The position numbers and the translations under genes were made by a program. The notes beneath the pieces were generated by a model. It had not been told where the DNA came from and did not search any database. It saw nothing but the letters and a program-made list of their open reading frames with translations. A stretch of DNA of 64,000 nucleotides from Bacteroidota bacterium (GTDB lineage Bacteria > Bacteroidota > Rhodothermia > Rhodothermales > Bin80): the NCBI GenBank assembly GCA_026709065.1, contig JAPOTS010000136.1, positions 1 through 64,000 of the forward strand, given 5' to 3'. Of this stretch, positions 1 through 64,000 are shown in pieces. Each line of letters opens with the position of its first letter. Within the stretch, counting starts at the first letter, position 1.

Positions 1-180
1 AGTACAAGAACCCGCTCAGCACCGCGGACGCGCTCAACTCCAAGCACACGCAGTTCATCTAGTACGAGAACCCGGTCAGCACCGCGGACGCGCTCAACTC
101 CAAGCACTCGCAGTTCATCTAGTACGAGAACCCGGTCAGCACCACAGACGCGGTCAACTCCTAAGACATGTAGTAGCTCT
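1..180. repeat. Three tandem 60-bp repeats
   Basis: Units lie at 1-60, 61-120 and 121-180. The first two differ at only a few positions. The third matches over its first 50 bases and then diverges. The repeat is clearly more GC-rich than the rest of the window. The array may continue upstream of the window edge. Confidence 0.9.
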
Positions 181-315
181 TCAGGAAGTAGTTCACGATC
201 TACTCCATCATCACGTTCAAACTCACGTAAGAGAGGTAGTAGTCTGAGTGATCTTCATCCGTTACAGCTCGATAGATCCCCTATCATTGACGCAGGTGAT
301 GCCACCTTTAGTTAG
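1..315 (+). CDS. 3' end of unidentified gene; Ser/Arg/Thr-rich repeat tail (partial)
   Basis: Frame 1 is open from the window edge to a TAG at 313-315, so this looks like the C-terminal end of a gene that begins outside the window. The first 180 bases are three copies of a 60-base unit, each encoding a 20-residue block starting STRTRSAPRTRSTPS. After that the tail stays rich in Ser, Arg, Thr and Pro, then turns into an ordinary end (SLSDLHPLQLDRSP...). The composition suggests a disordered, positively charged tail. The second plus frame and one minus frame are also open through the repeat, because its length is a multiple of three, but the minus frame has no start codon. The plus frame is preferred because it ends in a natural stop just before the next plus-strand gene. 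Function unknown. Confidence 0.55.
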   Translation, partial: STRTRSAPRTRSTPSTRSSSSTRTRSAPRTRSTPSTRSSSSTRTRSAPQTRSTPKTCSSSSGSSSRSTPSSRSNSRKRGSSLSDLHPLQLDRSPIIDAGDATFS

Positions 316-455
316 TGCTCCCACGCTGTGGTCATTGATGCTTCTTTGATAGGAGTCTCAGTGCCAGTGATTTTATGTTTGTTGTCACTACGATGATGAG
401 TTTTCGTAATCATAAGAATGCTCCCATCCAAGTAATGCAAAAAATTTGTTTGCAA

Positions 456-2117
456 ATGAAAGCTATGCTCCCATTCAATCAGTCCATCCTCTGCAGTTTT
501 GTTTGCCTAATGTTCATGGCTACAAACATGATGACTGGTACCATGTCTTTTGCTCAATCTGCAACTGAGTTATGGAGGTTAAATCAACGAAATTCTAACG
601 TAGGAGCTCGGACAAGTGGCATGGCTGCCCGCGGATTTGCCGGATTAGCGGGACACAGTGCATTATATAGCAACCCTGCTGGTTTAGGATATGTTGATGC
701 CTCCGAATTAATTGTCACACTGAGAGTATTATCATCAGATGATAATTCAATCTTTGGAGGAGATATTAATGAAGCAGTTGATCAGTTCAGAAGTGATGGA
801 TTTACCCTTGGTCGCGCTAATTCGCGTGAAGATAAATTGCTATTAGGAGATTTAGCTTATTTGTACGATGTACCTGTTGGAAGAGGGAAATTAGTTGCAG
901 CCTTGGGAATAAGTCGAGTAAGAGATTTTTCCAGTCGATTGGAATTTGTTGGAGAAAATTCTGAGACTACGATTTCCTCCTCATTTTTACCATTTGATAA
1001 CGAGTATTCTGTCGATGATAATGGGAATCTTGACATATTAGATGATCTCCCTTTTAATGCATTTACAGCAGGTTTTTTTGAGTATTTTGTAGACTTGTAT
1101 GAGATGGATAAATATCCATTTTTATCGGCGGTGAATCCTGGTACTATTATTGAACAATCTGGAGAAATTAATGGGTCGGGTGGTGTCTATGAGTTAAGTG
1201 GTGGAGTCGCATGGCAGGCAAGCCCAATTCTGATGGTTGGACTATCAATGAATGTTGCTCTTGGGAGTTATGATTATGATTACCAATTAATTGAGACTGA
1301 TATATTTAACCAAAATACCACGAACGACTATAATGTTATTAATGATGACGGATCAATACTAGAAGGTTTTGATCAACTATCCTATGGACAAACATTAGAA
1401 ACGGGAATGGCTGGCTTCAATATGCGCGCTGGTGTCAGTGCTGATTTGAATCGTGTTTTGCGTTTAGGCCTTTCAGTTGAAACCCCCACATGGACCGCCA
1501 TTGAAGAAACGTACTCAGAACAATTCAACACCCTGTTTGATAACGGAGGTTCTATTTCTGTCTCACATAGCGGATCTGGATTTTTTGAATACTCAACCAG
1601 ATCGCCATGGCGATTTGGGGCAGGCGCTAGATTTCAATTTGATCAGACCCCCATCGGTGATCTCCTGTTGACCGGTGAAGCGGAACTCGTGGATTGGACT
1701 TTACTCAAACTCAGTACAAGGGATGATGGAAATGTGTTTGGCGATGTCAATACAGCGATAGAAAATGATTTTGATCTAGTGCTCAATTATGCTCTTGGTG
1801 CAGAATTGGAAATCAATAGGGCAATTGTGAGATTTGGAATAGGAGTCCGACCATCTCCATACAAAAAACGCGCAATCGTGGATCTGGGTCTCAATAATGA
1901 CTATAGTTTAGATCAATACAGCTTATCTTTCGGATTTGGTTATCAAATGTCAAGTGAAATTCGCGCAGAGTTAGGTGTTCAGTTAACAAACTCTATTCCA
2001 GAGTTATGGGAAGTCTATCCATCAGATTCTGGTGGTCCACGCCAAGGCACATTGTTTGAAATTGATCAGATTCAGAATCAAAGTATTTTTGTTCTTGGAC
2101 TTTCCATGAATATATAG
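456..2117 (+). CDS. Outer membrane protein, FadL/OmpP1/TodX-like beta-barrel
   Basis: Predicted outer-membrane barrel, probably a transporter of hydrophobic compounds. The mature N-terminus carries the family-typical stretch SALYSNPAGLGY, in which asymmetric membrane porins place an Asn-Pro-Ala-Gly motif. The rest alternates hydrophobic and polar residues with many aromatic and Gly residues, and ends in a strand (FVLGLSMNI). The frame is open from an ATG at 375, giving 580 aa. The ATG at 456 is preferred because MKAMLPFNQSILC... is a normal signal peptide with likely cleavage after SFA. The gene sits 140 bases after the repeat-tail gene and may be co-transcribed with it. Substrate cannot be told. 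A PorV-type role in type IX secretion is an alternative that I consider less likely. Confidence 0.75.
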   Translation: MKAMLPFNQSILCSFVCLMFMATNMMTGTMSFAQSATELWRLNQRNSNVGARTSGMAARGFAGLAGHSALYSNPAGLGYVDASELIVTLRVLSSDDNSIFGGDINEAVDQFRSDGFTLGRANSREDKLLLGDLAYLYDVPVGRGKLVAALGISRVRDFSSRLEFVGENSETTISSSFLPFDNEYSVDDNGNLDILDDLPFNAFTAGFFEYFVDLYEMDKYPFLSAVNPGTIIEQSGEINGSGGVYELSGGVAWQASPILMVGLSMNVALGSYDYDYQLIETDIFNQNTTNDYNVINDDGSILEGFDQLSYGQTLETGMAGFNMRAGVSADLNRVLRLGLSVETPTWTAIEETYSEQFNTLFDNGGSISVSHSGSGFFEYSTRSPWRFGAGARFQFDQTPIGDLLLTGEAELVDWTLLKLSTRDDGNVFGDVNTAIENDFDLVLNYALGAELEINRAIVRFGIGVRPSPYKKRAIVDLGLNNDYSLDQYSLSFGFGYQMSSEIRAELGVQLTNSIPELWEVYPSDSGGPRQGTLFEIDQIQNQSIFVLGLSMNI

Positions 2118-2253
2118 TAGGTGTACTGATCATCAGCATTAAGTGTATGATTTCACTTCTTTAATTTTGTTGATATTACCAAGGAACCTTTATACGTGAA
2201 TGTAATTAAAAGCATTTTCACAGCAATTTCATTTAACTTTAATCACAAGTCAG

Positions 2254-2460
2254 TTGGCAATTCATATTGGTGTTGGCGTAAAAGTCAAAGAAAAAGAAAA
2301 TATTGATCGTGCTTTGAGGCGATTCAAACGCGCTGTAAATCGAAGCCGTATTTTGCGTACCTACCGTCAGAATATGGCGTTTACAAAACCGTCTGAGGAT
2401 CGGAGGATCGCCAAAGAAAAAGCATCCCGTAACGCGCGAATGTACAACAGGCGCTACTAG
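2254..2460 (+). CDS. rpsU: 30S ribosomal protein bS21
   Basis: The 68-aa product matches bS21, a small basic protein of the 30S subunit near the 3' end of 16S rRNA and the anti-Shine-Dalgarno region. The core ENIDRALRRFKRAVNRSRI is diagnostic. The tail is strongly basic (MYNRRY end). The start is TTG at 2254, because it gives the expected MAI-type N-terminus and no in-frame ATG lies between the upstream stop (2203) and the conserved core. No purine-rich ribosome binding site is visible just before it. The gene converges with the 2-oxoglutarate dehydrogenase gene, with an 8-bp inverted repeat between them. Confidence 0.93.
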   Translation: MAIHIGVGVKVKEKENIDRALRRFKRAVNRSRILRTYRQNMAFTKPSEDRRIAKEKASRNARMYNRRY

Positions 2461-2476
2461 TTTCTGCCCCCGATCC

Positions 2477-2503
2477 ACTCTCTACACATGAATACTAGAG
2501 AGT
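2477..2503. terminator. Inverted repeat between convergent rpsU and kgd (possible terminator)
   Basis: ACTCTCTA (2477-2484) and TAGAGAGT (2496-2503) form a perfect 8-bp stem with an 11-base loop. The position between two convergent genes fits a bidirectional terminator. No T-tract follows on either side, so rho-independent action is uncertain. Confidence 0.35.
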
Positions 2504-2620
2504 CTGAAACGTTGTCGCTTATTCTCTGATGAGGATTAATCGCGATCTATGTTCATCCAGAAAACACCTCCGAATACCCCCCATTCACTGGAGGTTATCT
2601 TGGTCACTGTATGAATCTCT

Positions 2621-5600
2621 CTAAATGAGAAGAGCACTCGTGACCACTTCATCCTGTTCAAGTTGATGGACCATTGAACTACCAGTAGCAGGGCTTGCAC
2701 TTGGATGACGCCCGGCATACTGGATGTAAGGATCCTGACCGAAGCCAGCCGATCGTAGGGTACTTTTTAATAGCGGGCGAGCGTAGGTCCATGCCCCCAT
2801 ATTCGCAGGCTCTTCTTGGGCCCAACATATCTCAACATCATTGTTATACTGTTCTAATTCGCGATGTAATAGGCTTTGGGGCCACGGGTAATATTGCTCA
2901 AGTCTCACAAGTGCAACTGTTTCGTTTTTGTCACTATGTTTTTCAAGCTCTACAAGTAAATCATAATAGATCTTTCCACAGCAGATGACTATCCTTTTCA
3001 CTTTTTCTGGATCTTTATCAGCACTAATGACTGGCAAGAAACCGCCATTGATTAACTCATCAGGTGATGAAACGGCCATCGGATGTCGCAAAAGACTTTT
3101 TGGAGTCATCAGTACCAATGGTTTTTTGGTCTCTTGGATCACCTGCTGACGCAGTACATGAAAATAATTTGCAGACGTACTCAAATTACAAACGACCATA
3201 TTTCCCTCAGCACACAGCTGAAGAAACCGCTCCAGCCTCGCAGATGAGTGTTCAGGTCCCTGCCCCTCGTATCCATGGGGAAGCAACGCTACAAGGCTGG
3301 ATGTTTGCCCCCATTTTTCCTCGGCAGATGATAGGAATTGATCAAAAACAATTTGAGCACCATTGGCAAAATCACCAAATTGGGCCTCCCAAATCACCAA
3401 AGCATTTGAATTTTCCACCGAATAACCATACTCAAAAGCAGCAACTGCATACTCTGACAGTAAACTATCATAGATGTGTAGCTTGGCCTGATTTTCGGTG
3501 ATATGATTCAGAGAGATGTATTCTTCATTCGTGTCTTGGTCATAGATGACAGCATGACGCTGTGAAAATGTAGCGCGTCTAGAATCCTGTCCACTCAGGC
3601 GAATGGATGTACCTTCTTGGAGTAGTGTACCAAAAGCCAAGGCTTCGGCAAACGCCCAATCAATTTCCCCACGATCTAAGAATTTTTGATTCCGTCGTTC
3701 AAACTGACGCATCAGTTTTGGGTGGGGATTAAAGTTTTTAGGAGTTTTTAGAAGAGAATCTAGGACAGCTGTAAGTTTCTCCTGGGAGACACTAGTATCT
3801 ACAGGAGGGGGAGATTCATAACTGCGGTTATGAAAATGCTCTAAGATCCGAGAGGCATCTTTTTCTTTCAGGTTTGAAGTCCGTTCAAATGCTTCCTGTA
3901 ATTGCCCCCGAAAATCATCCAACATCGTTTCTGCTTCATCGGGTGTCATTGCACCCCGATTAAGAAGTGATTCAGTATAAAGTTTACGGGGAGACCTTTT
4001 TTTCTTAATCTTATGATATAAAACTGGATTGGTATACGTTGGCTCGTCGCCCTCATTATGACCGTGCTGACGATAACACAACATATCAACGACGACATCT
4101 TTGTTAAAGACTTGTCGATAATCAAGAGCTAGTCGTGCGACACCTACACATGCTTCGGGATCGTCTCCATTGACATGGAAAATTGGCGCTTCAATCATTC
4201 GGGCCACATCGGTGGCATAGGTTGAACTACGTGCTTCACTCGGCCCTGTGGTAAATCCAATTTGATTATTGATGACAAGATGTATTGTCCCACCAGTGTG
4301 ATACCCTCGTAACTGACTACAATTCAAAGTTTCAGCAACCACGCCTTGACCCGCAAAGGCCGCGTCTCCATGAATGAGAATAGGTATTACTGAATCAATA
4401 ACCTCTAACGCAGGAGAATCTGGGTCGGTAGAATTTTGAAGCATATCTTGCTTGGCTCGGACCATTCCTTCAACAATCGGGCTTACCGATTCTAAATGGC
4501 TTGGATTAGATGCTAATTTAAGTTTAATTTTCGCTCCACTTAACGTTTCGTAAACCCCGTTACTTCCAAGGTGATACTTTACATCCCCAGATCCGTAAAT
4601 CGTATCAGGATTCAAATTACCTTCAAATTCCGAAAAAATCGACTCATAGGATTTACCGATGATATTCGCCAGAATGTTAAGTCGACCACGATGGGCCATT
4701 CCAATAAATATTTCCTGAGCACCTTGTTCAGCCGCATCGCTGACAATGACATCTAGCATAGGAACAATGCTTTCACCCCCTTCAAGAGAAAATCGTTTAT
4801 GGCCAATGAAGCGGGTATGGAGAAAGCGTTCAAATGCCTCAGCTTTATTGAGCTTAAACAGGATGCGCTGTTGATCTTCAACGGTTAATTCTTCTGAATT
4901 TCTGAGGGGTTCAATTTTTTCTTGTAGCCATCGCTTTTCAATTAAACTTGAGATATGCATATATGATACTCCAATCCGTCGAGTATACGTCTCTCGGAGG
5001 ATCGTGAGAATATCTCTTAACGGGAGGATATCCTTACCACCGAGCCCACCAGTCACAAATTCACGATCAAGATCCCATACTGTAAGGCCATACTTTGCTG
5101 GGTCAAGTTCAGGATGATAGGTCCAATTGTTCTGGAGTGGGTTGATATCGGCTTGTAGGTGGCCAAGAACTCGAAATACTCGAATCAAAATCATGACCTG
5201 TGCTTGCTTTTCAACAAAATTCATATCTGTTTCGGACTCCTTGGCGTGTCCTAATCGAGGAGTGGAATCTGGTCTTAAGACAAAAGGTGGGTAGGGGACA
5301 TGTAGATCATCAAAAAGCTGGATATAAAAATCTTCATCTCCTTGGAGCAATTTTGCAATGTGTGCTAAGAAAGCTCCACTTTCAGCTCCCTGAATGACAC
5401 GATGATCATAAGTGCTAGTCATGGTCATCACCTGAGAGAGGCCAACTTTGCTCGCATTGGAAGCACTGATAGACTGATATTCAGGGGGATAGCCAATTGA
5501 TCCAATTCCTACGATCACGCCTTGATAGGGCATCAGTCGAGGGACACTCAGGCTCGTTCCAATCATTCCAGGATTGGTCAATGTCACATTCGTACCATGA

Positions 5601-6259
5601 AAATCTTCAACCGTCAATTCATTGTTACGCGAACGTCGGATTAATTCGTTATAGGCCCCTAAAAATTGGGCAAAGTTGAGCTGATCAGCACCTTTGATAT
5701 TCGGGACAACTAATGAGCGTCGCCCACGACGCTCAAGATCAATGGCAAGCCCAAAATTTACGCGCGTAGGTTGGACATGCTTCGGTTTGTCATCTTCTCG
5801 CGTAAACGTGCTATACATTGTAGGAAAAGCTTTAAGGGCCTGTACAATCACATAGGCAATGATGTGCGTATAGGATACTTTGACCGCTCCAATTCCACGC
5901 TGAAATTGATTTAAGAGAGTTCTATTCTCGGACAACAATTTCACTGGCAGAGTACGGACAGAGGTTGCGGTCGGAATTTGCAGACTCGCTTCCATATTCT
6001 CTACGATGGCCGCACCGGGGCCGCGGATCAAGGCAACATCTGCATCAACTAATGGAAGCCCGTTGCCAGAAGGTATCGGTGGTTCAGCCACCACAGATTT
6101 GTGCGACTCAGTATCTGGTTCAACAGCTACAGAAGCCGTTTCACCTGGGTCGTAATCAATAAAAAAATCTTGCCAGCTCTCACTGACACTTTTCGGATCA
6201 TTTTGGAAGCGCTTGTAGAGCTCTTCCACATAACCTGTATTAAATCCTAGTGCACTCAC
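2621..6259 (-). CDS. kgd: Multifunctional 2-oxoglutarate dehydrogenase, E2-E1 fusion (Kgd type)
   Basis: TCA-cycle enzyme of 1212 aa that decarboxylates 2-oxoglutarate with thiamine diphosphate and carries an acyltransferase domain. Residues 1-40 are the E1 N-terminal segment (YVEELYKRFQNDPKSVSESW). Residues about 100-310 are an E2 succinyltransferase catalytic domain with the STYDHRVIQG active-site motif (His about 286). Residues about 350-1212 are the E1 body with the ThDP-binding HGDAAFAGQG and NNQIGFTT motifs. There is no lipoyl domain. This architecture is known from actinobacterial Kgd/SucA and also occurs in Rhodothermia. A separate lipoylated E2 and an E3 must be elsewhere. The start MSALGFNTGYVEELY is typical. 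Monocistronic as far as visible. Confidence 0.93.
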   Translation of the reverse strand: MSALGFNTGYVEELYKRFQNDPKSVSESWQDFFIDYDPGETASVAVEPDTESHKSVVAEPPIPSGNGLPLVDADVALIRGPGAAIVENMEASLQIPTATSVRTLPVKLLSENRTLLNQFQRGIGAVKVSYTHIIAYVIVQALKAFPTMYSTFTREDDKPKHVQPTRVNFGLAIDLERRGRRSLVVPNIKGADQLNFAQFLGAYNELIRRSRNNELTVEDFHGTNVTLTNPGMIGTSLSVPRLMPYQGVIVGIGSIGYPPEYQSISASNASKVGLSQVMTMTSTYDHRVIQGAESGAFLAHIAKLLQGDEDFYIQLFDDLHVPYPPFVLRPDSTPRLGHAKESETDMNFVEKQAQVMILIRVFRVLGHLQADINPLQNNWTYHPELDPAKYGLTVWDLDREFVTGGLGGKDILPLRDILTILRETYTRRIGVSYMHISSLIEKRWLQEKIEPLRNSEELTVEDQQRILFKLNKAEAFERFLHTRFIGHKRFSLEGGESIVPMLDVIVSDAAEQGAQEIFIGMAHRGRLNILANIIGKSYESIFSEFEGNLNPDTIYGSGDVKYHLGSNGVYETLSGAKIKLKLASNPSHLESVSPIVEGMVRAKQDMLQNSTDPDSPALEVIDSVIPILIHGDAAFAGQGVVAETLNCSQLRGYHTGGTIHLVINNQIGFTTGPSEARSSTYATDVARMIEAPIFHVNGDDPEACVGVARLALDYRQVFNKDVVVDMLCYRQHGHNEGDEPTYTNPVLYHKIKKKRSPRKLYTESLLNRGAMTPDEAETMLDDFRGQLQEAFERTSNLKEKDASRILEHFHNRSYESPPPVDTSVSQEKLTAVLDSLLKTPKNFNPHPKLMRQFERRNQKFLDRGEIDWAFAEALAFGTLLQEGTSIRLSGQDSRRATFSQRHAVIYDQDTNEEYISLNHITENQAKLHIYDSLLSEYAVAAFEYGYSVENSNALVIWEAQFGDFANGAQIVFDQFLSSAEEKWGQTSSLVALLPHGYEGQGPEHSSARLERFLQLCAEGNMVVCNLSTSANYFHVLRQQVIQETKKPLVLMTPKSLLRHPMAVSSPDELINGGFLPVISADKDPEKVKRIVICCGKIYYDLLVELEKHSDKNETVALVRLEQYYPWPQSLLHRELEQYNNDVEICWAQEEPANMGAWTYARPLLKSTLRSAGFGQDPYIQYAGRHPSASPATGSSMVHQLEQDEVVTSALLI

Positions 6260-6496
6260 GTTTTCTCTGTTTTAATGGGCGAATAGTTTACCAAAGATAA
6301 GAGCAAGATGAATATAGACTACCTACATTTGGACTAAATCAGGATGAGTAAGTTTCAAACGCATGAGTTAGTAATTGCGTTCATTATGTTTATCTCCGTT
6401 GTAAAGTAGCAATTCAATTCAATTGGGTCACATATGCATTTGATTGAATGCGATGATTAAATTTGTTGATCACTAGTTATATTGATAGAGAGCAAA

Positions 6497-7468
6497 TCAT
6501 TTTAACCAACCATGCGACTGATACCATGTAATGGTTTCTTCAATGCCTTGATGGAGAGTGACCGAAGATTGGTAACCAAAGTCCTTAAATGCTTTATCGG
6601 AAGAACATTGTTTTGTAGCATATAGAATTTCCCGTGCTTTTTCCCGATTAAGGGGGGGATATGCACCAAAGATCATTCCTGCATATTCACTGATCGTGCC
6701 TAGGGGCATAATTAACGAGCGAGGAAGATGAATCATCCGAGATTTTTTCTTTAATGCGGATTCGATTGCATGTTGTAACTCTGTCCAAGAGATGGTTGTA
6801 GTTTGGCTACCGATATAATAAGTTTTGCCGGTCGTTTGATCGGACTTGATGGATTCAATGATTCCTCGTGCTAAATCTTTGACATATATAAGCGTTAATC
6901 CTGAATCGTTTTTTGGCATAACACAGAATCCACGATTTACGGCAGCAAAAAAAGTAAGAAGATCTCGGTCTCGTGGGCCATACACTACTGGAGGTCTTAA
7001 TATCACGATAGGTAAATCAATATCTTTAAGGGCCTGTTCCATTTTGAGTTTACTCTTACCATACATTGAAATTGGATGGCAAGGCGTTGATTCATCCGCG
7101 ATCAATTGATTGGTATGCCCCGCAACTGCAAGGCTACTGATGACACAGACTTTTGAGACACCAGAATGTGCGGCCGCGCGCACAAGGTTTATTGTTGAGA
7201 TCACATTTGCATCGTATAAGGGGGGCCATGTTCTTGCGCGCGTCATTGCCCCTACATGGAAAACATGATCAGTTCCATTAAGTGCTTTTAGTATCAGTGC
7301 GTCATCATCTATACTTCCGTTAATTTGTACCACATCTAAGTCAGTAAGCCATTTAGGTTTTGATCGCACCAAGCAACGGATTTCCGAGTATCCCCAGTCA
7401 ATCAACGATTCAACTAGGTGACTTCCAATAAATCCAGTTCCACCAGTCACAAACGCTATTTTACTCAT
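6497..7468 (-). CDS. NAD-dependent epimerase/dehydratase (extended SDR)
   Basis: About 323-aa extended short-chain dehydrogenase. The Rossmann nucleotide-binding motif TGGTGFIGSHLVE is at the N-terminus, and the catalytic YGKSK (Tyr-x3-Lys) follows later (MYGKSKLKMEQAL), with RPPVVYGPRDRD after it. The closest general match is the sterol/dihydroflavonol reductase-like or NAD-epimerase group, so the substrate cannot be named. A longer frame is open to 7540, but the ATG at 7468 places the Rossmann motif right at the start and leaves only an 8-bp overlap with the upstream methyltransferase gene, so it is chosen. Likely translationally coupled to that gene. Confidence 0.85.
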   Translation of the reverse strand: MSKIAFVTGGTGFIGSHLVESLIDWGYSEIRCLVRSKPKWLTDLDVVQINGSIDDDALILKALNGTDHVFHVGAMTRARTWPPLYDANVISTINLVRAAAHSGVSKVCVISSLAVAGHTNQLIADESTPCHPISMYGKSKLKMEQALKDIDLPIVILRPPVVYGPRDRDLLTFFAAVNRGFCVMPKNDSGLTLIYVKDLARGIIESIKSDQTTGKTYYIGSQTTTISWTELQHAIESALKKKSRMIHLPRSLIMPLGTISEYAGMIFGAYPPLNREKAREILYATKQCSSDKAFKDFGYQSSVTLHQGIEETITWYQSHGWLK

Positions 7469-8921
7469 GATTTTTTCGTTCAAGTAAAACGATATTCTCA
7501 ATATGATGTGTCTGAGGAAACAGGTCAATCGGCTGTGCAATGACAGGTTTATAGGATTTAGATAAGACCATTAAATCCTTCGCTTGTGTTCGTACATTAC
7601 AACTCACATAAATGATTTTGCGTGCGTTCAATGTTGCAACTTGTCGTGCCACTTTAGGGTGCATTCCGGCTCTTGGAGGATCAAGGATCACAATGTCAGG
7701 TGCTCCATGTTGTTGAATAAATTCGGGTTTTAACAGTTTCAGCATGTCTCCGCTAACAAAGGTGCAATTGTTAATATCATTGATCTTGGAATTATTGAGG
7801 GCATTATTTATTGCCTCTTGGATCAACTCAATGCCCGTTACATGTTTAGCGTTTTGGGCAAGGGATAATGCGATGGTGCCTGTGCCACAATACAAATCAT
7901 ACACATGATCTTCCGAAGTAACATCAGCCAATTTATTGACTACCTGCACGAGTTGCTCCGCCTGCAATGTATTTGTTTGAAAGAATGCGTCAGGAGCAAT
8001 TTGGAACGTAAGATTACCGATTTGATCTCTTAGAAAGCCAGTTCCATAAATCGTTTCTGATCGCTCTCCAAAAGCCGTTTGTGCTGAGGTAGAATTAATT
8101 GAATTCACCAAGGTCGTAACGTAAGGATGATGCTCTTTAAGGTAGCTCTCCAATTGAGCCATGCGGTTTTTCTTGAAACTTGATGTAACTATATTCACCA
8201 TCAAATCAGGTAAATAAGCTGATTGCCGGATGACAAGATGTCTGAGAAATCCCTCCTCAGTTCTCCAGTTCCAAGGCTCCCAGCCTAAGTTTTGCGCGAA
8301 TGTCCGAATACCATTAACAATGGCATTTGATTTATCTCCTTGGAGGTGGCATTGGTGAATATCCAAGATTTTATAGAATACTTTTGGAGGATGCAGACCA
8401 AGAGCAAATGATGAATCAATGGTTTGACCTGACGCAATTTCTTCATTTGAAAGCCACCGAAATGCGGAGAATGAAAACTCCATTTTGTTTCTGTATTCGT
8501 AGGAATTGGTGGCACCCAATGGTTCGAGAACTGTGAGGTCAGATAGCTCAGCAATCCGTTGCATTGTTTCAGTGACAAGTTGGTGTTTATCAATCAACTG
8601 CTGAGAATAATCCACATGTTGAAGCGTACATCCTCCACAATTTCCAAAGTACTGGCATTTAGGTTTAACTCGATTTGGAGATGGAGTGATTAAGTCAATG
8701 AATTGGCCCTCTGCATATTTTTTTCTTCGTTTAACAATTCTGGTCCTAATTGTCTCGCCAACCATAGTTTGAGGGACAAAAACAACCTGGCCATCATGGT
8801 GAGCGAGACATTTTCCAAGGTCAGCAACTTTTTCCATCGTGACCACAAGCTCATCTCCTCGGCGTAGAGAGCGATGTCGTGGTTGAGGTTGAGGGGTCTG
8901 GGAATCAGAAGGCATGGCCAA
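7461..8921 (-). CDS. rlmD: 23S rRNA (uracil-C5)-methyltransferase, RlmD/RumA family
   Basis: SAM-dependent RNA m5U methyltransferase of 486 aa. Order of domains: a TRAM RNA-binding domain (about 20-80), a 4Fe-4S cluster motif with Cys residues in PKCQYFGNCGGC, and a Rossmann methyltransferase domain with DLYCGTGTIAL, ILDPPRAGMHP and the nucleophile-bearing YVSCNVRTQAKDL. This set defines the TrmA/RlmC/RlmD group. RlmD is the usual name in this length class, but the target uridine cannot be decided from sequence. The start overlaps the stop of the upstream outer-membrane gene by 17 bp and the end overlaps the epimerase by 8 bp, so the three genes look like one transcript. Confidence 0.88.
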   Translation of the reverse strand: MAMPSDSQTPQPQPRHRSLRRGDELVVTMEKVADLGKCLAHHDGQVVFVPQTMVGETIRTRIVKRRKKYAEGQFIDLITPSPNRVKPKCQYFGNCGGCTLQHVDYSQQLIDKHQLVTETMQRIAELSDLTVLEPLGATNSYEYRNKMEFSFSAFRWLSNEEIASGQTIDSSFALGLHPPKVFYKILDIHQCHLQGDKSNAIVNGIRTFAQNLGWEPWNWRTEEGFLRHLVIRQSAYLPDLMVNIVTSSFKKNRMAQLESYLKEHHPYVTTLVNSINSTSAQTAFGERSETIYGTGFLRDQIGNLTFQIAPDAFFQTNTLQAEQLVQVVNKLADVTSEDHVYDLYCGTGTIALSLAQNAKHVTGIELIQEAINNALNNSKINDINNCTFVSGDMLKLLKPEFIQQHGAPDIVILDPPRAGMHPKVARQVATLNARKIIYVSCNVRTQAKDLMVLSKSYKPVIAQPIDLFPQTHHIENIVLLERKNHE

Positions 8922-11367
8922 GACGGAAATAACCGATCCATTCGTTTAGCCCTGTTGGAAATAATCCTCCATTCGGGTCAGCAGGATCATAGACTCTAAC
9001 GGCTAAATCAAAACGTGCAACAAGGTAAGCCCACGAAGCCCGCAATCCAACGCCCCAACCAACTCCGATTTCTTTATATAGATTTTGAAATACAAAACGA
9101 CCAGTTGGCTGATCAGAAGTCGTAGAAGAGAATCCGGGGTTGCGAGGGCCGAACCATACATTACCTGCATCGGTAAACGTTGCAAAAATCCAGTCGGCAT
9201 TCAAACGTTCTCTGATGATCGTGCGACGGAGTTCAACACTCGCCTCCAATTTGATATCCCCCCCAAGAAGGTTGGTTTCTCGTTGATTTGTCGTAAGTTG
9301 TCGGAAGGTTGTTGATCCGGGTCCTAATCCACGAAGAGTCCAGCCTCGGACACTTGAAGCGCCCCCGCTATAAAATCGATGAGTAAATGGGATGACTGTA
9401 GACTTTCCGATAGGGTGAGACCAGCCTCCAAGAATTTTTGTGGCTAATACAGTTCGGCTACTGAGCTGGGAATATTTTCGATAACTACTTACCAATCGGA
9501 CATACTGTCTGTAGTTCGCCTCGGATTCACTTCCTACAAATGAAAATAGGCGTAAACTCTGTTCTTGAGTCCCTGGGGTAAATACAAATCGATCAAGTAA
9601 GTAGGGAAATGTGCCCCCTAATTCAATACTTGTTTCAAAACTATAACCATCTTCTTTGCGAAGAGGGTTTCCCTTTTCAGATCGAAGAGTATATCGGATG
9701 GCATTGTTGATTTGGGGTTGGGTATAATCTTCAATGATTTGAGCTCTTTGGACTGGATCAATAACTCTGGATGATTCTTCGGTTCCCAGAATACGATTCT
9801 GGAAGATATTTTCAAAGCCACGCAGTGTATCAGGTTGGCTGAGGCTCAAATCTAGTAAATCAATGAATGATGTAAGGTGCTCTGTATGTTGTAATTCAAA
9901 TCGTATCCGTGCGGAAGCACGGCCACGAATAATAAGATTGAGATCTTCGCGTCGAGTCGTCAGGTATGTGAATGAGAATTGTGTTCTGGTTTGAATCAAG
10001 TCATCGGTGGAAATGAGTCGGCGTAGAGGAAATGTAAGGTAGGGTAGTCTCACGGTTGCAGAGACTTCGAATAGTGTAGATTGAAGAAAATCTCGGCCTA
10101 TATCAGCCGCTATGGAGCCCGTTGAATTAAGGCTCAGCACCTCACCATTGCCAAATAAATTCGCATTTTCGTAAGTCAATCCAAGTCCACCTCCAAGCTC
10201 ATTTGCAACATCGCTTAAGCCATCATTGCTTTGACGAACAAATGATGAGAGTAAAAATTGATGGCGTGGACGCGAGCGGACGAAGATTCGATGCGGAAGC
10301 AGATGATGATCTGGATCAAGTCGAACTATATTCGTAAATGTGAAAACCCCAGTTGATTCTAAGCGACGTTTTGTAGCTTGAATTTCTGACCAATTGTACC
10401 AGTTCCCAGGAGTGACATGAAGTGATTTCGTCAGTAGAGAGGTATTGATTTGTCGATCGCCTTGGATTGTAGATGTGATTAAAGCAGATGATAGTGTATC
10501 GACGGAGAGTGTGTCCATTCGGACGGGCACTGAAGATTCAGGACCATCAACATTAAAATAGATTGGACCAAAACGGTATCGTTCTCCGGGGCGGATACGT
10601 ATCTCAACCTGAAAAGAGTCGGAAGCAACTGGAGTGACAAGGGCACGGATTGAATCTCTGGTCACAGTTGCATAGCCTAAATTTTGAAGTAGATTCAAGA
10701 GCCGACGGCGCTCTTCAATTAACTGGCCCTCTCTAAATCGTTGGGGAATGGTTTTATAGCTAAGCAATGGTTGATTATTCAGCGGTGGATAGAGAGAAAA
10801 CTCAACAAGTTGTTGCAGTAGTGGGGGATCAAAGCGTTCAAGACCAGAATAAGAGATATGACTTACGACTGTGGCAGGCCCTTGTACGATGTGAAATGTA
10901 ACAATGACATGATCCTCAATCATTTCAATCTCTGATGTAATGTCTGATTGGAGATAGCCCTCTCTTTCAAAGAAAATTCGAAGTTGGTCTATATCAGAGT
11001 CAATCATTGTATGATTAAGCAGAGATGGAGGCTCTCCAATGCTCAGAAATGCTCGGCTAAGACGAGATCCTAATCTTCCAGATTCGCCAACCCGATAGAG
11101 CCAGAGCCACCACTTAAAGCCTTGAATTCCTAAGAATCGGCGATTTCGGGTGGTGCGGATATTACCTTGGAGGATTTCTTCAGGGAAATCGTAGGTACCT
11201 GAAAACCGGATCTCCTCAATTAATGGAGGATCAGAGGAAGGTTGAGCAAGGCTATCGGCTACTTGTAAAAAAAGCAACAGTGGAATTAGCAAACAGAGAT
11301 AGCGACACTCACTCGTCCATGAAATAAAAATCGTCGTCAGCGGTGGGATAGTCAGGCCATACTTCAT
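8905..11367 (-). CDS. TamA/BamA-like outer membrane protein (POTRA + Bac_surface_Ag barrel)
   Basis: Outer-membrane Omp85-family protein, likely in barrel insertion or translocation. A hydrophobic signal (LLIPLLLFLQVADSLAQ) is followed by POTRA-like segments (IEEIRFSGTYDFPEEILQGN; VSHISYSGLERFD; RYRFGPIYF) and then a long barrel domain with the family motif GGASSVRGW. The last residues YFRLGHAF end in Phe, as expected for a BAM-dependent barrel. The frame is open to an ATG at 11418. The ATG at 11367 is preferred but still gives a long leader that runs inside the DUF2795 gene. No ATG lies after that gene's stop, so the true start is uncertain. TamA-like is favoured over BamA because the barrel is atypical and no skp/lpx genes are adjacent. 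Confidence 0.82.
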   Translation of the reverse strand: MKYGLTIPPLTTIFISWTSECRYLCLLIPLLLFLQVADSLAQPSSDPPLIEEIRFSGTYDFPEEILQGNIRTTRNRRFLGIQGFKWWLWLYRVGESGRLGSRLSRAFLSIGEPPSLLNHTMIDSDIDQLRIFFEREGYLQSDITSEIEMIEDHVIVTFHIVQGPATVVSHISYSGLERFDPPLLQQLVEFSLYPPLNNQPLLSYKTIPQRFREGQLIEERRRLLNLLQNLGYATVTRDSIRALVTPVASDSFQVEIRIRPGERYRFGPIYFNVDGPESSVPVRMDTLSVDTLSSALITSTIQGDRQINTSLLTKSLHVTPGNWYNWSEIQATKRRLESTGVFTFTNIVRLDPDHHLLPHRIFVRSRPRHQFLLSSFVRQSNDGLSDVANELGGGLGLTYENANLFGNGEVLSLNSTGSIAADIGRDFLQSTLFEVSATVRLPYLTFPLRRLISTDDLIQTRTQFSFTYLTTRREDLNLIIRGRASARIRFELQHTEHLTSFIDLLDLSLSQPDTLRGFENIFQNRILGTEESSRVIDPVQRAQIIEDYTQPQINNAIRYTLRSEKGNPLRKEDGYSFETSIELGGTFPYLLDRFVFTPGTQEQSLRLFSFVGSESEANYRQYVRLVSSYRKYSQLSSRTVLATKILGGWSHPIGKSTVIPFTHRFYSGGASSVRGWTLRGLGPGSTTFRQLTTNQRETNLLGGDIKLEASVELRRTIIRERLNADWIFATFTDAGNVWFGPRNPGFSSTTSDQPTGRFVFQNLYKEIGVGWGVGLRASWAYLVARFDLAVRVYDPADPNGGLFPTGLNEWIGYFRLGHAF

Positions 11368-11530
11368 CCATGCTTTCGTATGGTTCTCCTTCGTCTTGTA
11401 ACTCACGGAGATTTTCAATCACTTCAAAGGGTGCCCCAGTTCTTTCAGCATAATCAAGTAGTTCGTCAAGGGTAGCAGGCCAAGGGGCATCCTCCAGAAA
11501 TGAAGCTAGTTCTAGTGTCCAGTATCCCAT
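11309..11530 (-). CDS. DUF2795 family small acidic protein
   Basis: Acidic protein of 73 aa with the DUF2795 core: WPATLDELLDYAERTGAP and VIENLRELQDEGE. It matches a widespread Bacteroidota/Rhodothermota small protein whose function is not known. The start MGYWTLELASFLED is typical. The 3' end overlaps the frame of the downstream TamA-like gene by at least 59 bp, so the two are probably translationally coupled. The length and motif are convincing despite the small size. Confidence 0.8.
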   Translation of the reverse strand: MGYWTLELASFLEDAPWPATLDELLDYAERTGAPFEVIENLRELQDEGEPYESMDEVWPDYPTADDDFYFMDE

Positions 11531-11612
11531 GTTTTCAGTAGTGTATGATTACAAATAATGGCTAATATACAACTTTTTAATGTAAACGATCATCAAATGA
11601 AGAGGAGTGATA

Positions 11613-12581
11613 TTAGTCAAGTGAAGGAAGGAAATTACGCGTCTGTGCATGTACAAGAAAATCACGATATTCATTTGGAGTCATGCTTGGTCCAAAGAAA
11701 TTTAGAGGATCTAAGGCATTGTTATTATGATCACGGACTTCATAGTGTACATGGGGGGCCGTACTTAATCCAGTATTACCGCTCAATGCAATCTGTTGCC
11801 CACGAAGCACTTCATCGCCCACCTTAAGATTAGAAATGGCCGAATTCAGATGTCCATAAAGAGTTTTGTAACCGGCATCAGGATGGTCAATGATAATATA
11901 ATTGCCGTAGCCAAAATCGTAATCAATGAGTTCAACAAACCCAGCACCAGTAGCATAAACAGGAGAGTTATTTGGAACAGAAATATCAACTCCTGAGTGC
12001 ATTCTACGATATTGTAAAATAGGATGAAGTCGGGATCCGTACGTAGAGGATAAATTCCCATGTGTAGGGCGAATCGTGGGAAGTTGATCCAATTGACGTT
12101 TCTTCTTTAAAACCAGGGGTTTTAAGTTTTCATAGCTTGAAATTTGAAGAGCAACCTTTCTCTCTAACTCATCAAGAAGTTCGGAGTGATTGCGCAAGAG
12201 AGTAGCCGTAGATTCACTGAATCCATCAAAGTGGTCATAAGGATCTATGCCACCAACGCCCAATTGAAGGACATCGCTGGGAATCTTGTCGGTCTGGAGA
12301 ATCAATCGATACAGTTCCTGATCAGTTTTTGCAAGGCCGTCAATTTGCTGTGAAAGATCGTTCACGCGTGAATGAGAAGTCGTTAACTCATCTTGTAATA
12401 CCTCATTCTCAGCAATCAAAATCTGCTCTTGGGGAGAGATAAATAACGTGTCAAGCACAAACCAACCCAAAGCAAAAAGCCCAAGCAATGATCCAAGAAG
12501 GATAGATAATTTTACAAGGCCCAGGGGCTTGAGGGTAAGTTCAAGGGTTACTGGATCAAATTCGTAAGTTCTATTGAACAT
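11613..12581 (-). CDS. M23 family metallopeptidase (LytM-type), membrane-anchored
   Basis: Murein endopeptidase or regulator of 322 aa. A single N-terminal membrane segment (about 24-48, LSILLGSLLGLFALGWF) is followed by a coiled coil (about 52-90) and a C-terminal LytM domain. The zinc ligands are visible: MHSGVDI supplies H-x3-D and PHVHYEV supplies HxH, so the enzyme should be active. The architecture resembles periplasmic peptidases anchored in the inner membrane. It lies downstream of a MoxR ATPase with a 139-bp gap. The second-strand frame at 11558-11827 is only a shadow. Confidence 0.9.
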   Translation of the reverse strand: MFNRTYEFDPVTLELTLKPLGLVKLSILLGSLLGLFALGWFVLDTLFISPQEQILIAENEVLQDELTTSHSRVNDLSQQIDGLAKTDQELYRLILQTDKIPSDVLQLGVGGIDPYDHFDGFSESTATLLRNHSELLDELERKVALQISSYENLKPLVLKKKRQLDQLPTIRPTHGNLSSTYGSRLHPILQYRRMHSGVDISVPNNSPVYATGAGFVELIDYDFGYGNYIIIDHPDAGYKTLYGHLNSAISNLKVGDEVLRGQQIALSGNTGLSTAPHVHYEVRDHNNNALDPLNFFGPSMTPNEYRDFLVHAQTRNFLPSLD

Positions 12582-12720
12582 AAATTATATAATTCGTCTA
12601 CACTCAAAAATATGCAAAATTTGCCTAATATACAAAATCCACAAATAATTCACAAATTATCAACATATCAACTGTAGCTGAACGTTGAGTTAAAGGTTAG
12701 TTATTGTTGATACTCATACG

Positions 12721-13716
12721 CTATGGGACTTCAATCGTGTCAAGGATTTTCTGAATGATCATTTCGGGTTCCATCTCTTCGGCTTCAGCCTCGTAGGTAA
12801 CTGTCACGCGATGTCGTAGTACATCCATAGAAATTGAGCGAACATCTTCTGGGGTTACATAAGCACGGTGATTCAAAAATGCATGAGCCCGCGCTGCAAG
12901 ATTAAGATTAATTGTAGCTCTGGGAGATGCACCATAATCAATCAGAGGTGCTAAGTCGGATAATTTGAATTGATCTGGTTCACGTGTCGCGATGACCAAA
13001 TCTACAATATAGCGTTCTACCCGTTCATCCATATAGAGTTCGTTGAGGACTAATCGGGCGGAGAGAATTTTTTCTGGAGTCGTGACTGGGTTGATTTCAT
13101 GGGATGGGCCTGTTCGAGCCATGCGGCGCATAATTTCCATTTCCTCTTCGTGGGAAGGGTATCCGACTTTAATTTTAAGCATAAACCGGTCAACTTGTGC
13201 TTCTGGAAGTGGGTAGGTTCCTTCCTGTTCAATTGGATTTTGAGTTGCCAGTACAAGAAAAGGTTCTTCTAGTTGGAAGGTCGTTTCTCCGATTGTAATT
13301 TGCCGTTCTTGCATACTTTCAAGCAATGCACTTTGAACTTTAGCTGGAGAGCGGTTCACTTCGTCTGCTAAAACGATATTTGAAAATAGCGGCCCTTTTT
13401 TAATGGAAAAATTTCCTGTTTGTTGGTTATAGATCAGCGTTCCCAATAAATCAGCGGGGAGCAGGTCAGTTGTAAACTGGATGCGTTGAAAATTTCCCCC
13501 GATGGCTTTGGCCAAGGAACTGACTGTCAATGTTTTGGCAAGGCCTGGTACGCCTTCAAGTAAGACATGCCCTGAAGCGAGCAACCCAATCATCAGGCGT
13601 TCAACCATGTAGCTTTGCCCCACGATGACACGTCCAATTTCTTGGCGTAGATCGTCCACAAATGCGCTTTCGATACGAATGCGTTCGCTCACCTGAGTAA
13701 GGTCAAAGTTATTCAT
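12721..13716 (-). CDS. MoxR family AAA+ ATPase
   Basis: MoxR-type AAA+ ATPase of 331 aa. The Walker A is the MoxR variant GVPGLAKT, Walker B is NIVLADEVNRSPAKVQ, sensor 1 is FLVLATQNPIEQEGT, and the C-terminal lid follows. MoxR proteins are chaperone-like and usually sit next to DUF58/von Willebrand factor genes that are their partners. Here the neighbours are fmt upstream and an M23 peptidase downstream, with no DUF58 or vWA gene, so the partner is not in view. A second paralogue occurs at 40043-41053. Confidence 0.92.
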   Translation of the reverse strand: MNNFDLTQVSERIRIESAFVDDLRQEIGRVIVGQSYMVERLMIGLLASGHVLLEGVPGLAKTLTVSSLAKAIGGNFQRIQFTTDLLPADLLGTLIYNQQTGNFSIKKGPLFSNIVLADEVNRSPAKVQSALLESMQERQITIGETTFQLEEPFLVLATQNPIEQEGTYPLPEAQVDRFMLKIKVGYPSHEEEMEIMRRMARTGPSHEINPVTTPEKILSARLVLNELYMDERVERYIVDLVIATREPDQFKLSDLAPLIDYGASPRATINLNLAARAHAFLNHRAYVTPEDVRSISMDVLRHRVTVTYEAEAEEMEPEMIIQKILDTIEVP

Positions 13717-13757
13717 AGAGTCATAAAAAAGAATAATCGGCAGTTAACAAAGATTCT

Positions 13758-14687
13758 CTAATCATGTTCACTTAGCATGGATCCTATCGAAATAGGATTT
13801 CCATTAAGAAACTCTTTAGCTGAGAGTACGCGTTGCCCTGGTGCCTGTAAATGTGTAATTTCAAGGGCACCAGCTTGACATGCAACAATCAACTGGCCGT
13901 CGGATTTCAGGACTGTACTTGGTAGGCCGATTCCATCAGAGATTTTAGTGCCTAAAATTTTTAAGGTTTTAGCATTCCATCGAGTCCAAGCACCGGGATA
14001 GGGAGAGAGTCCACGGCAGTGATTGTGAACTTGCTGTGATGATTGTCGCCATTGAATTTGACAATCTTCACGAAAAATTTTGGGTGCACTCGTTGCTAGC
14101 GTATCATCTTGAATCTGTTGAGTTAGTTGTCCTTTAACGATTCTACGTGTTGTTTCAACGACTGCACGCGCGCCCAGTTGTGCGAGGCGGTCGTGGAGGC
14201 TACCTGCTGTTTCATTTGGTGGGATAGTGGTTGGCCACTGTAGTATGACATTCCCAGTGTCAACTTTGTCTTTGATAAAGAAGGTAGTAACACCAGTTTT
14301 GATTGCACCCGCCATAATAGCCCGATTGATGGGGGCTGCGCCTCGAAATTTGGGGAGAAGAGAAGAATGAAGGTTGAAGGCTCCAAGTTTAGCAGAAGAA
14401 AATACTTCATGTGGTAGAATACGGAAAGCGACCACGACTTGAATATCGCATTCTAAGGAGTGAATTTGATCAATAAATTCAGGATCCTTTACAGATTGAG
14501 GCTGAATGATCGTGTCAATTCCCAGGCCCTGGGCTACATCTTTGATGGCTGTGGGTTGGAGCTTACGGCCGCGCCCGCGGTGTCGGTCTGGTCCGGTCAC
14601 TACTGCCAACGGATGATAGCCTGCGTCTACCAATGCTTCTAACGACGGCACTGCAAATTCAGGAGTCCCCATAAAGATCAATCGCAT
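13758..14687 (-). CDS. fmt: Methionyl-tRNA formyltransferase
   Basis: Transfers a formyl group from 10-formyl-THF to initiator Met-tRNA. The 309-aa length is normal. The N-terminal domain begins MRLIFMGTPEFAVPSLEAL, and the formyltransferase signature appears as FNLHSSLLPKFRGAAPINRA with the catalytic Asp in DKVDTGNVI. The C-terminal OB-like domain has CRGLSPYPGAWT. The gene is 41 bp from the MoxR gene downstream. No def (deformylase) gene is adjacent, although the pair is common elsewhere. Confidence 0.95.
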   Translation of the reverse strand: MRLIFMGTPEFAVPSLEALVDAGYHPLAVVTGPDRHRGRGRKLQPTAIKDVAQGLGIDTIIQPQSVKDPEFIDQIHSLECDIQVVVAFRILPHEVFSSAKLGAFNLHSSLLPKFRGAAPINRAIMAGAIKTGVTTFFIKDKVDTGNVILQWPTTIPPNETAGSLHDRLAQLGARAVVETTRRIVKGQLTQQIQDDTLATSAPKIFREDCQIQWRQSSQQVHNHCRGLSPYPGAWTRWNAKTLKILGTKISDGIGLPSTVLKSDGQLIVACQAGALEITHLQAPGQRVLSAKEFLNGNPISIGSMLSEHD

Positions 14688-14947
14688 ATCAGAAAAAATG
14701 TATGATGGTCAATAAAGGTTGGATATTCAGCAATACGTTAGAGTCATAGGTAAAACAATCAAGGTATCAAGAAATTTACCCACCCATCAATTCTGAGTAT
14801 TGTATTCTTGGGTCACGCGTTATAATATTTTTCAAGAGAATAGCTTGAAATCTATTTGGAATTCATAATCAATAATGAAAGAGATAGGGTAGTTCGTCCA
14901 AGAATTTAATTGTCATACTTCTGACAGATTTACAACATACATCAACG

Positions 14948-15901
14948 TTATATCACGGATAATGCCTCTACAAAACGCTGTCGGTCAAAAATTTGAAGAT
15001 CGTCAATGCCTTCACCGATCCCGATATATTTGACGGGTATTTTGAACTCATTTGAAATGCCAATGATAATTCCACCTTTTGCAGATCCATCTAATTTTGT
15101 AACAATTAAGCCGGTCACATCAACGCTTCGGGTAAACTCTTGGGCTTGTCTGACTGCATTTTGACCAATTGTTGCATCAAGCACTAACAGCACTTCGTGT
15201 GGTGCGCCGGTTAATTGCCTCCCCATCACTCGTTTGATTTTTGAAAGTTCATCCATGAGTCCAGTCTTGGTATGAAGGCGGCCTGCAGTATCAATGATGA
15301 CAACATCCGAAGAGCGACTCATGGCAGATTGGACAGTATCATAAGCGACGGCGGCAGGATCAGCACCATGTTTTTGTTTAATGATTTCAGCACCAGCTCG
15401 ATTAGCCCAGACTTCAAGTTGTTCAATTGCAGCAGCTCGAAACGTGTCTGATGCTCCAATGAGTACACTATGACCAGCTTCAGAGTAACGCCATGCAAGT
15501 TTTCCAATGGTTGTGGTTTTGCCTACCCCATTAACTCCTACGATCATAATTACATATGGGGATTGGGGTAAAGGGGTAAGAAAATCTGCAGGGCGATCGA
15601 TTTGATTCTGTTCTAATAGCTCTCTAATTTCTTGATGAATCAAACGTTGTAATTCTTCGGATGAGGTATATAGATCATGTGCAGCTCGTTTTTGAATTCG
15701 CTTGATAATTTCCAATGTTGTATTGATGCCGACATCACTGGTGACAAGTGCTTCTTCAATTTGGTCAAGGATGTCATCATCAATTTTACGTTTCCCCTTA
15801 AATAGCCGTCCTAGTTTTCCAAATAATCCTTTGCGGGTTTGTTCTAACCCAGACTCCAAACGCTCCTGCTCTGTATTTTTTGATGACTTGAAGAATTTCA
15901 T
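14948..15901 (-). CDS. ftsY: Signal recognition particle receptor FtsY
   Basis: SRP GTPase that docks ribosome-SRP complexes at the membrane. The 317-aa product has the NG domain only, with a short basic N-terminus and no long acidic A domain. GTPase motifs are all present: G1 GVNGVGKTTTIGKLAW, DTFRAAA, G3 IDTAGRLHTKTGLMDEL, G4 TKLDGSAKGG and the GIGEGIDDLQIF end. It overlaps the upstream pgsA by 4 bp, so the two are likely co-transcribed. A long 260-bp gap separates it from fmt. Confidence 0.96.
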   Translation of the reverse strand: MKFFKSSKNTEQERLESGLEQTRKGLFGKLGRLFKGKRKIDDDILDQIEEALVTSDVGINTTLEIIKRIQKRAAHDLYTSSEELQRLIHQEIRELLEQNQIDRPADFLTPLPQSPYVIMIVGVNGVGKTTTIGKLAWRYSEAGHSVLIGASDTFRAAAIEQLEVWANRAGAEIIKQKHGADPAAVAYDTVQSAMSRSSDVVIIDTAGRLHTKTGLMDELSKIKRVMGRQLTGAPHEVLLVLDATIGQNAVRQAQEFTRSVDVTGLIVTKLDGSAKGGIIIGISNEFKIPVKYIGIGEGIDDLQIFDRQRFVEALSVI

Positions 15902-16440
15902 CTTTGTGCTGGATTGTTGCGTAAATCCTTGAGGCGAATTGCATAAATGAAAAGGGAGAGGATTAGAAGCCCTAAAGAGCCATAGATTGAAGAATATAGT
16001 ACCACGGCATCAGGTTTTAACAATGCAAGTAGAAATGTAATTGCAATACCCGTTGTAGTGGCTTTTCCAATGAAATTGCTCATGCGGATACGCCCTAACT
16101 TGTGAGTTAACAATACACCCCCACCAGCGATAAGTAGATCTCTTAGGACGATTGTACAGACAAACCAGAAGGGTAGTAACTCTGCCGAGAGGAACGCGAT
16201 TGCAACAACTGTAACAGAAATTTTATCGGCGAGCGGATCAAGAATCTTGCCCCAGCCTGAGACGGTATTTGTAAGTCTTGCAATCAAGCCATCAAGCCAA
16301 TCGGTCAAGCCAGCAATCAGAATCAGGCTTAAACTCCAAACAATCGGGCCGTCTGTAACAACTAGTATTGCAACAGCGATGGAAAGAGGCACGCGCACAA
16401 TACTTAAGAAATTGGCAACCGTCCAGAAAGACCCCAGCAT
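15898..16440 (-). CDS. pgsA: CDP-alcohol phosphatidyltransferase (PgsA-like)
   Basis: Integral membrane phospholipid synthase of 180 aa with about five hydrophobic segments. The CDP-alcohol phosphotransferase motif D-x2-D-G-x2-A-R-x8-G-x3-D-x3-D is complete (DWLDGLIAR ... GWGKILDPLAD). Size and motif fit phosphatidylglycerophosphate synthase, although the phosphatidylserine or cardiolipin variants of the family cannot be excluded. It is the first gene of the pgsA-ftsY pair with a 4-bp overlap. Confidence 0.85.
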   Translation of the reverse strand: MLGSFWTVANFLSIVRVPLSIAVAILVVTDGPIVWSLSLILIAGLTDWLDGLIARLTNTVSGWGKILDPLADKISVTVVAIAFLSAELLPFWFVCTIVLRDLLIAGGGVLLTHKLGRIRMSNFIGKATTTGIAITFLLALLKPDAVVLYSSIYGSLGLLILSLFIYAIRLKDLRNNPAQR

Positions 16441-16818
16441 GTAGTAGAAATATATTACAGATAATGGAAATACGTTCTACTGATTTAAGTTTTAAATGTG
16501 CGTTTAATCATGAAAGAACTATGCGCATTTCAAAACAATCAAATAAGTGGATTGGAATCTTCAATTGATCATGACAGTCATGGTATTTTCAAAACTTATC
16601 AGCGTAGATATTATTCCCAGATAAATATTAGGTTAATTTCACAATAGGGACGATATTTATGCTGAGTATCAACTTCATAAATGTGACATGATAAAAATAT
16701 ACGGGATTGATTGGATCATAATCAATCTCTAATCATGATGATTCGGAAACCTTTTTACCGAAGAATGTCTGGCGAATTTTGGCCAGTTCACACATCCGTT
16801 ACTAGAAATGCAGAAAGA
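16441..16818. other. Intergenic, about 380 bp; nothing recognised
   Basis: AT-rich stretch between pgsA and the end of the extended HNH reading frame. No credible open frame or RNA motif is seen. It should carry the promoter of pgsA-ftsY at its left end, but no consensus is clear. Confidence 0.5.
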
Positions 16819-18750
16819 TTAAGGAGTATTAACTGTAGTGGTACAATTTTCGAGTAGAACCTTTACCGCTTGTTGCTCAGCATAGTCCATCGTTAATCTC
16901 CATTTATTTTTCAGCTCAACCCATCGGCCTGTATATTGGCAGTGATAATCTGAATTAGGGGGGAGCCAGTGAGCGGGATCTCAACTTCCTTTTGATAGAT
17001 TTACACTGGCATAAACAGGAATTAAGACTCCATTTTCACTCAGATCATTTCCAAAAGAATAGCGTGTACTATCATTCCATTTTGCCCCACCACTGCGATG
17101 CGCCTCGGCAAGAGGAATGAAATGATCAATATTTATGTTTGATGGATCTGTAATGAGAGTGTCCAGATATGGATCATACCATTGACCTCCAATAACAAAG
17201 CAACCGCTTTCATCAAGACTTGCATCAACGAGGCTCCGAGCGACTAAAACTTCATGGCGGGTGTTTTGGCAATCGTTATCAAAATCCAACCAGCCTCCAT
17301 ATAGGCTTCGTTGGTAGGGGAGGGCGGAGATATGAACCTTCGATGTGTCAGGGGGAATGAATAAAGGATCTTCGGAATGGGTAGATTTGGTGTTGGTTTC
17401 TGCACAAAATCCAGATTGTTGAAGATCACTTAGCATTGTATCATTGATTCCATACACATCCAAAAGTGCTTCCATAGAGGAGAATGGTCCAAAATGATCA
17501 CGATGGTCAATGATAGATTGAGCACTGGCTGGGTCAATGCCATCTACAAGTTGAAGAGTAGTTGAATTAGAAGAATTGATATTTTCACAAGGGGTAACAG
17601 ATCTACTATAATCAGTTAACGCCCCGTATGTCTGACGGTCAGGATCATCCCTTTCGTGATTAGATGCTCGGACACAAAAGTTAGCGCTGCGAAAATTCTC
17701 CAAGGTTGATTCTCCGATTCCGTTAACACGAATCAATTCATCAAGAGACTGAAATGGGCCATTTCTGTCACGATATTCAATAATGGTATGGGCTTTTGCT
17801 GCGCCTATTCCACGGACGCGTTGTAATGCAGAAGCAATGGTAGTATTGATGTCATCGCAATTGTTATCCATGGTGGACGAAGAGTGATTTGTTGTTTCAC
17901 TACTGGATTCGGAGTGTCCATTGGTGTTGATTTGATTTAGAACACAAAAACCTGCCTTGCGAAATTTCTCAAGTTTCGCAAAACCAATGCCTTTGACATT
18001 GGTCAGTTCATTGAGAGATTTGTAGGGGCCATTTTCATTGCGGTAATTAATGACTGCCTGAGCTTTGACAGCACCGATTGTTTTGACCCTCTGCAGATCA
18101 TTAACATTGGCCGTATTCATATCTATGCAATCTTCAACGGAATCACTAGGATCGTCACTATATGGGGGTGTCTGAGGTTGATTCTCACCGTCATCCTTTC
18201 GCACACAAAAGTCAGCGATGCGAAAAATTTCAACTGTTGCTGCCCCGATCCCTTTCACGTTAGCTAATTCGTCGAGTGATTGAAATGGTCCATTTTGGTC
18301 ACGGTAGGCAATGATTCTTAATGCTTTCGCACGACCGATTCCTCTGACTCTCATTATCACCGAAGCACTGGCGATGTTAATGTCCTTACAGTCAAACTCG
18401 GCCCGATAGATGGACGGTATCTCAAACTGAGATATCGATACATGTCCGTCCACGGATGCTTTGATAATCCAAGTGTGGTTTGATTGAAGTGCGATAAGCA
18501 GATCAGATCGGGAGATGTCACAACGCTTAAATTGGGCGGCATCCATGGGCATATGCCAATCAATACAGAGTGATTTAGACTTCTCTACATGGGAAACATC
18601 ATGGATCCAATTATTCCTTAATCCAAGAAGTGTTGAAGTCTCAAGTAGGGAGTTAGCAGTGGTCTGCAGTGTAAAGGATGCCCATGAAATTATCAGTAAG
18701 ATTAAGGACTTCATCAAATATCCTAATGTTCTAATCGTTGATTTATTCAT
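16819..18750 (-). pseudogene. Secreted protein with four HhH (ComEA-like) repeats and HNH nuclease domain, interrupted by in-frame TGA
   Basis: The frame starts at 18750 with a signal peptide (MKSLILLIISWASFTLQTTANS, about residues 13-34). Four helix-hairpin-helix modules follow at about 121-182, 208-269, 298-359 and 388-449, with core motifs such as RVRGIGAAKAHTII and NVKGIGFAKLEKF. An HNH domain of the DUF1524/GmrSD-C kind begins near 478 (SLYGGWLDFDNDCQ, NIDHFIPLAEAHRSGG). A TGA at 16981-16983 ends the open frame at 589 aa. The same frame then continues 53 codons with exactly the rest of the domain (DPAHWLPPNSDYHCQYTGRW ... VKVLLENC) to a TAA at 16819. The TGA sits where family members have a basic or polar residue between KG[SD] and DP, so it is most simply a CGA to TGA change. 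Possible role: extracellular DNA processing or uptake. Strong as a homology call, uncertain as to whether it is still functional. Confidence 0.8.
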
Positions 18751-20083
18751 ATAATACTCAGCGAATCATTTGTTGATTGTTGTACCATCTGTGAATTGAT
18801 TTCTGGTTATTGATAATTGGTGCAATGGCTGTATCCATAGCAATTTAATGATTTGATCTGTTAAGTTAGTTCTCATTGGATTTTCTTGATATAGATAATT
18901 AGAACAGTAACAACTCATATTGCAAGAGCATATGATCGTGTTTCAAAATACGATCCGATGTAATGAGGGGAATAGTTATATGAGTATGATACCCAAAATT
19001 CAGCTTCGTGACGTTGAATCACTTGTGATATGGAAGAACTATTCTGGCGTAGAATGGACTGTTCCATTTCGGGATAGGGGCTTGTATCAATGTTGTTGAA
19101 ACATCTTAGAGTCAGGGAGCACACATCGTATCGTGCGTACATACAGTTATATCCTGAGATACATCATCGCTTCTCCTGTGGAATTTCGAATTATTTCTGG
19201 AATCATTACTAATTACGGCCCCACCACCGTCAACCTCTCTATAGGTGCCCTCTTGTGGCGGATCAAAATGGTTCTGAGGACTTATCTCACAAAGCTGATC
19301 CTTAACTCTGAAATGCGACTTTCTAATGATATTCGAGGTTTAGTGAACGGGTCGCACATTTTGAGGGACTGCCCTTAGAATCAATAAGAGGTCGGGAGAC
19401 GACTGAGGTGCCTGCGGGGCGGCATCCCCAGCCTGAGTGTGGCCAACCTAGCACAATTGAGACATGCAGAAGATGCTTGTCATGCCTCATAGATTGCAGA
19501 GCAGCAAGACAATTAGGGGGCTTCAGTTTTTGAGTGGGTGAAGCATAAAAAATGACCGTAAAGAATAAGAATAATGACAAGATTGGGAAGTGATTTCAGA
19601 GAATTTAATGATGTCTTTGATTCACCAATATAGCCCGATAAATGCAAATATGTCAGGTGTTGACCGACAAAATTCGTGCTGGAATTCTGAACTCAATTAT
19701 CGTTTTAATACCATTTAATTCTATTTTTTAGAAGTATGGACTTATATTTTAAGAATCTTCAAAAACAGTCTAACCATACTAATAATGGAAGAAGCTAAAT
19801 TGTATTCGCAGAGTCATAGATAGGTAATCTTATGCATTGACATACGAAGAATACTTGAACAATAAGGCGAATTTTGTGGAGCTATATCTCAAACTGTAAC
19901 TCACAAGAATCTCCTGATCTTATGCCTATTATTTTGATGCAAATACTCTAATTTGAGCTATATTCTCACACAAATCGTATTATTGATCTTAATTTAAACT
20001 CAATACAGTTTGGTCTATAATTCCTATATTATTACTGGGTTCGCGACAATTGTCGTGGAGCACTTGAGTCGCAATGAATTGCT
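18751..20083. other. Gene-poor stretch of 1.3 kb with a Cys-rich open fragment
   Basis: No intact gene is supported. The segment at about 19337-19531 is locally GC-rich and one plus frame reads RFSERVAHFEGLPLES... then PECGQPSTIETCRRCLSC and IDCRAARQLGG, with no start codon and stops on both sides. This looks like a remnant of a Cys-rich coding region that I cannot assign. The rest is AT-rich with only short chance frames. Confidence 0.4.
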
Positions 20084-20558
20084 ATGAATGAAGAGTTATT
20101 GAAGATTGAGAATTATCTCGAATTTCTACGTGCACGCCGAAAACTTTTGGCAGATGTAGCCAATAAGTTTTTGAATCAGCTTAATCCAGATCACCCCAGA
20201 GTACTTGAGAAGATACCCTCCAAATCAGATGAATCAAGTTGGTCCGATAAAGTTCTTACTTCAGTGAACCGTTGGATGAAGAGAGTCAATTACAGGAAGT
20301 TCAGGAATGGACCAAATCACAGCAACCTCCTCCGAGCAAATTTGGCTTTGATCTTGCACTCTCCTCTGATGATAGGGTAACGATTATTGACTTAGCATGG
20401 GGCCGAATGGAATACGAATTAGACTTGATCGTCCAGTCGCTTTACTGCTCAACGAATGGGCTGAAACCTATCTAACCGTAACCCAAGCAGGCTATAAGTG
20501 TTTAATTGATGTTGACACCCTAAAAAAATACTACAAACTAAAATCACAGAGGGACTAG
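20084..20558 (+). pseudogene. Unidentified gene broken by two frameshifts
   Basis: Three successive plus frames join into one plausible protein of about 155 aa. Frame one runs from ATG 20084 (MNEELLKIENYLEFLRARRK ... SWSDKVLTSVNRW) to about 20275. Frame two continues LDEESQLQEVQEWTKSQQPP and KFGFDLALSSDDRVTIIDLAW to about 20400. Frame three continues PNGIRIRLDRPVALLLNEWA and VTQAGYKCLIDVDTLKKYY to a TAG at 20556-20558. The protein-like composition is maintained in the chosen frame on each side of each junction, which argues for recent frameshifts or assembly indels rather than chance. I do not recognise the family. It lies 245 bp before the SNF2 helicase gene in the same direction. Confidence 0.55.
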
Positions 20559-20802
20559 TATTGATTATTTTGCATGTCACAGTTGTACTAAAGGTTATAG
20601 ATCAACGTAGTCACTCTCCGCTCGTTAAAATGATTAGTCAAATGTTAATTGGTCAGGAGTATTCCTTGAGGGTTGTACCAGTTTCCAAGTGTTCTGGGAG
20701 TCAACCACCAAAGTATGATTTCTTGAATGAGATGCAAGTTTTAAGACACAAGAAATGTACATCACAACCAATGGGTCAATATAGTATCGTTAATTCATAA
20801 AA

Positions 20803-23800
20803 ATGGTCATTCTTCATTTAGGTGTTTGGGAAGATCGGTTCTTGCTGTGGGGCGAAGTACCAAAGGAAAAAATAGGCAAATCTAAAAAAATTCTACCCTA
20901 TGCCGCTCCTCCTAAACAGCTGATAAGTATAGCTGCTGACATAGGTCTTCGGCTCCAAGCGACTAGATCAGTGCGTCAGCATTTATGGCTTCCAACACAG
21001 GGGGATATTCCATTGCCATCAAGTCCAATGATCGCAGATGTCCCGCCAGACGATTCAAAACCCATTCTGACACCATGGCCTATCCCTACACTTCCCCTTT
21101 CCGCTGAAAATACGATTGATTTACTTGGATCCTGCTATGGACGAAAAATACTTGCTCCCGGCATTCTTATTGGTTCTGATCTACACTTCTTGACCAATGT
21201 ATTGCGATTTGCAGGAGCATTGACTGCTCGACAACAGTTTTTGCCAAATTTGTATGAGGGAGCGGGCAAGTTTCTAGCCGTCTGGGAACCCGTTATCTTA
21301 GGGAAGGACACACAAGTCATTTCGATCCTATCCAATGCTATGCCCCATGCATGCAGAGCATTCACAAAAGACGATAAAGCTGCCCCAGATAAGGATCCAA
21401 ACTTAGTTATCTATAGACTTTTGAAGGTTTTTGTAGACTATTTAGTCAGGCTATCTTGGACGGAAAAACAACTCTCCAAAGCATCCAAGACACCTAAGAA
21501 ATCGTTTGATAGCCTTCACGATCAGTGGACTCATGCATTATGCAGTTGGAATTCCACCATGTCGGGTGATCCAGATGAGTTGGCGTATCTAGCTCAGCAA
21601 ATCAAATCGTGGCAACGGCCGCTGTCGGTAACAGCCAAAACACCATTTCGGTTGTGCTTTCGCCTTGAAGAACCAGAGGAGGATTCCAATGAACAATGGT
21701 TTGTCCGTTATCTCCTGAATCCAACAGATGATCCAAGTCTGTACATTGAAGTGGCGGATGCATGGGTTCCAGAGCAGCAGACAAAATCCATTTTTTCAAA
21801 ATATCAGACCAATATTCAGGAATACCTCCTCTTATCATTGGGACATGTTTCTACGGTTCATCCTATTTTCGCTGAAAGCCTGAAGACCAATTGCCCGGGT
21901 GGAGCTGATTTAGACACCGAAGGAGCCTATACGTTCTTAAATGAAACAGCATGGCTCTTGCAACAGGCTGGGTATCATGTTCAACTTCCATCATGGTGGA
22001 CGGCAAGCGGTGCAAGAAGACAACTTTCGGTGAAGGCCTCGGTATCCTCCCCTAAAATGCAGAGTCAGAGTGGCATCTCGTTGGATACGATTGTAGACTT
22101 TGACTGGCAACTATCTATCGGAGATGAGCAGATCTCTATGGAAGAGATTGAAGCACTCACTCAGCTCAAGATCCCACTTGTACAAATTCGCGGTCAATGG
22201 ATGCAGTTTGATGCTGATGCCATTCAGGAAGCCATTCGGTTTTGGAAGAAAATGCAAGGCCAAGACATGACCGCAAGAGATGCTGTGCAGATGGCCATTG
22301 GTTCAGCCAAAACGCCCGACCAGCTTCCATTGGATGGGATTGAGGCTTCGGGGTGGGTTGGAGATCTTCTCTACTCCTTAGAAAACAATTCAGAAATTGA
22401 AGAAATTCCCATTTCTGATCTATTTAATGGAACGCTGCGCCCCTATCAATCTCGCGGTTACTCATGGTTAGCCTTTATGCAGCAATGGGGGTTTGGTGTC
22501 TGTCTTGCAGATGATATGGGATTGGGGAAAACTCCGCAGACGCTTGCGATGATTCAACGCACCAAAGAGTCCAATCCAAAGCAACCAATCTTGGTCGTAA
22601 GTCCTACATCTGTGATTGGTAACTGGCAAAATGAATCTGCACATTTCACACCCAGTTTATCCGTTCTTGTACATCATGGAATGCGCCGAATAAAGGATCC
22701 AGAAGTCTTCAAAGAAGAAGCTAAAAAGACAGATGTGGTTTTGACTGGCTTCCCGCTCCTACATCGGGATTTTGAGGTCTTGAATCAGATCAAATGGAGT
22801 GCGATCGTTTTGGATGAAGCTCAAAATATCAAGAACCCTGGAACAAAGCAGGCCAAGGCAGCTCGGGCACTTGAAGCCAATTATCGAATTGCCCTTACAG
22901 GAACTCCTGTAGAAAATAATGTAGGAGAGCTATGGTCCATCATGGAATTTCTCAATCCAGGGATGCTTGATTCGCAGGCCGAGTTCAAACGTCAGTTTTT
23001 TGTTCCCATCCAGGTTGATCGTGATCAACGAACAACGCAGCTGCTGAAACAGATTACAGGACCGTTCATCCTTCGTAGACTCAAAACCGACAAAAACATC
23101 ATTGATGATCTACCTGAAAAACAAGAGACAAATGTCTTTACAAAGCTGACGAAAGAACAGGGATCTCTGTATCGCGCCGTTGTCAAAGAAATCTCGGAAG
23201 GACTTAAAGATGCTGAGAATATTCAGCGCAAAGGGTTGATCCTTGCCACACTTATGAAACTCAAACAGATCTGTAATCACCCAGCTCAGTTTCTCCATGA
23301 TGCCTCAGAAATTGCTGGTCGATCGGGTAAGTTAACCCGCCTCCTTGAAATGCTTGAAGAGGTGTACGAGATTGGCGATCGTGCACTCATTTTTACTCAA
23401 TTTACAGAAATGGGTGAGATGCTTCGCAAACACCTTCAGGAAACCTTCGGACGAGAAGTTCTCTTTCTACATGGTGGAGTTCCCAAGAAAAAACGTGATC
23501 AAATGATTGAACGTTTTCAGCATGAGGACATGGGTCCGCAAATTTTTCTATTATCTTTAAAGGCAGCAGGTACTGGGTTAAACCTCACCCGTGCTAATCA
23601 TGTTTTTCATTATGATCGTTGGTGGAATCCTGCCGTTGAGAATCAGGCTACAGATCGTGCTTTTCGAATTGGACAAACAAAGCATGTACAGGTGTACAAG
23701 TTCGTTTGTAGTGGAACAATTGAAGAACACATCCACCAAATGATTGAGAAAAAACGAGAAGTTGCTGACAGTGTCGTATCAGCTGGAGAACAGTGGATTA

Positions 23801-23862
23801 CGGAACTATCTACGCGTGATCTTAAAAATGCTCTTCGCCTGCAAAGGGAAGCTGTTGAATAA
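20803..23862 (+). CDS. SNF2-family DEAD/DEAH-box helicase
   Basis: Large ATP-dependent DNA translocase of 1019 aa. The first 500 residues are the N-terminal region of the bacterial SNF2 helicase-associated kind. The motor starts near residue 546 (LRPYQSRGYSWLAFM), with motif I DDMGLGKTPQTLA at about 570, motif II LDEAQ (DEAQ box) with NIKNP after it, motif III ALTGTPVENN, and the second RecA fold carrying HGGVPKKKRDQMIERFQ and AAGTGLNL ... RWWNPAVENQATDRAFRIGQ. All motor motifs look intact. It is followed after 26 bp by a SWIM zinc-finger gene, a pairing widespread in bacteria whose role is poorly known (chromatin-like remodelling, repair or defence have been proposed). A broken gene precedes it. 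Confidence 0.92.
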   Translation: MVILHLGVWEDRFLLWGEVPKEKIGKSKKILPYAAPPKQLISIAADIGLRLQATRSVRQHLWLPTQGDIPLPSSPMIADVPPDDSKPILTPWPIPTLPLSAENTIDLLGSCYGRKILAPGILIGSDLHFLTNVLRFAGALTARQQFLPNLYEGAGKFLAVWEPVILGKDTQVISILSNAMPHACRAFTKDDKAAPDKDPNLVIYRLLKVFVDYLVRLSWTEKQLSKASKTPKKSFDSLHDQWTHALCSWNSTMSGDPDELAYLAQQIKSWQRPLSVTAKTPFRLCFRLEEPEEDSNEQWFVRYLLNPTDDPSLYIEVADAWVPEQQTKSIFSKYQTNIQEYLLLSLGHVSTVHPIFAESLKTNCPGGADLDTEGAYTFLNETAWLLQQAGYHVQLPSWWTASGARRQLSVKASVSSPKMQSQSGISLDTIVDFDWQLSIGDEQISMEEIEALTQLKIPLVQIRGQWMQFDADAIQEAIRFWKKMQGQDMTARDAVQMAIGSAKTPDQLPLDGIEASGWVGDLLYSLENNSEIEEIPISDLFNGTLRPYQSRGYSWLAFMQQWGFGVCLADDMGLGKTPQTLAMIQRTKESNPKQPILVVSPTSVIGNWQNESAHFTPSLSVLVHHGMRRIKDPEVFKEEAKKTDVVLTGFPLLHRDFEVLNQIKWSAIVLDEAQNIKNPGTKQAKAARALEANYRIALTGTPVENNVGELWSIMEFLNPGMLDSQAEFKRQFFVPIQVDRDQRTTQLLKQITGPFILRRLKTDKNIIDDLPEKQETNVFTKLTKEQGSLYRAVVKEISEGLKDAENIQRKGLILATLMKLKQICNHPAQFLHDASEIAGRSGKLTRLLEMLEEVYEIGDRALIFTQFTEMGEMLRKHLQETFGREVLFLHGGVPKKKRDQMIERFQHEDMGPQIFLLSLKAAGTGLNLTRANHVFHYDRWWNPAVENQATDRAFRIGQTKHVQVYKFVCSGTIEEHIHQMIEKKREVADSVVSAGEQWITELSTRDLKNALRLQREAVE

Positions 23863-23888
23863 TCTAAAATTTAAGAATCGCTTGGTTC

Positions 23889-24758
23889 ATGCCGAGATAC
23901 TACGACGACTATTACTACTTTCCTCCCGCTAGACCACGCACAGTAAAGGGAGGGATTAAACCCCAGTCTATGAGGGGGAGCTTTGGCAAGACTTGGTGGG
24001 GAATCAGATGGGTTGACACATTGGAGAGTTTCAGGATTGGGGCACGCCTTGGACGTGGCAAATCTTACGCACGTAGAGGTCAGGTGTTATCGATAGAAAT
24101 TAATAAAGGAAAGGTTAACTCCAAAGTTCAGGGATCAAGTGGTGCTCCCTACTCTGTGGAAATTGAAATGAAAACCTTCAAAGCATCAGTGTGGAAGAAA
24201 CTAGCACAATCATTGATGGAACAGCCTTACTATACAGCTCGGCTCATGGCAGGAGAGATCCCAGAGGATCTTGAGGATGTATTGAAGGAGGCTGGAACTC
24301 CGCTCTTTCCTGAACGACAGAATGACCTTAAGACGGGCTGCTCATGTCCAGATTGGTCTAACCCATGCAAACATATTGCAGCGGTCTACTACTTGTTGGC
24401 TGAAGAATTTGACCGAGATCCATTTCTGTTATTTGAGCTTCGTGGAATTACTCGTGAAGAACTTTTACATGCCATTACGGGTGAATCAGTTGAGAAGCAT
24501 GAAGACACAGATCATGAACCAGAGTTACAACATGCATCCATCCCTCTGCTCCCCGATGACCGTTATTGGAAGCAGGAGGAATTACCAGAAGATCTTATTG
24601 GAACGATTCATACGCCTCCGGTCCCCGCAGCACTTGTGAAGCGGCTAGGAAAGTTTCCCTTCTGGCGTGCTCATCATTCTCTGATCGGTACAATGGAACC
24701 TGTATATCAAAAGGCATCTCCCTGCGGGCTTGAGATTTATTATGGAGAAAAATCATGA
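23889..24758 (+). CDS. SWIM zinc-finger family protein
   Basis: Protein of 289 aa with a central SWIM motif (CxCx(n)CxH): CSCPDWSNPCKHIAAVYYLL near residues 150-169. The N-terminus is rich in Tyr and Arg (MPRYYDDYYYFPPARPR) followed by GKTWWGIRWVDTLE, a stretch common to this family. SWIM domains bind DNA or proteins. The gene follows the SNF2 helicase by 26 bp in the same direction and the two are a recurrent pair, so they probably act together. The C-terminal part after 200 is less conserved. Confidence 0.9.
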   Translation: MPRYYDDYYYFPPARPRTVKGGIKPQSMRGSFGKTWWGIRWVDTLESFRIGARLGRGKSYARRGQVLSIEINKGKVNSKVQGSSGAPYSVEIEMKTFKASVWKKLAQSLMEQPYYTARLMAGEIPEDLEDVLKEAGTPLFPERQNDLKTGCSCPDWSNPCKHIAAVYYLLAEEFDRDPFLLFELRGITREELLHAITGESVEKHEDTDHEPELQHASIPLLPDDRYWKQEELPEDLIGTIHTPPVPAALVKRLGKFPFWRAHHSLIGTMEPVYQKASPCGLEIYYGEKS

Positions 24759-25323
24759 GGTTTGTTCGGATTCAATCGCCATCAATATCAACAGAAGGGT
24801 AGGGAACAGGCGGCTCAGATCAAGAGAGATAGGATTGGATCCCCGCTCCTGCTACCCATGCATACGATACACTCTGCTACAAATTTAAAGTTTAACGTAT
24901 GAATGAATTCCGAATGAAAAGGGGTACGGATCGTAATCTATCTTTCTCATGTTTTATCTGGCCAAGAATCGCATTACACACAAACCTATATGATCCGCAT
25001 TACTAGATGGGAGAAGAGCTTTGTACAGTGTATCCGCAACAGACAGTATTCTATTCAACGATAGGAACAGTTTTGGTCAGTTTTATTAGAAGCCGTCAGA
25101 GCAGGCATTGGATCAAGGTTAAGTTGATGTGATTGTAGGCATTGGGTAGATTTGCAATTGATCCTAGTGAGAATGTAGAACTAACTGTTCATACAAGAAA
25201 TGTTTATCTTTTGAGTACTCCAGTATATATTTCCCAAATGTTACTTTAAAGTATATCTCTTCCTAACAACTTTATTCTAAAAGTTTTAAATACATAAATT
25301 CGGACTTACACTCATTATCATCA
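24759..25323. other. Intergenic, 565 bp, with a possible decayed coding fragment
   Basis: No intact gene. Near 25149-25248 one plus frame reads GRFAIDPSENVELTVHTRNV followed by a hydrophobic end and a TAA, which resembles the tail of a real protein without an upstream reading frame or start. This is weak evidence of decay. No RNA motif or riboswitch was recognised upstream of bioY. Confidence 0.3.
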
Positions 25324-25893
25324 ATGATCACACACTCTTCAAGTACATCAAGAATTGATGCATTATCATCGGATCAAGCGTCACTGCTGATTCAAATTCT
25401 CGCCATCGGATTGTTTGCAATTGCTACAGCAATTGGAGCCCAGGTTCGGATCTATCTTTGGGAAGTTCCAATTACCTTACAGACGCTATTTGTGTATGGA
25501 AGTGGGTTAGTGCTTGGTGCTCGCAATGGTAGTTTATCTATGGTACTTTACTTATGTCTTGGACTGTTTTTTCCAGTGTATGCTGGTAGCGGCCATGGCT
25601 TAACATATTTAATGTCTGCTACAAGTGCAGGCTATCTATTCGGTATGCCCCTCTCGGCATTTGTGATTGGAATCATTTCTCGACATACGTCTGGATTTTT
25701 TAAAGGAGCGTTTGCAGTATGTGTTGGCTCACTCGTCTTATTTACTTGTGGAGTCATCTGGATGCATTTTGTGGCGATGCACACAAATTGGTGGTATTCA
25801 ATTGAAGTGGGTTGGCTCCGATTTATTGGATTTGACATCGCAAAAATTTTGGTTGTATCGCTATTATATGGTGGTTTGCGTCGCTGGATTTGA
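25324..25893 (+). CDS. bioY: Biotin transporter BioY (ECF S component)
   Basis: Membrane protein of 189 aa with six hydrophobic segments. Family motifs are WEVPITLQTLFVYGSGLVLG near the N-terminus and LYLCLGLFFPVYAGSGHGLTY in the middle, matching BioY, the substrate-binding subunit of the biotin ECF transporter. No ATPase/EcfT (bioMN) genes are adjacent, so it acts either alone or with a shared module encoded elsewhere, as known for many BioY proteins. It precedes a TPR protein gene by 20 bp. Confidence 0.92.
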   Translation: MITHSSSTSRIDALSSDQASLLIQILAIGLFAIATAIGAQVRIYLWEVPITLQTLFVYGSGLVLGARNGSLSMVLYLCLGLFFPVYAGSGHGLTYLMSATSAGYLFGMPLSAFVIGIISRHTSGFFKGAFAVCVGSLVLFTCGVIWMHFVAMHTNWWYSIEVGWLRFIGFDIAKILVVSLLYGGLRRWI

Positions 25894-25913
25894 CGTAACA
25901 AACAATCATCTGA

Positions 25914-27074
25914 ATGAGGTTTGTTCTATCATTAAGTCTTTTACTGATATCTACCGATGTCGTAGCTCAACGTAGTATTTTAGATCTTCCAGAGGTTCAG
26001 AAACCAGCTAAGGCTGGGTTGGAAGCTTTGTATGATTTTCGGTTTGCCGAGGCAGACTCCTTATTTGGGACAATTACAAAGAGACACCCCGATCATCCAA
26101 TAGGTCCATTTTTAGAGGCCTTAACGTTGTGGTGGACAATTCTACTCAACTTAAATGATACGAGCTACGATCAAACGTTTTATGCTGCAATGGATGAGGT
26201 CATTGATCGAAGTGATTTTCGACTTAAGAGAAATGACAATGATTTTGACGCAATTTTCTTCAAAGGTATCTCTTTGGGTTTTAGGGGGCGGTTGAGATCA
26301 AATCGCCGTGACTGGATTCGGGCAGCCGCAGATGGAAAGCGTGCTATGGATTACGTATTAGCAGTTGCTGATGTAGATTCACTTAATCATGATTATAAGT
26401 TAGGGCGTGGGCTTTATAGATATTATGCTGCATTGATTCCTAGTCGGTATCCATTCTTGCGCCCCATCACAACATTTTTACCTCCTGGCAATCGCCACCT
26501 TGGACTCAATGACCTATATCAAACAGCTAGAAACGGAAATTACTTGCAGACTGAAGCCATGTATTTTCTTGTTCAGATTAATTATCTATATGAGAAAAAT
26601 TTTCAAGACTGTGTTGAGCAAATATCATGGCTTCGCAATCGCTATCCACGAAATTCATTTTTCCATACTTTGGAGGGGCGAATCTATGCAAGTTGGCATC
26701 AATGGCGTGCATCAGATGAGGTTTTTGAAGATGTTTTGGAGCGCTATAAAGCCTTAGAGACAGGATATTCACCACTGATGGCTGAGCAAGCCTTGTATTT
26801 TTTGGCCCGATCACATATCATTAAAGGTCAAGCAAAGGATGCATTAACACATCTTTTATCTCTTGAAGCCCTTACGGCAAGGTTAGATACCGACAGTTAT
26901 TTTAAGGTAGCAGGGCGGCTGAATCAGGGAATTGCCCATGATCTACTCGGACAGCGTCAACAAGCTATTGCACGCTATAAAGAAGTTCTGAAGATGCAAC
27001 GCTGGGGATCAAGCCACACTAATGCTCGAAAATTTCTTACGACTCCTTACGGGTCTGTTGATGACAACGGTTAA
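25914..27074 (+). CDS. Secreted TPR-containing protein, function unknown
   Basis: Protein of 386 aa with a signal peptide (MRFVLSLSLLLISTDVVAQ). The mature part is helical with tetratricopeptide-like repeats: GLEALYDFRFAEADSLFGTI near the start and QALYFLARSHIIKGQAKDAL and HDLLGQRQQAIARYKEVL near the end. It resembles periplasmic or outer-membrane-associated TPR proteins of Bacteroidota. It follows bioY by 20 bp, possibly on one transcript, but a functional link is not evident. Its stop overlaps the convergent DinB gene. Confidence 0.75.
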   Translation: MRFVLSLSLLLISTDVVAQRSILDLPEVQKPAKAGLEALYDFRFAEADSLFGTITKRHPDHPIGPFLEALTLWWTILLNLNDTSYDQTFYAAMDEVIDRSDFRLKRNDNDFDAIFFKGISLGFRGRLRSNRRDWIRAAADGKRAMDYVLAVADVDSLNHDYKLGRGLYRYYAALIPSRYPFLRPITTFLPPGNRHLGLNDLYQTARNGNYLQTEAMYFLVQINYLYEKNFQDCVEQISWLRNRYPRNSFFHTLEGRIYASWHQWRASDEVFEDVLERYKALETGYSPLMAEQALYFLARSHIIKGQAKDALTHLLSLEALTARLDTDSYFKVAGRLNQGIAHDLLGQRQQAIARYKEVLKMQRWGSSHTNARKFLTTPYGSVDDNG

Positions 27075-27568
27075 CTCTCATCAGCAGATGGTCCATAACT
27101 TGGTGGTAATGGAATTGAATTCATCCTCAGATAAATTGACAGTTGGGCTCTGTGATGTATTAAGTGGCTGATTCCAAAACGGCGTAGCACAACATATTTC
27201 GGCTCTGTAAAAAATACTTGATTACCATACCGTAATGTCCAAGACTCAGCCAACGTTTCAAGAGTCGTACTTCTGAGAACCGCCCGAAGGGTTTCTTCTT
27301 TCTGATCAAATGCAGTCATCAAGGCAACCTGTGATCTGGCTTCAGTTTTTGGCCAAGACTCAGACATATCAATCCCATCGTCTATCAACGTTGTGACTTG
27401 CCACCATAAAAGATCCACAATATGGGATGCTAATTCTCCCATTGTCCAAGATTTTTCATGAGGTTTCCAGTCAAAGCAGTCATCTGGAATTCTGGATAAC
27501 ATATTTCGTGTAACATTTAATTCGTGGTCTATGTCACCGAAAGCAAGATCAAGAGGGTTTATATTCAT
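27071..27568 (-). CDS. DinB family protein (putative metal-dependent hydrolase fold)
   Basis: About 165-aa DinB/YfiT-like four-helix protein. Conserved stretches are PDDCFDWKPHEKSWTMGELA with a histidine in ASHIVDLLWW and a C-terminal ISHLIHHRAQLSIYLR that supplies further metal-binding His residues. Many members are thiol- (for example bacillithiol-) dependent transferases, but the substrate is unknown. The frame is open to 27628. The ATG at 27568 (MNINPLDLAF) is chosen as it fits the family length. The gene converges on the TPR gene with a 4-bp overlap of the two stop regions. Confidence 0.82.
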   Translation of the reverse strand: MNINPLDLAFGDIDHELNVTRNMLSRIPDDCFDWKPHEKSWTMGELASHIVDLLWWQVTTLIDDGIDMSESWPKTEARSQVALMTAFDQKEETLRAVLRSTTLETLAESWTLRYGNQVFFTEPKYVVLRRFGISHLIHHRAQLSIYLRMNSIPLPPSYGPSADES

Positions 27569-27908
27569 AGTGATAAGCAAATTGTGATATGAATCAAACT
27601 TAACTTGTTTCTTTCCATTTAGATTCATTGCAACTCAAAATGCGAGCATTTTGAATAGCGACATCTTTCAGATTAGAGTCTACCGTGAAATTTAACAGGA
27701 TCACAAAGCAGGGTGTCAGTGCATATAAAATGAGGACTCTATCGTCCAATCCATCTGAAAATGATTCATTTTAGGAGGTTGTGGGTAGAAGCCTTGATTT
27801 AACCCATCAAGAAATTATTTCGTTACCTGATCCTATGAAAACATCATGGTGATTCTTTTGCAACAAGCATATGAATCATTTCTTAGACTATAAATCAATC
27901 AACATACA
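27569..27908. other. Intergenic, about 340 bp; divergent control region of dinB-like and menB
   Basis: AT-rich region between two divergent genes. Promoters for both must lie here. No clear -35/-10 pair or riboswitch was seen. Confidence 0.4.
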
Positions 27909-28793
27909 ATGAGCAAGAAGCAACATCATTTTACCTATAGGCCAACGGTTTCAGGCCCAATTGAGTGGAAAAAAATTGGTGAGTATAAAGATATCATCTA
28001 TGAAAAAGGGATTGTAGACACTGATACCGAAGGGATTGCTAAAGTCACTATTAACCGCCCAGAAGTTCGCAATGCTTTTCGTCCGTTGACCGTTTCAGAA
28101 ATGCAGGATGCTTTTGACAAGGCAAGAGATGATTCATCGGTTGGAGTCATCATATTAACCGGGGCAGGCCCTGACGCTTTTTGTTCTGGGGGTGATCAGC
28201 GAATTCGGGGAGATCATGGATACACTGAGGAAGGGTCTGGAACTCAGCGCCTGAACGTATTAGATTTTCAGAGACAGATTCGAACCTGCCCCAAGCCTGT
28301 GATTGCAATGGTTGCAGGTTGGGCAGTAGGGGGTGGGCATGTATTGCATGTCATATGTGATCTGACCATTGCAGCAGATAATGCAAAGTTTATGCAGACT
28401 GGCCCCAAGGTCGGCTCGTTTGATGGCGGATATGGAGCAAGTTATCTTGCTCGCCATGTCGGACAGAAAAAAGCACGTGAGATTTGGTTTCTTTGTAGAC
28501 CCTATGATGCCTCTGAGGCCTTAGACATGGGGTTGGTCAATACTGTCGTTAAACTAGATGATCTTGAGCGTACGACGGTCCAATGGTGTAGAGAGATTCT
28601 AATGAATTCAAATATTGCAATACGTATGCTTAAAGCTGGATTCAATGCAGATTGTGATGGACAGGCAGGCTTACAAGAGCTTGCTGGCCATGCGACAATG
28701 TTGTTTTATATGACAGAAGAGGGGCAGGAAGGTAAAAACGCATATTTAAGTAAACGCCCGCCAAACTTTGATAGGGACGGCTACAAACCATGA
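27909..28793 (+). CDS. menB: 1,4-dihydroxy-2-naphthoyl-CoA synthase
   Basis: Crotonase-fold enzyme that closes the naphthoquinone ring from o-succinylbenzoyl-CoA in menaquinone synthesis. The length of 294 aa is normal. Signature stretches: [14 protein letters not shown]-like [15 protein letters not shown], oxyanion-hole region [28 protein letters not shown], and the MenB-typical [18 protein letters not shown]. The 3' end overlaps menA by 4 bp (ATGA), so the two are translationally coupled. The other men genes are not in the window. Confidence 0.96.
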
Positions 28794-29674
28794 GTGATTC
28801 TCGTCTCAAAGTGTGGATTTTAGCCACACGCCCGAAGACGCTCACGGTTGCAATTGCTCCTATCATTGTTGCTTCAGCAATGGCATGGGAGGATGCGGGG
28901 TTTCATTTAGGTGCGTTTATTGTGTGTATCTTATGTGCGGTTCTGATCACCATAGGCACAAATTTTTGCAACGATTATTCTGATTATATCAGGGGTGCTG
29001 ATACAGAGCATCGTAGAGGACCAACACGCGTAACTCAGGCAGGTTTAATTCATCCACACCATCTTCAATCTGCTACGATCGTGGTTTTTCTGATGGCTAC
29101 CTTATTAGGATATTATCTCATAGATCGCGGAGGGATTTCAATACTTATCATCGGGATTGCCTCAATCCTTTCGGGCATCTTATATACTGCAGGGCCTTGG
29201 CCATACGGATATAAAGGTTATGGTGATATTTTTGTGTTGATCTTTTTTGGCCCTGTTGCTGTTGGAGGTGCCTATTATGTCCAATCACTATCACTTCCAT
29301 CTTATGTATTGATTGCTGGTTTTGCGACCGGCCTATTGGCATCTGCTGTGTTAGTCATTAATAATGTTCGTGATATAGAGGAAGATCGAATTGCAGATAA
29401 AAAGACATTAGTTGTTCGGTTTGGTAGAAAATTTGGAGTATGTTTATGGATTGCTTATGTAACGGTTGCAACATGCATCCCTTTAGTGCTTATTGGTATT
29501 AAAGGAGAGCATGTATGGGCAGGACTATCTGCTCTGATTCTATTGCCTGCCGTCTGGATAGTCTACAAGCTGATGAAAGAGAAAGAGGCTTCAAAATTGA
29601 ACCCGCTGTTAGGTCAAACGGCAGGTTTACTTCTTCTTCACAGCATAATTTTCTCTATCGGGTGGATTGTGTAA
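28790..29674 (+). CDS. menA: 1,4-dihydroxy-2-naphthoate polyprenyltransferase
   Basis: UbiA-family membrane prenyltransferase of 294 aa that attaches the isoprenoid chain to dihydroxynaphthoate. It has about eight or nine membrane segments and the two Asp-rich motifs, [14 protein letters not shown] in the first and [14 protein letters not shown] in the second. The N-terminus [15 protein letters not shown] is typical of MenA. It overlaps menB by 4 bp. Confidence 0.95.
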
Positions 29675-29716
29675 CTGATCTGGGTTGTTTGATTGCTTAG
29701 ACAGGCAAGATTGAGT

Positions 29717-29744
29717 GAAAACCTCACTTAGCTTTTAGGTTTTC
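29717..29744. terminator. Inverted repeat between convergent menA and ricT (possible terminator)
   Basis: GAAAACCT (29717-29724) and AGGTTTTC (29737-29744) form an 8-bp stem with a 12-base loop. One arm lies inside the last codons of the ricT gene. The A/T-rich arm ends could serve as U-tracts in both directions. The position between convergent genes supports the idea. Confidence 0.35.
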
Positions 29745-30720
29745 TTCGCTTCCTTGACATTCGTTGTCCACCATAAGGGCGTGACTTAATTTTTTTCACA
29801 TCGGATAACTCAAATTCTTTGACCAGATCATTGTCAAGAATTACTTTAACCGTTCGTTCAAAAATATTCACTCCAATGACACCTCCATTTCCATCAACCG
29901 TACCTACAATTGTTCCTTTACGCGGAAATTTTTTGAGAATTCTCATGTACTGTTCAAGCTCATAATTCAAGCAACATTTAAGTTGACCACAGCGCCCAAC
30001 GAGTCGCTCAGTCTTGAATGGTAAATGCATTTTTCTTGCGGCAGACGCTGACACGGGAGGAATTTGACGCATCCATGACGAACAACAAAGTTCACGGCCA
30101 CAGACCCCGAGTCCACCGACTCTGGATGCTTCTTCACGTGGGTTGAGACGCAAAAATTCTACTCTTGATGAAAATCGCCGACACAGCTCGCTAATGACTG
30201 GTTTTAAGCTCACGCTTGATGATGTAGTATAAAAAATAGTAAGTCTCTTACGATCAAATTGCCATTCGGTATCAACGAGTTTCAGAGGAAGTTGCCTTAG
30301 ATTAATAGAAGCTTTTGCAACAACAAGGGCATCTTTTTCAGCTTCTTGGTTTTCGTGATAGATTCTGCGGTCATTTGAGGAAGCAATGCGCAGAATCTGA
30401 CCATAGTTTAAATGATTGCGAGCCCGGATATGGACGAGTTCACCTGTGAGTGCGACCTTTCCATAATCTAAGCCTCGCTGAGCAGATACGATGATTTCAT
30501 CACCTGCACGGATAGGCAGATTACGCGTGTTTTGATATACTTTTCTGCGACGGGCTTTGAAGGAGACTTCTACTAAATCGCAGTGATCGTAATTTCCTGC
30601 TTTACTAGATTCAGGAAGCCAATCAAAAATTTGGACAGATGGACAACTATCATTGCATCCTCCATAGCCTCCAAGTGAGCCTCCACTACAACCACACGAA
30701 CCATTTGAGCCACACGACAT
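29728..30720 (-). CDS. ricT: PSP1 domain protein, RicT/YaaT family
   Basis: Soluble protein of about 330 aa. The N-terminus is Cys- and Gly-rich (MSCGSNGSCGCSGGSLGGYG). The PSP1 domain has the paired-Cys motifs GVCGRELCCSSWM and CGQLKCCLNYEL. In Bacillus the homologue YaaT/RicT is part of an iron-sulfur complex affecting RNase Y and phosphorelay. No RicA or RicF gene is visible. The frame reaches 30732, but the ATG at 30720 gives the MSCG start seen in relatives. It lies just downstream of holB, the same neighbour as in Firmicutes. The function here is not established. Confidence 0.88.
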   Translation of the reverse strand: MSCGSNGSCGCSGGSLGGYGGCNDSCPSVQIFDWLPESSKAGNYDHCDLVEVSFKARRRKVYQNTRNLPIRAGDEIIVSAQRGLDYGKVALTGELVHIRARNHLNYGQILRIASSNDRRIYHENQEAEKDALVVAKASINLRQLPLKLVDTEWQFDRKRLTIFYTTSSSVSLKPVISELCRRFSSRVEFLRLNPREEASRVGGLGVCGRELCCSSWMRQIPPVSASAARKMHLPFKTERLVGRCGQLKCCLNYELEQYMRILKKFPRKGTIVGTVDGNGGVIGVNIFERTVKVILDNDLVKEFELSDVKKIKSRPYGGQRMSRKRRKPKS

Positions 30721-30783
30721 AAGAAATATCAATTTAATTTAGAATTAAGCGGTGAAAACGAAATGTGAACCAGAACGTTCGTT

Positions 30784-31950
30784 TTACTCATGAATGCGGG
30801 TCGTCAAAGGAATGTAGAGTTGATGGTTGTGGGAAGACCGCATGGCTTCCCCAAGGCTGAATGATAAATTGATTAAAAGTAATGTTGTATTCACATTTGA
30901 TTCAGTAAGTTCAAGGGCTTCTTCGGTCAGTTGTGACATTGCATCTAAGTCGGCTGTATGAAGATTTTGGCAGAACTTAGAAATTTGTGTTTTCTGATCA
31001 ATATTTGTAATCGGTGCGTCGTCACCCAAAGTTTTGTATAGTGTAACATCTCTGATCCAACTCAGCATAAGCCTGAGTATATTCCTCAGATTATCTCGAC
31101 TCGTCTTACTAATTTCTTTAATCAGGCTCAATTGCTCATTAATTTTGCGTGAAAATGAAAAACGTAGGAAGGTTAAGACTTGTTCTCGATTATATTTGAG
31201 TTCATCACTCTGGCCAAGTTGTAACGCCCGCATGTAGGATCCTTGGCACATCTGCGATACGATGTCAGCGAGGTCATCGGGCACTTCATTACGCGCTAAC
31301 AATGTTTGTTTAATTTCATGGGCAGATAAATTTTCAAATCTTACATGTTGACAGCGGGATAAGATGGTAGGTAAGAGTGCTTCTTTCCGAGAGGTCGTTA
31401 AGATAAAAACAGTATCGGGTCCAGGTTCTTCAAGAAGTTTGAGAAAGCTATTGGCGGCCCGTTCATGAATGGTATCAATGTCGGTGATTATCGCAATGAG
31501 GTATTGCCCCATTGATGGTCGCATGATCATTTTTGACCGAAGATCCAAATTGATTCGTTCAACAGAATAGGCGGCTTGTTTGAGTTGCGTTGAGGATGCT
31601 TTGTTAGATTCCAAGTTCGGAGCGCGAACAAAGTCAACGGCAGCATAAGGGTTCTTGGCAAGAAGTTCAATCCTCCGATTCACGTCTTCGGGTTTAGCAT
31701 CACTGGGTTGAGGGATCAAGAAATGAATATCAGGGTGTTGTAATTCTTGGGCTTGTGCACAAAATGAGCAGGGGGGTGTTCTATCGCATCCTTTGCATTG
31801 CAAGGCTTGGGCAAATGCGATCGCAGCTGCCCTTTTGCCAGTACCATCTAGACCGTGAAATAGATACGCATGTGCAACATGACCAGAATCAACCGCAGTT
31901 TTGAGTAAGTCAACCACTCTTCTTTGCCCTATGATACGATCCCAAAACAT
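30784..31950 (-). CDS. holB: DNA polymerase III delta' subunit (clamp loader)
   Basis: AAA+ clamp-loader subunit of about 388 aa. N-terminal FWDRIIGQRRVVDLLKTAV, an altered P-loop HGLDGTGKRAAA, a Zn-binding cluster (CKGCDRTPPCSFC), and the LLEEPGPDTVFILTTS and LPTILSRCQ stretches shared by delta' and DnaX. The lack of a long C-terminal region separates it from DnaX. The frame reaches 31998, but the ATG at 31950 (MFWDRIIGQ) is chosen. It is 63 bp upstream of ricT in the same direction. Confidence 0.88.
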   Translation of the reverse strand: MFWDRIIGQRRVVDLLKTAVDSGHVAHAYLFHGLDGTGKRAAAIAFAQALQCKGCDRTPPCSFCAQAQELQHPDIHFLIPQPSDAKPEDVNRRIELLAKNPYAAVDFVRAPNLESNKASSTQLKQAAYSVERINLDLRSKMIMRPSMGQYLIAIITDIDTIHERAANSFLKLLEEPGPDTVFILTTSRKEALLPTILSRCQHVRFENLSAHEIKQTLLARNEVPDDLADIVSQMCQGSYMRALQLGQSDELKYNREQVLTFLRFSFSRKINEQLSLIKEISKTSRDNLRNILRLMLSWIRDVTLYKTLGDDAPITNIDQKTQISKFCQNLHTADLDAMSQLTEEALELTESNVNTTLLLINLSFSLGEAMRSSHNHQLYIPLTTRIHE

Positions 31951-32031
31951 ATAATTTAAATTTCTTGTAACTATCAGCACTACGACAGCAATGTGCAACC
32001 AGATTCAATTATCTCCGTTTCAATGGCGGAT

Positions 32032-32105
32032 GGCGTGGTAGCTCAGTTGGTTAGAGCGTGCGACTCATAATCGCAAGGTCGAGAGTTCAAGTCTCTCTCA
32101 CGCCA
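32032..32105 (+). tRNA. tRNA-Met (anticodon CAT)
   Basis: A 74-base cloverleaf: acceptor GGCGTGG pairs with TCACGCC (last pair G-T), D arm GCTCAGTTGGTTAGAGC, anticodon stem TGCGA/TCGCA with loop CTCATAA (anticodon 32066-32068), and T arm GAGAG TTCAAGT CTCTC. The 3' CCA is not encoded. The first base pair is G-C, so it is not the initiator tRNA. Elongator Met is favoured. The lysidine-modified Ile-CAT tRNA is the alternative. Confidence 0.93.
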
Positions 32106-32169
32106 CTTTCGTGGAGTTCGCATCTTTGATCTCATTAATTTAGGAAATTTTTGAGATCATATTCTATCC

Positions 32170-32595
32170 TCAGAGCTGATTATCCAATAATTCGTTGATC
32201 ATATCTTCGTGGTCAGGTCTCACAAGAGCAAGGATTGCGTGGTGCGGGATGATGACATATTTTTTGTGTTTGTAGGTAAATTCAATTGCATCATTGCGCT
32301 GATAGAAGGCGAGATCTCCAATCGTAGCTTCAAGAGGTAGATAACGCCCAACTCGTTTAGGCTCTGTCCAAGGTTCGTCATCGGAATAGTCAGGATTTGG
32401 AATGAGATGGCCAGGTCCGACTTGTTTGACTTGACCTGACCCGATTCTATCGCGCTCAGCTACCGATGCTGGGAGCAATAAACCAGACTCGGTCTGTTGC
32501 TCTCCAACATTAGGTTCAATGAGTACTCGATCACCTACAATAATTAACTCTGGCATAAGTTCAAGGTCATGATGATTTGGCAGTGCTTGGTTCAC
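32170..32595 (-). CDS. GroES-like co-chaperone
   Basis: Protein of 141 aa with the Cpn10 fold features: ELIIVGDRVLIEP at the start, ESGLLLPASVAERDRIGSGQ as the mobile-loop region and GPG after it, then DLAFYQRNDAIEFTYKHKKY near the end. It is longer than GroES (about 95 aa) because of a proline/acidic insert (PNPDYSDDEPWTEPKR). No GroEL gene is adjacent, so this is probably a second, divergent GroES-type protein. The start overlaps the upstream symporter gene by 29 bp. Confidence 0.83.
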   Translation of the reverse strand: MNQALPNHHDLELMPELIIVGDRVLIEPNVGEQQTESGLLLPASVAERDRIGSGQVKQVGPGHLIPNPDYSDDEPWTEPKRVGRYLPLEATIGDLAFYQRNDAIEFTYKHKKYVIIPHHAILALVRPDHEDMINELLDNQL

Positions 32596-34366
32596 TAAAT
32601 GTCTGGGAGAGATAGATCGTTGAACCTGCAGCGATCAGTAACATGACAACACCCGATAGGATATTTCCTAAGATCAGATAACCGACAGCAAATAAAGATG
32701 AATAAACTAAAGCAACTCCAGTTCCCCATTGAAATGCCATGCTTCTGATAGAAGCGTCGGCGGTCACATCTGGATGGAGTGATGCAATGGGGTACCATCC
32801 GGGTCCAGCGGGGCGTACGAGGGTATAAAATTTTGAAAGAGTCGTTTGATCCGTTGGTTTAGTCACAAATGTAACAATGAGCCATAGAGCAGTTGTTACG
32901 CCTACGACTACAAATAAATTAGAGGGGAAGGGCTCTTGAATTCCGGGCACTGGAACTCCTAATAGCGTCAATAGCACCAATACAATGGGAGATAGTGTTG
33001 CTACAAGTTCACTCCAAGCGTTGATTCTCCACCAATACCATCTTAGAATTAGCACCGTTCCAAGTCCTGCAGACGCGGTAATGATTAAGGCCCATGCTTG
33101 ACTAATTGATTCCAGTTGTGTGGCAAGAAGGATACTGAGAAGAGCCACAATAAAGGTAAGAATGCGTGATATCAGCACATAATGTCGCTCCTCCTTGTCA
33201 GTCTGAATAAATCTTCGCCAGAAATCATTCATTAGATAGGAAACGCCCCAATTAAGTTGAGTTGAGATCGTACTCATAAATGCAGCTAAAAATGCGGCAA
33301 ATACCACTCCGAGTAATCCTACAGGGAGTACATCTCTCATGACCATGATAAACCCTTCACGAGAATGAGTAAGATCGGGATATAAGACTACAGATGCCAA
33401 AGCAACGATAATCCAGGGCCATGGGCGAATGCAGTAATGAGCGATTGTAAATAAAAGGGCAGAAAAGGTCGCATCCCGCTCGCTTGCAGTTCCCATCATC
33501 CTCTGTGCACTATAACCACCTCCCCCTGGTTCAGAACCAGGATACCAGCTACTCCACCATTGAATCCCAATAAAAGCTATGAATGCTGGAATTGATAACG
33601 CAAACATTGCCGCAGTTGTCGGCGCATCACCGAGCGTTGGAAAAAACTGAAATGTTTCAGCGGGCAATTGGGACCTGAGCCCAGAAATTCCGCCTATCTC
33701 CGGAAGGCGGAGAACAAAAAATGCCATCAAAATTGATCCCGCCATCGCAAGGACAAATTGCAAGACATCAGTGACTGCGACTCCCCATAGCCCAGACAGG
33801 AGGGCGAAAATAGACACGGCAATAACTAGAAGGCTTACAACAACCAAGGCAGCACTCATTGTGAATCCACCAACTGTAAAAGAAGTTTGTCCAAAAATTG
33901 TTAAGTCTGGCCACAATACATGGATAGCAGTTTCCATCGCAAGTGACACCCAGCCAATAATGATGATATTTAGGAAAAGTCCGAAATACACTGCCTTGAT
34001 CCCACGGAGCACTGCTGCAGCAGGGCCAGAATAACGAACCTCAACAAATTCAACATCAGTTTGAATTCCACAGCGTCGCCATAGTCTGGCAAAAAAGAAC
34101 ACGGTGAGCATTCCACCCAGGGCAAAGTTCCACCATATCCAATTGCCAGCAATTCCATTTTCGGCAACGAGTTCAGTGACAGCCATTGGGGTATCGGCGG
34201 CAAAAGTCGTTGCAACCATACTTACCCCTGCCAGCCACCATGACATCCTCCGTCCACTGAGAAAAAATTCAGAGGTATTAAGTCCTGCCCGTTTAGAATA
34301 GTAGATGGCTATTCCAGAGACAAACAAAAAGTAAATTCCAATAATGATCCAGTCAACTAAAGCCAT
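32567..34366 (-). CDS. Sodium:solute symporter (SSS family)
   Basis: Integral membrane transporter of 599 aa with about 13 hydrophobic segments. The N-terminal WIIIGIYFLFVSGIAIYYSK and FFLSGRRMSWWLAGVSMVAT match the SSS family. GGLWGVA-like ALLSGLWGVAVTDVLQF and AFLAAFMSTISTQLNWGVSY carry the usual helix signatures. The solute cannot be determined (sugar, amino acid or nucleoside). It overlaps the GroES-like gene downstream and diverges from parC across a 432-bp gap. Confidence 0.9.
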   Translation of the reverse strand: MALVDWIIIGIYFLFVSGIAIYYSKRAGLNTSEFFLSGRRMSWWLAGVSMVATTFAADTPMAVTELVAENGIAGNWIWWNFALGGMLTVFFFARLWRRCGIQTDVEFVEVRYSGPAAAVLRGIKAVYFGLFLNIIIIGWVSLAMETAIHVLWPDLTIFGQTSFTVGGFTMSAALVVVSLLVIAVSIFALLSGLWGVAVTDVLQFVLAMAGSILMAFFVLRLPEIGGISGLRSQLPAETFQFFPTLGDAPTTAAMFALSIPAFIAFIGIQWWSSWYPGSEPGGGGYSAQRMMGTASERDATFSALLFTIAHYCIRPWPWIIVALASVVLYPDLTHSREGFIMVMRDVLPVGLLGVVFAAFLAAFMSTISTQLNWGVSYLMNDFWRRFIQTDKEERHYVLISRILTFIVALLSILLATQLESISQAWALIITASAGLGTVLILRWYWWRINAWSELVATLSPIVLVLLTLLGVPVPGIQEPFPSNLFVVVGVTTALWLIVTFVTKPTDQTTLSKFYTLVRPAGPGWYPIASLHPDVTADASIRSMAFQWGTGVALVYSSLFAVGYLILGNILSGVVMLLIAAGSTIYLSQTFSEPSTAKSS

Positions 34367-34798
34367 GTCACTGTAGGTTTTGAACTATGAAGATACTCTA
34401 TATTTTTCAAATAACGATCATTCCCAAAATATGCTATCGTGTGAGTAAAATAATGTTTTAAGAATTAATTGTTGAGTTCGTGACACCACTGACGAGTCTC
34501 TAATCGGTAATCTTTTCCGTCGCAGAATCTCCCAGTAAGCTATTTAATGATGACGAGTAAAATCACCCAATCCTAGTAAATTAAAGAGAAATTTATTGCA
34601 TAAATGTGACACTTTCGTATTAAATTTAATAAAATACTTGTCAGTTGTCTAAGTTCAACAACTTAGCATTGTTAACCAACGATGTCTACAACATTACCTA
34701 TGACTCCTAATCCTTATGAAACCAAGCATTCAAGTTTCATGATGAATCTACTTAATATATGGATCAACAAAATCAGTGTTTTGGCTAGATAATTCAGT
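34367..34798. other. Intergenic, 432 bp; divergent control region with an inverted repeat
   Basis: AT-rich region between divergent symporter and parC genes. CTAAGTT (34649-34655) and AACTTAG (34660-34666) form a 7-bp inverted repeat with a 4-base loop about 130 bases before parC. It may be a regulatory hairpin or operator. No promoter consensus is clear. Confidence 0.4.
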
Positions 34799-37129
34799 AT
34801 GTCTGATCAAACGAACGGTCATATAGAAGAGGCGGCGCTCCATGACATTACAAACTCAAGGTATTTGAATTATGCCTTATCCGTCATAACCAGTCGTGCA
34901 CTTCCCGATATTCGCGATGGATTAAAGCCAGTTCAGCGGCGAATTCTATATTCCATGTTCGCGAGTCTACGATTGTATCCCGATGCAAGGTATAGAAAAA
35001 GTGCTACGATCGTCGGAGATACGATGGGGAAGTATCATCCCCATGGAGATAATGCGATCTACGATGCAATGGCTCGGATGGCCCAGTCATTCTCACTACG
35101 TGACCCACTTGTAGATGGGCATGGAAATTTTGGATCAATTGATGGAGATAAACCTGCGGCAATGCGGTATACCGAAGCGAAACTTTTACCGTTGGCTATG
35201 TCGCTTCTTGAAGAGCTCCGTCAAAATACAGTGGCATTTAGACCAAATTTTGATGCCACATTATCTGAACCTGTGGTCCTACCTGCACAAATTCCTAACT
35301 TACTCGTCAATGGTGCAACCGGTATTGCGGTTGGAATGGCAACCAGTATTCCTCCACATAACCTCGGAGAGGTTCTTAGCTCTGCTATCTCAATGGTAGA
35401 TTCTCTTCTAAGAAAATCAAATCACACTTGGCCATCCAACGCAATCCATCGTTTGCTTGATAGGTATATCCAAGGGCCTGATTTCCCAACAGGTGGCAAA
35501 ATGATCAATTCCAGAGAGGAATTACATCAGATCTATAACAACGGAGAAGGGACAATTATTGTTCAGGGAACTTATAAGGTTGAACGTAAATCTAAGGTGA
35601 TTATTACCTCAATTCCCTATGCGATCAATAAAGGGGATCTAGTTGAAAAAATCGCCAATCATATTGCAGGTGGGAAGGTTCCACAACTTATAGACATCCG
35701 AGATGAATCAACTGATGATACTCGAATCGTATTGGACTTAAAGCGGGGGGCTAATATTGAGGCTGCAATGGGGTATCTCTTTAAGTATACCCCTTTACAA
35801 TCAAGATTTCATGTCAATCTTACCTGTCTTCTTCCAACATCGAAGCCTGATATTTGTGAGCCTAAACGAATCAACCTGCAGGAAGCTCTGGAGCATTTTC
35901 TGGAATTTCGTCTTGAGGTTGTCACCAGAAGGCTTCGCCATGAATTGGACCAGTTGGAGGAGCGGATCCATATCCTTGATGGGTTTGAGATGATTTTTGA
36001 TGCTTTAGATGACGCGATCAAGATCATTCGATCATCCAGAAATCGAGCAGATAGCGCGCAACGATTACGTCATAGGTTTCTCCTCTCTGAGCCACAAGTG
36101 AATGCAATTCTTGACACAAGGCTCTATAAACTATCTCAGATTGAGATTGATAGCGTTCGCGAAGAGCTTGAAGTCAAGAGAATTCGCGCCAAAGAAATAC
36201 GTAAACTCTTAAATGATGAGCTTGCACGGTGGAAAGTCGTTCGTCAGGAACTCAAAGACATCAAACAGCAGTTTTCAACCCCTCGGCGTACCTTAATTGG
36301 GTCAGAAGACGATCGTTCATATGAATTTTCAGAAGAGGACTTTATCGTAGATGAAGATACAGTCGTCATCATAACACGCGCGGGATGGATCAAAAGACAG
36401 GGATCGTATTCTGAGTTACAATCTATACGGGTGAGAGAGGGAGATGAGGTTGGATGGGTTCTCGGTGCAGGAACGCGCTCCACGCTGGTTTTATGGACGA
36501 ACTATGGGCGGGCTTACACGATACGAGTCAACGATATTGTGGCCACGACTGGTCATGGTATTCCGATGCAGAAACTGTTTGATTTCAGTGATAAAGAGCG
36601 GGTGATAGGTGCCATTCCTTGTGATCCTAGAATTGTTCGTTCGGCCGAAAATATAGAAAACAAAGAAGATCTGGGATTCGTCATTGGTGTGACAGCCAAG
36701 TCATTGACACATCAGCAACCCTTAAAAATGTTTTCCGAAGTATCAACTCGCAAAGGGAGAGCATTCATGCGGCTTTCAAAAAATGATGTGATTCTTGGTA
36801 TTTGGCCCGTAGCGGGAGATGATTTTGTATGCATGGCATCTAGAAAAGGGTATGTGATCATTTTTTCCACGATGGATGTTCCTGTTCGTGCAGGGCCATC
36901 AAAAGGGGTTATTGGAATGCGTCTGGATGATGATGACCAGTTGGTTGCCGCAATTGTGTCGGCAAATGTTCGAGATGGTGTGACAGTTCTTACATCGCGT
37001 GGACGCACTGAGACAATTCGTCGGACTAAGTATGAGAGCGTTCGCAGGGGTGGTAAAGGGAAAAAAATCATTCAACGAGGAGAGCTTAGTTCTACCGCTT
37101 TAGAACCAATCGTAATGCGGTTAACATGA
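34799..37129 (+). CDS. parC: DNA topoisomerase IV subunit A (GyrA/ParC family)
   Basis: Type IIA topoisomerase DNA-breaking subunit of 776 aa. The winged-helix region has [19 protein letters not shown] and the catalytic Tyr in [12 protein letters not shown] coiled-coil gate and a C-terminal beta-pinwheel follow ([20 protein letters not shown]). A degenerate GyrA box, RRGGKG, occurs only near the C-terminus. It is called ParC rather than GyrA because of its shorter length and the ParE-like partner. It overlaps parE by 4 bp. The residue at the position of E. coli GyrA Ser83 is Asn (GDNAIYD). Confidence 0.88.
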
Positions 37130-39048
37130 GTTCGTATTCAGGATCAGATATTATTGTTTTAGAGGGACTAGAAGCGGTCCGAAAGCGTCCCGGTATGTAT
37201 ATAGGTGGAACTGGAAAGCCAGGGCTTCATCACTTGCTATGGGAAATTGTAGACAATGGGGTTGATGAAGCCGTCAATGGCTATGCAGATTGCATCAATG
37301 TGACACTCCATAAAGACGGCAAGAGCATAACAGTTCAGGATAATGGACGAGGAATTCCCGTCGATCCTCATCCAAAGAAAAACATTCCTGCGCTTGAAGT
37401 GATTTTAACGACCTTGCATTCTGGGGGAAAATTTGAAGGCGATCAGTATATCACATCTGGGGGGTTACATGGAGTCGGAGCTTCAGTTGTTAATGCATTG
37501 TCTGTAGAATTAGTTGCCCGAGTTCAGCGTGATGGATCCACCTATGAACAGCGATTTGAGCGGGGGATCCCCGTCAGTCAACTGATAGACCTCGAAAAAC
37601 GTACCCGATCTACAGGGACGCAGATTTATTTTGCACCTGATCCTGAAATCTTTGAATCAACCCAGTTTGATAGCAAACGCATCCTTGAGGAACTTGAGAT
37701 AAAAACCTATCTCAATCGGGGGTTGCGGATCATTTTTCGTGATGAAACTCAGGGGGAGACCGTTGAATTCGTTCACGATGGAGGGATCGTAGATTATCTG
37801 GGGCATTTAATTGAAGAAAACAAAACTCCCCCCGTACATCCAGAAGTGTTTTCGATTATTCAGGATACCTTAGAATCGTCTGTTCGTTTAGAAATTGCAC
37901 TTCAATGGACAGAGTCTACTAAGGAATGTATTAAGTCGTATGTGAATGGAATCCCAACTTGTGATGGTGGCACACATGAGCAAGGGTTTAAGGATGCCGT
38001 CAGAACTGCAGTACGCTCATGGATGGACACGCATAAGGTGATTCCCCGAGGGGTTGATGTAACATCTGATGATATTCGTGAGGGGCTTTTTGGTGTGATC
38101 AATATGTTCATGTCTGATCCCCAGTTTCAGGGGCAAACCAAAGATAAATTAAATAATCCATCGGCACGTTCATATGTCAACAGCTTGGTTCGTGTCGCCT
38201 TAGAACAGTTTCTTAATACTCATCCTTCAGCGAGCGATGCCATTGGAGCACGCGTACTTCAATCCGCAAGAGCGAGACAAGCGAGCAGAGCGGCTGCTAA
38301 GTCTGCCCGTTCAAAAGCGCGCCAGAAGAGACGTTTAACGCTCCCTGGTAAATTAGCTGACTGTTCGTCGATGGATCCTGCCGAAGGAGAACTTTTTATT
38401 GTTGAAGGAGATTCAGCAGGGGGATCCGCTAAACAAGGGAGAGATAGAAAAACCCAAGCCGTACTTCCATTGCGTGGAAAAGTCTTGAATGCAGAGCAAG
38501 CGACCGCAAGTAAACTGCGCAATAACACAGAACTGTCAAACGTCACCCAAGCACTTGGATGCGGTATGGGGGCTAATATTGAACCCGATAAGCTACGTTA
38601 CCACAAGGTGATACTTCTGATGGATGCAGATTCGGATGGACATCATATAGCGACATTAATGCTAACCTTTTTCTACAGGTATATGCGACCGCTCATTGAT
38701 CGGGGGCACATTTTTGTTGCGGAGCCTCCATTATACCGATTAGATGCGGGTAAGAAAACGTATTGGGCACTTGATGAAGCAGAAAAATCAGAAATTGAAG
38801 AGCGTCTACGCAAATCAAACTCGCGAATTAAGATTGATGTGCAACGGTTTAAGGGGCTTGGAGAAATGATGCCCCAAACGCTCAAAGAAACGACACTAGA
38901 TCCAGCAAAGCGCCGACTGCTGAAAGTCACTATCAATGAAAAAACACTTACAGAAAACACCATAGCTGGGCTCATGGGTAGAGATGCCTCCGTTCGTTAC
39001 CGCTTTATTATGGAGAATGCTCAAATGGCTGAGGATTTGGATGTATAG
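37126..39048 (+). CDS. parE: DNA topoisomerase IV subunit B (ParE)
   Basis: ATPase subunit of 640 aa. GHKL motifs: [26 protein letters not shown] and [15 protein letters not shown]. The Toprim domain has [20 protein letters not shown] and [16 protein letters not shown]. The C-terminal [20 protein letters not shown] is the ParE form. An Ala/Arg-rich stretch ([16 protein letters not shown], near residue 390) links transducer and Toprim domains. It follows parC with a 4-bp overlap, and its 3' end overlaps the convergent EamA gene by 41 bp. Confidence 0.9.
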
Positions 39049-39934
39049 ATGCTTGGCTCCTAGCCGAAATAATACTTCCAGCGACTACAAGGGCCATTCC
39101 TAAGATAGACAGAGAATTGGGGATATCTCCAAAAATGAGTATCCCCCACCCTGTCGCAAACAGCACTTGAATATAGCTCACACCCATAGCCCGTGAGGTT
39201 TCTACTTTATGAAGGCTTTTGGTTAGAAAAAATTGTGCAATGTGAGTCGATATTCCAATCCCGATCAAAATAATCCATCCTATCACTGAGGGGATCACAT
39301 AAGAGGAGATCACAAAAGGGGCTGAGGCAAAGATGGATACAAAGGAAAAATAGAAAATAATCACCATTGCATGATCAGTTTCACGAAGTTTTCTGACTGA
39401 CACAAATGCAAGAGCGGCCATCAGAGCACCAAGAAGTCCCACAAACACCGATGGAATATCTAACCGCCCTACATTGAAAATAAATTCAGGTTGAATAACA
39501 AATAATACTCCAACGACACAGATCAACAGTCCGAGAATAATCCCGATGGTAAGGCGTTCTCGCAATATGATCGTTGCAATAATTGCGGCTAAACAGGGCG
39601 AGGTGTAAAATAGGATAGTTGCTTCTGCAAGCGGTAAAGCAATGAGGGTATAGAAAAAGCACATCAATGATCCGAACCCCGCGATGCCCCGAAACAATAA
39701 TAATTTGATATTATTGCCCCAGACATGCACCCCAATGAGTCTAATTCCCCAATAGGCAAGTATCGTTCCCACACACGCCCGCACAAACACAATTTGCCCT
39801 GTAGGAATGGTAGCAGAGATCAACTTAGCCAAGACCGACATCATACTAAAAAAGAGGACAGCCAAGAGCATATACCCAATCCCAACAGAGAATATTGAAG
39901 ATGGACGATTACTCATGCGTGAAAGAGAAATCAA
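39008..39934 (-). CDS. EamA/DMT superfamily transporter
   Basis: Integral membrane protein of 308 aa with ten hydrophobic segments in two EamA halves. Stretches such as GIAGFGSLMCFFYTLIALPL and AEATILFYTSPCLAAIIATI are typical of the drug/metabolite exporter family. Substrate unknown. Starts at 39934 or at the ATG at 39916 (MSNRPSSIF). The 3' 41 bp overlap the parE coding end on the other strand. Confidence 0.88.
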   Translation of the reverse strand: MISLSRMSNRPSSIFSVGIGYMLLAVLFFSMMSVLAKLISATIPTGQIVFVRACVGTILAYWGIRLIGVHVWGNNIKLLLFRGIAGFGSLMCFFYTLIALPLAEATILFYTSPCLAAIIATIILRERLTIGIILGLLICVVGVLFVIQPEFIFNVGRLDIPSVFVGLLGALMAALAFVSVRKLRETDHAMVIIFYFSFVSIFASAPFVISSYVIPSVIGWIILIGIGISTHIAQFFLTKSLHKVETSRAMGVSYIQVLFATGWGILIFGDIPNSLSILGMALVVAGSIISARSQASIHPNPQPFEHSP

Positions 39935-40042
39935 AGAAGAGGAAAAATCCTTGAGTACCTAAAAGCAATGGTATCATTGCTTAAATCGTTTCGTGATTAG
40001 ACCAAGGAGGATTGTAGTCCTTGGACAGTGCGTAACTGGGCA

Positions 40043-41053
40043 TTACGCAGGAACCGATTCTAGGATGCGTTTGATTAGATCTTGCACTGAAACACCATCG
40101 GCTTCAGCGTTGAAATTAGCAATGATGCGATGACGTAGTACGGGTGTTGCCATGGTTTGCACATCACTGATTAAGGGGGTAAATCTTCCGTCAATCGCAG
40201 CCAGAGCTTTTGCGCCGAGAATCAAGTATTGAGAGGCACGGGGGCCAGCACCATAAGCAATATATTCGTTAACGAATTCAGGGGTATTCTCACGTTTCGG
40301 CCTGGTGTAAGCGACGAGTTGAACGGCATATTCAATCACATTATTTGCGACGGGAAGATGTCGGACGAGTTGTTGAAAGTTGAGTAGTTCAGTTTGGGAC
40401 ATGGCTGGGGATATGTCCTTGGTTTGTCCAGCAGTGGTGGAGCGGACTACTTCAACTTCTTGTTCAAACGAGGGATAATCCAACCACAGGTTCAGCATAA
40501 ATCGATCTAGCTGTGCTTCAGGAAGGGGATAGGTGCCTTCTTGTTCAATCGGGTTTTGTGTCGCAAGTACAAAGAAAGGTTCTTCTAAATCAAAGGTTTG
40601 GCCTCCAGCGGTGACATGATGCTCCTGCATCGCTTCCAGAAGAGCAGCTTGGGTTTTAGGGGGGGTCCGGTTGATTTCATCGGCGAGAACAATATTTGCA
40701 AAAATCGGTCCTTTTACAAATCGAAACGCACGACCACCTGTTCGCTTATCCTCTTCAATGATTTCAGTGCCAGTAATGTCACCGGGCATGAGATCAGGAG
40801 TAAATTGGATTCGAGTAAAATTTAGGGCTAAGGCTTCTGCCAATGTTCGGATTAGAAGTGTTTTTGCAAGACCTGGAACACCGATCAGCAAAATATGTCC
40901 TTGGGCTAATAGCCCGACAAGAATACTTCTTACGATATTCTTTTGTCCGACAATTTTTTTGGAAATCTCTGCTTCTAAGCGTTGGCATGCTAAGGGTAAT
41001 TGCTCAGCTAAGGCGGGAGAAATCTGTTCGGGTAGCACCTCTTGGTTGTTCAT
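40043..41053 (-). CDS. MoxR family AAA+ ATPase (second copy)
   Basis: MoxR paralogue of 336 aa. Walker A GVPGLAKT, Walker B ANIVLADEINRTPPKTQ, and FFVLATQNPIEQEGTYPLPE. Close in layout to the ATPase at 12721-13716 but clearly diverged. No DUF58 or vWA gene is next to it. It lies 5 bp downstream of the stop of a PpiC/SurA-type foldase gene in the same direction, so the two are likely one transcript. Confidence 0.92.
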   Translation of the reverse strand: MNNQEVLPEQISPALAEQLPLACQRLEAEISKKIVGQKNIVRSILVGLLAQGHILLIGVPGLAKTLLIRTLAEALALNFTRIQFTPDLMPGDITGTEIIEEDKRTGGRAFRFVKGPIFANIVLADEINRTPPKTQAALLEAMQEHHVTAGGQTFDLEEPFFVLATQNPIEQEGTYPLPEAQLDRFMLNLWLDYPSFEQEVEVVRSTTAGQTKDISPAMSQTELLNFQQLVRHLPVANNVIEYAVQLVAYTRPKRENTPEFVNEYIAYGAGPRASQYLILGAKALAAIDGRFTPLISDVQTMATPVLRHRIIANFNAEADGVSVQDLIKRILESVPA

Positions 41054-41058
41054 ACCGC

Positions 41059-42435
41059 TTAGGTTTCTGCGGTGATATCCCCGAGGATCGTATGAATCTC
41101 TTGAGCTTTTCCTCGTAGTTCAATGAAGACATCATCTCTAAGTAGATCGAGCCAGCGACGAATCTCAATGGTACGTTTATTGTCTAATGCGAGAGCTTCA
41201 ATACGCGAATAATCTGTATCTATACTTACGCGATGTGTGGGAAGCTTACGTTGAACCAAGACCAAGTGCCAGGCGACATTGCCATCAAGTAAGGTTACCT
41301 CCGCGGGATGGCTAATTTCCCCGATCTCCAGTGTATCAATGGTTGATTTCCAGTCTACTCCAAGTGCATCAATGAAGAGATCACGTTCACCAGAATTTGG
41401 ATCTACAACCCGCCCACCAATTTCGGCGGATGATTCTTCTTCAGAGTGGCGGGTGGACATCAGTTCAAAGGGCAGATTATAGGTGATGATTGAATCGCGG
41501 ATCATTACAAGTTCAGAGATGGCATTGGTTGGATCTGACCGTGATCTGTCAATATTGATGAGAACATGACTGAAATCAACCACCTCTCCAACACGTTGGT
41601 TGACCCGGAGGATATGAAATCCAAAGGGGCTCTGGAATGGTTGTGATAGTTCGCCGGGTTCAATTCTCGCTGCAATGGCCGCAAACTCGGGGACTAAATC
41701 TCCCATGAGCATACTTTCATATCTACCCTGTGTCTGAATTGAACCTGTATCTTCGGAATAGCGTGTCGCCATCTCCTCAAGTGTTCGACCTCCAATGGTA
41801 ATAGAATCTCTAATGGCAGCGATGATCTCCAAAGCCTCTTCGCGTGCTTCTGGCAGAATTTCAGGATATTTTACGATGTGTGAGACACGCACAATTGGAG
41901 GTAGGATAGGCAGGGAGTCAGTTGGAAATTGCGCAAACCATTCGCGAACTTCAGTGGGGGTAATGCGCAGGCCACGAAGCATGGTATTTTGAAATTGTTC
42001 TGCCAGAAGTCGACTCCGAATCTCTTCTCTAAGGTCAGCACGAATTTGGATAATACTCTGTCCGTAAATTTCTTCTAAACGAGTTTCGCCTCCAAATTGT
42101 TGAGACATGATTTGGATGCGTTGATCAAGTGCTTGATTGACTTGATCGTCGGTAATTACAATATTAGTATCTCTCCGTGCGTGTTCAGCCAGAACTTCCT
42201 GATCAATGATCTGCTGTAAGGTTTGATACCATAGTTCGTCGCTGTATGGAATCTCTTGTTGTTGAGTAAAGTTAGAAACAAGTCCATCAATCTCAGAGCG
42301 AAGTAATATTTTATTTTCTCCAACGATTGCAACGATCTCATCAATCACTTCTTGTTGAGCATGTACTATAGGATTTGGCAGAATGAAGAGAGCAATCAGA
42401 CCAAAAGATCGAAGAAAAGAAAATTTATTTGACAT
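41059..42435 (-). CDS. Periplasmic peptidyl-prolyl isomerase, SurA-like (C)
   Basis: Secreted foldase of 458 aa. Signal peptide about 1-26 (FLRSFGLIALFILPNPIVHAQQ). A SurA-like N-terminal chaperone domain (EIVAIVGENKILLRSEID) is followed by a parvulin domain (VRVSHIVKYPE ... SQPFQSPFGFHILRVNQRVG) and a second, more degenerate parvulin copy. Likely role: folding of outer membrane proteins in the periplasm. Third of three consecutive PpiC-type genes and 5 bp from the MoxR gene. Confidence 0.88.
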   Translation of the reverse strand: MSNKFSFLRSFGLIALFILPNPIVHAQQEVIDEIVAIVGENKILLRSEIDGLVSNFTQQQEIPYSDELWYQTLQQIIDQEVLAEHARRDTNIVITDDQVNQALDQRIQIMSQQFGGETRLEEIYGQSIIQIRADLREEIRSRLLAEQFQNTMLRGLRITPTEVREWFAQFPTDSLPILPPIVRVSHIVKYPEILPEAREEALEIIAAIRDSITIGGRTLEEMATRYSEDTGSIQTQGRYESMLMGDLVPEFAAIAARIEPGELSQPFQSPFGFHILRVNQRVGEVVDFSHVLINIDRSRSDPTNAISELVMIRDSIITYNLPFELMSTRHSEEESSAEIGGRVVDPNSGERDLFIDALGVDWKSTIDTLEIGEISHPAEVTLLDGNVAWHLVLVQRKLPTHRVSIDTDYSRIEALALDNKRTIEIRRWLDLLRDDVFIELRGKAQEIHTILGDITAET

Positions 42436-42497
42436 TCAAGTGGAAATATGAATAAGGTAGCAAGTTTATCGCAATAAAACCTTCTGGAATGATGGGA

Positions 42498-43340
42498 TCA
42501 TCTGATCTCAATTTTATCCTTGTACTGAGCATCCAAGCGAAGCCTATGAATATTGCGAGAAAAATTCTGTCGCCGCTGACTAATTTGTAATTGCTCTTGA
42601 ATAAATCCTTCTATCCAAGGAAGTTCTGGAATGTCACCTGCAGGGCTTCTATCTAACACCTGGAGGAGATGATACGTAGAGTTTGCTTCAACAATTTGAG
42701 GAAAACTACCTGCAACGGTATTTCTCAGTAGAGTGTTCAGCACTGGGTTATCAACAAAGAGAGCATTTTCAAGAAAATAATTCTCTGTGATTTTGATAGC
42801 AGCTTCAGGTGAGATGCTGTAACGATATACAATTTCTTCAAAAACAGAGTCACTGGCTTCATCTTCCGTTAATTCTTGCATAGCGATCATGAGCGTATCG
42901 CGGCTATGATGGGTAAGGTAACGGATCTTAACAAATGGTTCAAAAAAGAGAAGTTGCTCTGAATGTGCTTCGTAGTACTCCTCAATCTCAGAGAATGTAA
43001 TTGAATTATCAGCCTCTAAATTAAACTCGGAAATTATTCCATCAATGAGAACCGAGCGTGCACTTTCATTTAATCGCCTCTGAATGTCTTCTCGGGTATT
43101 GAGATCTTGACGCAATGCTTCTTGATACAGAAGCTCATCGCTGATCCATTGATTAATGATTTTTGATTTTGCCTCAGTTGAGTCTAAATTGGGAGGTAAA
43201 TATTTAAGCTTAGCGATGACATCAGAATTTAGCAGATAGGATTCTCCAACTCGTGCAACGAATTCATTGGAAGAATTAGATGGACTACAGCCTATAATAG
43301 TCAATAATATAAGTGTAATGAGAGGCAATCTCTTATACAT
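42498..43340 (-). CDS. PpiC/SurA-like lipoprotein (B)
   Basis: Lipoprotein of 280 aa: the signal LPLITLILLTIIGC ends in a lipobox Cys at residue 18. The rest is a SurA-type N-terminal chaperone helix bundle (NEFVARVGESYLLNSDVI) and a weak parvulin-like region (HLLQVLDRSPAGDIPELPW). Catalytic residues of parvulin are not obvious, so it may act as a chaperone only. Its ATG overlaps the upstream gene's TAA by one base (TAATG), consistent with translational coupling in the foldase operon. Confidence 0.8.
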   Translation of the reverse strand: MYKRLPLITLILLTIIGCSPSNSSNEFVARVGESYLLNSDVIAKLKYLPPNLDSTEAKSKIINQWISDELLYQEALRQDLNTREDIQRRLNESARSVLIDGIISEFNLEADNSITFSEIEEYYEAHSEQLLFFEPFVKIRYLTHHSRDTLMIAMQELTEDEASDSVFEEIVYRYSISPEAAIKITENYFLENALFVDNPVLNTLLRNTVAGSFPQIVEANSTYHLLQVLDRSPAGDIPELPWIEGFIQEQLQISQRRQNFSRNIHRLRLDAQYKDKIEIR

Positions 43341-45322
43341 TACTGGAAAGCCAATTCAAGGCGTTCAGGAAACGTGACGACATTGTATTTTGAGCGAAGT
43401 CGCTGATGAAATTCTTCTTCAATTATTGCTTGGCGGTAACTGATCACCTCGGATCGGGCTTCTTCAAAAGTTTTATTTCTAGCAGGTTCAATGCCGACCA
43501 TATATAAAAATAATCTACGGCTACGATCAGAAAGGATTTCAGTGTGCTCGCTAGATGATAGTTCAGTTGCTTGATCATAAATGCTATTGGTGGAAAAGCC
43601 AACCAGTATGGAATCTACGCGCAGATTCCATGTGGAATCTGAATTGATTTTATTTTGTAATTCAACCATGCCTGTGGTTTCAAGAAGTTGAATTGCTTCG
43701 GTCAAAAGTGAGTCTGGGGATCCAGAAATCTCAATCAGGCTGTATCTATCTGGCCACACATATTGGTCTGGGTTTGTTTCAAAAAAATTGACCAAAGCCA
43801 AAGAATCTTCGGATGAAGCGTTCCACACTGAATCTTCCATGATTGCAAAGATGGCCAGTCCCTCGGTAAACTTCTGCAGAATTTCGCGAAACTCTGGGTC
43901 TGATTGTTCAAGTTCAAATGAGTGATAATAAATGATTTTATCGTTCAGAAATTCATTGGCATAAAACAGAATAAAATCAATCGGGATCTTATTGTTGTTT
44001 GAAACGGTAACTTGCTCGGACATAAAGTTTGCAAAATGCCCAACTGTATAAACGGAGTCTTGGAGCGAGATCAGAGGTGTGGAGTTGTCTGAATGTAGCT
44101 CAGATAGATGGGCTTTCATTGAATCTGTCGGAATATTTTCAATCAGACGTGAGAGCTCAAGAGTGTCCACGGAAATTGTATAAAGCTCCCGTAAGGATTG
44201 TTGCAGATCATTTTCTGCAGATTTTAGACGAGGAAGAGACTGTAGCAATCGAGACATTCGGACGTATTCATCATCATAAGTTGGTAATTCAGCAACATCG
44301 TCAAACTTGATGAGATGTAATCCAAATGGTGTTTCAATCACTTTCGAAATTTGTCCAACTGAGTCTAAGCTATAGAGTGCGTCATGAAAAGTGCGGTCAA
44401 TGTTAGGGGAATGGTTTTCAATAAATGCTCCAAGGCTCCCACCGCTAGGTGCCGATCCTGGATCTTCAGAATACTCCATCGCGACTTCTTCAAACGGCAT
44501 TCCTTGTTCAATTAATAACTCAAGACTATCAATTTTGGCGAAAGCTTGCAGAGAGTCCTCAGGTGTATTGCCTGCAAATCGAATCATAATATGTGAGGCT
44601 AAACGATCGGGTTGTCTAGCTTGTCGGTCATGAACTTTTAGAATGTGATATCCGAACGCGCTCCTGACAATTCCAGATGTGTTGCCAATTGGTGTTGAGT
44701 ATGCAGCATTTTCAAAGGGTAGAATCATTTCACCCCCCTTAAACATTCCTAAGTCTCCACGATATCCTCTAATAGAATTTGGGCTACTGGCTGAGGGGTC
44801 TTCAGATTGTCTCTCAGCAAGATCACCAAAGGGAATACCTGCATCTAAAGAGTCTTTCAATGCAACAATCTTAGTCCATGAGTCAAGTGTGTCATCAGGC
44901 GTAGAACTGTTTGATTCAATCCTTGTCATGATATGGCTTGCATGCACAAATTCGTAGCTACGATTCACCAAAGTATCAATCATGGGCTTGACTACTGAAT
45001 TATCCATGAGATACGGCTGGGCGAATGAAATTCGGTATTCGCTGATTTCCGATTGGAGTTCGGGATTCTCAAAATATCCAGCATTGCGCGCTTCCTTAAC
45101 CTTAACTCTGTAGTTCACATAACGATTGAAAAAATCTGTAAAGTCTTCAAGTGAGTCGATCGAGGATGTGGATGGGCTACCTAAGGCTTCGGCGTACTGT
45201 GCATCCAACTCTTGTAATGAGAGCAATTCACCATCAATTTGCGCAACAATGACTTCTTGTGCAAAAACGTTAGAAGCGGTAAGGAGAACTGCAACTAAAG
45301 TACAGAAGCAAGAAATTTTCAT
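43340..45322 (-). CDS. Periplasmic peptidyl-prolyl isomerase with two PpiC domains (A)
   Basis: Secreted foldase of 660 aa. Signal peptide about 1-21 (FCTLVAVLLTASNVFAQE). The N-terminal helical part (LQELDAQYAEALG) is followed by two parvulin domains, one near 125-235 (ASHIMTRIE; AFGYHILKVHDRQARQ) and one near 240-345 (ASHIMIRFAGN; TPFGLHLIKFDDV). A long acidic C-terminal part of unknown role follows. It is the first gene of the three-foldase-MoxR run on the minus strand and diverges from gltX across 118 bp. Confidence 0.87.
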   Translation of the reverse strand: MKISCFCTLVAVLLTASNVFAQEVIVAQIDGELLSLQELDAQYAEALGSPSTSSIDSLEDFTDFFNRYVNYRVKVKEARNAGYFENPELQSEISEYRISFAQPYLMDNSVVKPMIDTLVNRSYEFVHASHIMTRIESNSSTPDDTLDSWTKIVALKDSLDAGIPFGDLAERQSEDPSASSPNSIRGYRGDLGMFKGGEMILPFENAAYSTPIGNTSGIVRSAFGYHILKVHDRQARQPDRLASHIMIRFAGNTPEDSLQAFAKIDSLELLIEQGMPFEEVAMEYSEDPGSAPSGGSLGAFIENHSPNIDRTFHDALYSLDSVGQISKVIETPFGLHLIKFDDVAELPTYDDEYVRMSRLLQSLPRLKSAENDLQQSLRELYTISVDTLELSRLIENIPTDSMKAHLSELHSDNSTPLISLQDSVYTVGHFANFMSEQVTVSNNNKIPIDFILFYANEFLNDKIIYYHSFELEQSDPEFREILQKFTEGLAIFAIMEDSVWNASSEDSLALVNFFETNPDQYVWPDRYSLIEISGSPDSLLTEAIQLLETTGMVELQNKINSDSTWNLRVDSILVGFSTNSIYDQATELSSSEHTEILSDRSRRLFLYMVGIEPARNKTFEEARSEVISYRQAIIEEEFHQRLRSKYNVVTFPERLELAFQ

Positions 45323-45440
45323 TATTAGAGATTATTTTGAAACAAACCCAATTGCACCCTAAACCGCGTTAACGGTTCCATTTGTGGATCTATTGTTGTA
45401 TTATTGGAGTTGGAAAGGCTTCACTTAATATTTCAATACC

Positions 45441-46916
45441 ATTTCGGTTCGCGTTAGATTTGCTCCTAGTCCTACAGGCTACCTTCACATAGGTGGTTTA
45501 AGGACTGCACTGTTCTGTTATCTGTTTGCACGCCGTTATCATGGAACACTCATCCTTCGTATTGAAGATACCGATCAATCTCGATTTGTAGCTGATGCAG
45601 AGGCTGATATTATCGAATCTTTGAATTGGTGTGGATTAACCGTCGATGAAGGCCCTGACAGCTTGGGAGACTTTGGCCCTTATCGTCAATCCGAACGTCA
45701 GTCTATCTATCTGAAATATGCTGAATCTCTGATCTCTTCTGGTAATGCATACTATGCCTTTGATACACCAGAGGCAATCTCAGACCTGCGTAAGAACAAC
45801 ACTGCCTATGGACTTGAGACGCGACATCAGATGGACAATAGCTACACGCAGTCCAGTGAATCGGTCAACCGCCGCATAGAAGCAAACGAAGAGTATGTGG
45901 TTCGTCTGTGTGTTCCAGAAAACAAGACCATTCAATTTAACGATATACTGAAAGGCCCCATTGAAGTCTCATCTCAGACCATTGATGATCAGGTATTGAT
46001 TAAGTCTGATGGAATGCCAACCTACCATCTAGCGAATGTCGTTGATGATCATCTCATGAAAATAACCCATGTCATTAGGGGAGATGAGTGGCTTCCTTCT
46101 ACACCAAAGCATGTGCTATTGTATCAATCTCTTGGATTAATGCCCCCAGAAATGGCTCATTTACCATTGATTCTCAGTCCAACGGGTGGGAAGCTGTCTA
46201 AACGAAGTGCTGAGCGGCAAGGCATCCCACTTAATGTTCGCGATTACCGTAAAGATGGATTTGAGCCAGAGGCAGTGGTGAATTTCCTTGCGATGTTAGG
46301 GTGGAATCCTGGTACAGAAGATGAAGTTTTTGCGCCTCGGGAATTGATTAGTCAATTCACATTCGGTCGTGTGGGTTCAGCACCTGCCCAGTTTGATCTA
46401 AATAAGTTGAAATGGTTTAATGCTCAGCATATACGACGGTTTGATTTAGATACTCTGTTGATACGAATGCGTCCATATCTTGAAAAAAATGAGATTATGA
46501 TTACAGATGAGAGCTATTTACGGAAGATCTGTCATTTGATTCATGATCGATTGGAGATGATGGGTGATCTGATTACACAGTACCAATACTTTTTTGAAGA
46601 CCCGGTTGGCTATGACTCGGTGGGCATCAAAAAACGTTGGAAAGCTGATTCTGCACGGCTGGTTCAGCAGTACTCAGATCAGATTGAAGGGTTAGATCCC
46701 TTCAATGCTTCAACCTTAGAGTCTACACTCAGAGACCTTGCTCATAGCCATGAAATCGGGGCGGGGCGGATTATTCATCCAGTTCGGTTGGCTGTTAGTG
46801 GTACAACCGCTGGGCCTAGTCTTTTTGAGTTACTTGAAGTATTGGGACAAAAGACATGTATCAGGCGATTACGCAATGCCTCAGATCGTTTAGCAACACA
46901 AGATGGTAGTAATTGA
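45441..46916 (+). CDS. gltX: Glutamyl-tRNA synthetase with apparent ATT start
   Basis: Class I synthetase of 491 aa. Homology starts exactly at ATT 45441: the frame reads ISVRVRFAPSPTGYLHIGGL, and all family members have M at that first place. In frame upstream, only tat-ttc-aat-acc stands between it and a TAA (45426-45428), so no ATG, GTG or TTG can serve. The first in-frame ATG (45621) would remove the whole HIGH region. Motifs: HIGH as HIGG, KMSKS as KLSKR. No purine-rich ribosome site is close by. The 3' end overlaps the ACT-domain gene by 14 bp. A sequencing error (ATG read as ATT) is the main alternative. Confidence 0.9.
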   Translation: MSVRVRFAPSPTGYLHIGGLRTALFCYLFARRYHGTLILRIEDTDQSRFVADAEADIIESLNWCGLTVDEGPDSLGDFGPYRQSERQSIYLKYAESLISSGNAYYAFDTPEAISDLRKNNTAYGLETRHQMDNSYTQSSESVNRRIEANEEYVVRLCVPENKTIQFNDILKGPIEVSSQTIDDQVLIKSDGMPTYHLANVVDDHLMKITHVIRGDEWLPSTPKHVLLYQSLGLMPPEMAHLPLILSPTGGKLSKRSAERQGIPLNVRDYRKDGFEPEAVVNFLAMLGWNPGTEDEVFAPRELISQFTFGRVGSAPAQFDLNKLKWFNAQHIRRFDLDTLLIRMRPYLEKNEIMITDESYLRKICHLIHDRLEMMGDLITQYQYFFEDPVGYDSVGIKKRWKADSARLVQQYSDQIEGLDPFNASTLESTLRDLAHSHEIGAGRIIHPVRLAVSGTTAGPSLFELLEVLGQKTCIRRLRNASDRLATQDGSN

Positions 46917-47295
46917 GTATCCTGAGCCGTATGCTATTGTAAAGCTTGATCCAAGCTCCCAAATCCCTCAATGGGTTGATGAAAGCCACTTTACATCCGT
47001 AACTCGCACTCCTGAAGAGCTCTCAATCATATGTCTTGAGAGTCGCGTTCCATCCATGCACAAAGGAGAAACTGGATGGTACCTAATTCGGTGCGAGGGT
47101 CCATTGAGTTTTGATACGACAGGAATTTTGGCAAATCTTTCACAGATCTTGAACTTGGAGGGGCTCTCCATCTTAGCGGTGGCAACCTACAACACTGACT
47201 ATATCTTGACGCGAAGTCCAGAAGTAGCACGAAACGCACTTCAGAAAGCAGGTTATGAGGTGATACGTGCTAACTCTTCAGAAACCAGTTCCTGA
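46903..47295 (+). CDS. ACT domain-containing protein
   Basis: Small soluble protein of 130 aa. Two ACT-like halves: EYPEPYAIVKLDPSSQIP with SIICLESRVPS, and LSFDTTGILANLSQILN with EGLSILAVATYNTDYILTR. This matches the ACT_7/CASTOR-like family of amino-acid sensing domains, common as stand-alone genes. It overlaps gltX by 14 bp, so they are one transcript, and its end overlaps the convergent glutaminyl-tRNA synthetase gene by 43 bp. A role as an amino-acid sensor tied to aminoacyl-tRNA supply is inference. Confidence 0.82.
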   Translation: MVVIEYPEPYAIVKLDPSSQIPQWVDESHFTSVTRTPEELSIICLESRVPSMHKGETGWYLIRCEGPLSFDTTGILANLSQILNLEGLSILAVATYNTDYILTRSPEVARNALQKAGYEVIRANSSETSS

Positions 47296-49526
47296 ATTTG
47301 TTTAGGGTTCACATTTCCATCAACTCGTTTAATGACCTGTCCAACAAAAAAACCAATTAATCCGACTTTTCCGTTTGCATATGCTGTGACGCGGTCTGAA
47401 AATTCATTCAACACATCAGAGATCAGCGGCTTGATGATTTCTGGATCGTCAATCATTGAATCCTGCAGATCAGACAGAAGCTGGGCTGGGGGGACATTTG
47501 AGTCAAACATCAGTTTTAGGACCATTCTGATTTCGTGAGCTGTTCCAACTTCATTATCGGCTAACTGAATCAGTTCAGCGAATTGATAGGGTCCGAATGG
47601 AAGATCAGAGAGTTTGCGCTCATTTAATGCAGGCAGTAGGTGATTGGCCATCCAGTTTGAAACAGAAACCCTTGGCGCAGATGATGCGGCAGCCTGAAAG
47701 AATTCAATTGCTCCATCCACTGCATAAATGGCCAATCCAGTAGAACGGGGGAGCCCGCTTCGTTGGAGCCATTGTTTCTCAAGAGTTGTTAAGGTGCGCT
47801 GTGGAGTGGATGACTCAATCTTTTTAGGTGTTTGTTTGATTTCATTGGAATGATCAGATGTGGATTTGTGCGATGAATCTCTCAATGGTACAATACAATT
47901 GAATATCGGCGTAGATGATTGATCCATTGACTCTGGATCACGCCAATAATAGCCAAGGCGGACAAATTGGTATCTCTGATCAGATAGATCATCGGCAACG
48001 CTCGGTTCAATCCGTGCATGGCGATGCTCTACAAGTGAAATTGGATTGAGGCTTGTCCAAAGATCTTCATCTATTGAGGTGTCACTTAAAAGTCGATCGT
48101 AGACCCGAACGATAACGGGAAGTGAGTGGATAGCATCGACCCAATGAATCGTTCCTTGAGGTTTCAGAGAGGATGTATTTTCTCCGCTGAGTGTTCCGTC
48201 AATGTATTCGCAAAGTAAGCGAATGATATGCCCCTGACCATCTTTTTCAACGCTGGTACAACGAATAATATAACCTTGACGCAAGCGAACAATGCCATTA
48301 GGCGTAAGCCGCCGAAACCCTTTGGAGGGAGTTTCAGAAAAATCCTTTCGTTCAATCAAGAGTTCCCTAGAAATGGGTAGCTCACGCGTGCCCTCCTTGG
48401 GAATTTCATGGGGCCAATAGGAAGCGGTTAATTTTTCGACATGATTTTCTGGCCAGTTCGTTAGGGTCACTGGCAATGGATCCTGAACACAGTGAATACG
48501 TGGAGCAAGATGATTTAGATCTTCTCGAATAAAATGATCTAAAAGCACTGGGTCGTGCGTACTATCAACCCGAGTTGTTCCTACCGATTGACAAAAGGAG
48601 CGGATTGCCTTGGAGCGGATACCCCGCCGCCGTAGCCCTGCGAGGGTTGGCATGCGTGGATCACTCCATCCATCAACCACATGTTCTTGAACAAGTGCTA
48701 TGAGCTGACGCTTAGAAGTGATGTTATAATCTAAGTTCAGACGCGCGAACTCATATTGTCGGGGGCGGGGGTTAATGTCAAGTGCGTCTAAATACCAGTC
48801 GTAAAGAATACGATTTGTTGAGAACTCTAAGGTACAAATTGAATGTGTGACCGATTCAATAGCATCAGACTGTCCGTGAGCCCAGTCGTAGAAAGGGTAG
48901 ATACACCATTGATCCCCGTGGCGATAATGTGTGGTATGTCGGATGCGATACATTAGAGGATCCCGCATTTTCATATTCGGGTGTGCCATATCAATTTTAG
49001 CCCGAAGCACACATGCACCATCGGCAAACTCACCCTCACGCATGGCTTGAAACAATTCAAAATTTTCTTCTGGAGAGCGATCGCGAAAGCGACTATGGAC
49101 ACCAGGGGTAGTAACAGTTCCACGCGTAAGTCGGATCACATTCTCGTGAGAGTCATCAACATAGGCAAGGCCTTTGTTAATGAGGATGCAGGCCCATTCG
49201 TAGAGGGTTTCGAAATAATCGGATGCGTAATATTCATGCTCCCCCCAATCAAACCCAAGCCATCTCAGATCATTTTTGATCGCATCCACATAAGATTGGT
49301 CTTCGGTCTCTGGATTGGTATCATCAAATCTAAGATGGCATCGCCCCCCATACTCACTAGCTAAACCAAAATTTAGCGTACTACTTTTAGCGTGGCCGAT
49401 ATGCAGAAATCCGTTTGGCTCTGGAGGAAATCGTACAATGATTTTTTTATGTCTTCCAGAGGCAAGATCTTTATTGATGATCGTGCGGATAAAATCACTC
49501 GGTGTTGAGGTTTGAGAATTTTTCAT
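47253..49526 (-). CDS. glnS: Glutaminyl-tRNA synthetase with C-terminal GatB/YqeY domain
   Basis: Class I synthetase of 757 aa, far longer than the usual 550. Residues about 1-555 are a complete GlnRS: RFPPEPNGFLHIGHAKS carries HIGH, the KMSKS region is ITSKR, and the anticodon-binding beta-barrels follow (EYIDGTLSGENTSS). After a charged linker (about 555-590) residues 595-757 are a GatB/YqeY tail ending KVGLIGFFVGQVIKRVDG and NPKQIQELVSEEL. A similar tail on GlnRS is known in Deinococcus, where it helps tRNA binding. The gene converges with the ACT gene with a 43-bp overlap. Confidence 0.93.
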   Translation of the reverse strand: MKNSQTSTPSDFIRTIINKDLASGRHKKIIVRFPPEPNGFLHIGHAKSSTLNFGLASEYGGRCHLRFDDTNPETEDQSYVDAIKNDLRWLGFDWGEHEYYASDYFETLYEWACILINKGLAYVDDSHENVIRLTRGTVTTPGVHSRFRDRSPEENFELFQAMREGEFADGACVLRAKIDMAHPNMKMRDPLMYRIRHTTHYRHGDQWCIYPFYDWAHGQSDAIESVTHSICTLEFSTNRILYDWYLDALDINPRPRQYEFARLNLDYNITSKRQLIALVQEHVVDGWSDPRMPTLAGLRRRGIRSKAIRSFCQSVGTTRVDSTHDPVLLDHFIREDLNHLAPRIHCVQDPLPVTLTNWPENHVEKLTASYWPHEIPKEGTRELPISRELLIERKDFSETPSKGFRRLTPNGIVRLRQGYIIRCTSVEKDGQGHIIRLLCEYIDGTLSGENTSSLKPQGTIHWVDAIHSLPVIVRVYDRLLSDTSIDEDLWTSLNPISLVEHRHARIEPSVADDLSDQRYQFVRLGYYWRDPESMDQSSTPIFNCIVPLRDSSHKSTSDHSNEIKQTPKKIESSTPQRTLTTLEKQWLQRSGLPRSTGLAIYAVDGAIEFFQAAASSAPRVSVSNWMANHLLPALNERKLSDLPFGPYQFAELIQLADNEVGTAHEIRMVLKLMFDSNVPPAQLLSDLQDSMIDDPEIIKPLISDVLNEFSDRVTAYANGKVGLIGFFVGQVIKRVDGNVNPKQIQELVSEELARITS

Positions 49527-50393
49527 GCTACTGTTTATGAATCGTGTACTATAGTCAATGGAGCGTGATCATTAAAACTATTTGTTTTCAATTAATCAAG
49601 GTTACAATAATACTTTCAGCGCGTCAAGGCTACTTACCCACAGCCAAAATGAACCAATAATCAACCCTTTAAGTCCCAAATATATAATGATGCACCGTAT
49701 GTCGTCGCTCCAATCTCTGAATTTAGTCATTGATAAGTCGATTTAGGTTAAAGGATTTTCTGTATCTTGCCTTCAGGTCATAATAGCCATCTGATTATTA
49801 ATCAACCCTACTATTCTATTAGTGAGTAATGTGTAGGACAAATCAAAGGCTTACATAGATTCAATGCAAAAACTATCCTAAACAGTGCAGGATTTTATTA
49901 GTTCCTCGTAGCCAATGTGTTGTTTTGTTAGAGAGTTTCAATCAAAAAATGTCATTTACAGGCACACTAATTTAATGAAATTTATCCAATAGTATGTACC
50001 ATATATTTCCGAATAAACATGAAGTCATTAACATTAGACTCATTAATTTAAATTCATTCAATTGATGAAATTAGCCGCAAATCTATAATTCGCGATAGGG
50101 GAGAAAACCGGGTTTACGCTGTATTGCTTACGGCGGGCAGAAAATATAACAGTCACTATCCTGAATTCTCGCACTATTAACGTCAATGAATGTAAGGGGG
50201 ATGAATAGGTCAAGATTACTGCGGGTACTCTTCGTTTGAGGGAGACTATCGTTCATTGAGAACCCGCCTCTGCCTTTGGGCTTGTCTTCGTCAATGTCCT
50301 TGTCTTTCTTCGGACTTCCTATTTATCCTTTTGTGGGAGGTCGCGATTACGGCTCAGTCCGTGTAGGAATCTTTTGGGTGGGTGCTGGATATC
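49527..50393. other. Intergenic, 867 bp; nothing recognised
   Basis: AT-rich, with only short frames. Near 50280-50325 a short imperfect direct repeat occurs (CTTGTCTTCG then CTTGTCTTTCTTCG). No RNA gene or intact open frame is supported. It marks the boundary of the accessory island that follows. Confidence 0.4.
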
Positions 50394-51566
50394 CTAGCTT
50401 TTGTTTCTAAGGTGCTCGTCAATCAGCCAGCTGTGCATCGACGGAATTGGAATCCCGTAGCGACCGCCTTTGCGTTTATCAATAATTCCTTGGTCAAGTG
50501 CACGGGTAAATAGGCTGTCGGCTTCTTTTTCAGTAAGTCCGCTCTTTTTCAAGCTAGAACTGATGGCGGGTCGGGTTGTAGTGCTATCTGTTGGGACATC
50601 CATTACGGCTCTTGCCAGAGCTTCTCGCTTATGTTCGTCAATATCGTGCGCCCGTGAATCATAATACTCTAATCGCGCCTCTTTCCCATTCACGAGGACG
50701 AAATCTACCCCCTCGTCCGTCATTTGATGTTTGTTTGCTTTAAGATACTTCACGGCAGGCTTAACGTAGGACATGATGTGCTGAGGCCACCCATACGTGT
50801 GCTCTGTTATAGCATCAATCCATGCAGACGTATCGCGGGCCGTGAGACCCGCATGCATTAACCAATCGTGGACGACCGCCCGTTCTGATGCTTTATCTAA
50901 TCGGCCAAGATACACTTTACAATCACCTTCAAACCGCGAAATCCCAAATGTACTCAAGGCGGATTCGGTCGTCCCAAGTCCACCGGTGAGTAGCATGACT
51001 GGCCTACCCATCTCCCCATTATGTATTTGTTTGAGGACATCTGTAACTGCACCCTTCATCTCAGCAGGCACCACGCCTGGCAACCCCAAAGCCTGTGCCT
51101 CATCCAAGATCAAGAGGAGGGGCTTCTTATCATCTTGAAGAATCTTTATTATTGTCTGGGCAACTGAAAAAATATCTACGGAAAGCGCTGCACTGGCTTT
51201 TACATATTTATCAATACCCGCTTCCACAGACGCACCTGTAACCCGCATGTTAGTTTTCTTTCCAAGGCGGTGCAATAGATCATCTGGTTTCCAGAAAGTA
51301 TTTGTACCGATGTGCACGGAGTTCCATCCTTGATCCGATGCTTCTCTCGCGAGTACGTCTATCAGTGCCGTTTTCCCTACGCCGGGAGATCCTTGGATCA
51401 TAAAGGTGGTACCATCCTTGAGTGCCTTGTAGTCATCAAGCAGAATGTTGAAATTATCTATAATCTCTTCGCGTCCATGAAAAAAGGGTGATGGGCCACG
51501 ATCCCGCGGGCGATTTGAGTCTTTTATATTAGCGATCATGATCTTCGGTGCTGTTATATAACTCAA
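50394..51566 (-). CDS. AAA ATPase, Orc1/Cdc6-like / STAND-type
   Basis: Protein of 390 aa with a single P-loop domain. N-terminus PSPFFHGREEIIDNFNILL is the family's entry motif, Walker A is QGSPGVGKTAL, Walker B is LLLILDEAQALG, sensor region MLLTGGLGTTESALSTFGIS. The C-terminal 100 residues look like a winged helix (LKKSGLTEKEADSLFTRALD). It resembles the multi-copy stand-alone ATPases seen in several marine Bacteroidota/Rhodothermota genomes, role unknown. It is alone, with no adjacent partner gene other than pseudogenes, and its strand faces away from the decayed surface protein. Start chosen at the first ATG, but ATGs within the first 12 residues are equally possible. Confidence 0.82.
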   Translation of the reverse strand: MSYITAPKIMIANIKDSNRPRDRGPSPFFHGREEIIDNFNILLDDYKALKDGTTFMIQGSPGVGKTALIDVLAREASDQGWNSVHIGTNTFWKPDDLLHRLGKKTNMRVTGASVEAGIDKYVKASAALSVDIFSVAQTIIKILQDDKKPLLLILDEAQALGLPGVVPAEMKGAVTDVLKQIHNGEMGRPVMLLTGGLGTTESALSTFGISRFEGDCKVYLGRLDKASERAVVHDWLMHAGLTARDTSAWIDAITEHTYGWPQHIMSYVKPAVKYLKANKHQMTDEGVDFVLVNGKEARLEYYDSRAHDIDEHKREALARAVMDVPTDSTTTRPAISSSLKKSGLTEKEADSLFTRALDQGIIDKRKGGRYGIPIPSMHSWLIDEHLRNKS

Positions 51567-51721
51567 ATTAGTAACTCAATAAGCTCTCATCGGTTCACAA
51601 TCAGTGGGATCGCATCTATACGATTGAACTGTATTAGGTTGAAATACGTAAAGCTTTTGAGCATTAATTGGGTTCAAATACCATTTCATTATTGGACAAA
51701 AAACCTCCTTTTTGCAGGCAC

Positions 51722-52600
51722 TAATTAAGTTTGATCGTTCCTCACACAATAACCCCCATGGACGGAGGAATCGTCACTCTAAAGTGATGTTGCATGAATC
51801 CGATACAATCCAAGTAGAGGCCAGATGGAAGATCCAACCCATTCAACTCTAACTCATGCCCCCACCCAGCGTTGAAATAAACTGGTGGTATCGCAACCAT
51901 GTTACATCCCGTTACATCCATCATTTCCACTTGCACATCAGCCGACCATGGAAGATCAAAGACTAAATGAGTTAGGTCGGAAAATGGGTTAGGATATCCT
52001 TGAACTTCCAGGGGTATTTCTGACGATTGTGTAGCCTGTACGAGTAATATGACCTAATACTGAATACAAGACTATCCTGTGCTTCCGTGCTATCTACAGC
52101 CTTATAGATCAAAGGATACTGGTGGATTTAAATATGTGGAGTTCCATGAATCGTAAGGTTTGGTGAATCATACTGAAGTCCAAATGGAAGATCTGATAGC
52201 GTAAGAAGGGTATAATTGATGGGAGGAATTTCCGCAGTCACTACCGGGAGAGTCAAAGGGGCAATCGATTGTCCACGCGGATAGGACTGATTAGCAATGG
52301 TCTCTGAAAATGCCATTCAATACACTTCTGTGCTGAAGTGCAAGTCACTACGGTTTGCTTTGAGATCCTCAACGGTATAAGTTTAGAGCTTGGAAGCGGC
52401 CTCATCCAGGTGTCTCATGGAGGGTTCAAGTTTTGGCATCAAAGGTGAGTCCTCTGGTAAATCAGGGGCCAAGGTGAGGTGTACGGTGGAACGCCACCCA
52501 GTGCTCTAGCAGTATTAGATCATCAATATCTATTCCGCTGGGTGGAATTAACTGCAACTTGATCAGCGAAGACTAATGCCGGTAGTGAAGTAACCTCTAT
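51722..52600 (-). pseudogene. Decayed surface protein with putative Ig (He_PIG) repeats and type IX sorting domain
   Basis: Read on the minus strand in several frames, the stretch gives a continuous homologous protein with at least two frameshifts and two or more in-frame stops. From upstream: PALVFADQ, GIDIDDLIL, PDLPED, DEAASKL-stop-TYTVEDLKANRSDLHFSTEV, then MAFSETIANQSYPRGQSIAP and LPFGLQYD...LTIHGTPH (52128-52316), then YKAVDSTEAQDSLVFSI, then IPLEVQGYPNPFSDLTHLVF, WSADVQVEMMDVTG and GLDLPSGLYL (51742-52020). These are cadherin/Ig-like repeat endings followed by a C-terminal sorting domain with the usual YPNPF start. The full-length gene was probably very large. The 5' part is cut off near the IS110 remnant. 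Confidence 0.75.
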
Positions 52601-52667
52601 GGAAAAGGTTTAATGTAGTCGGGTACATATTTTATGCAGTTATTATTCCACATTAAATCTTACTCAT

Positions 52668-53600
52668 ATGCACGAAACTCTATATCTGGGCTTAGATGCC
52701 CATACTCGAACTTGTGTTCTGGCTGCGATAGATCAGTCGGGGGAGCGCGTCTCTGCTACTGAATTCTCAACGTCTGAATCTGGCCTCATCCATGAAGTCA
52801 CCCGATTGCAAGGTCAATTCAAGTATCTTGCGTTAGAGGAATCTTCGCTGGCGGGTTGGGTCGCTGGAGTTCTTCGCCCCCATGTAACGCATCTGATTGT
52901 ATGTAATCCTTTTCACAATGCACTCATCAGCCAGAGCAATAGAAAGGATGACTTTACCGATTCTTATAAACTCGCTAGATTACTTCGTTTAGATGAATTA
53001 ACCTCAGTCTATCATACAGATGAGGATCACAGGATAGACTTCAAGATGGCGGTGCAACAGTATTTGTCGTTTGTAGAACACCTCAAAAGGCTAAACTTGC
53101 AACTCAGGGCAAAATATCATCAGGCGGGCATCTTCAATATGACTGGAACCAAGGTGTTGAGCAAGAGGACTCGCGATCTTTATCTCAACGAGTGATCAAT
53201 GAAGGGGGTAAGGGGATGATGGAGAACCTGTACGATCATCAGGATTCGCTGCGCAGCGCCGGAAAACAGCGCGAACCACCATGATTGAGTTAAGGAGAAA
53301 TATTCAGAGATCCAGCAATTTCAGCGCATGTCTGGGATTGGAGTCAAGGGGGCACATGTATTTAGTGAATTCATTCAATCCCCAGACAAGTTTGCAACGA
53401 AGCAGAAACTGTGGCGCTACTGCAAAATTGGGATTCGCGAACGGCGTACCTTCCGTCATCAGGGGCGGAGTTTTAGTCTTAAGCATGTCTTCGGATCACT
53501 CCGTCTGGAGAGGGGGTGCCCAAAAACATGGACATCAAAGAAGAAGATCCCACGACGAAATATGCCTTTGTGTTCATAGCCAGATGAAGCACGTTAAAGA
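52668..53600 (+). mobile_element. IS110-family transposase, frameshifted remnant
   Basis: The first part (52668-53195) reads MHETLYLGLDAHTRTCVLAA with further DEDD-type RuvC-like transposase features (LALEESSLAGWV, DDFTDSYKLARLLRLDE) and ends at a TGA after about 175 aa. Beyond it the same homology carries on in other frames: EVINEGGKGMMENLYDHQDS, then IELRRNIQ and IQQFQRMSGIGVKGAHVFSE, then QKLWRYCKIGIRERRT, matching the Transposase_20 part of IS110. At least two frameshifts. No terminal repeats are expected for this family. Adjoining non-coding flank could carry the guide RNA seen in this family, but none is recognisable. The element appears dead. Confidence 0.8.
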
Positions 53601-53654
53601 AGAGAACTCACTTCATCAAAAGGTAGGATCAGCAAGGTGGGTAGATTTAAGTGG

Positions 53655-54635
53655 TCATTTCTGAGATTGCAGATACTCGTTTAGTAATCTGCGGGCAGCT
53701 TCATGGACTGTCGATTTTGAGTTTACAACTTTCTGTTGCATGTCGTTCAGGGATCTATACTCCGATCCATTAAAGTCAGAGAGGAGTAGGGATCTAGTTG
53801 CTTCTAAGATAGCATCTTTAATCTGCTGTTGACGGCGTTGTTGAAAATGTCCATGATGTAACGCATCAGTTTCTAAACTTTGAATTGACTCCCATACCTC
53901 AGAAATTCCAGAATTGTCATGTGCACTTGTGATGAGTACTTTCGGGATACTTAATTTGTTAGTACGCATTCCAAGAGCATGTTGATATGATTTTGCAGCG
54001 ATACCGGACTTTGATTTCATGTCTCCATCAGCTTTTGTCACGGCAATCAGATCTGCTATTTCAAGGATTCCACGTTTGATACCTTGCAGTTCGTCGCCAG
54101 CATGAGGTAAAACCAATAAAAGGACAAAGTCAACGACATGACGTACTCCATAATCTCCTTGCCCCGTTCCCACAGTTTCAATGATGATCGGGTTATACCC
54201 TGCTGCTTCACAGAGTAGCATGGCCGATCTTGTTGCATGAGTGACACCACCTTGAGTATTCCCCGATGGTGAAGGGCGAATAAATACGTCTTCGTGATGA
54301 GCCAACTGGGGCATCCGAGTTTTGTCACCCATGATGCTACCCCCTGTGTTAGGACTTGATGGATCAATGGATAAAACGGCTATTCGATTCCCAGATTCCG
54401 TGAGATGCAGTCCCAACTTTTCAATCAGTGAGCTTTTTCCAACACCGGGCGAGCCAGTAACAGCGATTCGGAGTGCTGAATTGGTGTGTCCTAATAACTT
54501 GTTGAGTAATAATTGAGCTTTATCTCTATCAGAAGAAAGCCCACTTTCTATAAGCGTTATTCCTCGACTGAGACATCCTCGGTCATAAGACAGAATTCCT
54601 TTCGCTAAGGAATTGATGTCAGGGATGAGAGACAT
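53655..54635 (-). CDS. meaB: Methylmalonyl-CoA mutase-associated GTPase MeaB
   Basis: G3E-family GTPase of 326 aa that loads and protects the cobalamin cofactor of the mutase. P-loop [17 protein letters not shown]2/G3 [20 protein letters not shown] and [15 protein letters not shown]4 VTKADGD. It follows mutB with a 17-bp overlap, so the three mutase genes form one operon. Its end lies 55 bp from the IS110 remnant. Confidence 0.94.
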
Positions 54636-56733
54636 GGTCTAAGAGTTGGTTAATGATCTTCTGAGCTGCTTCTGCAATCACTGTTCCTGGCCCAAAAATT
54701 GATACAACACCAGAGTGATATAGCAATGGATAATCTTCGTTTGGGATGATCCCACCAACAACGACCTTGATATCTGATCGCCCATCACGTTGGAAAATAT
54801 TCATCAATTCAGGAATAAGAGTCCGATGAGCACCAGCAAGACTTGAAATACCCGTGATATGCACATCGTTTTCGATGGCCTGGCGCGCCACATCTTCTGG
54901 GGTTTGAAATAAAGGCCCTATGTCTACATCAAATCCAAGATCAGCAAATGCTGTAGCAATCACTCGTGCCCCACGGTCATGTCCATCGAGTCCAATTTTT
55001 GCGATAAGAATGCGTGGGCGACGACCGGTGAGTTTAGCAAACTCATCAGATAATGATTGGGCTTTTACGGTACATTCATCAGTTTCCATGGTTGCAGAGT
55101 AAACTCCTGTAATAGGTTCATGTTGTGCATGATAGCGCCCGAAGACTGATTCTAAGGCAGCAGAAATCTCCCCCAGTGTTGCTCTTTCTTTCGCCGCAAT
55201 CAGTGCAACATCTAATAAATTAGCATTATCTTGGGATGCACATTTTCGAAGATGCTCTAATGCTTGCTCCACTTTGGATGAGTCGCGGGATTGTTTTAGA
55301 TGACTTAAACGTTTAGATTGATTGGCAAGTACTTCACGATTATCAACGCGAAGTAGACGGATCTCTGAGGATGACTTCGATTGAAAAGAATTAATGCCAA
55401 CAATGATTTCTTTTCCTTGGTCTATGTTTGCTTGTTTCACGGCAGCCTCCTCTTCAATTCTCATCTTTGGAAGTCCAGAGGCAATGGCTTTTGTCATTCC
55501 TCCAATGGATTCAATTTCTTGAATATACGACCATGCATGATGTGTAAGGGTATGGGTAAGGTATTCAACCACATAAGAGCCTCCCCATGGATCAATAGCA
55601 CGGGTGAGTTCTGTTTCTTCTTGTAGTATCAGTTGGGTATTGCGTGCAATTCTTGAGGTATCAGCTGAGGGAAGTGCTAATGCCTCATCAAGTGCATTGG
55701 TATGTAAGGATTGAGTTTGTCCACATACAGCAGAAAGGGCTTCAAGAGTTGTTCGGGCAATGTTATTACGTGGATCTTGTGCCGTCAAGCTATATCCAGA
55801 TGTCTGACAATGCATTCTCAAAGCCATTGATTTTGGATTTTTTGGTTCAAATGGTTTGATCAGTCTTGCCCAAAGTATCCGAGCCGCACGGAGCTTAGAG
55901 AGTTCTATGAAGTAGTTCATACCGATGCCAAAGAAAAATGAAATCCTCGGGGCAAATGAATCAATATCTAATCCGCGATCTATCGCTGTTCGGACATATT
56001 CCAATCCATTGGCAAGTGTATAGGCAAGCTCCATTGCAGCAGGTGCTCCTGCTTCATGCATGTGATAGCCGCTGACGGAAACTGGATTAAATCGAGGCAT
56101 ATTTTCTGTGCACCATTGGATGATATCTCCAGTAATGCGCATTGATGGCTGTGGGGGATAAATGTAGGTGTTGCGCACCATAAACTCTTTGAGGATGTCA
56201 TTTTGAATCGTACCCCTAAGTTGCTGTGGCATGACACCCGATTCTTGAGCAGCAACAATAAAAAATGCCATAATTGGCAACACAGCGCCATTCATGGTCA
56301 TTGATACACTCATGTCTGCAAGTGAGATATGATTGAATAGGATGTGCATATCTTCAATACTGTCAATCGCGACACCTGCTTGTCCAACATCTCCATGCAC
56401 CAATGAATGATCTGAATCATAGCCACGGTGAGTTGGAAGATCAAATGCCACTGAGATACCACATTGACCAGCAGCTATTGCGGATAAATAGAAGGCGTTA
56501 GATTCTTCTGCGGTAGAAAATCCTGCATATTGTCGGATTGTCCAAGGACGCTCTGCATACATTGATGGATAAGGCCCCCTTAGAAAAGGGGGAAGTCCAG
56601 CTGAATAGTCTAAGTGCTCACATGACTCTAAGTCAAAGTGATCACAAGTCCTCAGAAGGTTAGACCCTGAGCGGTCGATATTAGGCGTGATTCCTCTCCT
56701 AATGAGGGGGATGGATGAAAAATCAGGTCGCAT
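54619..56733 (-). CDS. mutB: Methylmalonyl-CoA mutase large (alpha) subunit
   Basis: B12-dependent mutase of 704 aa, converting methylmalonyl-CoA and succinyl-CoA. The TIM-barrel part starts [19 protein letters not shown]. The C-terminal cobalamin-binding domain has the base-off motif DxHxxG in [20 protein letters not shown] and [12 protein letters not shown]. Both catalytic and cofactor parts are complete. It overlaps mutA by 11 bp and meaB by 17 bp. Used in propionate/branched-chain amino acid breakdown or reverse succinate route. No epimerase (mce) gene is in the window. Confidence 0.95.
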
Positions 56734-58141
56734 GAGACTCCATTAATGTCATCAAACGGCCAGCAGTCACATTCAAAGGTGCACCATGATTAAATGAGAT
56801 CTGCTGATCATTAGAATTTCGAGCTATATATCCGTCAGATGTCTCTATCACAGTGATCATGGCTTGATGGTCATCCATCTTCAATCCACATAAATTGATC
56901 AGCCGATACAGCCAAGGCGAACAACGACCTTGAACTGTTAGATTGCCTTTGTATCTTATGGTTTCGGTCCTGAGTCGGATTGAGTCTAATGGAGCAATTA
57001 AACTTTTTCCCTCGGGGGTTTCATTTTGAAACGTGTCGGCGAGAAAGATATTTCCCCCAACAATATTTTCCTCACCCGAAAGGATGGATTGGCTGCGTTG
57101 ATCATGAGTTTGCTCAATGTTTGATTCAATCCATGAGCGGGCTTTTTGTAGCCCCCCCAGAGATTCAATCTGTTGAAATAAGGCCCATCCTGCTTCAGCA
57201 AGGGCATTGGTGAGATGTTCAATCATCCAAGATCCAGTTGCCGCATCACTAACGATACCAAGTTTCCCTTCATTTCGTAAGATATGCTGTATCATTAGTT
57301 CATTCCTATTTTGTGATGAGACGATCACATTACAACCACCAATGATTGCCGCAATATATTGGAGGGTAGTGCGAATCATATGAGTATCTTGATCCAGTGC
57401 TGTTTTATGACGCAGACTGGAGACTCCCATAAATGGAAGGCAATGGATGGGGGCTTGATAGGATTGCAGGATAGTTGATATCCCGATTTTGAGTGCACGC
57501 AATCGGGCGATCTCAAGAAGAATACGTTCACCTATAGGGATTCTGAGATATAGATGGTTAGGAGAAGTACCTGGTTTAAGCTGAGCCATGATATCTGACA
57601 ATTGAGCGAAAGCGCAGGCGATCTCTTGCACAAGGGAAGCCCCTTTGTCATGCCAGTGACACAGATCTATTTCGTGGGTCCACAACCGAGTACCTTGAGC
57701 GATCTCAAAGACAAAATCAGGTTCAATAGGTTCGGGAAATGCGACTGCCCCTTGAAATTCACTTGGGTCAAGTCCCTTGGACTTTACAATGTCACACAGA
57801 GAATAAAATAAATTAGTATCTACGGCTTTTCCCCTAAAATAAAGAGGGCACTTGTCAACTGGCATCTCTTTAGAGAGTGTCGTTGGTTGATCAATCAATA
57901 AACTTAAAGATTCTGCGCCATCCTCCAAGGCAGGTAAGATCTCAGTTGATTGGATTTGAGCACAAATGAGCCAATCATTTTGATCAAACAGATGTTGGAG
58001 GTTAGATGCCCCTCGTCGATAATAGGGTTGAAAGTTGATACCTTCAATTGTCTGCCAAGATAGATCTTTTGAGATCAGATTTTGCCAATCGGAATCCGCT
58101 ATTGGGGGGAAGTGCTTCAGTAAATCCAGTGGATCGTTCAT
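56723..58141 (-). CDS. mutA: Methylmalonyl-CoA mutase small (beta) subunit
   Basis: Homologue of the mutase TIM-barrel domain of 472 aa. It has the SIXXDA-like region degenerated and ends at [15 protein letters not shown] without any C-terminal B12-binding domain, shorter than the 600+ residues of proteobacterial/actinobacterial MutA but in line with Bacteroidota forms. It binds mutB as the non-catalytic partner. First gene of mutA-mutB-meaB, with an 11-bp overlap to mutB and only 8 bp after the trmH-type gene, which may share the transcript. Confidence 0.86.
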
Positions 58142-58149
58142 TAAAAATA

Positions 58150-58683
58150 TCAGTTTGATCCCCGAATAATTCCGATTAGTTGGTAGACTGCAATTCCGTA
58201 CGCCACCGCTACATTCAAAGATTGCTTAGCACCATATTGGGGAATTTCCAAAGCGAAGTCTGCTTGGTCTAGTAGGCGGGTGTCTACTCCAGTAAGTTCA
58301 TTACCAATCATTAAACAGACAGGAAAATGGTCGGGAACGATATAGGAGAGGGGGCTTGGGGAGTCGGTGAGTTCAAGTGCAACGATCTTGTATCCTTGTT
58401 GACGAAGAGTGTCAATTGCAACTAATGGATCGGATTCGTAGTTCCATGGTACTATATTCTGTGAACCGAGTGCAGTCTTATGCATTTGGGGATGATCTGG
58501 GGTTGCTGTAATTCCACCAAGAATGATCCGTTCAATGAATGCACCATCTGAAGTACGAAATATAGATCCAACATTGTGGATTGATCGAATATTATCAAGT
58601 AAAACCGTAATGGGATGTCGGGGTATCTTGAGAACATTTTCGGTGGAGCGCCGAGGAATTTCTTCATGACGGAGTTTTCGCAT
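58150..58683 (-). CDS. TrmH/SpoU-type RNA 2'-O-methyltransferase
   Basis: SPOUT methyltransferase of 177 aa. Motif 1 NIRSIHNVGSIFRTSDG, motif 2 CLMIGNELTGVD, motif 3 IPQYGAKQSLNVAVAYGI with the knot. The short N-terminus fits tRNA/rRNA ribose methylases, but which nucleotide is modified is not clear. Its ATG is separated by only 11 bp from the divergent cmk GTG start. Downstream, mutA begins 8 bp later in the same direction. Confidence 0.88.
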   Translation of the reverse strand: MRKLRHEEIPRRSTENVLKIPRHPITVLLDNIRSIHNVGSIFRTSDGAFIERIILGGITATPDHPQMHKTALGSQNIVPWNYESDPLVAIDTLRQQGYKIVALELTDSPSPLSYIVPDHFPVCLMIGNELTGVDTRLLDQADFALEIPQYGAKQSLNVAVAYGIAVYQLIGIIRGSN

Positions 58684-58694
58684 TTTAAGTTGAA

Positions 58695-59375
58695 GTGATC
58701 ATTACAATTGACGGTCCTGCCGCGTCTGGAAAGAGCACCACGGCGCATATGGTATCTGAACGTTCGGGTATGGTATACATGGATTCGGGTCTGATGTATC
58801 GGGGAGTCGCATTAGGATTTCTGAAACATAATATAGAATTTAGTGAATATAGGGCTTCTGAATTTCTACCCACATTAAAGTTGGATGCTCATTGCTCTGA
58901 TTCGATCATGAAGGTTTTTTTAGAGAGCATTGATGTGACATCGCTACTTCACTCATCTAAGATTACAGTGGTTTCTAGTCATATCGCTAAGTTGCGGTCT
59001 GTTCGGGATTGGCTTCTCAAAATCCAGCGAGGATTTGGCAAAAAATATGGGGATGATCCTGGAATTATTGCAGTTGGACGCGATATGGGAACGGTTGTGT
59101 TTCGTAATGCAGATCATAAATTTTTTGTGACCGCTTCAATAGAGGTGAGGGCACAGCGGCGAGTTGATGAGTTAGAACTGAAAGGGACCACTACATCATA
59201 TCAAGAGGTGCATGATGCCATTGCAAAGAGGGATTATCAAGATATTAATCGAAAAATTGCCCCACTAAAAAAAGCATCAGGAGCAACGGAAATCAATACA
59301 GATCTTCTCACGGTTGATCAGCAAGTCCAGATGATCCTTGATCATATTGGAACAATAAAAGTGGACGATTCGTAA
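58695..59375 (+). CDS. cmk: Cytidylate kinase
   Basis: Phosphorylates CMP/dCMP. 226 aa, P-loop IDGPAASGKSTTAHMVSERS at the N-terminus, YMDSGLMYRGVALG, and the C-terminal AVGRDMGTVVF and RDYQDINRKIAPLKKASGAT with catalytic Arg/Asp residues. The start is GTG at 58695, because the P-loop begins seven residues later and no upstream ATG exists. The neighbour rpsA lies 129 bp downstream, a very common pair. Confidence 0.94.
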   Translation: MIITIDGPAASGKSTTAHMVSERSGMVYMDSGLMYRGVALGFLKHNIEFSEYRASEFLPTLKLDAHCSDSIMKVFLESIDVTSLLHSSKITVVSSHIAKLRSVRDWLLKIQRGFGKKYGDDPGIIAVGRDMGTVVFRNADHKFFVTASIEVRAQRRVDELELKGTTTSYQEVHDAIAKRDYQDINRKIAPLKKASGATEINTDLLTVDQQVQMILDHIGTIKVDDS

Positions 59376-59504
59376 GAGTTGGTTGTCGTGGCGTACTGTT
59401 TGATTTTCAGTCAATTCCTCTAGCAGTCTCGTCATTTAACTTAAAATAATCCTGATGTTGATGTTACGGAGGGACATCTGCTACTATCAGGCTAAGTCAC
59501 ATTT

Positions 59505-62036
59505 ATGTCAGAAGACAAAACAACCACGAATGAAGCTTCCGATGAGGAGGCAAAAACCACACCAATTAACCAAGACAACGATTCATCCGATGTTGTGACA
59601 GAAGAGAATGAAGGCACATCCGTTACTGAAGATGCAGGGTCGACCGATGGTGAGTCAGTAGATAATTCAATAGAATTGAATCTGGCGGGCGATGCTCCTT
59701 CCTCAGCGCAAGAGAGTGATGTAAATCCAGAAGATGAATTAGTCCTTGACTCCGATGATGAAGAGAATTCGCCAGTAAGTGAAGTTGTCTCGGATAACGA
59801 ATCCAGCATTAGCACTGAAGAATCTTCTGAAGATACAGAAGCGACTCACCATGATGAGGGTGTTGAACACCGTAATGCCCGAATTGGATACACAGGCGAA
59901 ATTCTTGGCGAACTTGTTACTCTAGACAGCCTTGAGCAGGAAACAGAATCTACCCAAGCGGATCACACGCATTCCGATGATCTGGTGAAGTTAATTGATG
60001 GGTCATTAAGTAAGGTTTCTCAAGATGAGATCGTTACTGGACGTGTTATTTCAGTTGGTGAGAAGGATGTTGTCATTGATATAGGATTCAAGAGCGATGG
60101 GGTGATTTCCAAGGGTGAGTTTGATGGTGAAGTTTCTGAGGGAGATGAAGTTGAGGTATATCTGGAGCGATTGGAAAATTATCATGGACAACTTGTTTTA
60201 AGTAAAGATAGGGCTGAGCAGATTCGGCGCTGGGAGCGGGTAGAGGAAGCCTATGAAAATGGGACTATCTTAGAGGGTGTCATTGTTCGGAGAATCAAAG
60301 GGGGAATGTCGGTTAATTTACTTGACGGGTTGGAGGCATTTTTGCCGGGATCTCAAATTGATGTCAGGCCTGTACGTGATTTTGATTCTTATCTTGATGT
60401 AAAGATGGAATTCAAGATCGTAAAGATCAATGCTGAGAATGAAAATGTTGTTGTCTCACACAAGGCGTTGATTGAACGAGAGCTTGCATCTCAACGAGAG
60501 AGCATCCTGGCAACGATGGAGAAGGGGCAGGTCTTGGAAGGCGTTGCAAAGAATATCACGGACTTTGGAGTCTTTGTTGATTTAGGAGGTGTTGATGGTC
60601 TACTTCATATTACGGATCTCACTTGGGGGCGGGTTTCGCATCCAACTGAAATTTTAGAGCTTGATCAAGAGATTAAGGTCGTTGTATTGGAATATGATAA
60701 GGAGCGTCAGAGGATTTCTTTGGGCTTGAAGCAGTTACAGCCACATCCATGGGATAATATAGAAGAACGTTACAAGCCGGGGCAGGGAGTTGAAGGCAAG
60801 GTGGTATCAATTACGGATTATGGTGCATTTCTGGAACTTGAGCAGGGCATTGAAGGGCTTGTCCATGTTTCCGAGATGAGTTGGACTGGAAATATTCGTC
60901 ACCCATCGCAGCGAGTCTCATTAGGCCAAATCGTCAAGGTATCTGTATTAAGTATTGATCATGATACCCAAAAAATTTCACTGGGGATGAAGCAATTTGA
61001 GGTGAATCCTTGGGAAGGAATTGCCTTACGTTATCCTCCGGGTACAGTTCTGCGAGGCAGTGTTCGTAACATGACACACTTTGGTGCGTTCGTAGAAATT
61101 GAGCCTGGCATTGATGGTTTGGTTCATGTGTCTGATTTATCTTGGACAAAAAATATTCGTCATCCTAGTGAGGTGATCAAAAGGAAGCAGGATATATCAG
61201 TGGTTGTTCTTGATGTTGACGAAAAGCGCCAACGTATTGCTTTAGGGCATAAGCAAATAGAAACGAATCCATGGACGAATCTGTCAATGGTTTATGAGAA
61301 GGGATCTGATCACAAAGGGAAGGTTATTCGCATAGATCGTAAAGGATTAGCAGTGGAACTGCCTCTTGAGGTTGAGGGGTTTGTTCCTGGAAGTGAGCTC
61401 AAGAACAAATATGAAAGTGGTGGTTTTCCTCCCTATCAGGAGGGGGATATGCTTGATTTGAGAGTAATTCGCCTTGATGTGAATAAGAAAGAGATCATCA
61501 TGAGTGAAACTGCAAAAGAGAGACAAAAGGAGGCAAGAGCGCGTCAAAATGAACAGCGAGCGAAGCGTGCAGAGCGACGTCAAGAGGAAAGAGCGGTCCG
61601 CCGTCATGAGAAGCGAGAAAAGGTTGCGAGTGGTCCTACGACTATTGGAGAACTTAGTGGATTAGAATCCATTAAGGAAAAGATGCAAGTGGAGGAGCAG
61701 AATCAAGAAGTGGCTGCTACGGCAGAAGAGTCTTCATTAAAGAAAGAGGATGTTGTTCTTGATGAGAACGAGACGGAAGAGGCATCTGCTAGTGAGCAAC
61801 CAGAGGTTGAAGATTCTCTCACTCCTGATGAAGAATCGTCTGAAGAACAAGAAAAAGAATCTTCTGATGAATCTGAGGAAGCGCCTTCTGATGAATCTGA
61901 GGAAGAATCTTCTGAAAAATCTGAGATAAAACCTAAAACAGATGATTCCAATCAGTCAGAGCAACCCAAATCAAAGAGCAACAGAGATACTTCCAAGAAG
62001 GCTAAAAAGAAAGAAGAATCAAAGACTGATTCTTAG
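59505..62036 (+). CDS. rpsA: 30S ribosomal protein S1 with acidic extensions
   Basis: RNA-binding ribosomal protein of 843 aa. An acidic N-terminal extension (about 1-125, many Glu, Asp, Ser) precedes six S1 domains from about residue 173 to 665: VTGRVISVGEKDVVIDIG, VIVRRIKGGMSVNLLDG, VAKNITDFGVFVDLGG, VVSITDYGAFLELEQG, VRNMTHFGAFVEIEPG, VIRIDRKGLAVELP. A basic linker (RQKEARARQNEQRAKRAERR) is followed by an acidic Ser/Glu repeat tail and a Lys-rich end. Usual S1 proteins lack the long acidic ends. Located after cmk as in many bacteria. Confidence 0.93.
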   Translation: MSEDKTTTNEASDEEAKTTPINQDNDSSDVVTEENEGTSVTEDAGSTDGESVDNSIELNLAGDAPSSAQESDVNPEDELVLDSDDEENSPVSEVVSDNESSISTEESSEDTEATHHDEGVEHRNARIGYTGEILGELVTLDSLEQETESTQADHTHSDDLVKLIDGSLSKVSQDEIVTGRVISVGEKDVVIDIGFKSDGVISKGEFDGEVSEGDEVEVYLERLENYHGQLVLSKDRAEQIRRWERVEEAYENGTILEGVIVRRIKGGMSVNLLDGLEAFLPGSQIDVRPVRDFDSYLDVKMEFKIVKINAENENVVVSHKALIERELASQRESILATMEKGQVLEGVAKNITDFGVFVDLGGVDGLLHITDLTWGRVSHPTEILELDQEIKVVVLEYDKERQRISLGLKQLQPHPWDNIEERYKPGQGVEGKVVSITDYGAFLELEQGIEGLVHVSEMSWTGNIRHPSQRVSLGQIVKVSVLSIDHDTQKISLGMKQFEVNPWEGIALRYPPGTVLRGSVRNMTHFGAFVEIEPGIDGLVHVSDLSWTKNIRHPSEVIKRKQDISVVVLDVDEKRQRIALGHKQIETNPWTNLSMVYEKGSDHKGKVIRIDRKGLAVELPLEVEGFVPGSELKNKYESGGFPPYQEGDMLDLRVIRLDVNKKEIIMSETAKERQKEARARQNEQRAKRAERRQEERAVRRHEKREKVASGPTTIGELSGLESIKEKMQVEEQNQEVAATAEESSLKKEDVVLDENETEEASASEQPEVEDSLTPDEESSEEQEKESSDESEEAPSDESEEESSEKSEIKPKTDDSNQSEQPKSKSNRDTSKKAKKKEESKTDS
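61861..61908 (+). repeat. 24-bp direct repeat in rpsA acidic tail
   Basis: The 21-base string CTTCTGATGAATCTGAGGAAG occurs at 61861-61881 and again at 61885-61905, period 24, with similar flanks. It encodes the repeated SDESEEAPSDESEEES part of the tail. Confidence 0.7.
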
Positions 62037-62045
62037 TTCACTAAG

Positions 62046-62060
62046 GGGTAGTTGATACCC
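62046..62060. terminator. Small hairpin after rpsA (weak terminator candidate)
   Basis: GGGTA-GTTGA-TACCC forms a 5-bp stem just after the rpsA stop. No T-run follows, so it is only a weak candidate. Confidence 0.2.
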
Positions 62061-62684
62061 GTCATAGTATGATCTCAAACACGTCTTGTTGACCGATCTT
62101 ATCCAGTTGAATCTCTGGGTAATATTAAAGTCAACTTGTCATGTGGTAAGGTTTCCATTGAGTCAGTTTGACTCATTGTGTTGATTGGTTTATTTATCGT
62201 TTCGTGATGTAATCAGGATCTGTTAATTGTGTATTATGGGTAGACGATGATTAAATAATCATTCCGATATTTAGCCGTTATCTCAATGCTATTTTCTAAT
62301 GGGAATATTTGCATTTATTTACTTGGGAATTGTCGACTTTGAGTAGTTTCAGTGGATTCCCAAACTATATCCTCAGGCATCCGTGCCAGGGGTTTGATGA
62401 ATCTGTTACTCATAATGTAGTTATTCTAATTGCCTTATTTTTGCTATGCGTGACCGACAGTCATGCATCTTAGATTATTCATCAGGATGATTCCATCCAA
62501 GATTCTGCAATCAATTCCTCCCCTTGGGCTCGGTCTGCCCTGTAGCCATAAATATACTTTAACAATAAATTGTATGCAGATCCATCACAAATTTAAAGAA
62601 ATTTCTGATGGGTATCGCATTTAAACCTACTATAGTTTTTTCCGATTTATGAGTCGCAGTACTGGAAAAATACGCTTCAATCAA

Positions 62685-62700
62685 CCGTCTGTACAGACGG
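62685..62700. promoter_or_regulatory. Perfect 16-bp palindrome CCGTCTGTACAGACGG
   Basis: A gap-free inverted repeat (CCGTCTGT/ACAGACGG) inside the gene-free gap, with a higher GC content than its surroundings. It looks like a dimeric regulator binding site, but no gene start is close (the next start is about 1 kb away). Purpose unknown. Confidence 0.35.
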
Positions 62701-63678
62701 ATTTTCTACCAGTTTATTTTACCTATGGCATCCAACTCCTCATAAGCAACGGCACGAATCTGCAAACTTGAATAGCCACGCCACATGATGGCATCTCCTA
62801 ATTGTCAAGTTAAAAAAATAGATGACAAGTCAGCTTTAGCCCAAATTAGAATACGAGCTATATATCTGATTTTGAACCAATCTAGTGAGGTGTAGCTAAA
62901 TCATTTCAATGGGGAGCAGTCGGTCAATCCTCCTGAGAGCTTTTGAGGGCTATTTCTCGGTTATAACCATTATTTGTGGTGCACATCAAATTGGTTTTAT
63001 GTGCGTGATCATTGTTGATGTGGTAAGGATCCCTTTCACTGATCATTCAAAGTATATGAAGCGTTGATTGGAGCCAACAAGTTGATCTACCGAAGCAAGT
63101 CATTCAGTGATGAGAATTGGAGTAGAGTTGGCATATGAAGATAGAATTCAGTCAGAGCTAACCTTCATTGAGTGGCAGTGGCCTTCGGATCATTCTCGGT
63201 TGTTACCTTGATCTATCTCAAGGCTCCATACAAAGTTATCAGAATTGTCATTATATTGACATTGATATCTGATCCTATTCTATAAGCATCATGACATTTA
63301 TCAAAGCTAAACAATTAAACTCTTAAACCATTCAAGATAGTAACCATTTTTCAATAGAATCTCCACGAATGAGATGTAAGGAATATTTGAATTTCTATGC
63401 AATATTGTAAAGTTCACCTGTTAATAATCATATGAGTACAAAAGTCTTTTTGATAGAAAAAACAAATCACGCTGTTTATCTATGATTTTGTGGACAGAGA
63501 CTAATTCTCACCTCAGCAATATTTCCTCAATTGGGTCATTATCTTACGGATTGAGTATTGTAGTATCATCCGATGAATGGAGGATACTGAATGCACTTAA
63601 TATATAAATCAAAATACTTTCTTTTCATGTTCAATTTGAGTATTGATAGTAATGACACCCTTCTTATCCAATTAGATT

Positions 63679-64000
63679 ATGAATAACCAAACGCTGCTTG
63701 ATTCATTAGAAATTTCAGATATAGGACCCGGATTATTGATTGGATCAAACAATCAACTTGGCAATGGACCTCGGCATCAAGTCAGCTCTCCGATTGATGG
63801 TAGTGTGATTCAACAGGTTGGTTCAGCGACATTATCAGAAGTAAATTTAGCATGTGAATCGGCCCATAAAGCTTTTCTTGAGTGGCGAATCGTTCCCGCT
63901 CCGCGCCGTGGAGAATTAGTCCGCCAGTATGGACAGGTATTGAGAGAATACAAGGAGAAATTGGGGGCCTTGGTTACCTTAGAGGCGGGGAAAATTAAAT
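63679..64000 (+). CDS. Aldehyde dehydrogenase, ALDH7-like (5' end, partial)
   Basis: The first 107 codons are in the window. ATG at 63679. After a non-conserved start the stretch ISPIDGSVI-like QVSSPIDGSVIQQVGSATLS and AHKAFLEWRIVPAPRRGELV matches aldehyde dehydrogenases of the ALDH7 group (alpha-aminoadipic semialdehyde/piperideine-6-carboxylate dehydrogenase), ending LEAGKIK. The catalytic Cys and Glu lie beyond the edge. A lysine-degradation role is inferred only. Confidence 0.85.
   Translation, partial: MNNQTLLDSLEISDIGPGLLIGSNNQLGNGPRHQVSSPIDGSVIQQVGSATLSEVNLACESAHKAFLEWRIVPAPRRGELVRQYGQVLREYKEKLGALVTLEAGKIK

What the first reader, a model, noticed from the sequence alone, without database searches (positions are those of the whole stretch)
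16981..18750. Four HhH modules each framed by a Cys pair 61 residues apart, fused to an HNH domain
Each of the four repeats starts with a Cys (121, 208, 298, 388; CKDIN, CIDMN, CDDIN, CENIN) and ends with a Cys (182, 269, 359, 449; FCV, FCV, FCV, FCA), with the same 61-residue spacing. This predicts one disulfide per module in an extracytoplasmic DNA-binding chain of ComEA-like units. The fourth repeat has lost the GIG hairpins (DGIDPAS, YGINDT). Multi-HhH plus HNH on a signal peptide is an uncommon layout that suggests a secreted DNA-binding nuclease, perhaps linked to DNA uptake or inter-cell killing.
Basis: partly seen in the sequence, partly recalled or inferred. Interest (0 to 1): 0.65.

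Follow-up and report, generated by a model that had tools for sequence, protein, structure and literature searches.

The report
Exported HhH-array nuclease, interrupted copy
The gene encodes an exported DNA-cutting enzyme with a chain of four probably disulfide-framed DNA-gripping modules in front of the nuclease, a layout found in only one bacterial genus here, but in this genome a stop codon cuts the nuclease short.

Summary
In detail: on the minus strand, 18750-16981, four ComEA-type HhH modules each run from Cys to Cys over 61 residues and precede an HNH domain. All eight cysteines are invariant in four orthologs from the same genus; ordinary ComEA-like HhH domains lack them. VKOR, an oxidative-folding enzyme, is in all 10 genomes of the genus, so one disulfide per module is well supported, though no structure showed it.

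Past it, 53 more codons complete the domain; relatives have Arg at the stop. The annotated product lacks two core helices and a Cys pair.

Modules 1-3 keep the Lys/Arg positions that ComEA needs; module 4 is acidic and degenerate.

DNA uptake is unlikely: ComEC is absent from all 10 genomes, and no competence genes sit at three distinct ortholog sites. No toxin delivery part or immunity gene was recognised.

Best reading: an exported, probably non-specific His-Me finger DNase tethered to DNA by three HhH modules, intact in four relatives, probably a recent pseudogene (or assembly error) here. The full architecture occurs in 5 of 114 genomes of the order, all one genus.

The parts
16819..18750 (-). 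whole gene read through the TGA: signal peptide + 4 HhH modules + HNH (643 codons plus stop)
   Evidence: four uninterrupted orthologs of 587-619 aa
16981..18750 (-). ORF as annotated, ending at the in-frame TGA (589 aa)
18655..18750 (-). N-terminal signal peptide, residues 1-32; hydrophobic stretch and an invariant Ala at the likely cleavage site
   Evidence: judged by eye and hydropathy only
18205..18390 (-). HhH module 1, Cys121-Cys182; GIG/GIG, K and R at the DNA-contact positions
17944..18129 (-). HhH module 2, Cys208-Cys269; TIG/GIG, K and R kept
17674..17859 (-). HhH module 3, Cys298-Cys359; GIG/GIG, K and R kept
17404..17589 (-). HhH module 4, Cys388-Cys449; degenerate (GID/GIN, S and Q at the contact positions, net charge -8)
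16822..17316 (-). HNH (His-Me finger, GmrSD_C/DUF1524-like) domain, residues 479-643 with the stop read through
17122..17127 (-). Asp542-His543 of the HNH motif
   Evidence: invariant in A3 and A5
17047..17049 (-). Asn568, invariant Asn of the HNH domain
16999..17001 (-). Asn584, second invariant Asn (likely metal ligand); the next residue, Arg in nearly all relatives, is Leu here
16981..16983 (-). in-frame TGA where the four orthologs have an Arg codon
16822..16980 (-). conserved HNH C-terminus beyond the stop (53 codons): two long helices and Cys604/Cys636
16441..25323 (.). 8.9 kb between pgsA and bioY that G003-G008 lack; holds this gene and an SNF2 helicase + SWIM pair

Best explanation
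The gene family encodes an exported DNase. A Sec signal peptide takes it out of the cytoplasm; eight cysteines staple each of four ComEA-type HhH modules at its two ends, and four more stabilise the nuclease. Modules 1-3 grip double-stranded DNA without sequence preference through their hairpins and the conserved Lys/Arg, module 4 has lost these and acts as a spacer next to the nuclease, and the C-terminal His-Me finger (D542-H543, N568, N584, one divalent metal) cuts the held DNA. It most likely degrades DNA in the periplasm or at the cell surface, for scavenging or to clear or bar stray DNA. In this genome a nonsense codon just after the metal-binding helix removes the last two helices, so the copy here is probably a recent pseudogene, or the stop is an assembly error. 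Shown: architecture, Cys conservation, stop codon, intact orthologs, no ComEC, VKOR present. Inferred: disulfides, DNA binding, cleavage, location and role.
For: Four HHH_3 and one GmrSD_C domain in the window gene and in all four orthologs. Eight flanking Cys invariant and absent from ordinary ComEA-like HhH domains of the order and of viruses. VKOR in 10/10 genomes. Positions that match B. subtilis ComEA K164 and K199, whose Ala mutants lose over 100-fold transformation (PMC9747964), are K and R in modules 1-3 of every species and degenerate in module 4. HNH domain modelled at pLDDT 92 with the beta-beta-alpha core; best PDB fold neighbours are the periplasmic/extracellular nucleases Vvn/EndoI and Cas9 HNH, though weak (E 0.06, TM 0.41-0.46); D-H-N-N pattern as described for GmrD (PMC4619093). 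Exported stand-alone HNH relatives, median about 220 aa, are common in viral contigs. Purifying selection between G003 and G005: dN 0.018, dS 0.083; HNH 0.018 and 0.154. After the stop 0 of 20 positions invariant in the other four are changed.
Against: No biochemical data. Disulfides not seen in a model: the full-length prediction failed (pLDDT 33) and the tool returns no coordinates. The mature protein is acidic overall (net -24), so DNA affinity would rest on three modules. No second export signal (no Por_Secre_tail) was found, so 'extracellular' as opposed to periplasmic is unproven. The window copy itself lacks the end of the nuclease.
Confidence: 0.6

Rival explanations
1. DNA-uptake component: the HhH chain replaces ComEA as periplasmic DNA receptor and the nuclease trims incoming DNA.
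For: HhH modules score over the ComEA family cut-off (TIGR01259); the genus has no stand-alone ComEA-type HhH protein.
Against: ComEC, required for transport in known transformation systems, is absent from all 10 genomes of the genus; half the genus lacks the gene altogether; no competence genes at three distinct ortholog sites.
Confidence: 0.05
2. Antibacterial toxin delivered to competitors.
For: Nuclease domain at the C-terminus, patchy distribution (5 of 10 genomes), variable location.
Against: Ordinary N-terminal signal peptide, no known delivery domain, no small conserved gene next to it at the ortholog sites; four orderly HhH modules are not a known delivery part.
Confidence: 0.05
3. 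The stop is not real or not final: a base error in the draft assembly, or read-through of TGA, and the window copy is as functional as its relatives.
For: 0 of 20 invariant positions changed after the stop and 2 of 60 in the HNH domain before it; single-base difference from the nearest relative.
Against: TGA ends 11 of 32 long ORFs of the window, so no general recoding; Arg585, kept in over 90% of 50 relatives, is Leu here, which hints at relaxed selection.
Confidence: 0.3
4. The truncated product is a selected form: an exported DNA-binding chain without nuclease activity.
For: All four HhH modules and the signal peptide remain open; the stop comes after the whole HhH array.
Against: The partial HNH domain would be left without two core helices; no other genome shows such a form.
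Confidence: 0.07

Closest known systems
ComEA (competence DNA receptor; PDB 8dss, 8dfk)
   Same: same HhH domain type (E 5e-16 to the module profile), extracytoplasmic, Lys/Arg contact positions kept in modules 1-3
   Different: four copies, each framed by Cys, fused to a nuclease; genome lacks ComEC
GmrD/DUF1524 HNH domain (PF07510) and exported 'HNH endonuclease family proteins'
   Same: C-terminal domain, D-H-N-N pattern, Cys positions, 34-48% identity to exported viral and plasmid members
   Different: those are stand-alone; none of 80 viral loci has HhH; no DUF262/GmrS part here
EEPD1 (PDB 9yi2), nuclease-fold protein with N-terminal ComEA-type HhH
   Same: tandem ComEA-type HhH in front of a nuclease-type domain; best PDB match to the modules
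   Different: endonuclease/exonuclease/phosphatase fold instead of HNH, two modules, no Cys frame
Vvn / endonuclease I
   Same: exported His-Me finger DNase; nearest fold in the PDB
   Different: weak fold match, no Pfam hit, no HhH
SLH-metallo-beta-lactamase-HhH protein of Alkalihalophilus (L194)
   Same: surface protein joining a hydrolase fold to a ComEA-type HhH
   Different: one HhH, other hydrolase, no Cys frame

Membership tests
ComEA | ComEA-type HhH domain | tested here: met
   HHH_3 x4, TIGR00426 and TIGR01259
ComEA | works with ComEC in transformation | tested here: not met
   no ComEC in 10 genomes of the genus
ComEA | small protein with one HhH domain | tested here: not met
   four modules plus HNH
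GmrSD type IV restriction enzyme | GmrD (DUF1524) HNH domain | tested here: met
   PF07510 over cut-off
GmrSD type IV restriction enzyme | GmrS (DUF262) domain | tested here: not met
   no PF03235 match
GmrSD type IV restriction enzyme | cytoplasmic | tested here: not met
   signal peptide in all five, by sequence only
exported DUF1524-like HNH nucleases | signal peptide, invariant D-H, N, N and the C-terminal W/C/Y/C positions | tested here: met
   in the window copy the last part lies beyond the stop
exported DUF1524-like HNH nucleases | DNase activity | not testable with these tools
   needs protein
Endonuclease I / Vvn | family sequence match and fold | tested here: inconclusive
   no Pfam match; weak fold match, E 0.06, TM 0.41-0.46
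polymorphic toxin | delivery domain and immunity gene | tested here: not met
   none found in protein or neighbourhoods

The most novel reading that the evidence does not exclude
A genus-specific class of exported, disulfide-stapled HhH-array nucleases in which three modules hold DNA so that the nuclease cuts processively or at fixed spacing, with the acidic fourth module as a built-in spacer or gate.
Probability: 0.25. Interest if true: 0.5.

Novelty: new variant of a known kind. Interest (0 to 1): 0.36.

Why it matters
Both halves are known, but the combination and the Cys frame were not found in the libraries and papers searched. It is a natural example of ComEA-type DNA binding being reused outside DNA uptake, and a ready set of disulfide-capped HhH modules for testing how multivalent DNA binding tunes an exported nuclease. 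For annotation it warns that 'ComEA' names on such genes are misleading.

Tried and rejected
Genome-wide TGA recoding: rejected, TGA ends 11 of 32 long ORFs. Full-length structure without alignment: failed, pLDDT 33. Plasmid search with the HhH part: ordinary ComEA, Tex and an SLH-lactamase-HhH protein. Rfam and tRNA scans near the gene: nothing. PADLOC: one chance-level match for the gene; the neighbour's hits are shared helicase parts. Literature: no paper found on HhH-HNH exported fusions or Cys-framed ComEA modules. Promoter and terminator scan: about as many sites as in shuffles.

Full report
WHAT IS THERE. The finding lies on the minus strand. The ORF 18750-16981 has 589 codons. It begins with a signal peptide (hydrophobic stretch from residue 12; Ala32 is invariant in all orthologs at the probable cleavage site), then four ComEA-type HhH modules (HHH_3 four times, total E 1e-68) and a GmrSD_C/DUF1524 HNH domain.

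WHAT WAS MISSED. The ORF ends at a TGA inside the HNH domain. The same frame runs on for 53 codons...NLSKGS-stop-DPAHWLPPNSDYHCQYTGRWVELK..., which is the conserved end of the domain. All four orthologs have an Arg codon at the stop, the nearest one base away. In a confident model of the domain (pLDDT 92, 50 sequences) the stop falls just after the beta-beta-alpha core (strands at residues 539-543 and 576-580, helix 581-587) and removes two long, well-predicted helices (600-616 and 623-638) and the Cys604/Cys636 pair. The annotated product is therefore unlikely to be a working nuclease. Beyond the stop none of 20 positions invariant in the other species has changed, so the stop is recent, wrong, or read through. 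Leu for the nearly invariant Arg585 hints at relaxed selection. TGA is an ordinary stop in this genome. I put about 65% on a true recent nonsense mutation.

RELATIVES. Intact orthologs of 587-619 aa occur in G001, G002, G003 and G005 of the same genus. The full architecture is in 5 of 10 genomes of the genus, in no other of 114 genomes of the order, in no other of 245 of the class, and in no genome outside the genus among 395 sampled from the phylum. The E-value limits used would pass any comparable full-length match but not a very divergent one. In G001 and G002 the gene precedes accA; in G003 and G005 it follows an SLC13-type transporter gene (my reading of the sequence); in the window it sits in an 8.9 kb stretch between pgsA and bioY, which are neighbours in G003-G008. 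So the gene is patchy and its place varies. G003 and G005 show purifying selection.

CYSTEINES. In 16 repeats from four species only eight columns are invariant, and the two Cys are among them. Ordinary ComEA-like HhH domains from the same order and from viruses, found with the same profile, have no Cys at either place. All ten genomes of the genus have VKOR, an oxidase for exported disulfides (family knowledge). In a two-HhH domain the first helix starts and the last helix ends on the same side (my reasoning from the known fold), so a Cys-Cys staple is plausible. It was not seen in a model: the full-length run failed.

MODULES DIFFER. B. subtilis ComEA K164 and K199 are each needed for transformation, over 100-fold loss (PMC9747964). 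I placed them by counting along the ComEA sequence aligned. The matching residues are K and R in modules 1-3 of all species; in module 4 they are S/Q, R/Q, L/L and K/L, its second hairpin is altered everywhere, and its net charge is -8 to -1. In the window its first hairpin is lost too. A division into three DNA-gripping modules and one spacer is therefore old in this family.

FUNCTION. The HNH domain belongs with exported stand-alone HNH proteins that are common on plasmids and in viral contigs. It has the D-H-N-N pattern described for GmrD and compared there with the periplasmic nuclease Vvn (PMC4619093); Vvn and its relatives are also the nearest, though weak, fold matches. Exported nucleases serve DNA scavenging, biofilm turnover or exclusion of foreign DNA (PMC6085458). 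Without a type IX tail the product would stay in the periplasm unless another route exists; a sister HNH protein in G006 does carry such a tail.

REJECTED ROLES. DNA uptake needs ComEC, which is absent from all 10 genomes while the same search rings in 10 of 14 controls. No delivery domain or immunity gene was recognised, so a toxin role has no support.

VERDICT. A real, conserved and unusual combination of known parts; the copy in the window is interrupted. New variant of a known kind; moderate interest.

Noticed in passing
window 19517-19562: A 46-base stretch (83% identical) is shared with the DNA about 620-660 bases upstream of the ortholog in G002 (L038:10-55), in the same orientation relative to the gene; it may be the end of a lost neighbouring gene.
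   Followed up: partly
window 18751-20802: About 2 kb of AT-rich DNA (38% GC) with no convincing gene, no tRNA and no Rfam match, between the nuclease gene and the SNF2 helicase; a 98-codon ORF at 20084-20380 has no Pfam match.
   Followed up: partly
window 20803-24758: SNF2 helicase (DUF3670) followed by a SWIM zinc-finger protein, in the same 8.9 kb insertion between pgsA and bioY.
   Followed up: partly
L003/L043 (G000:C6 from base 472): Another exported HNH protein of the same genome, 1429-codon frame, HNH followed by many Calx-beta-like repeats.
   Followed up: no
L020 (G006): An exported HNH protein with a type IX secretion sorting tail, suggesting that the genus sends some HNH nucleases to the outside.
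   Followed up: partly
window 18520-18567, minus strand (residues 62-77): An extra Cys pair in an N-terminal extension that the orthologs do not share.
   Followed up: no
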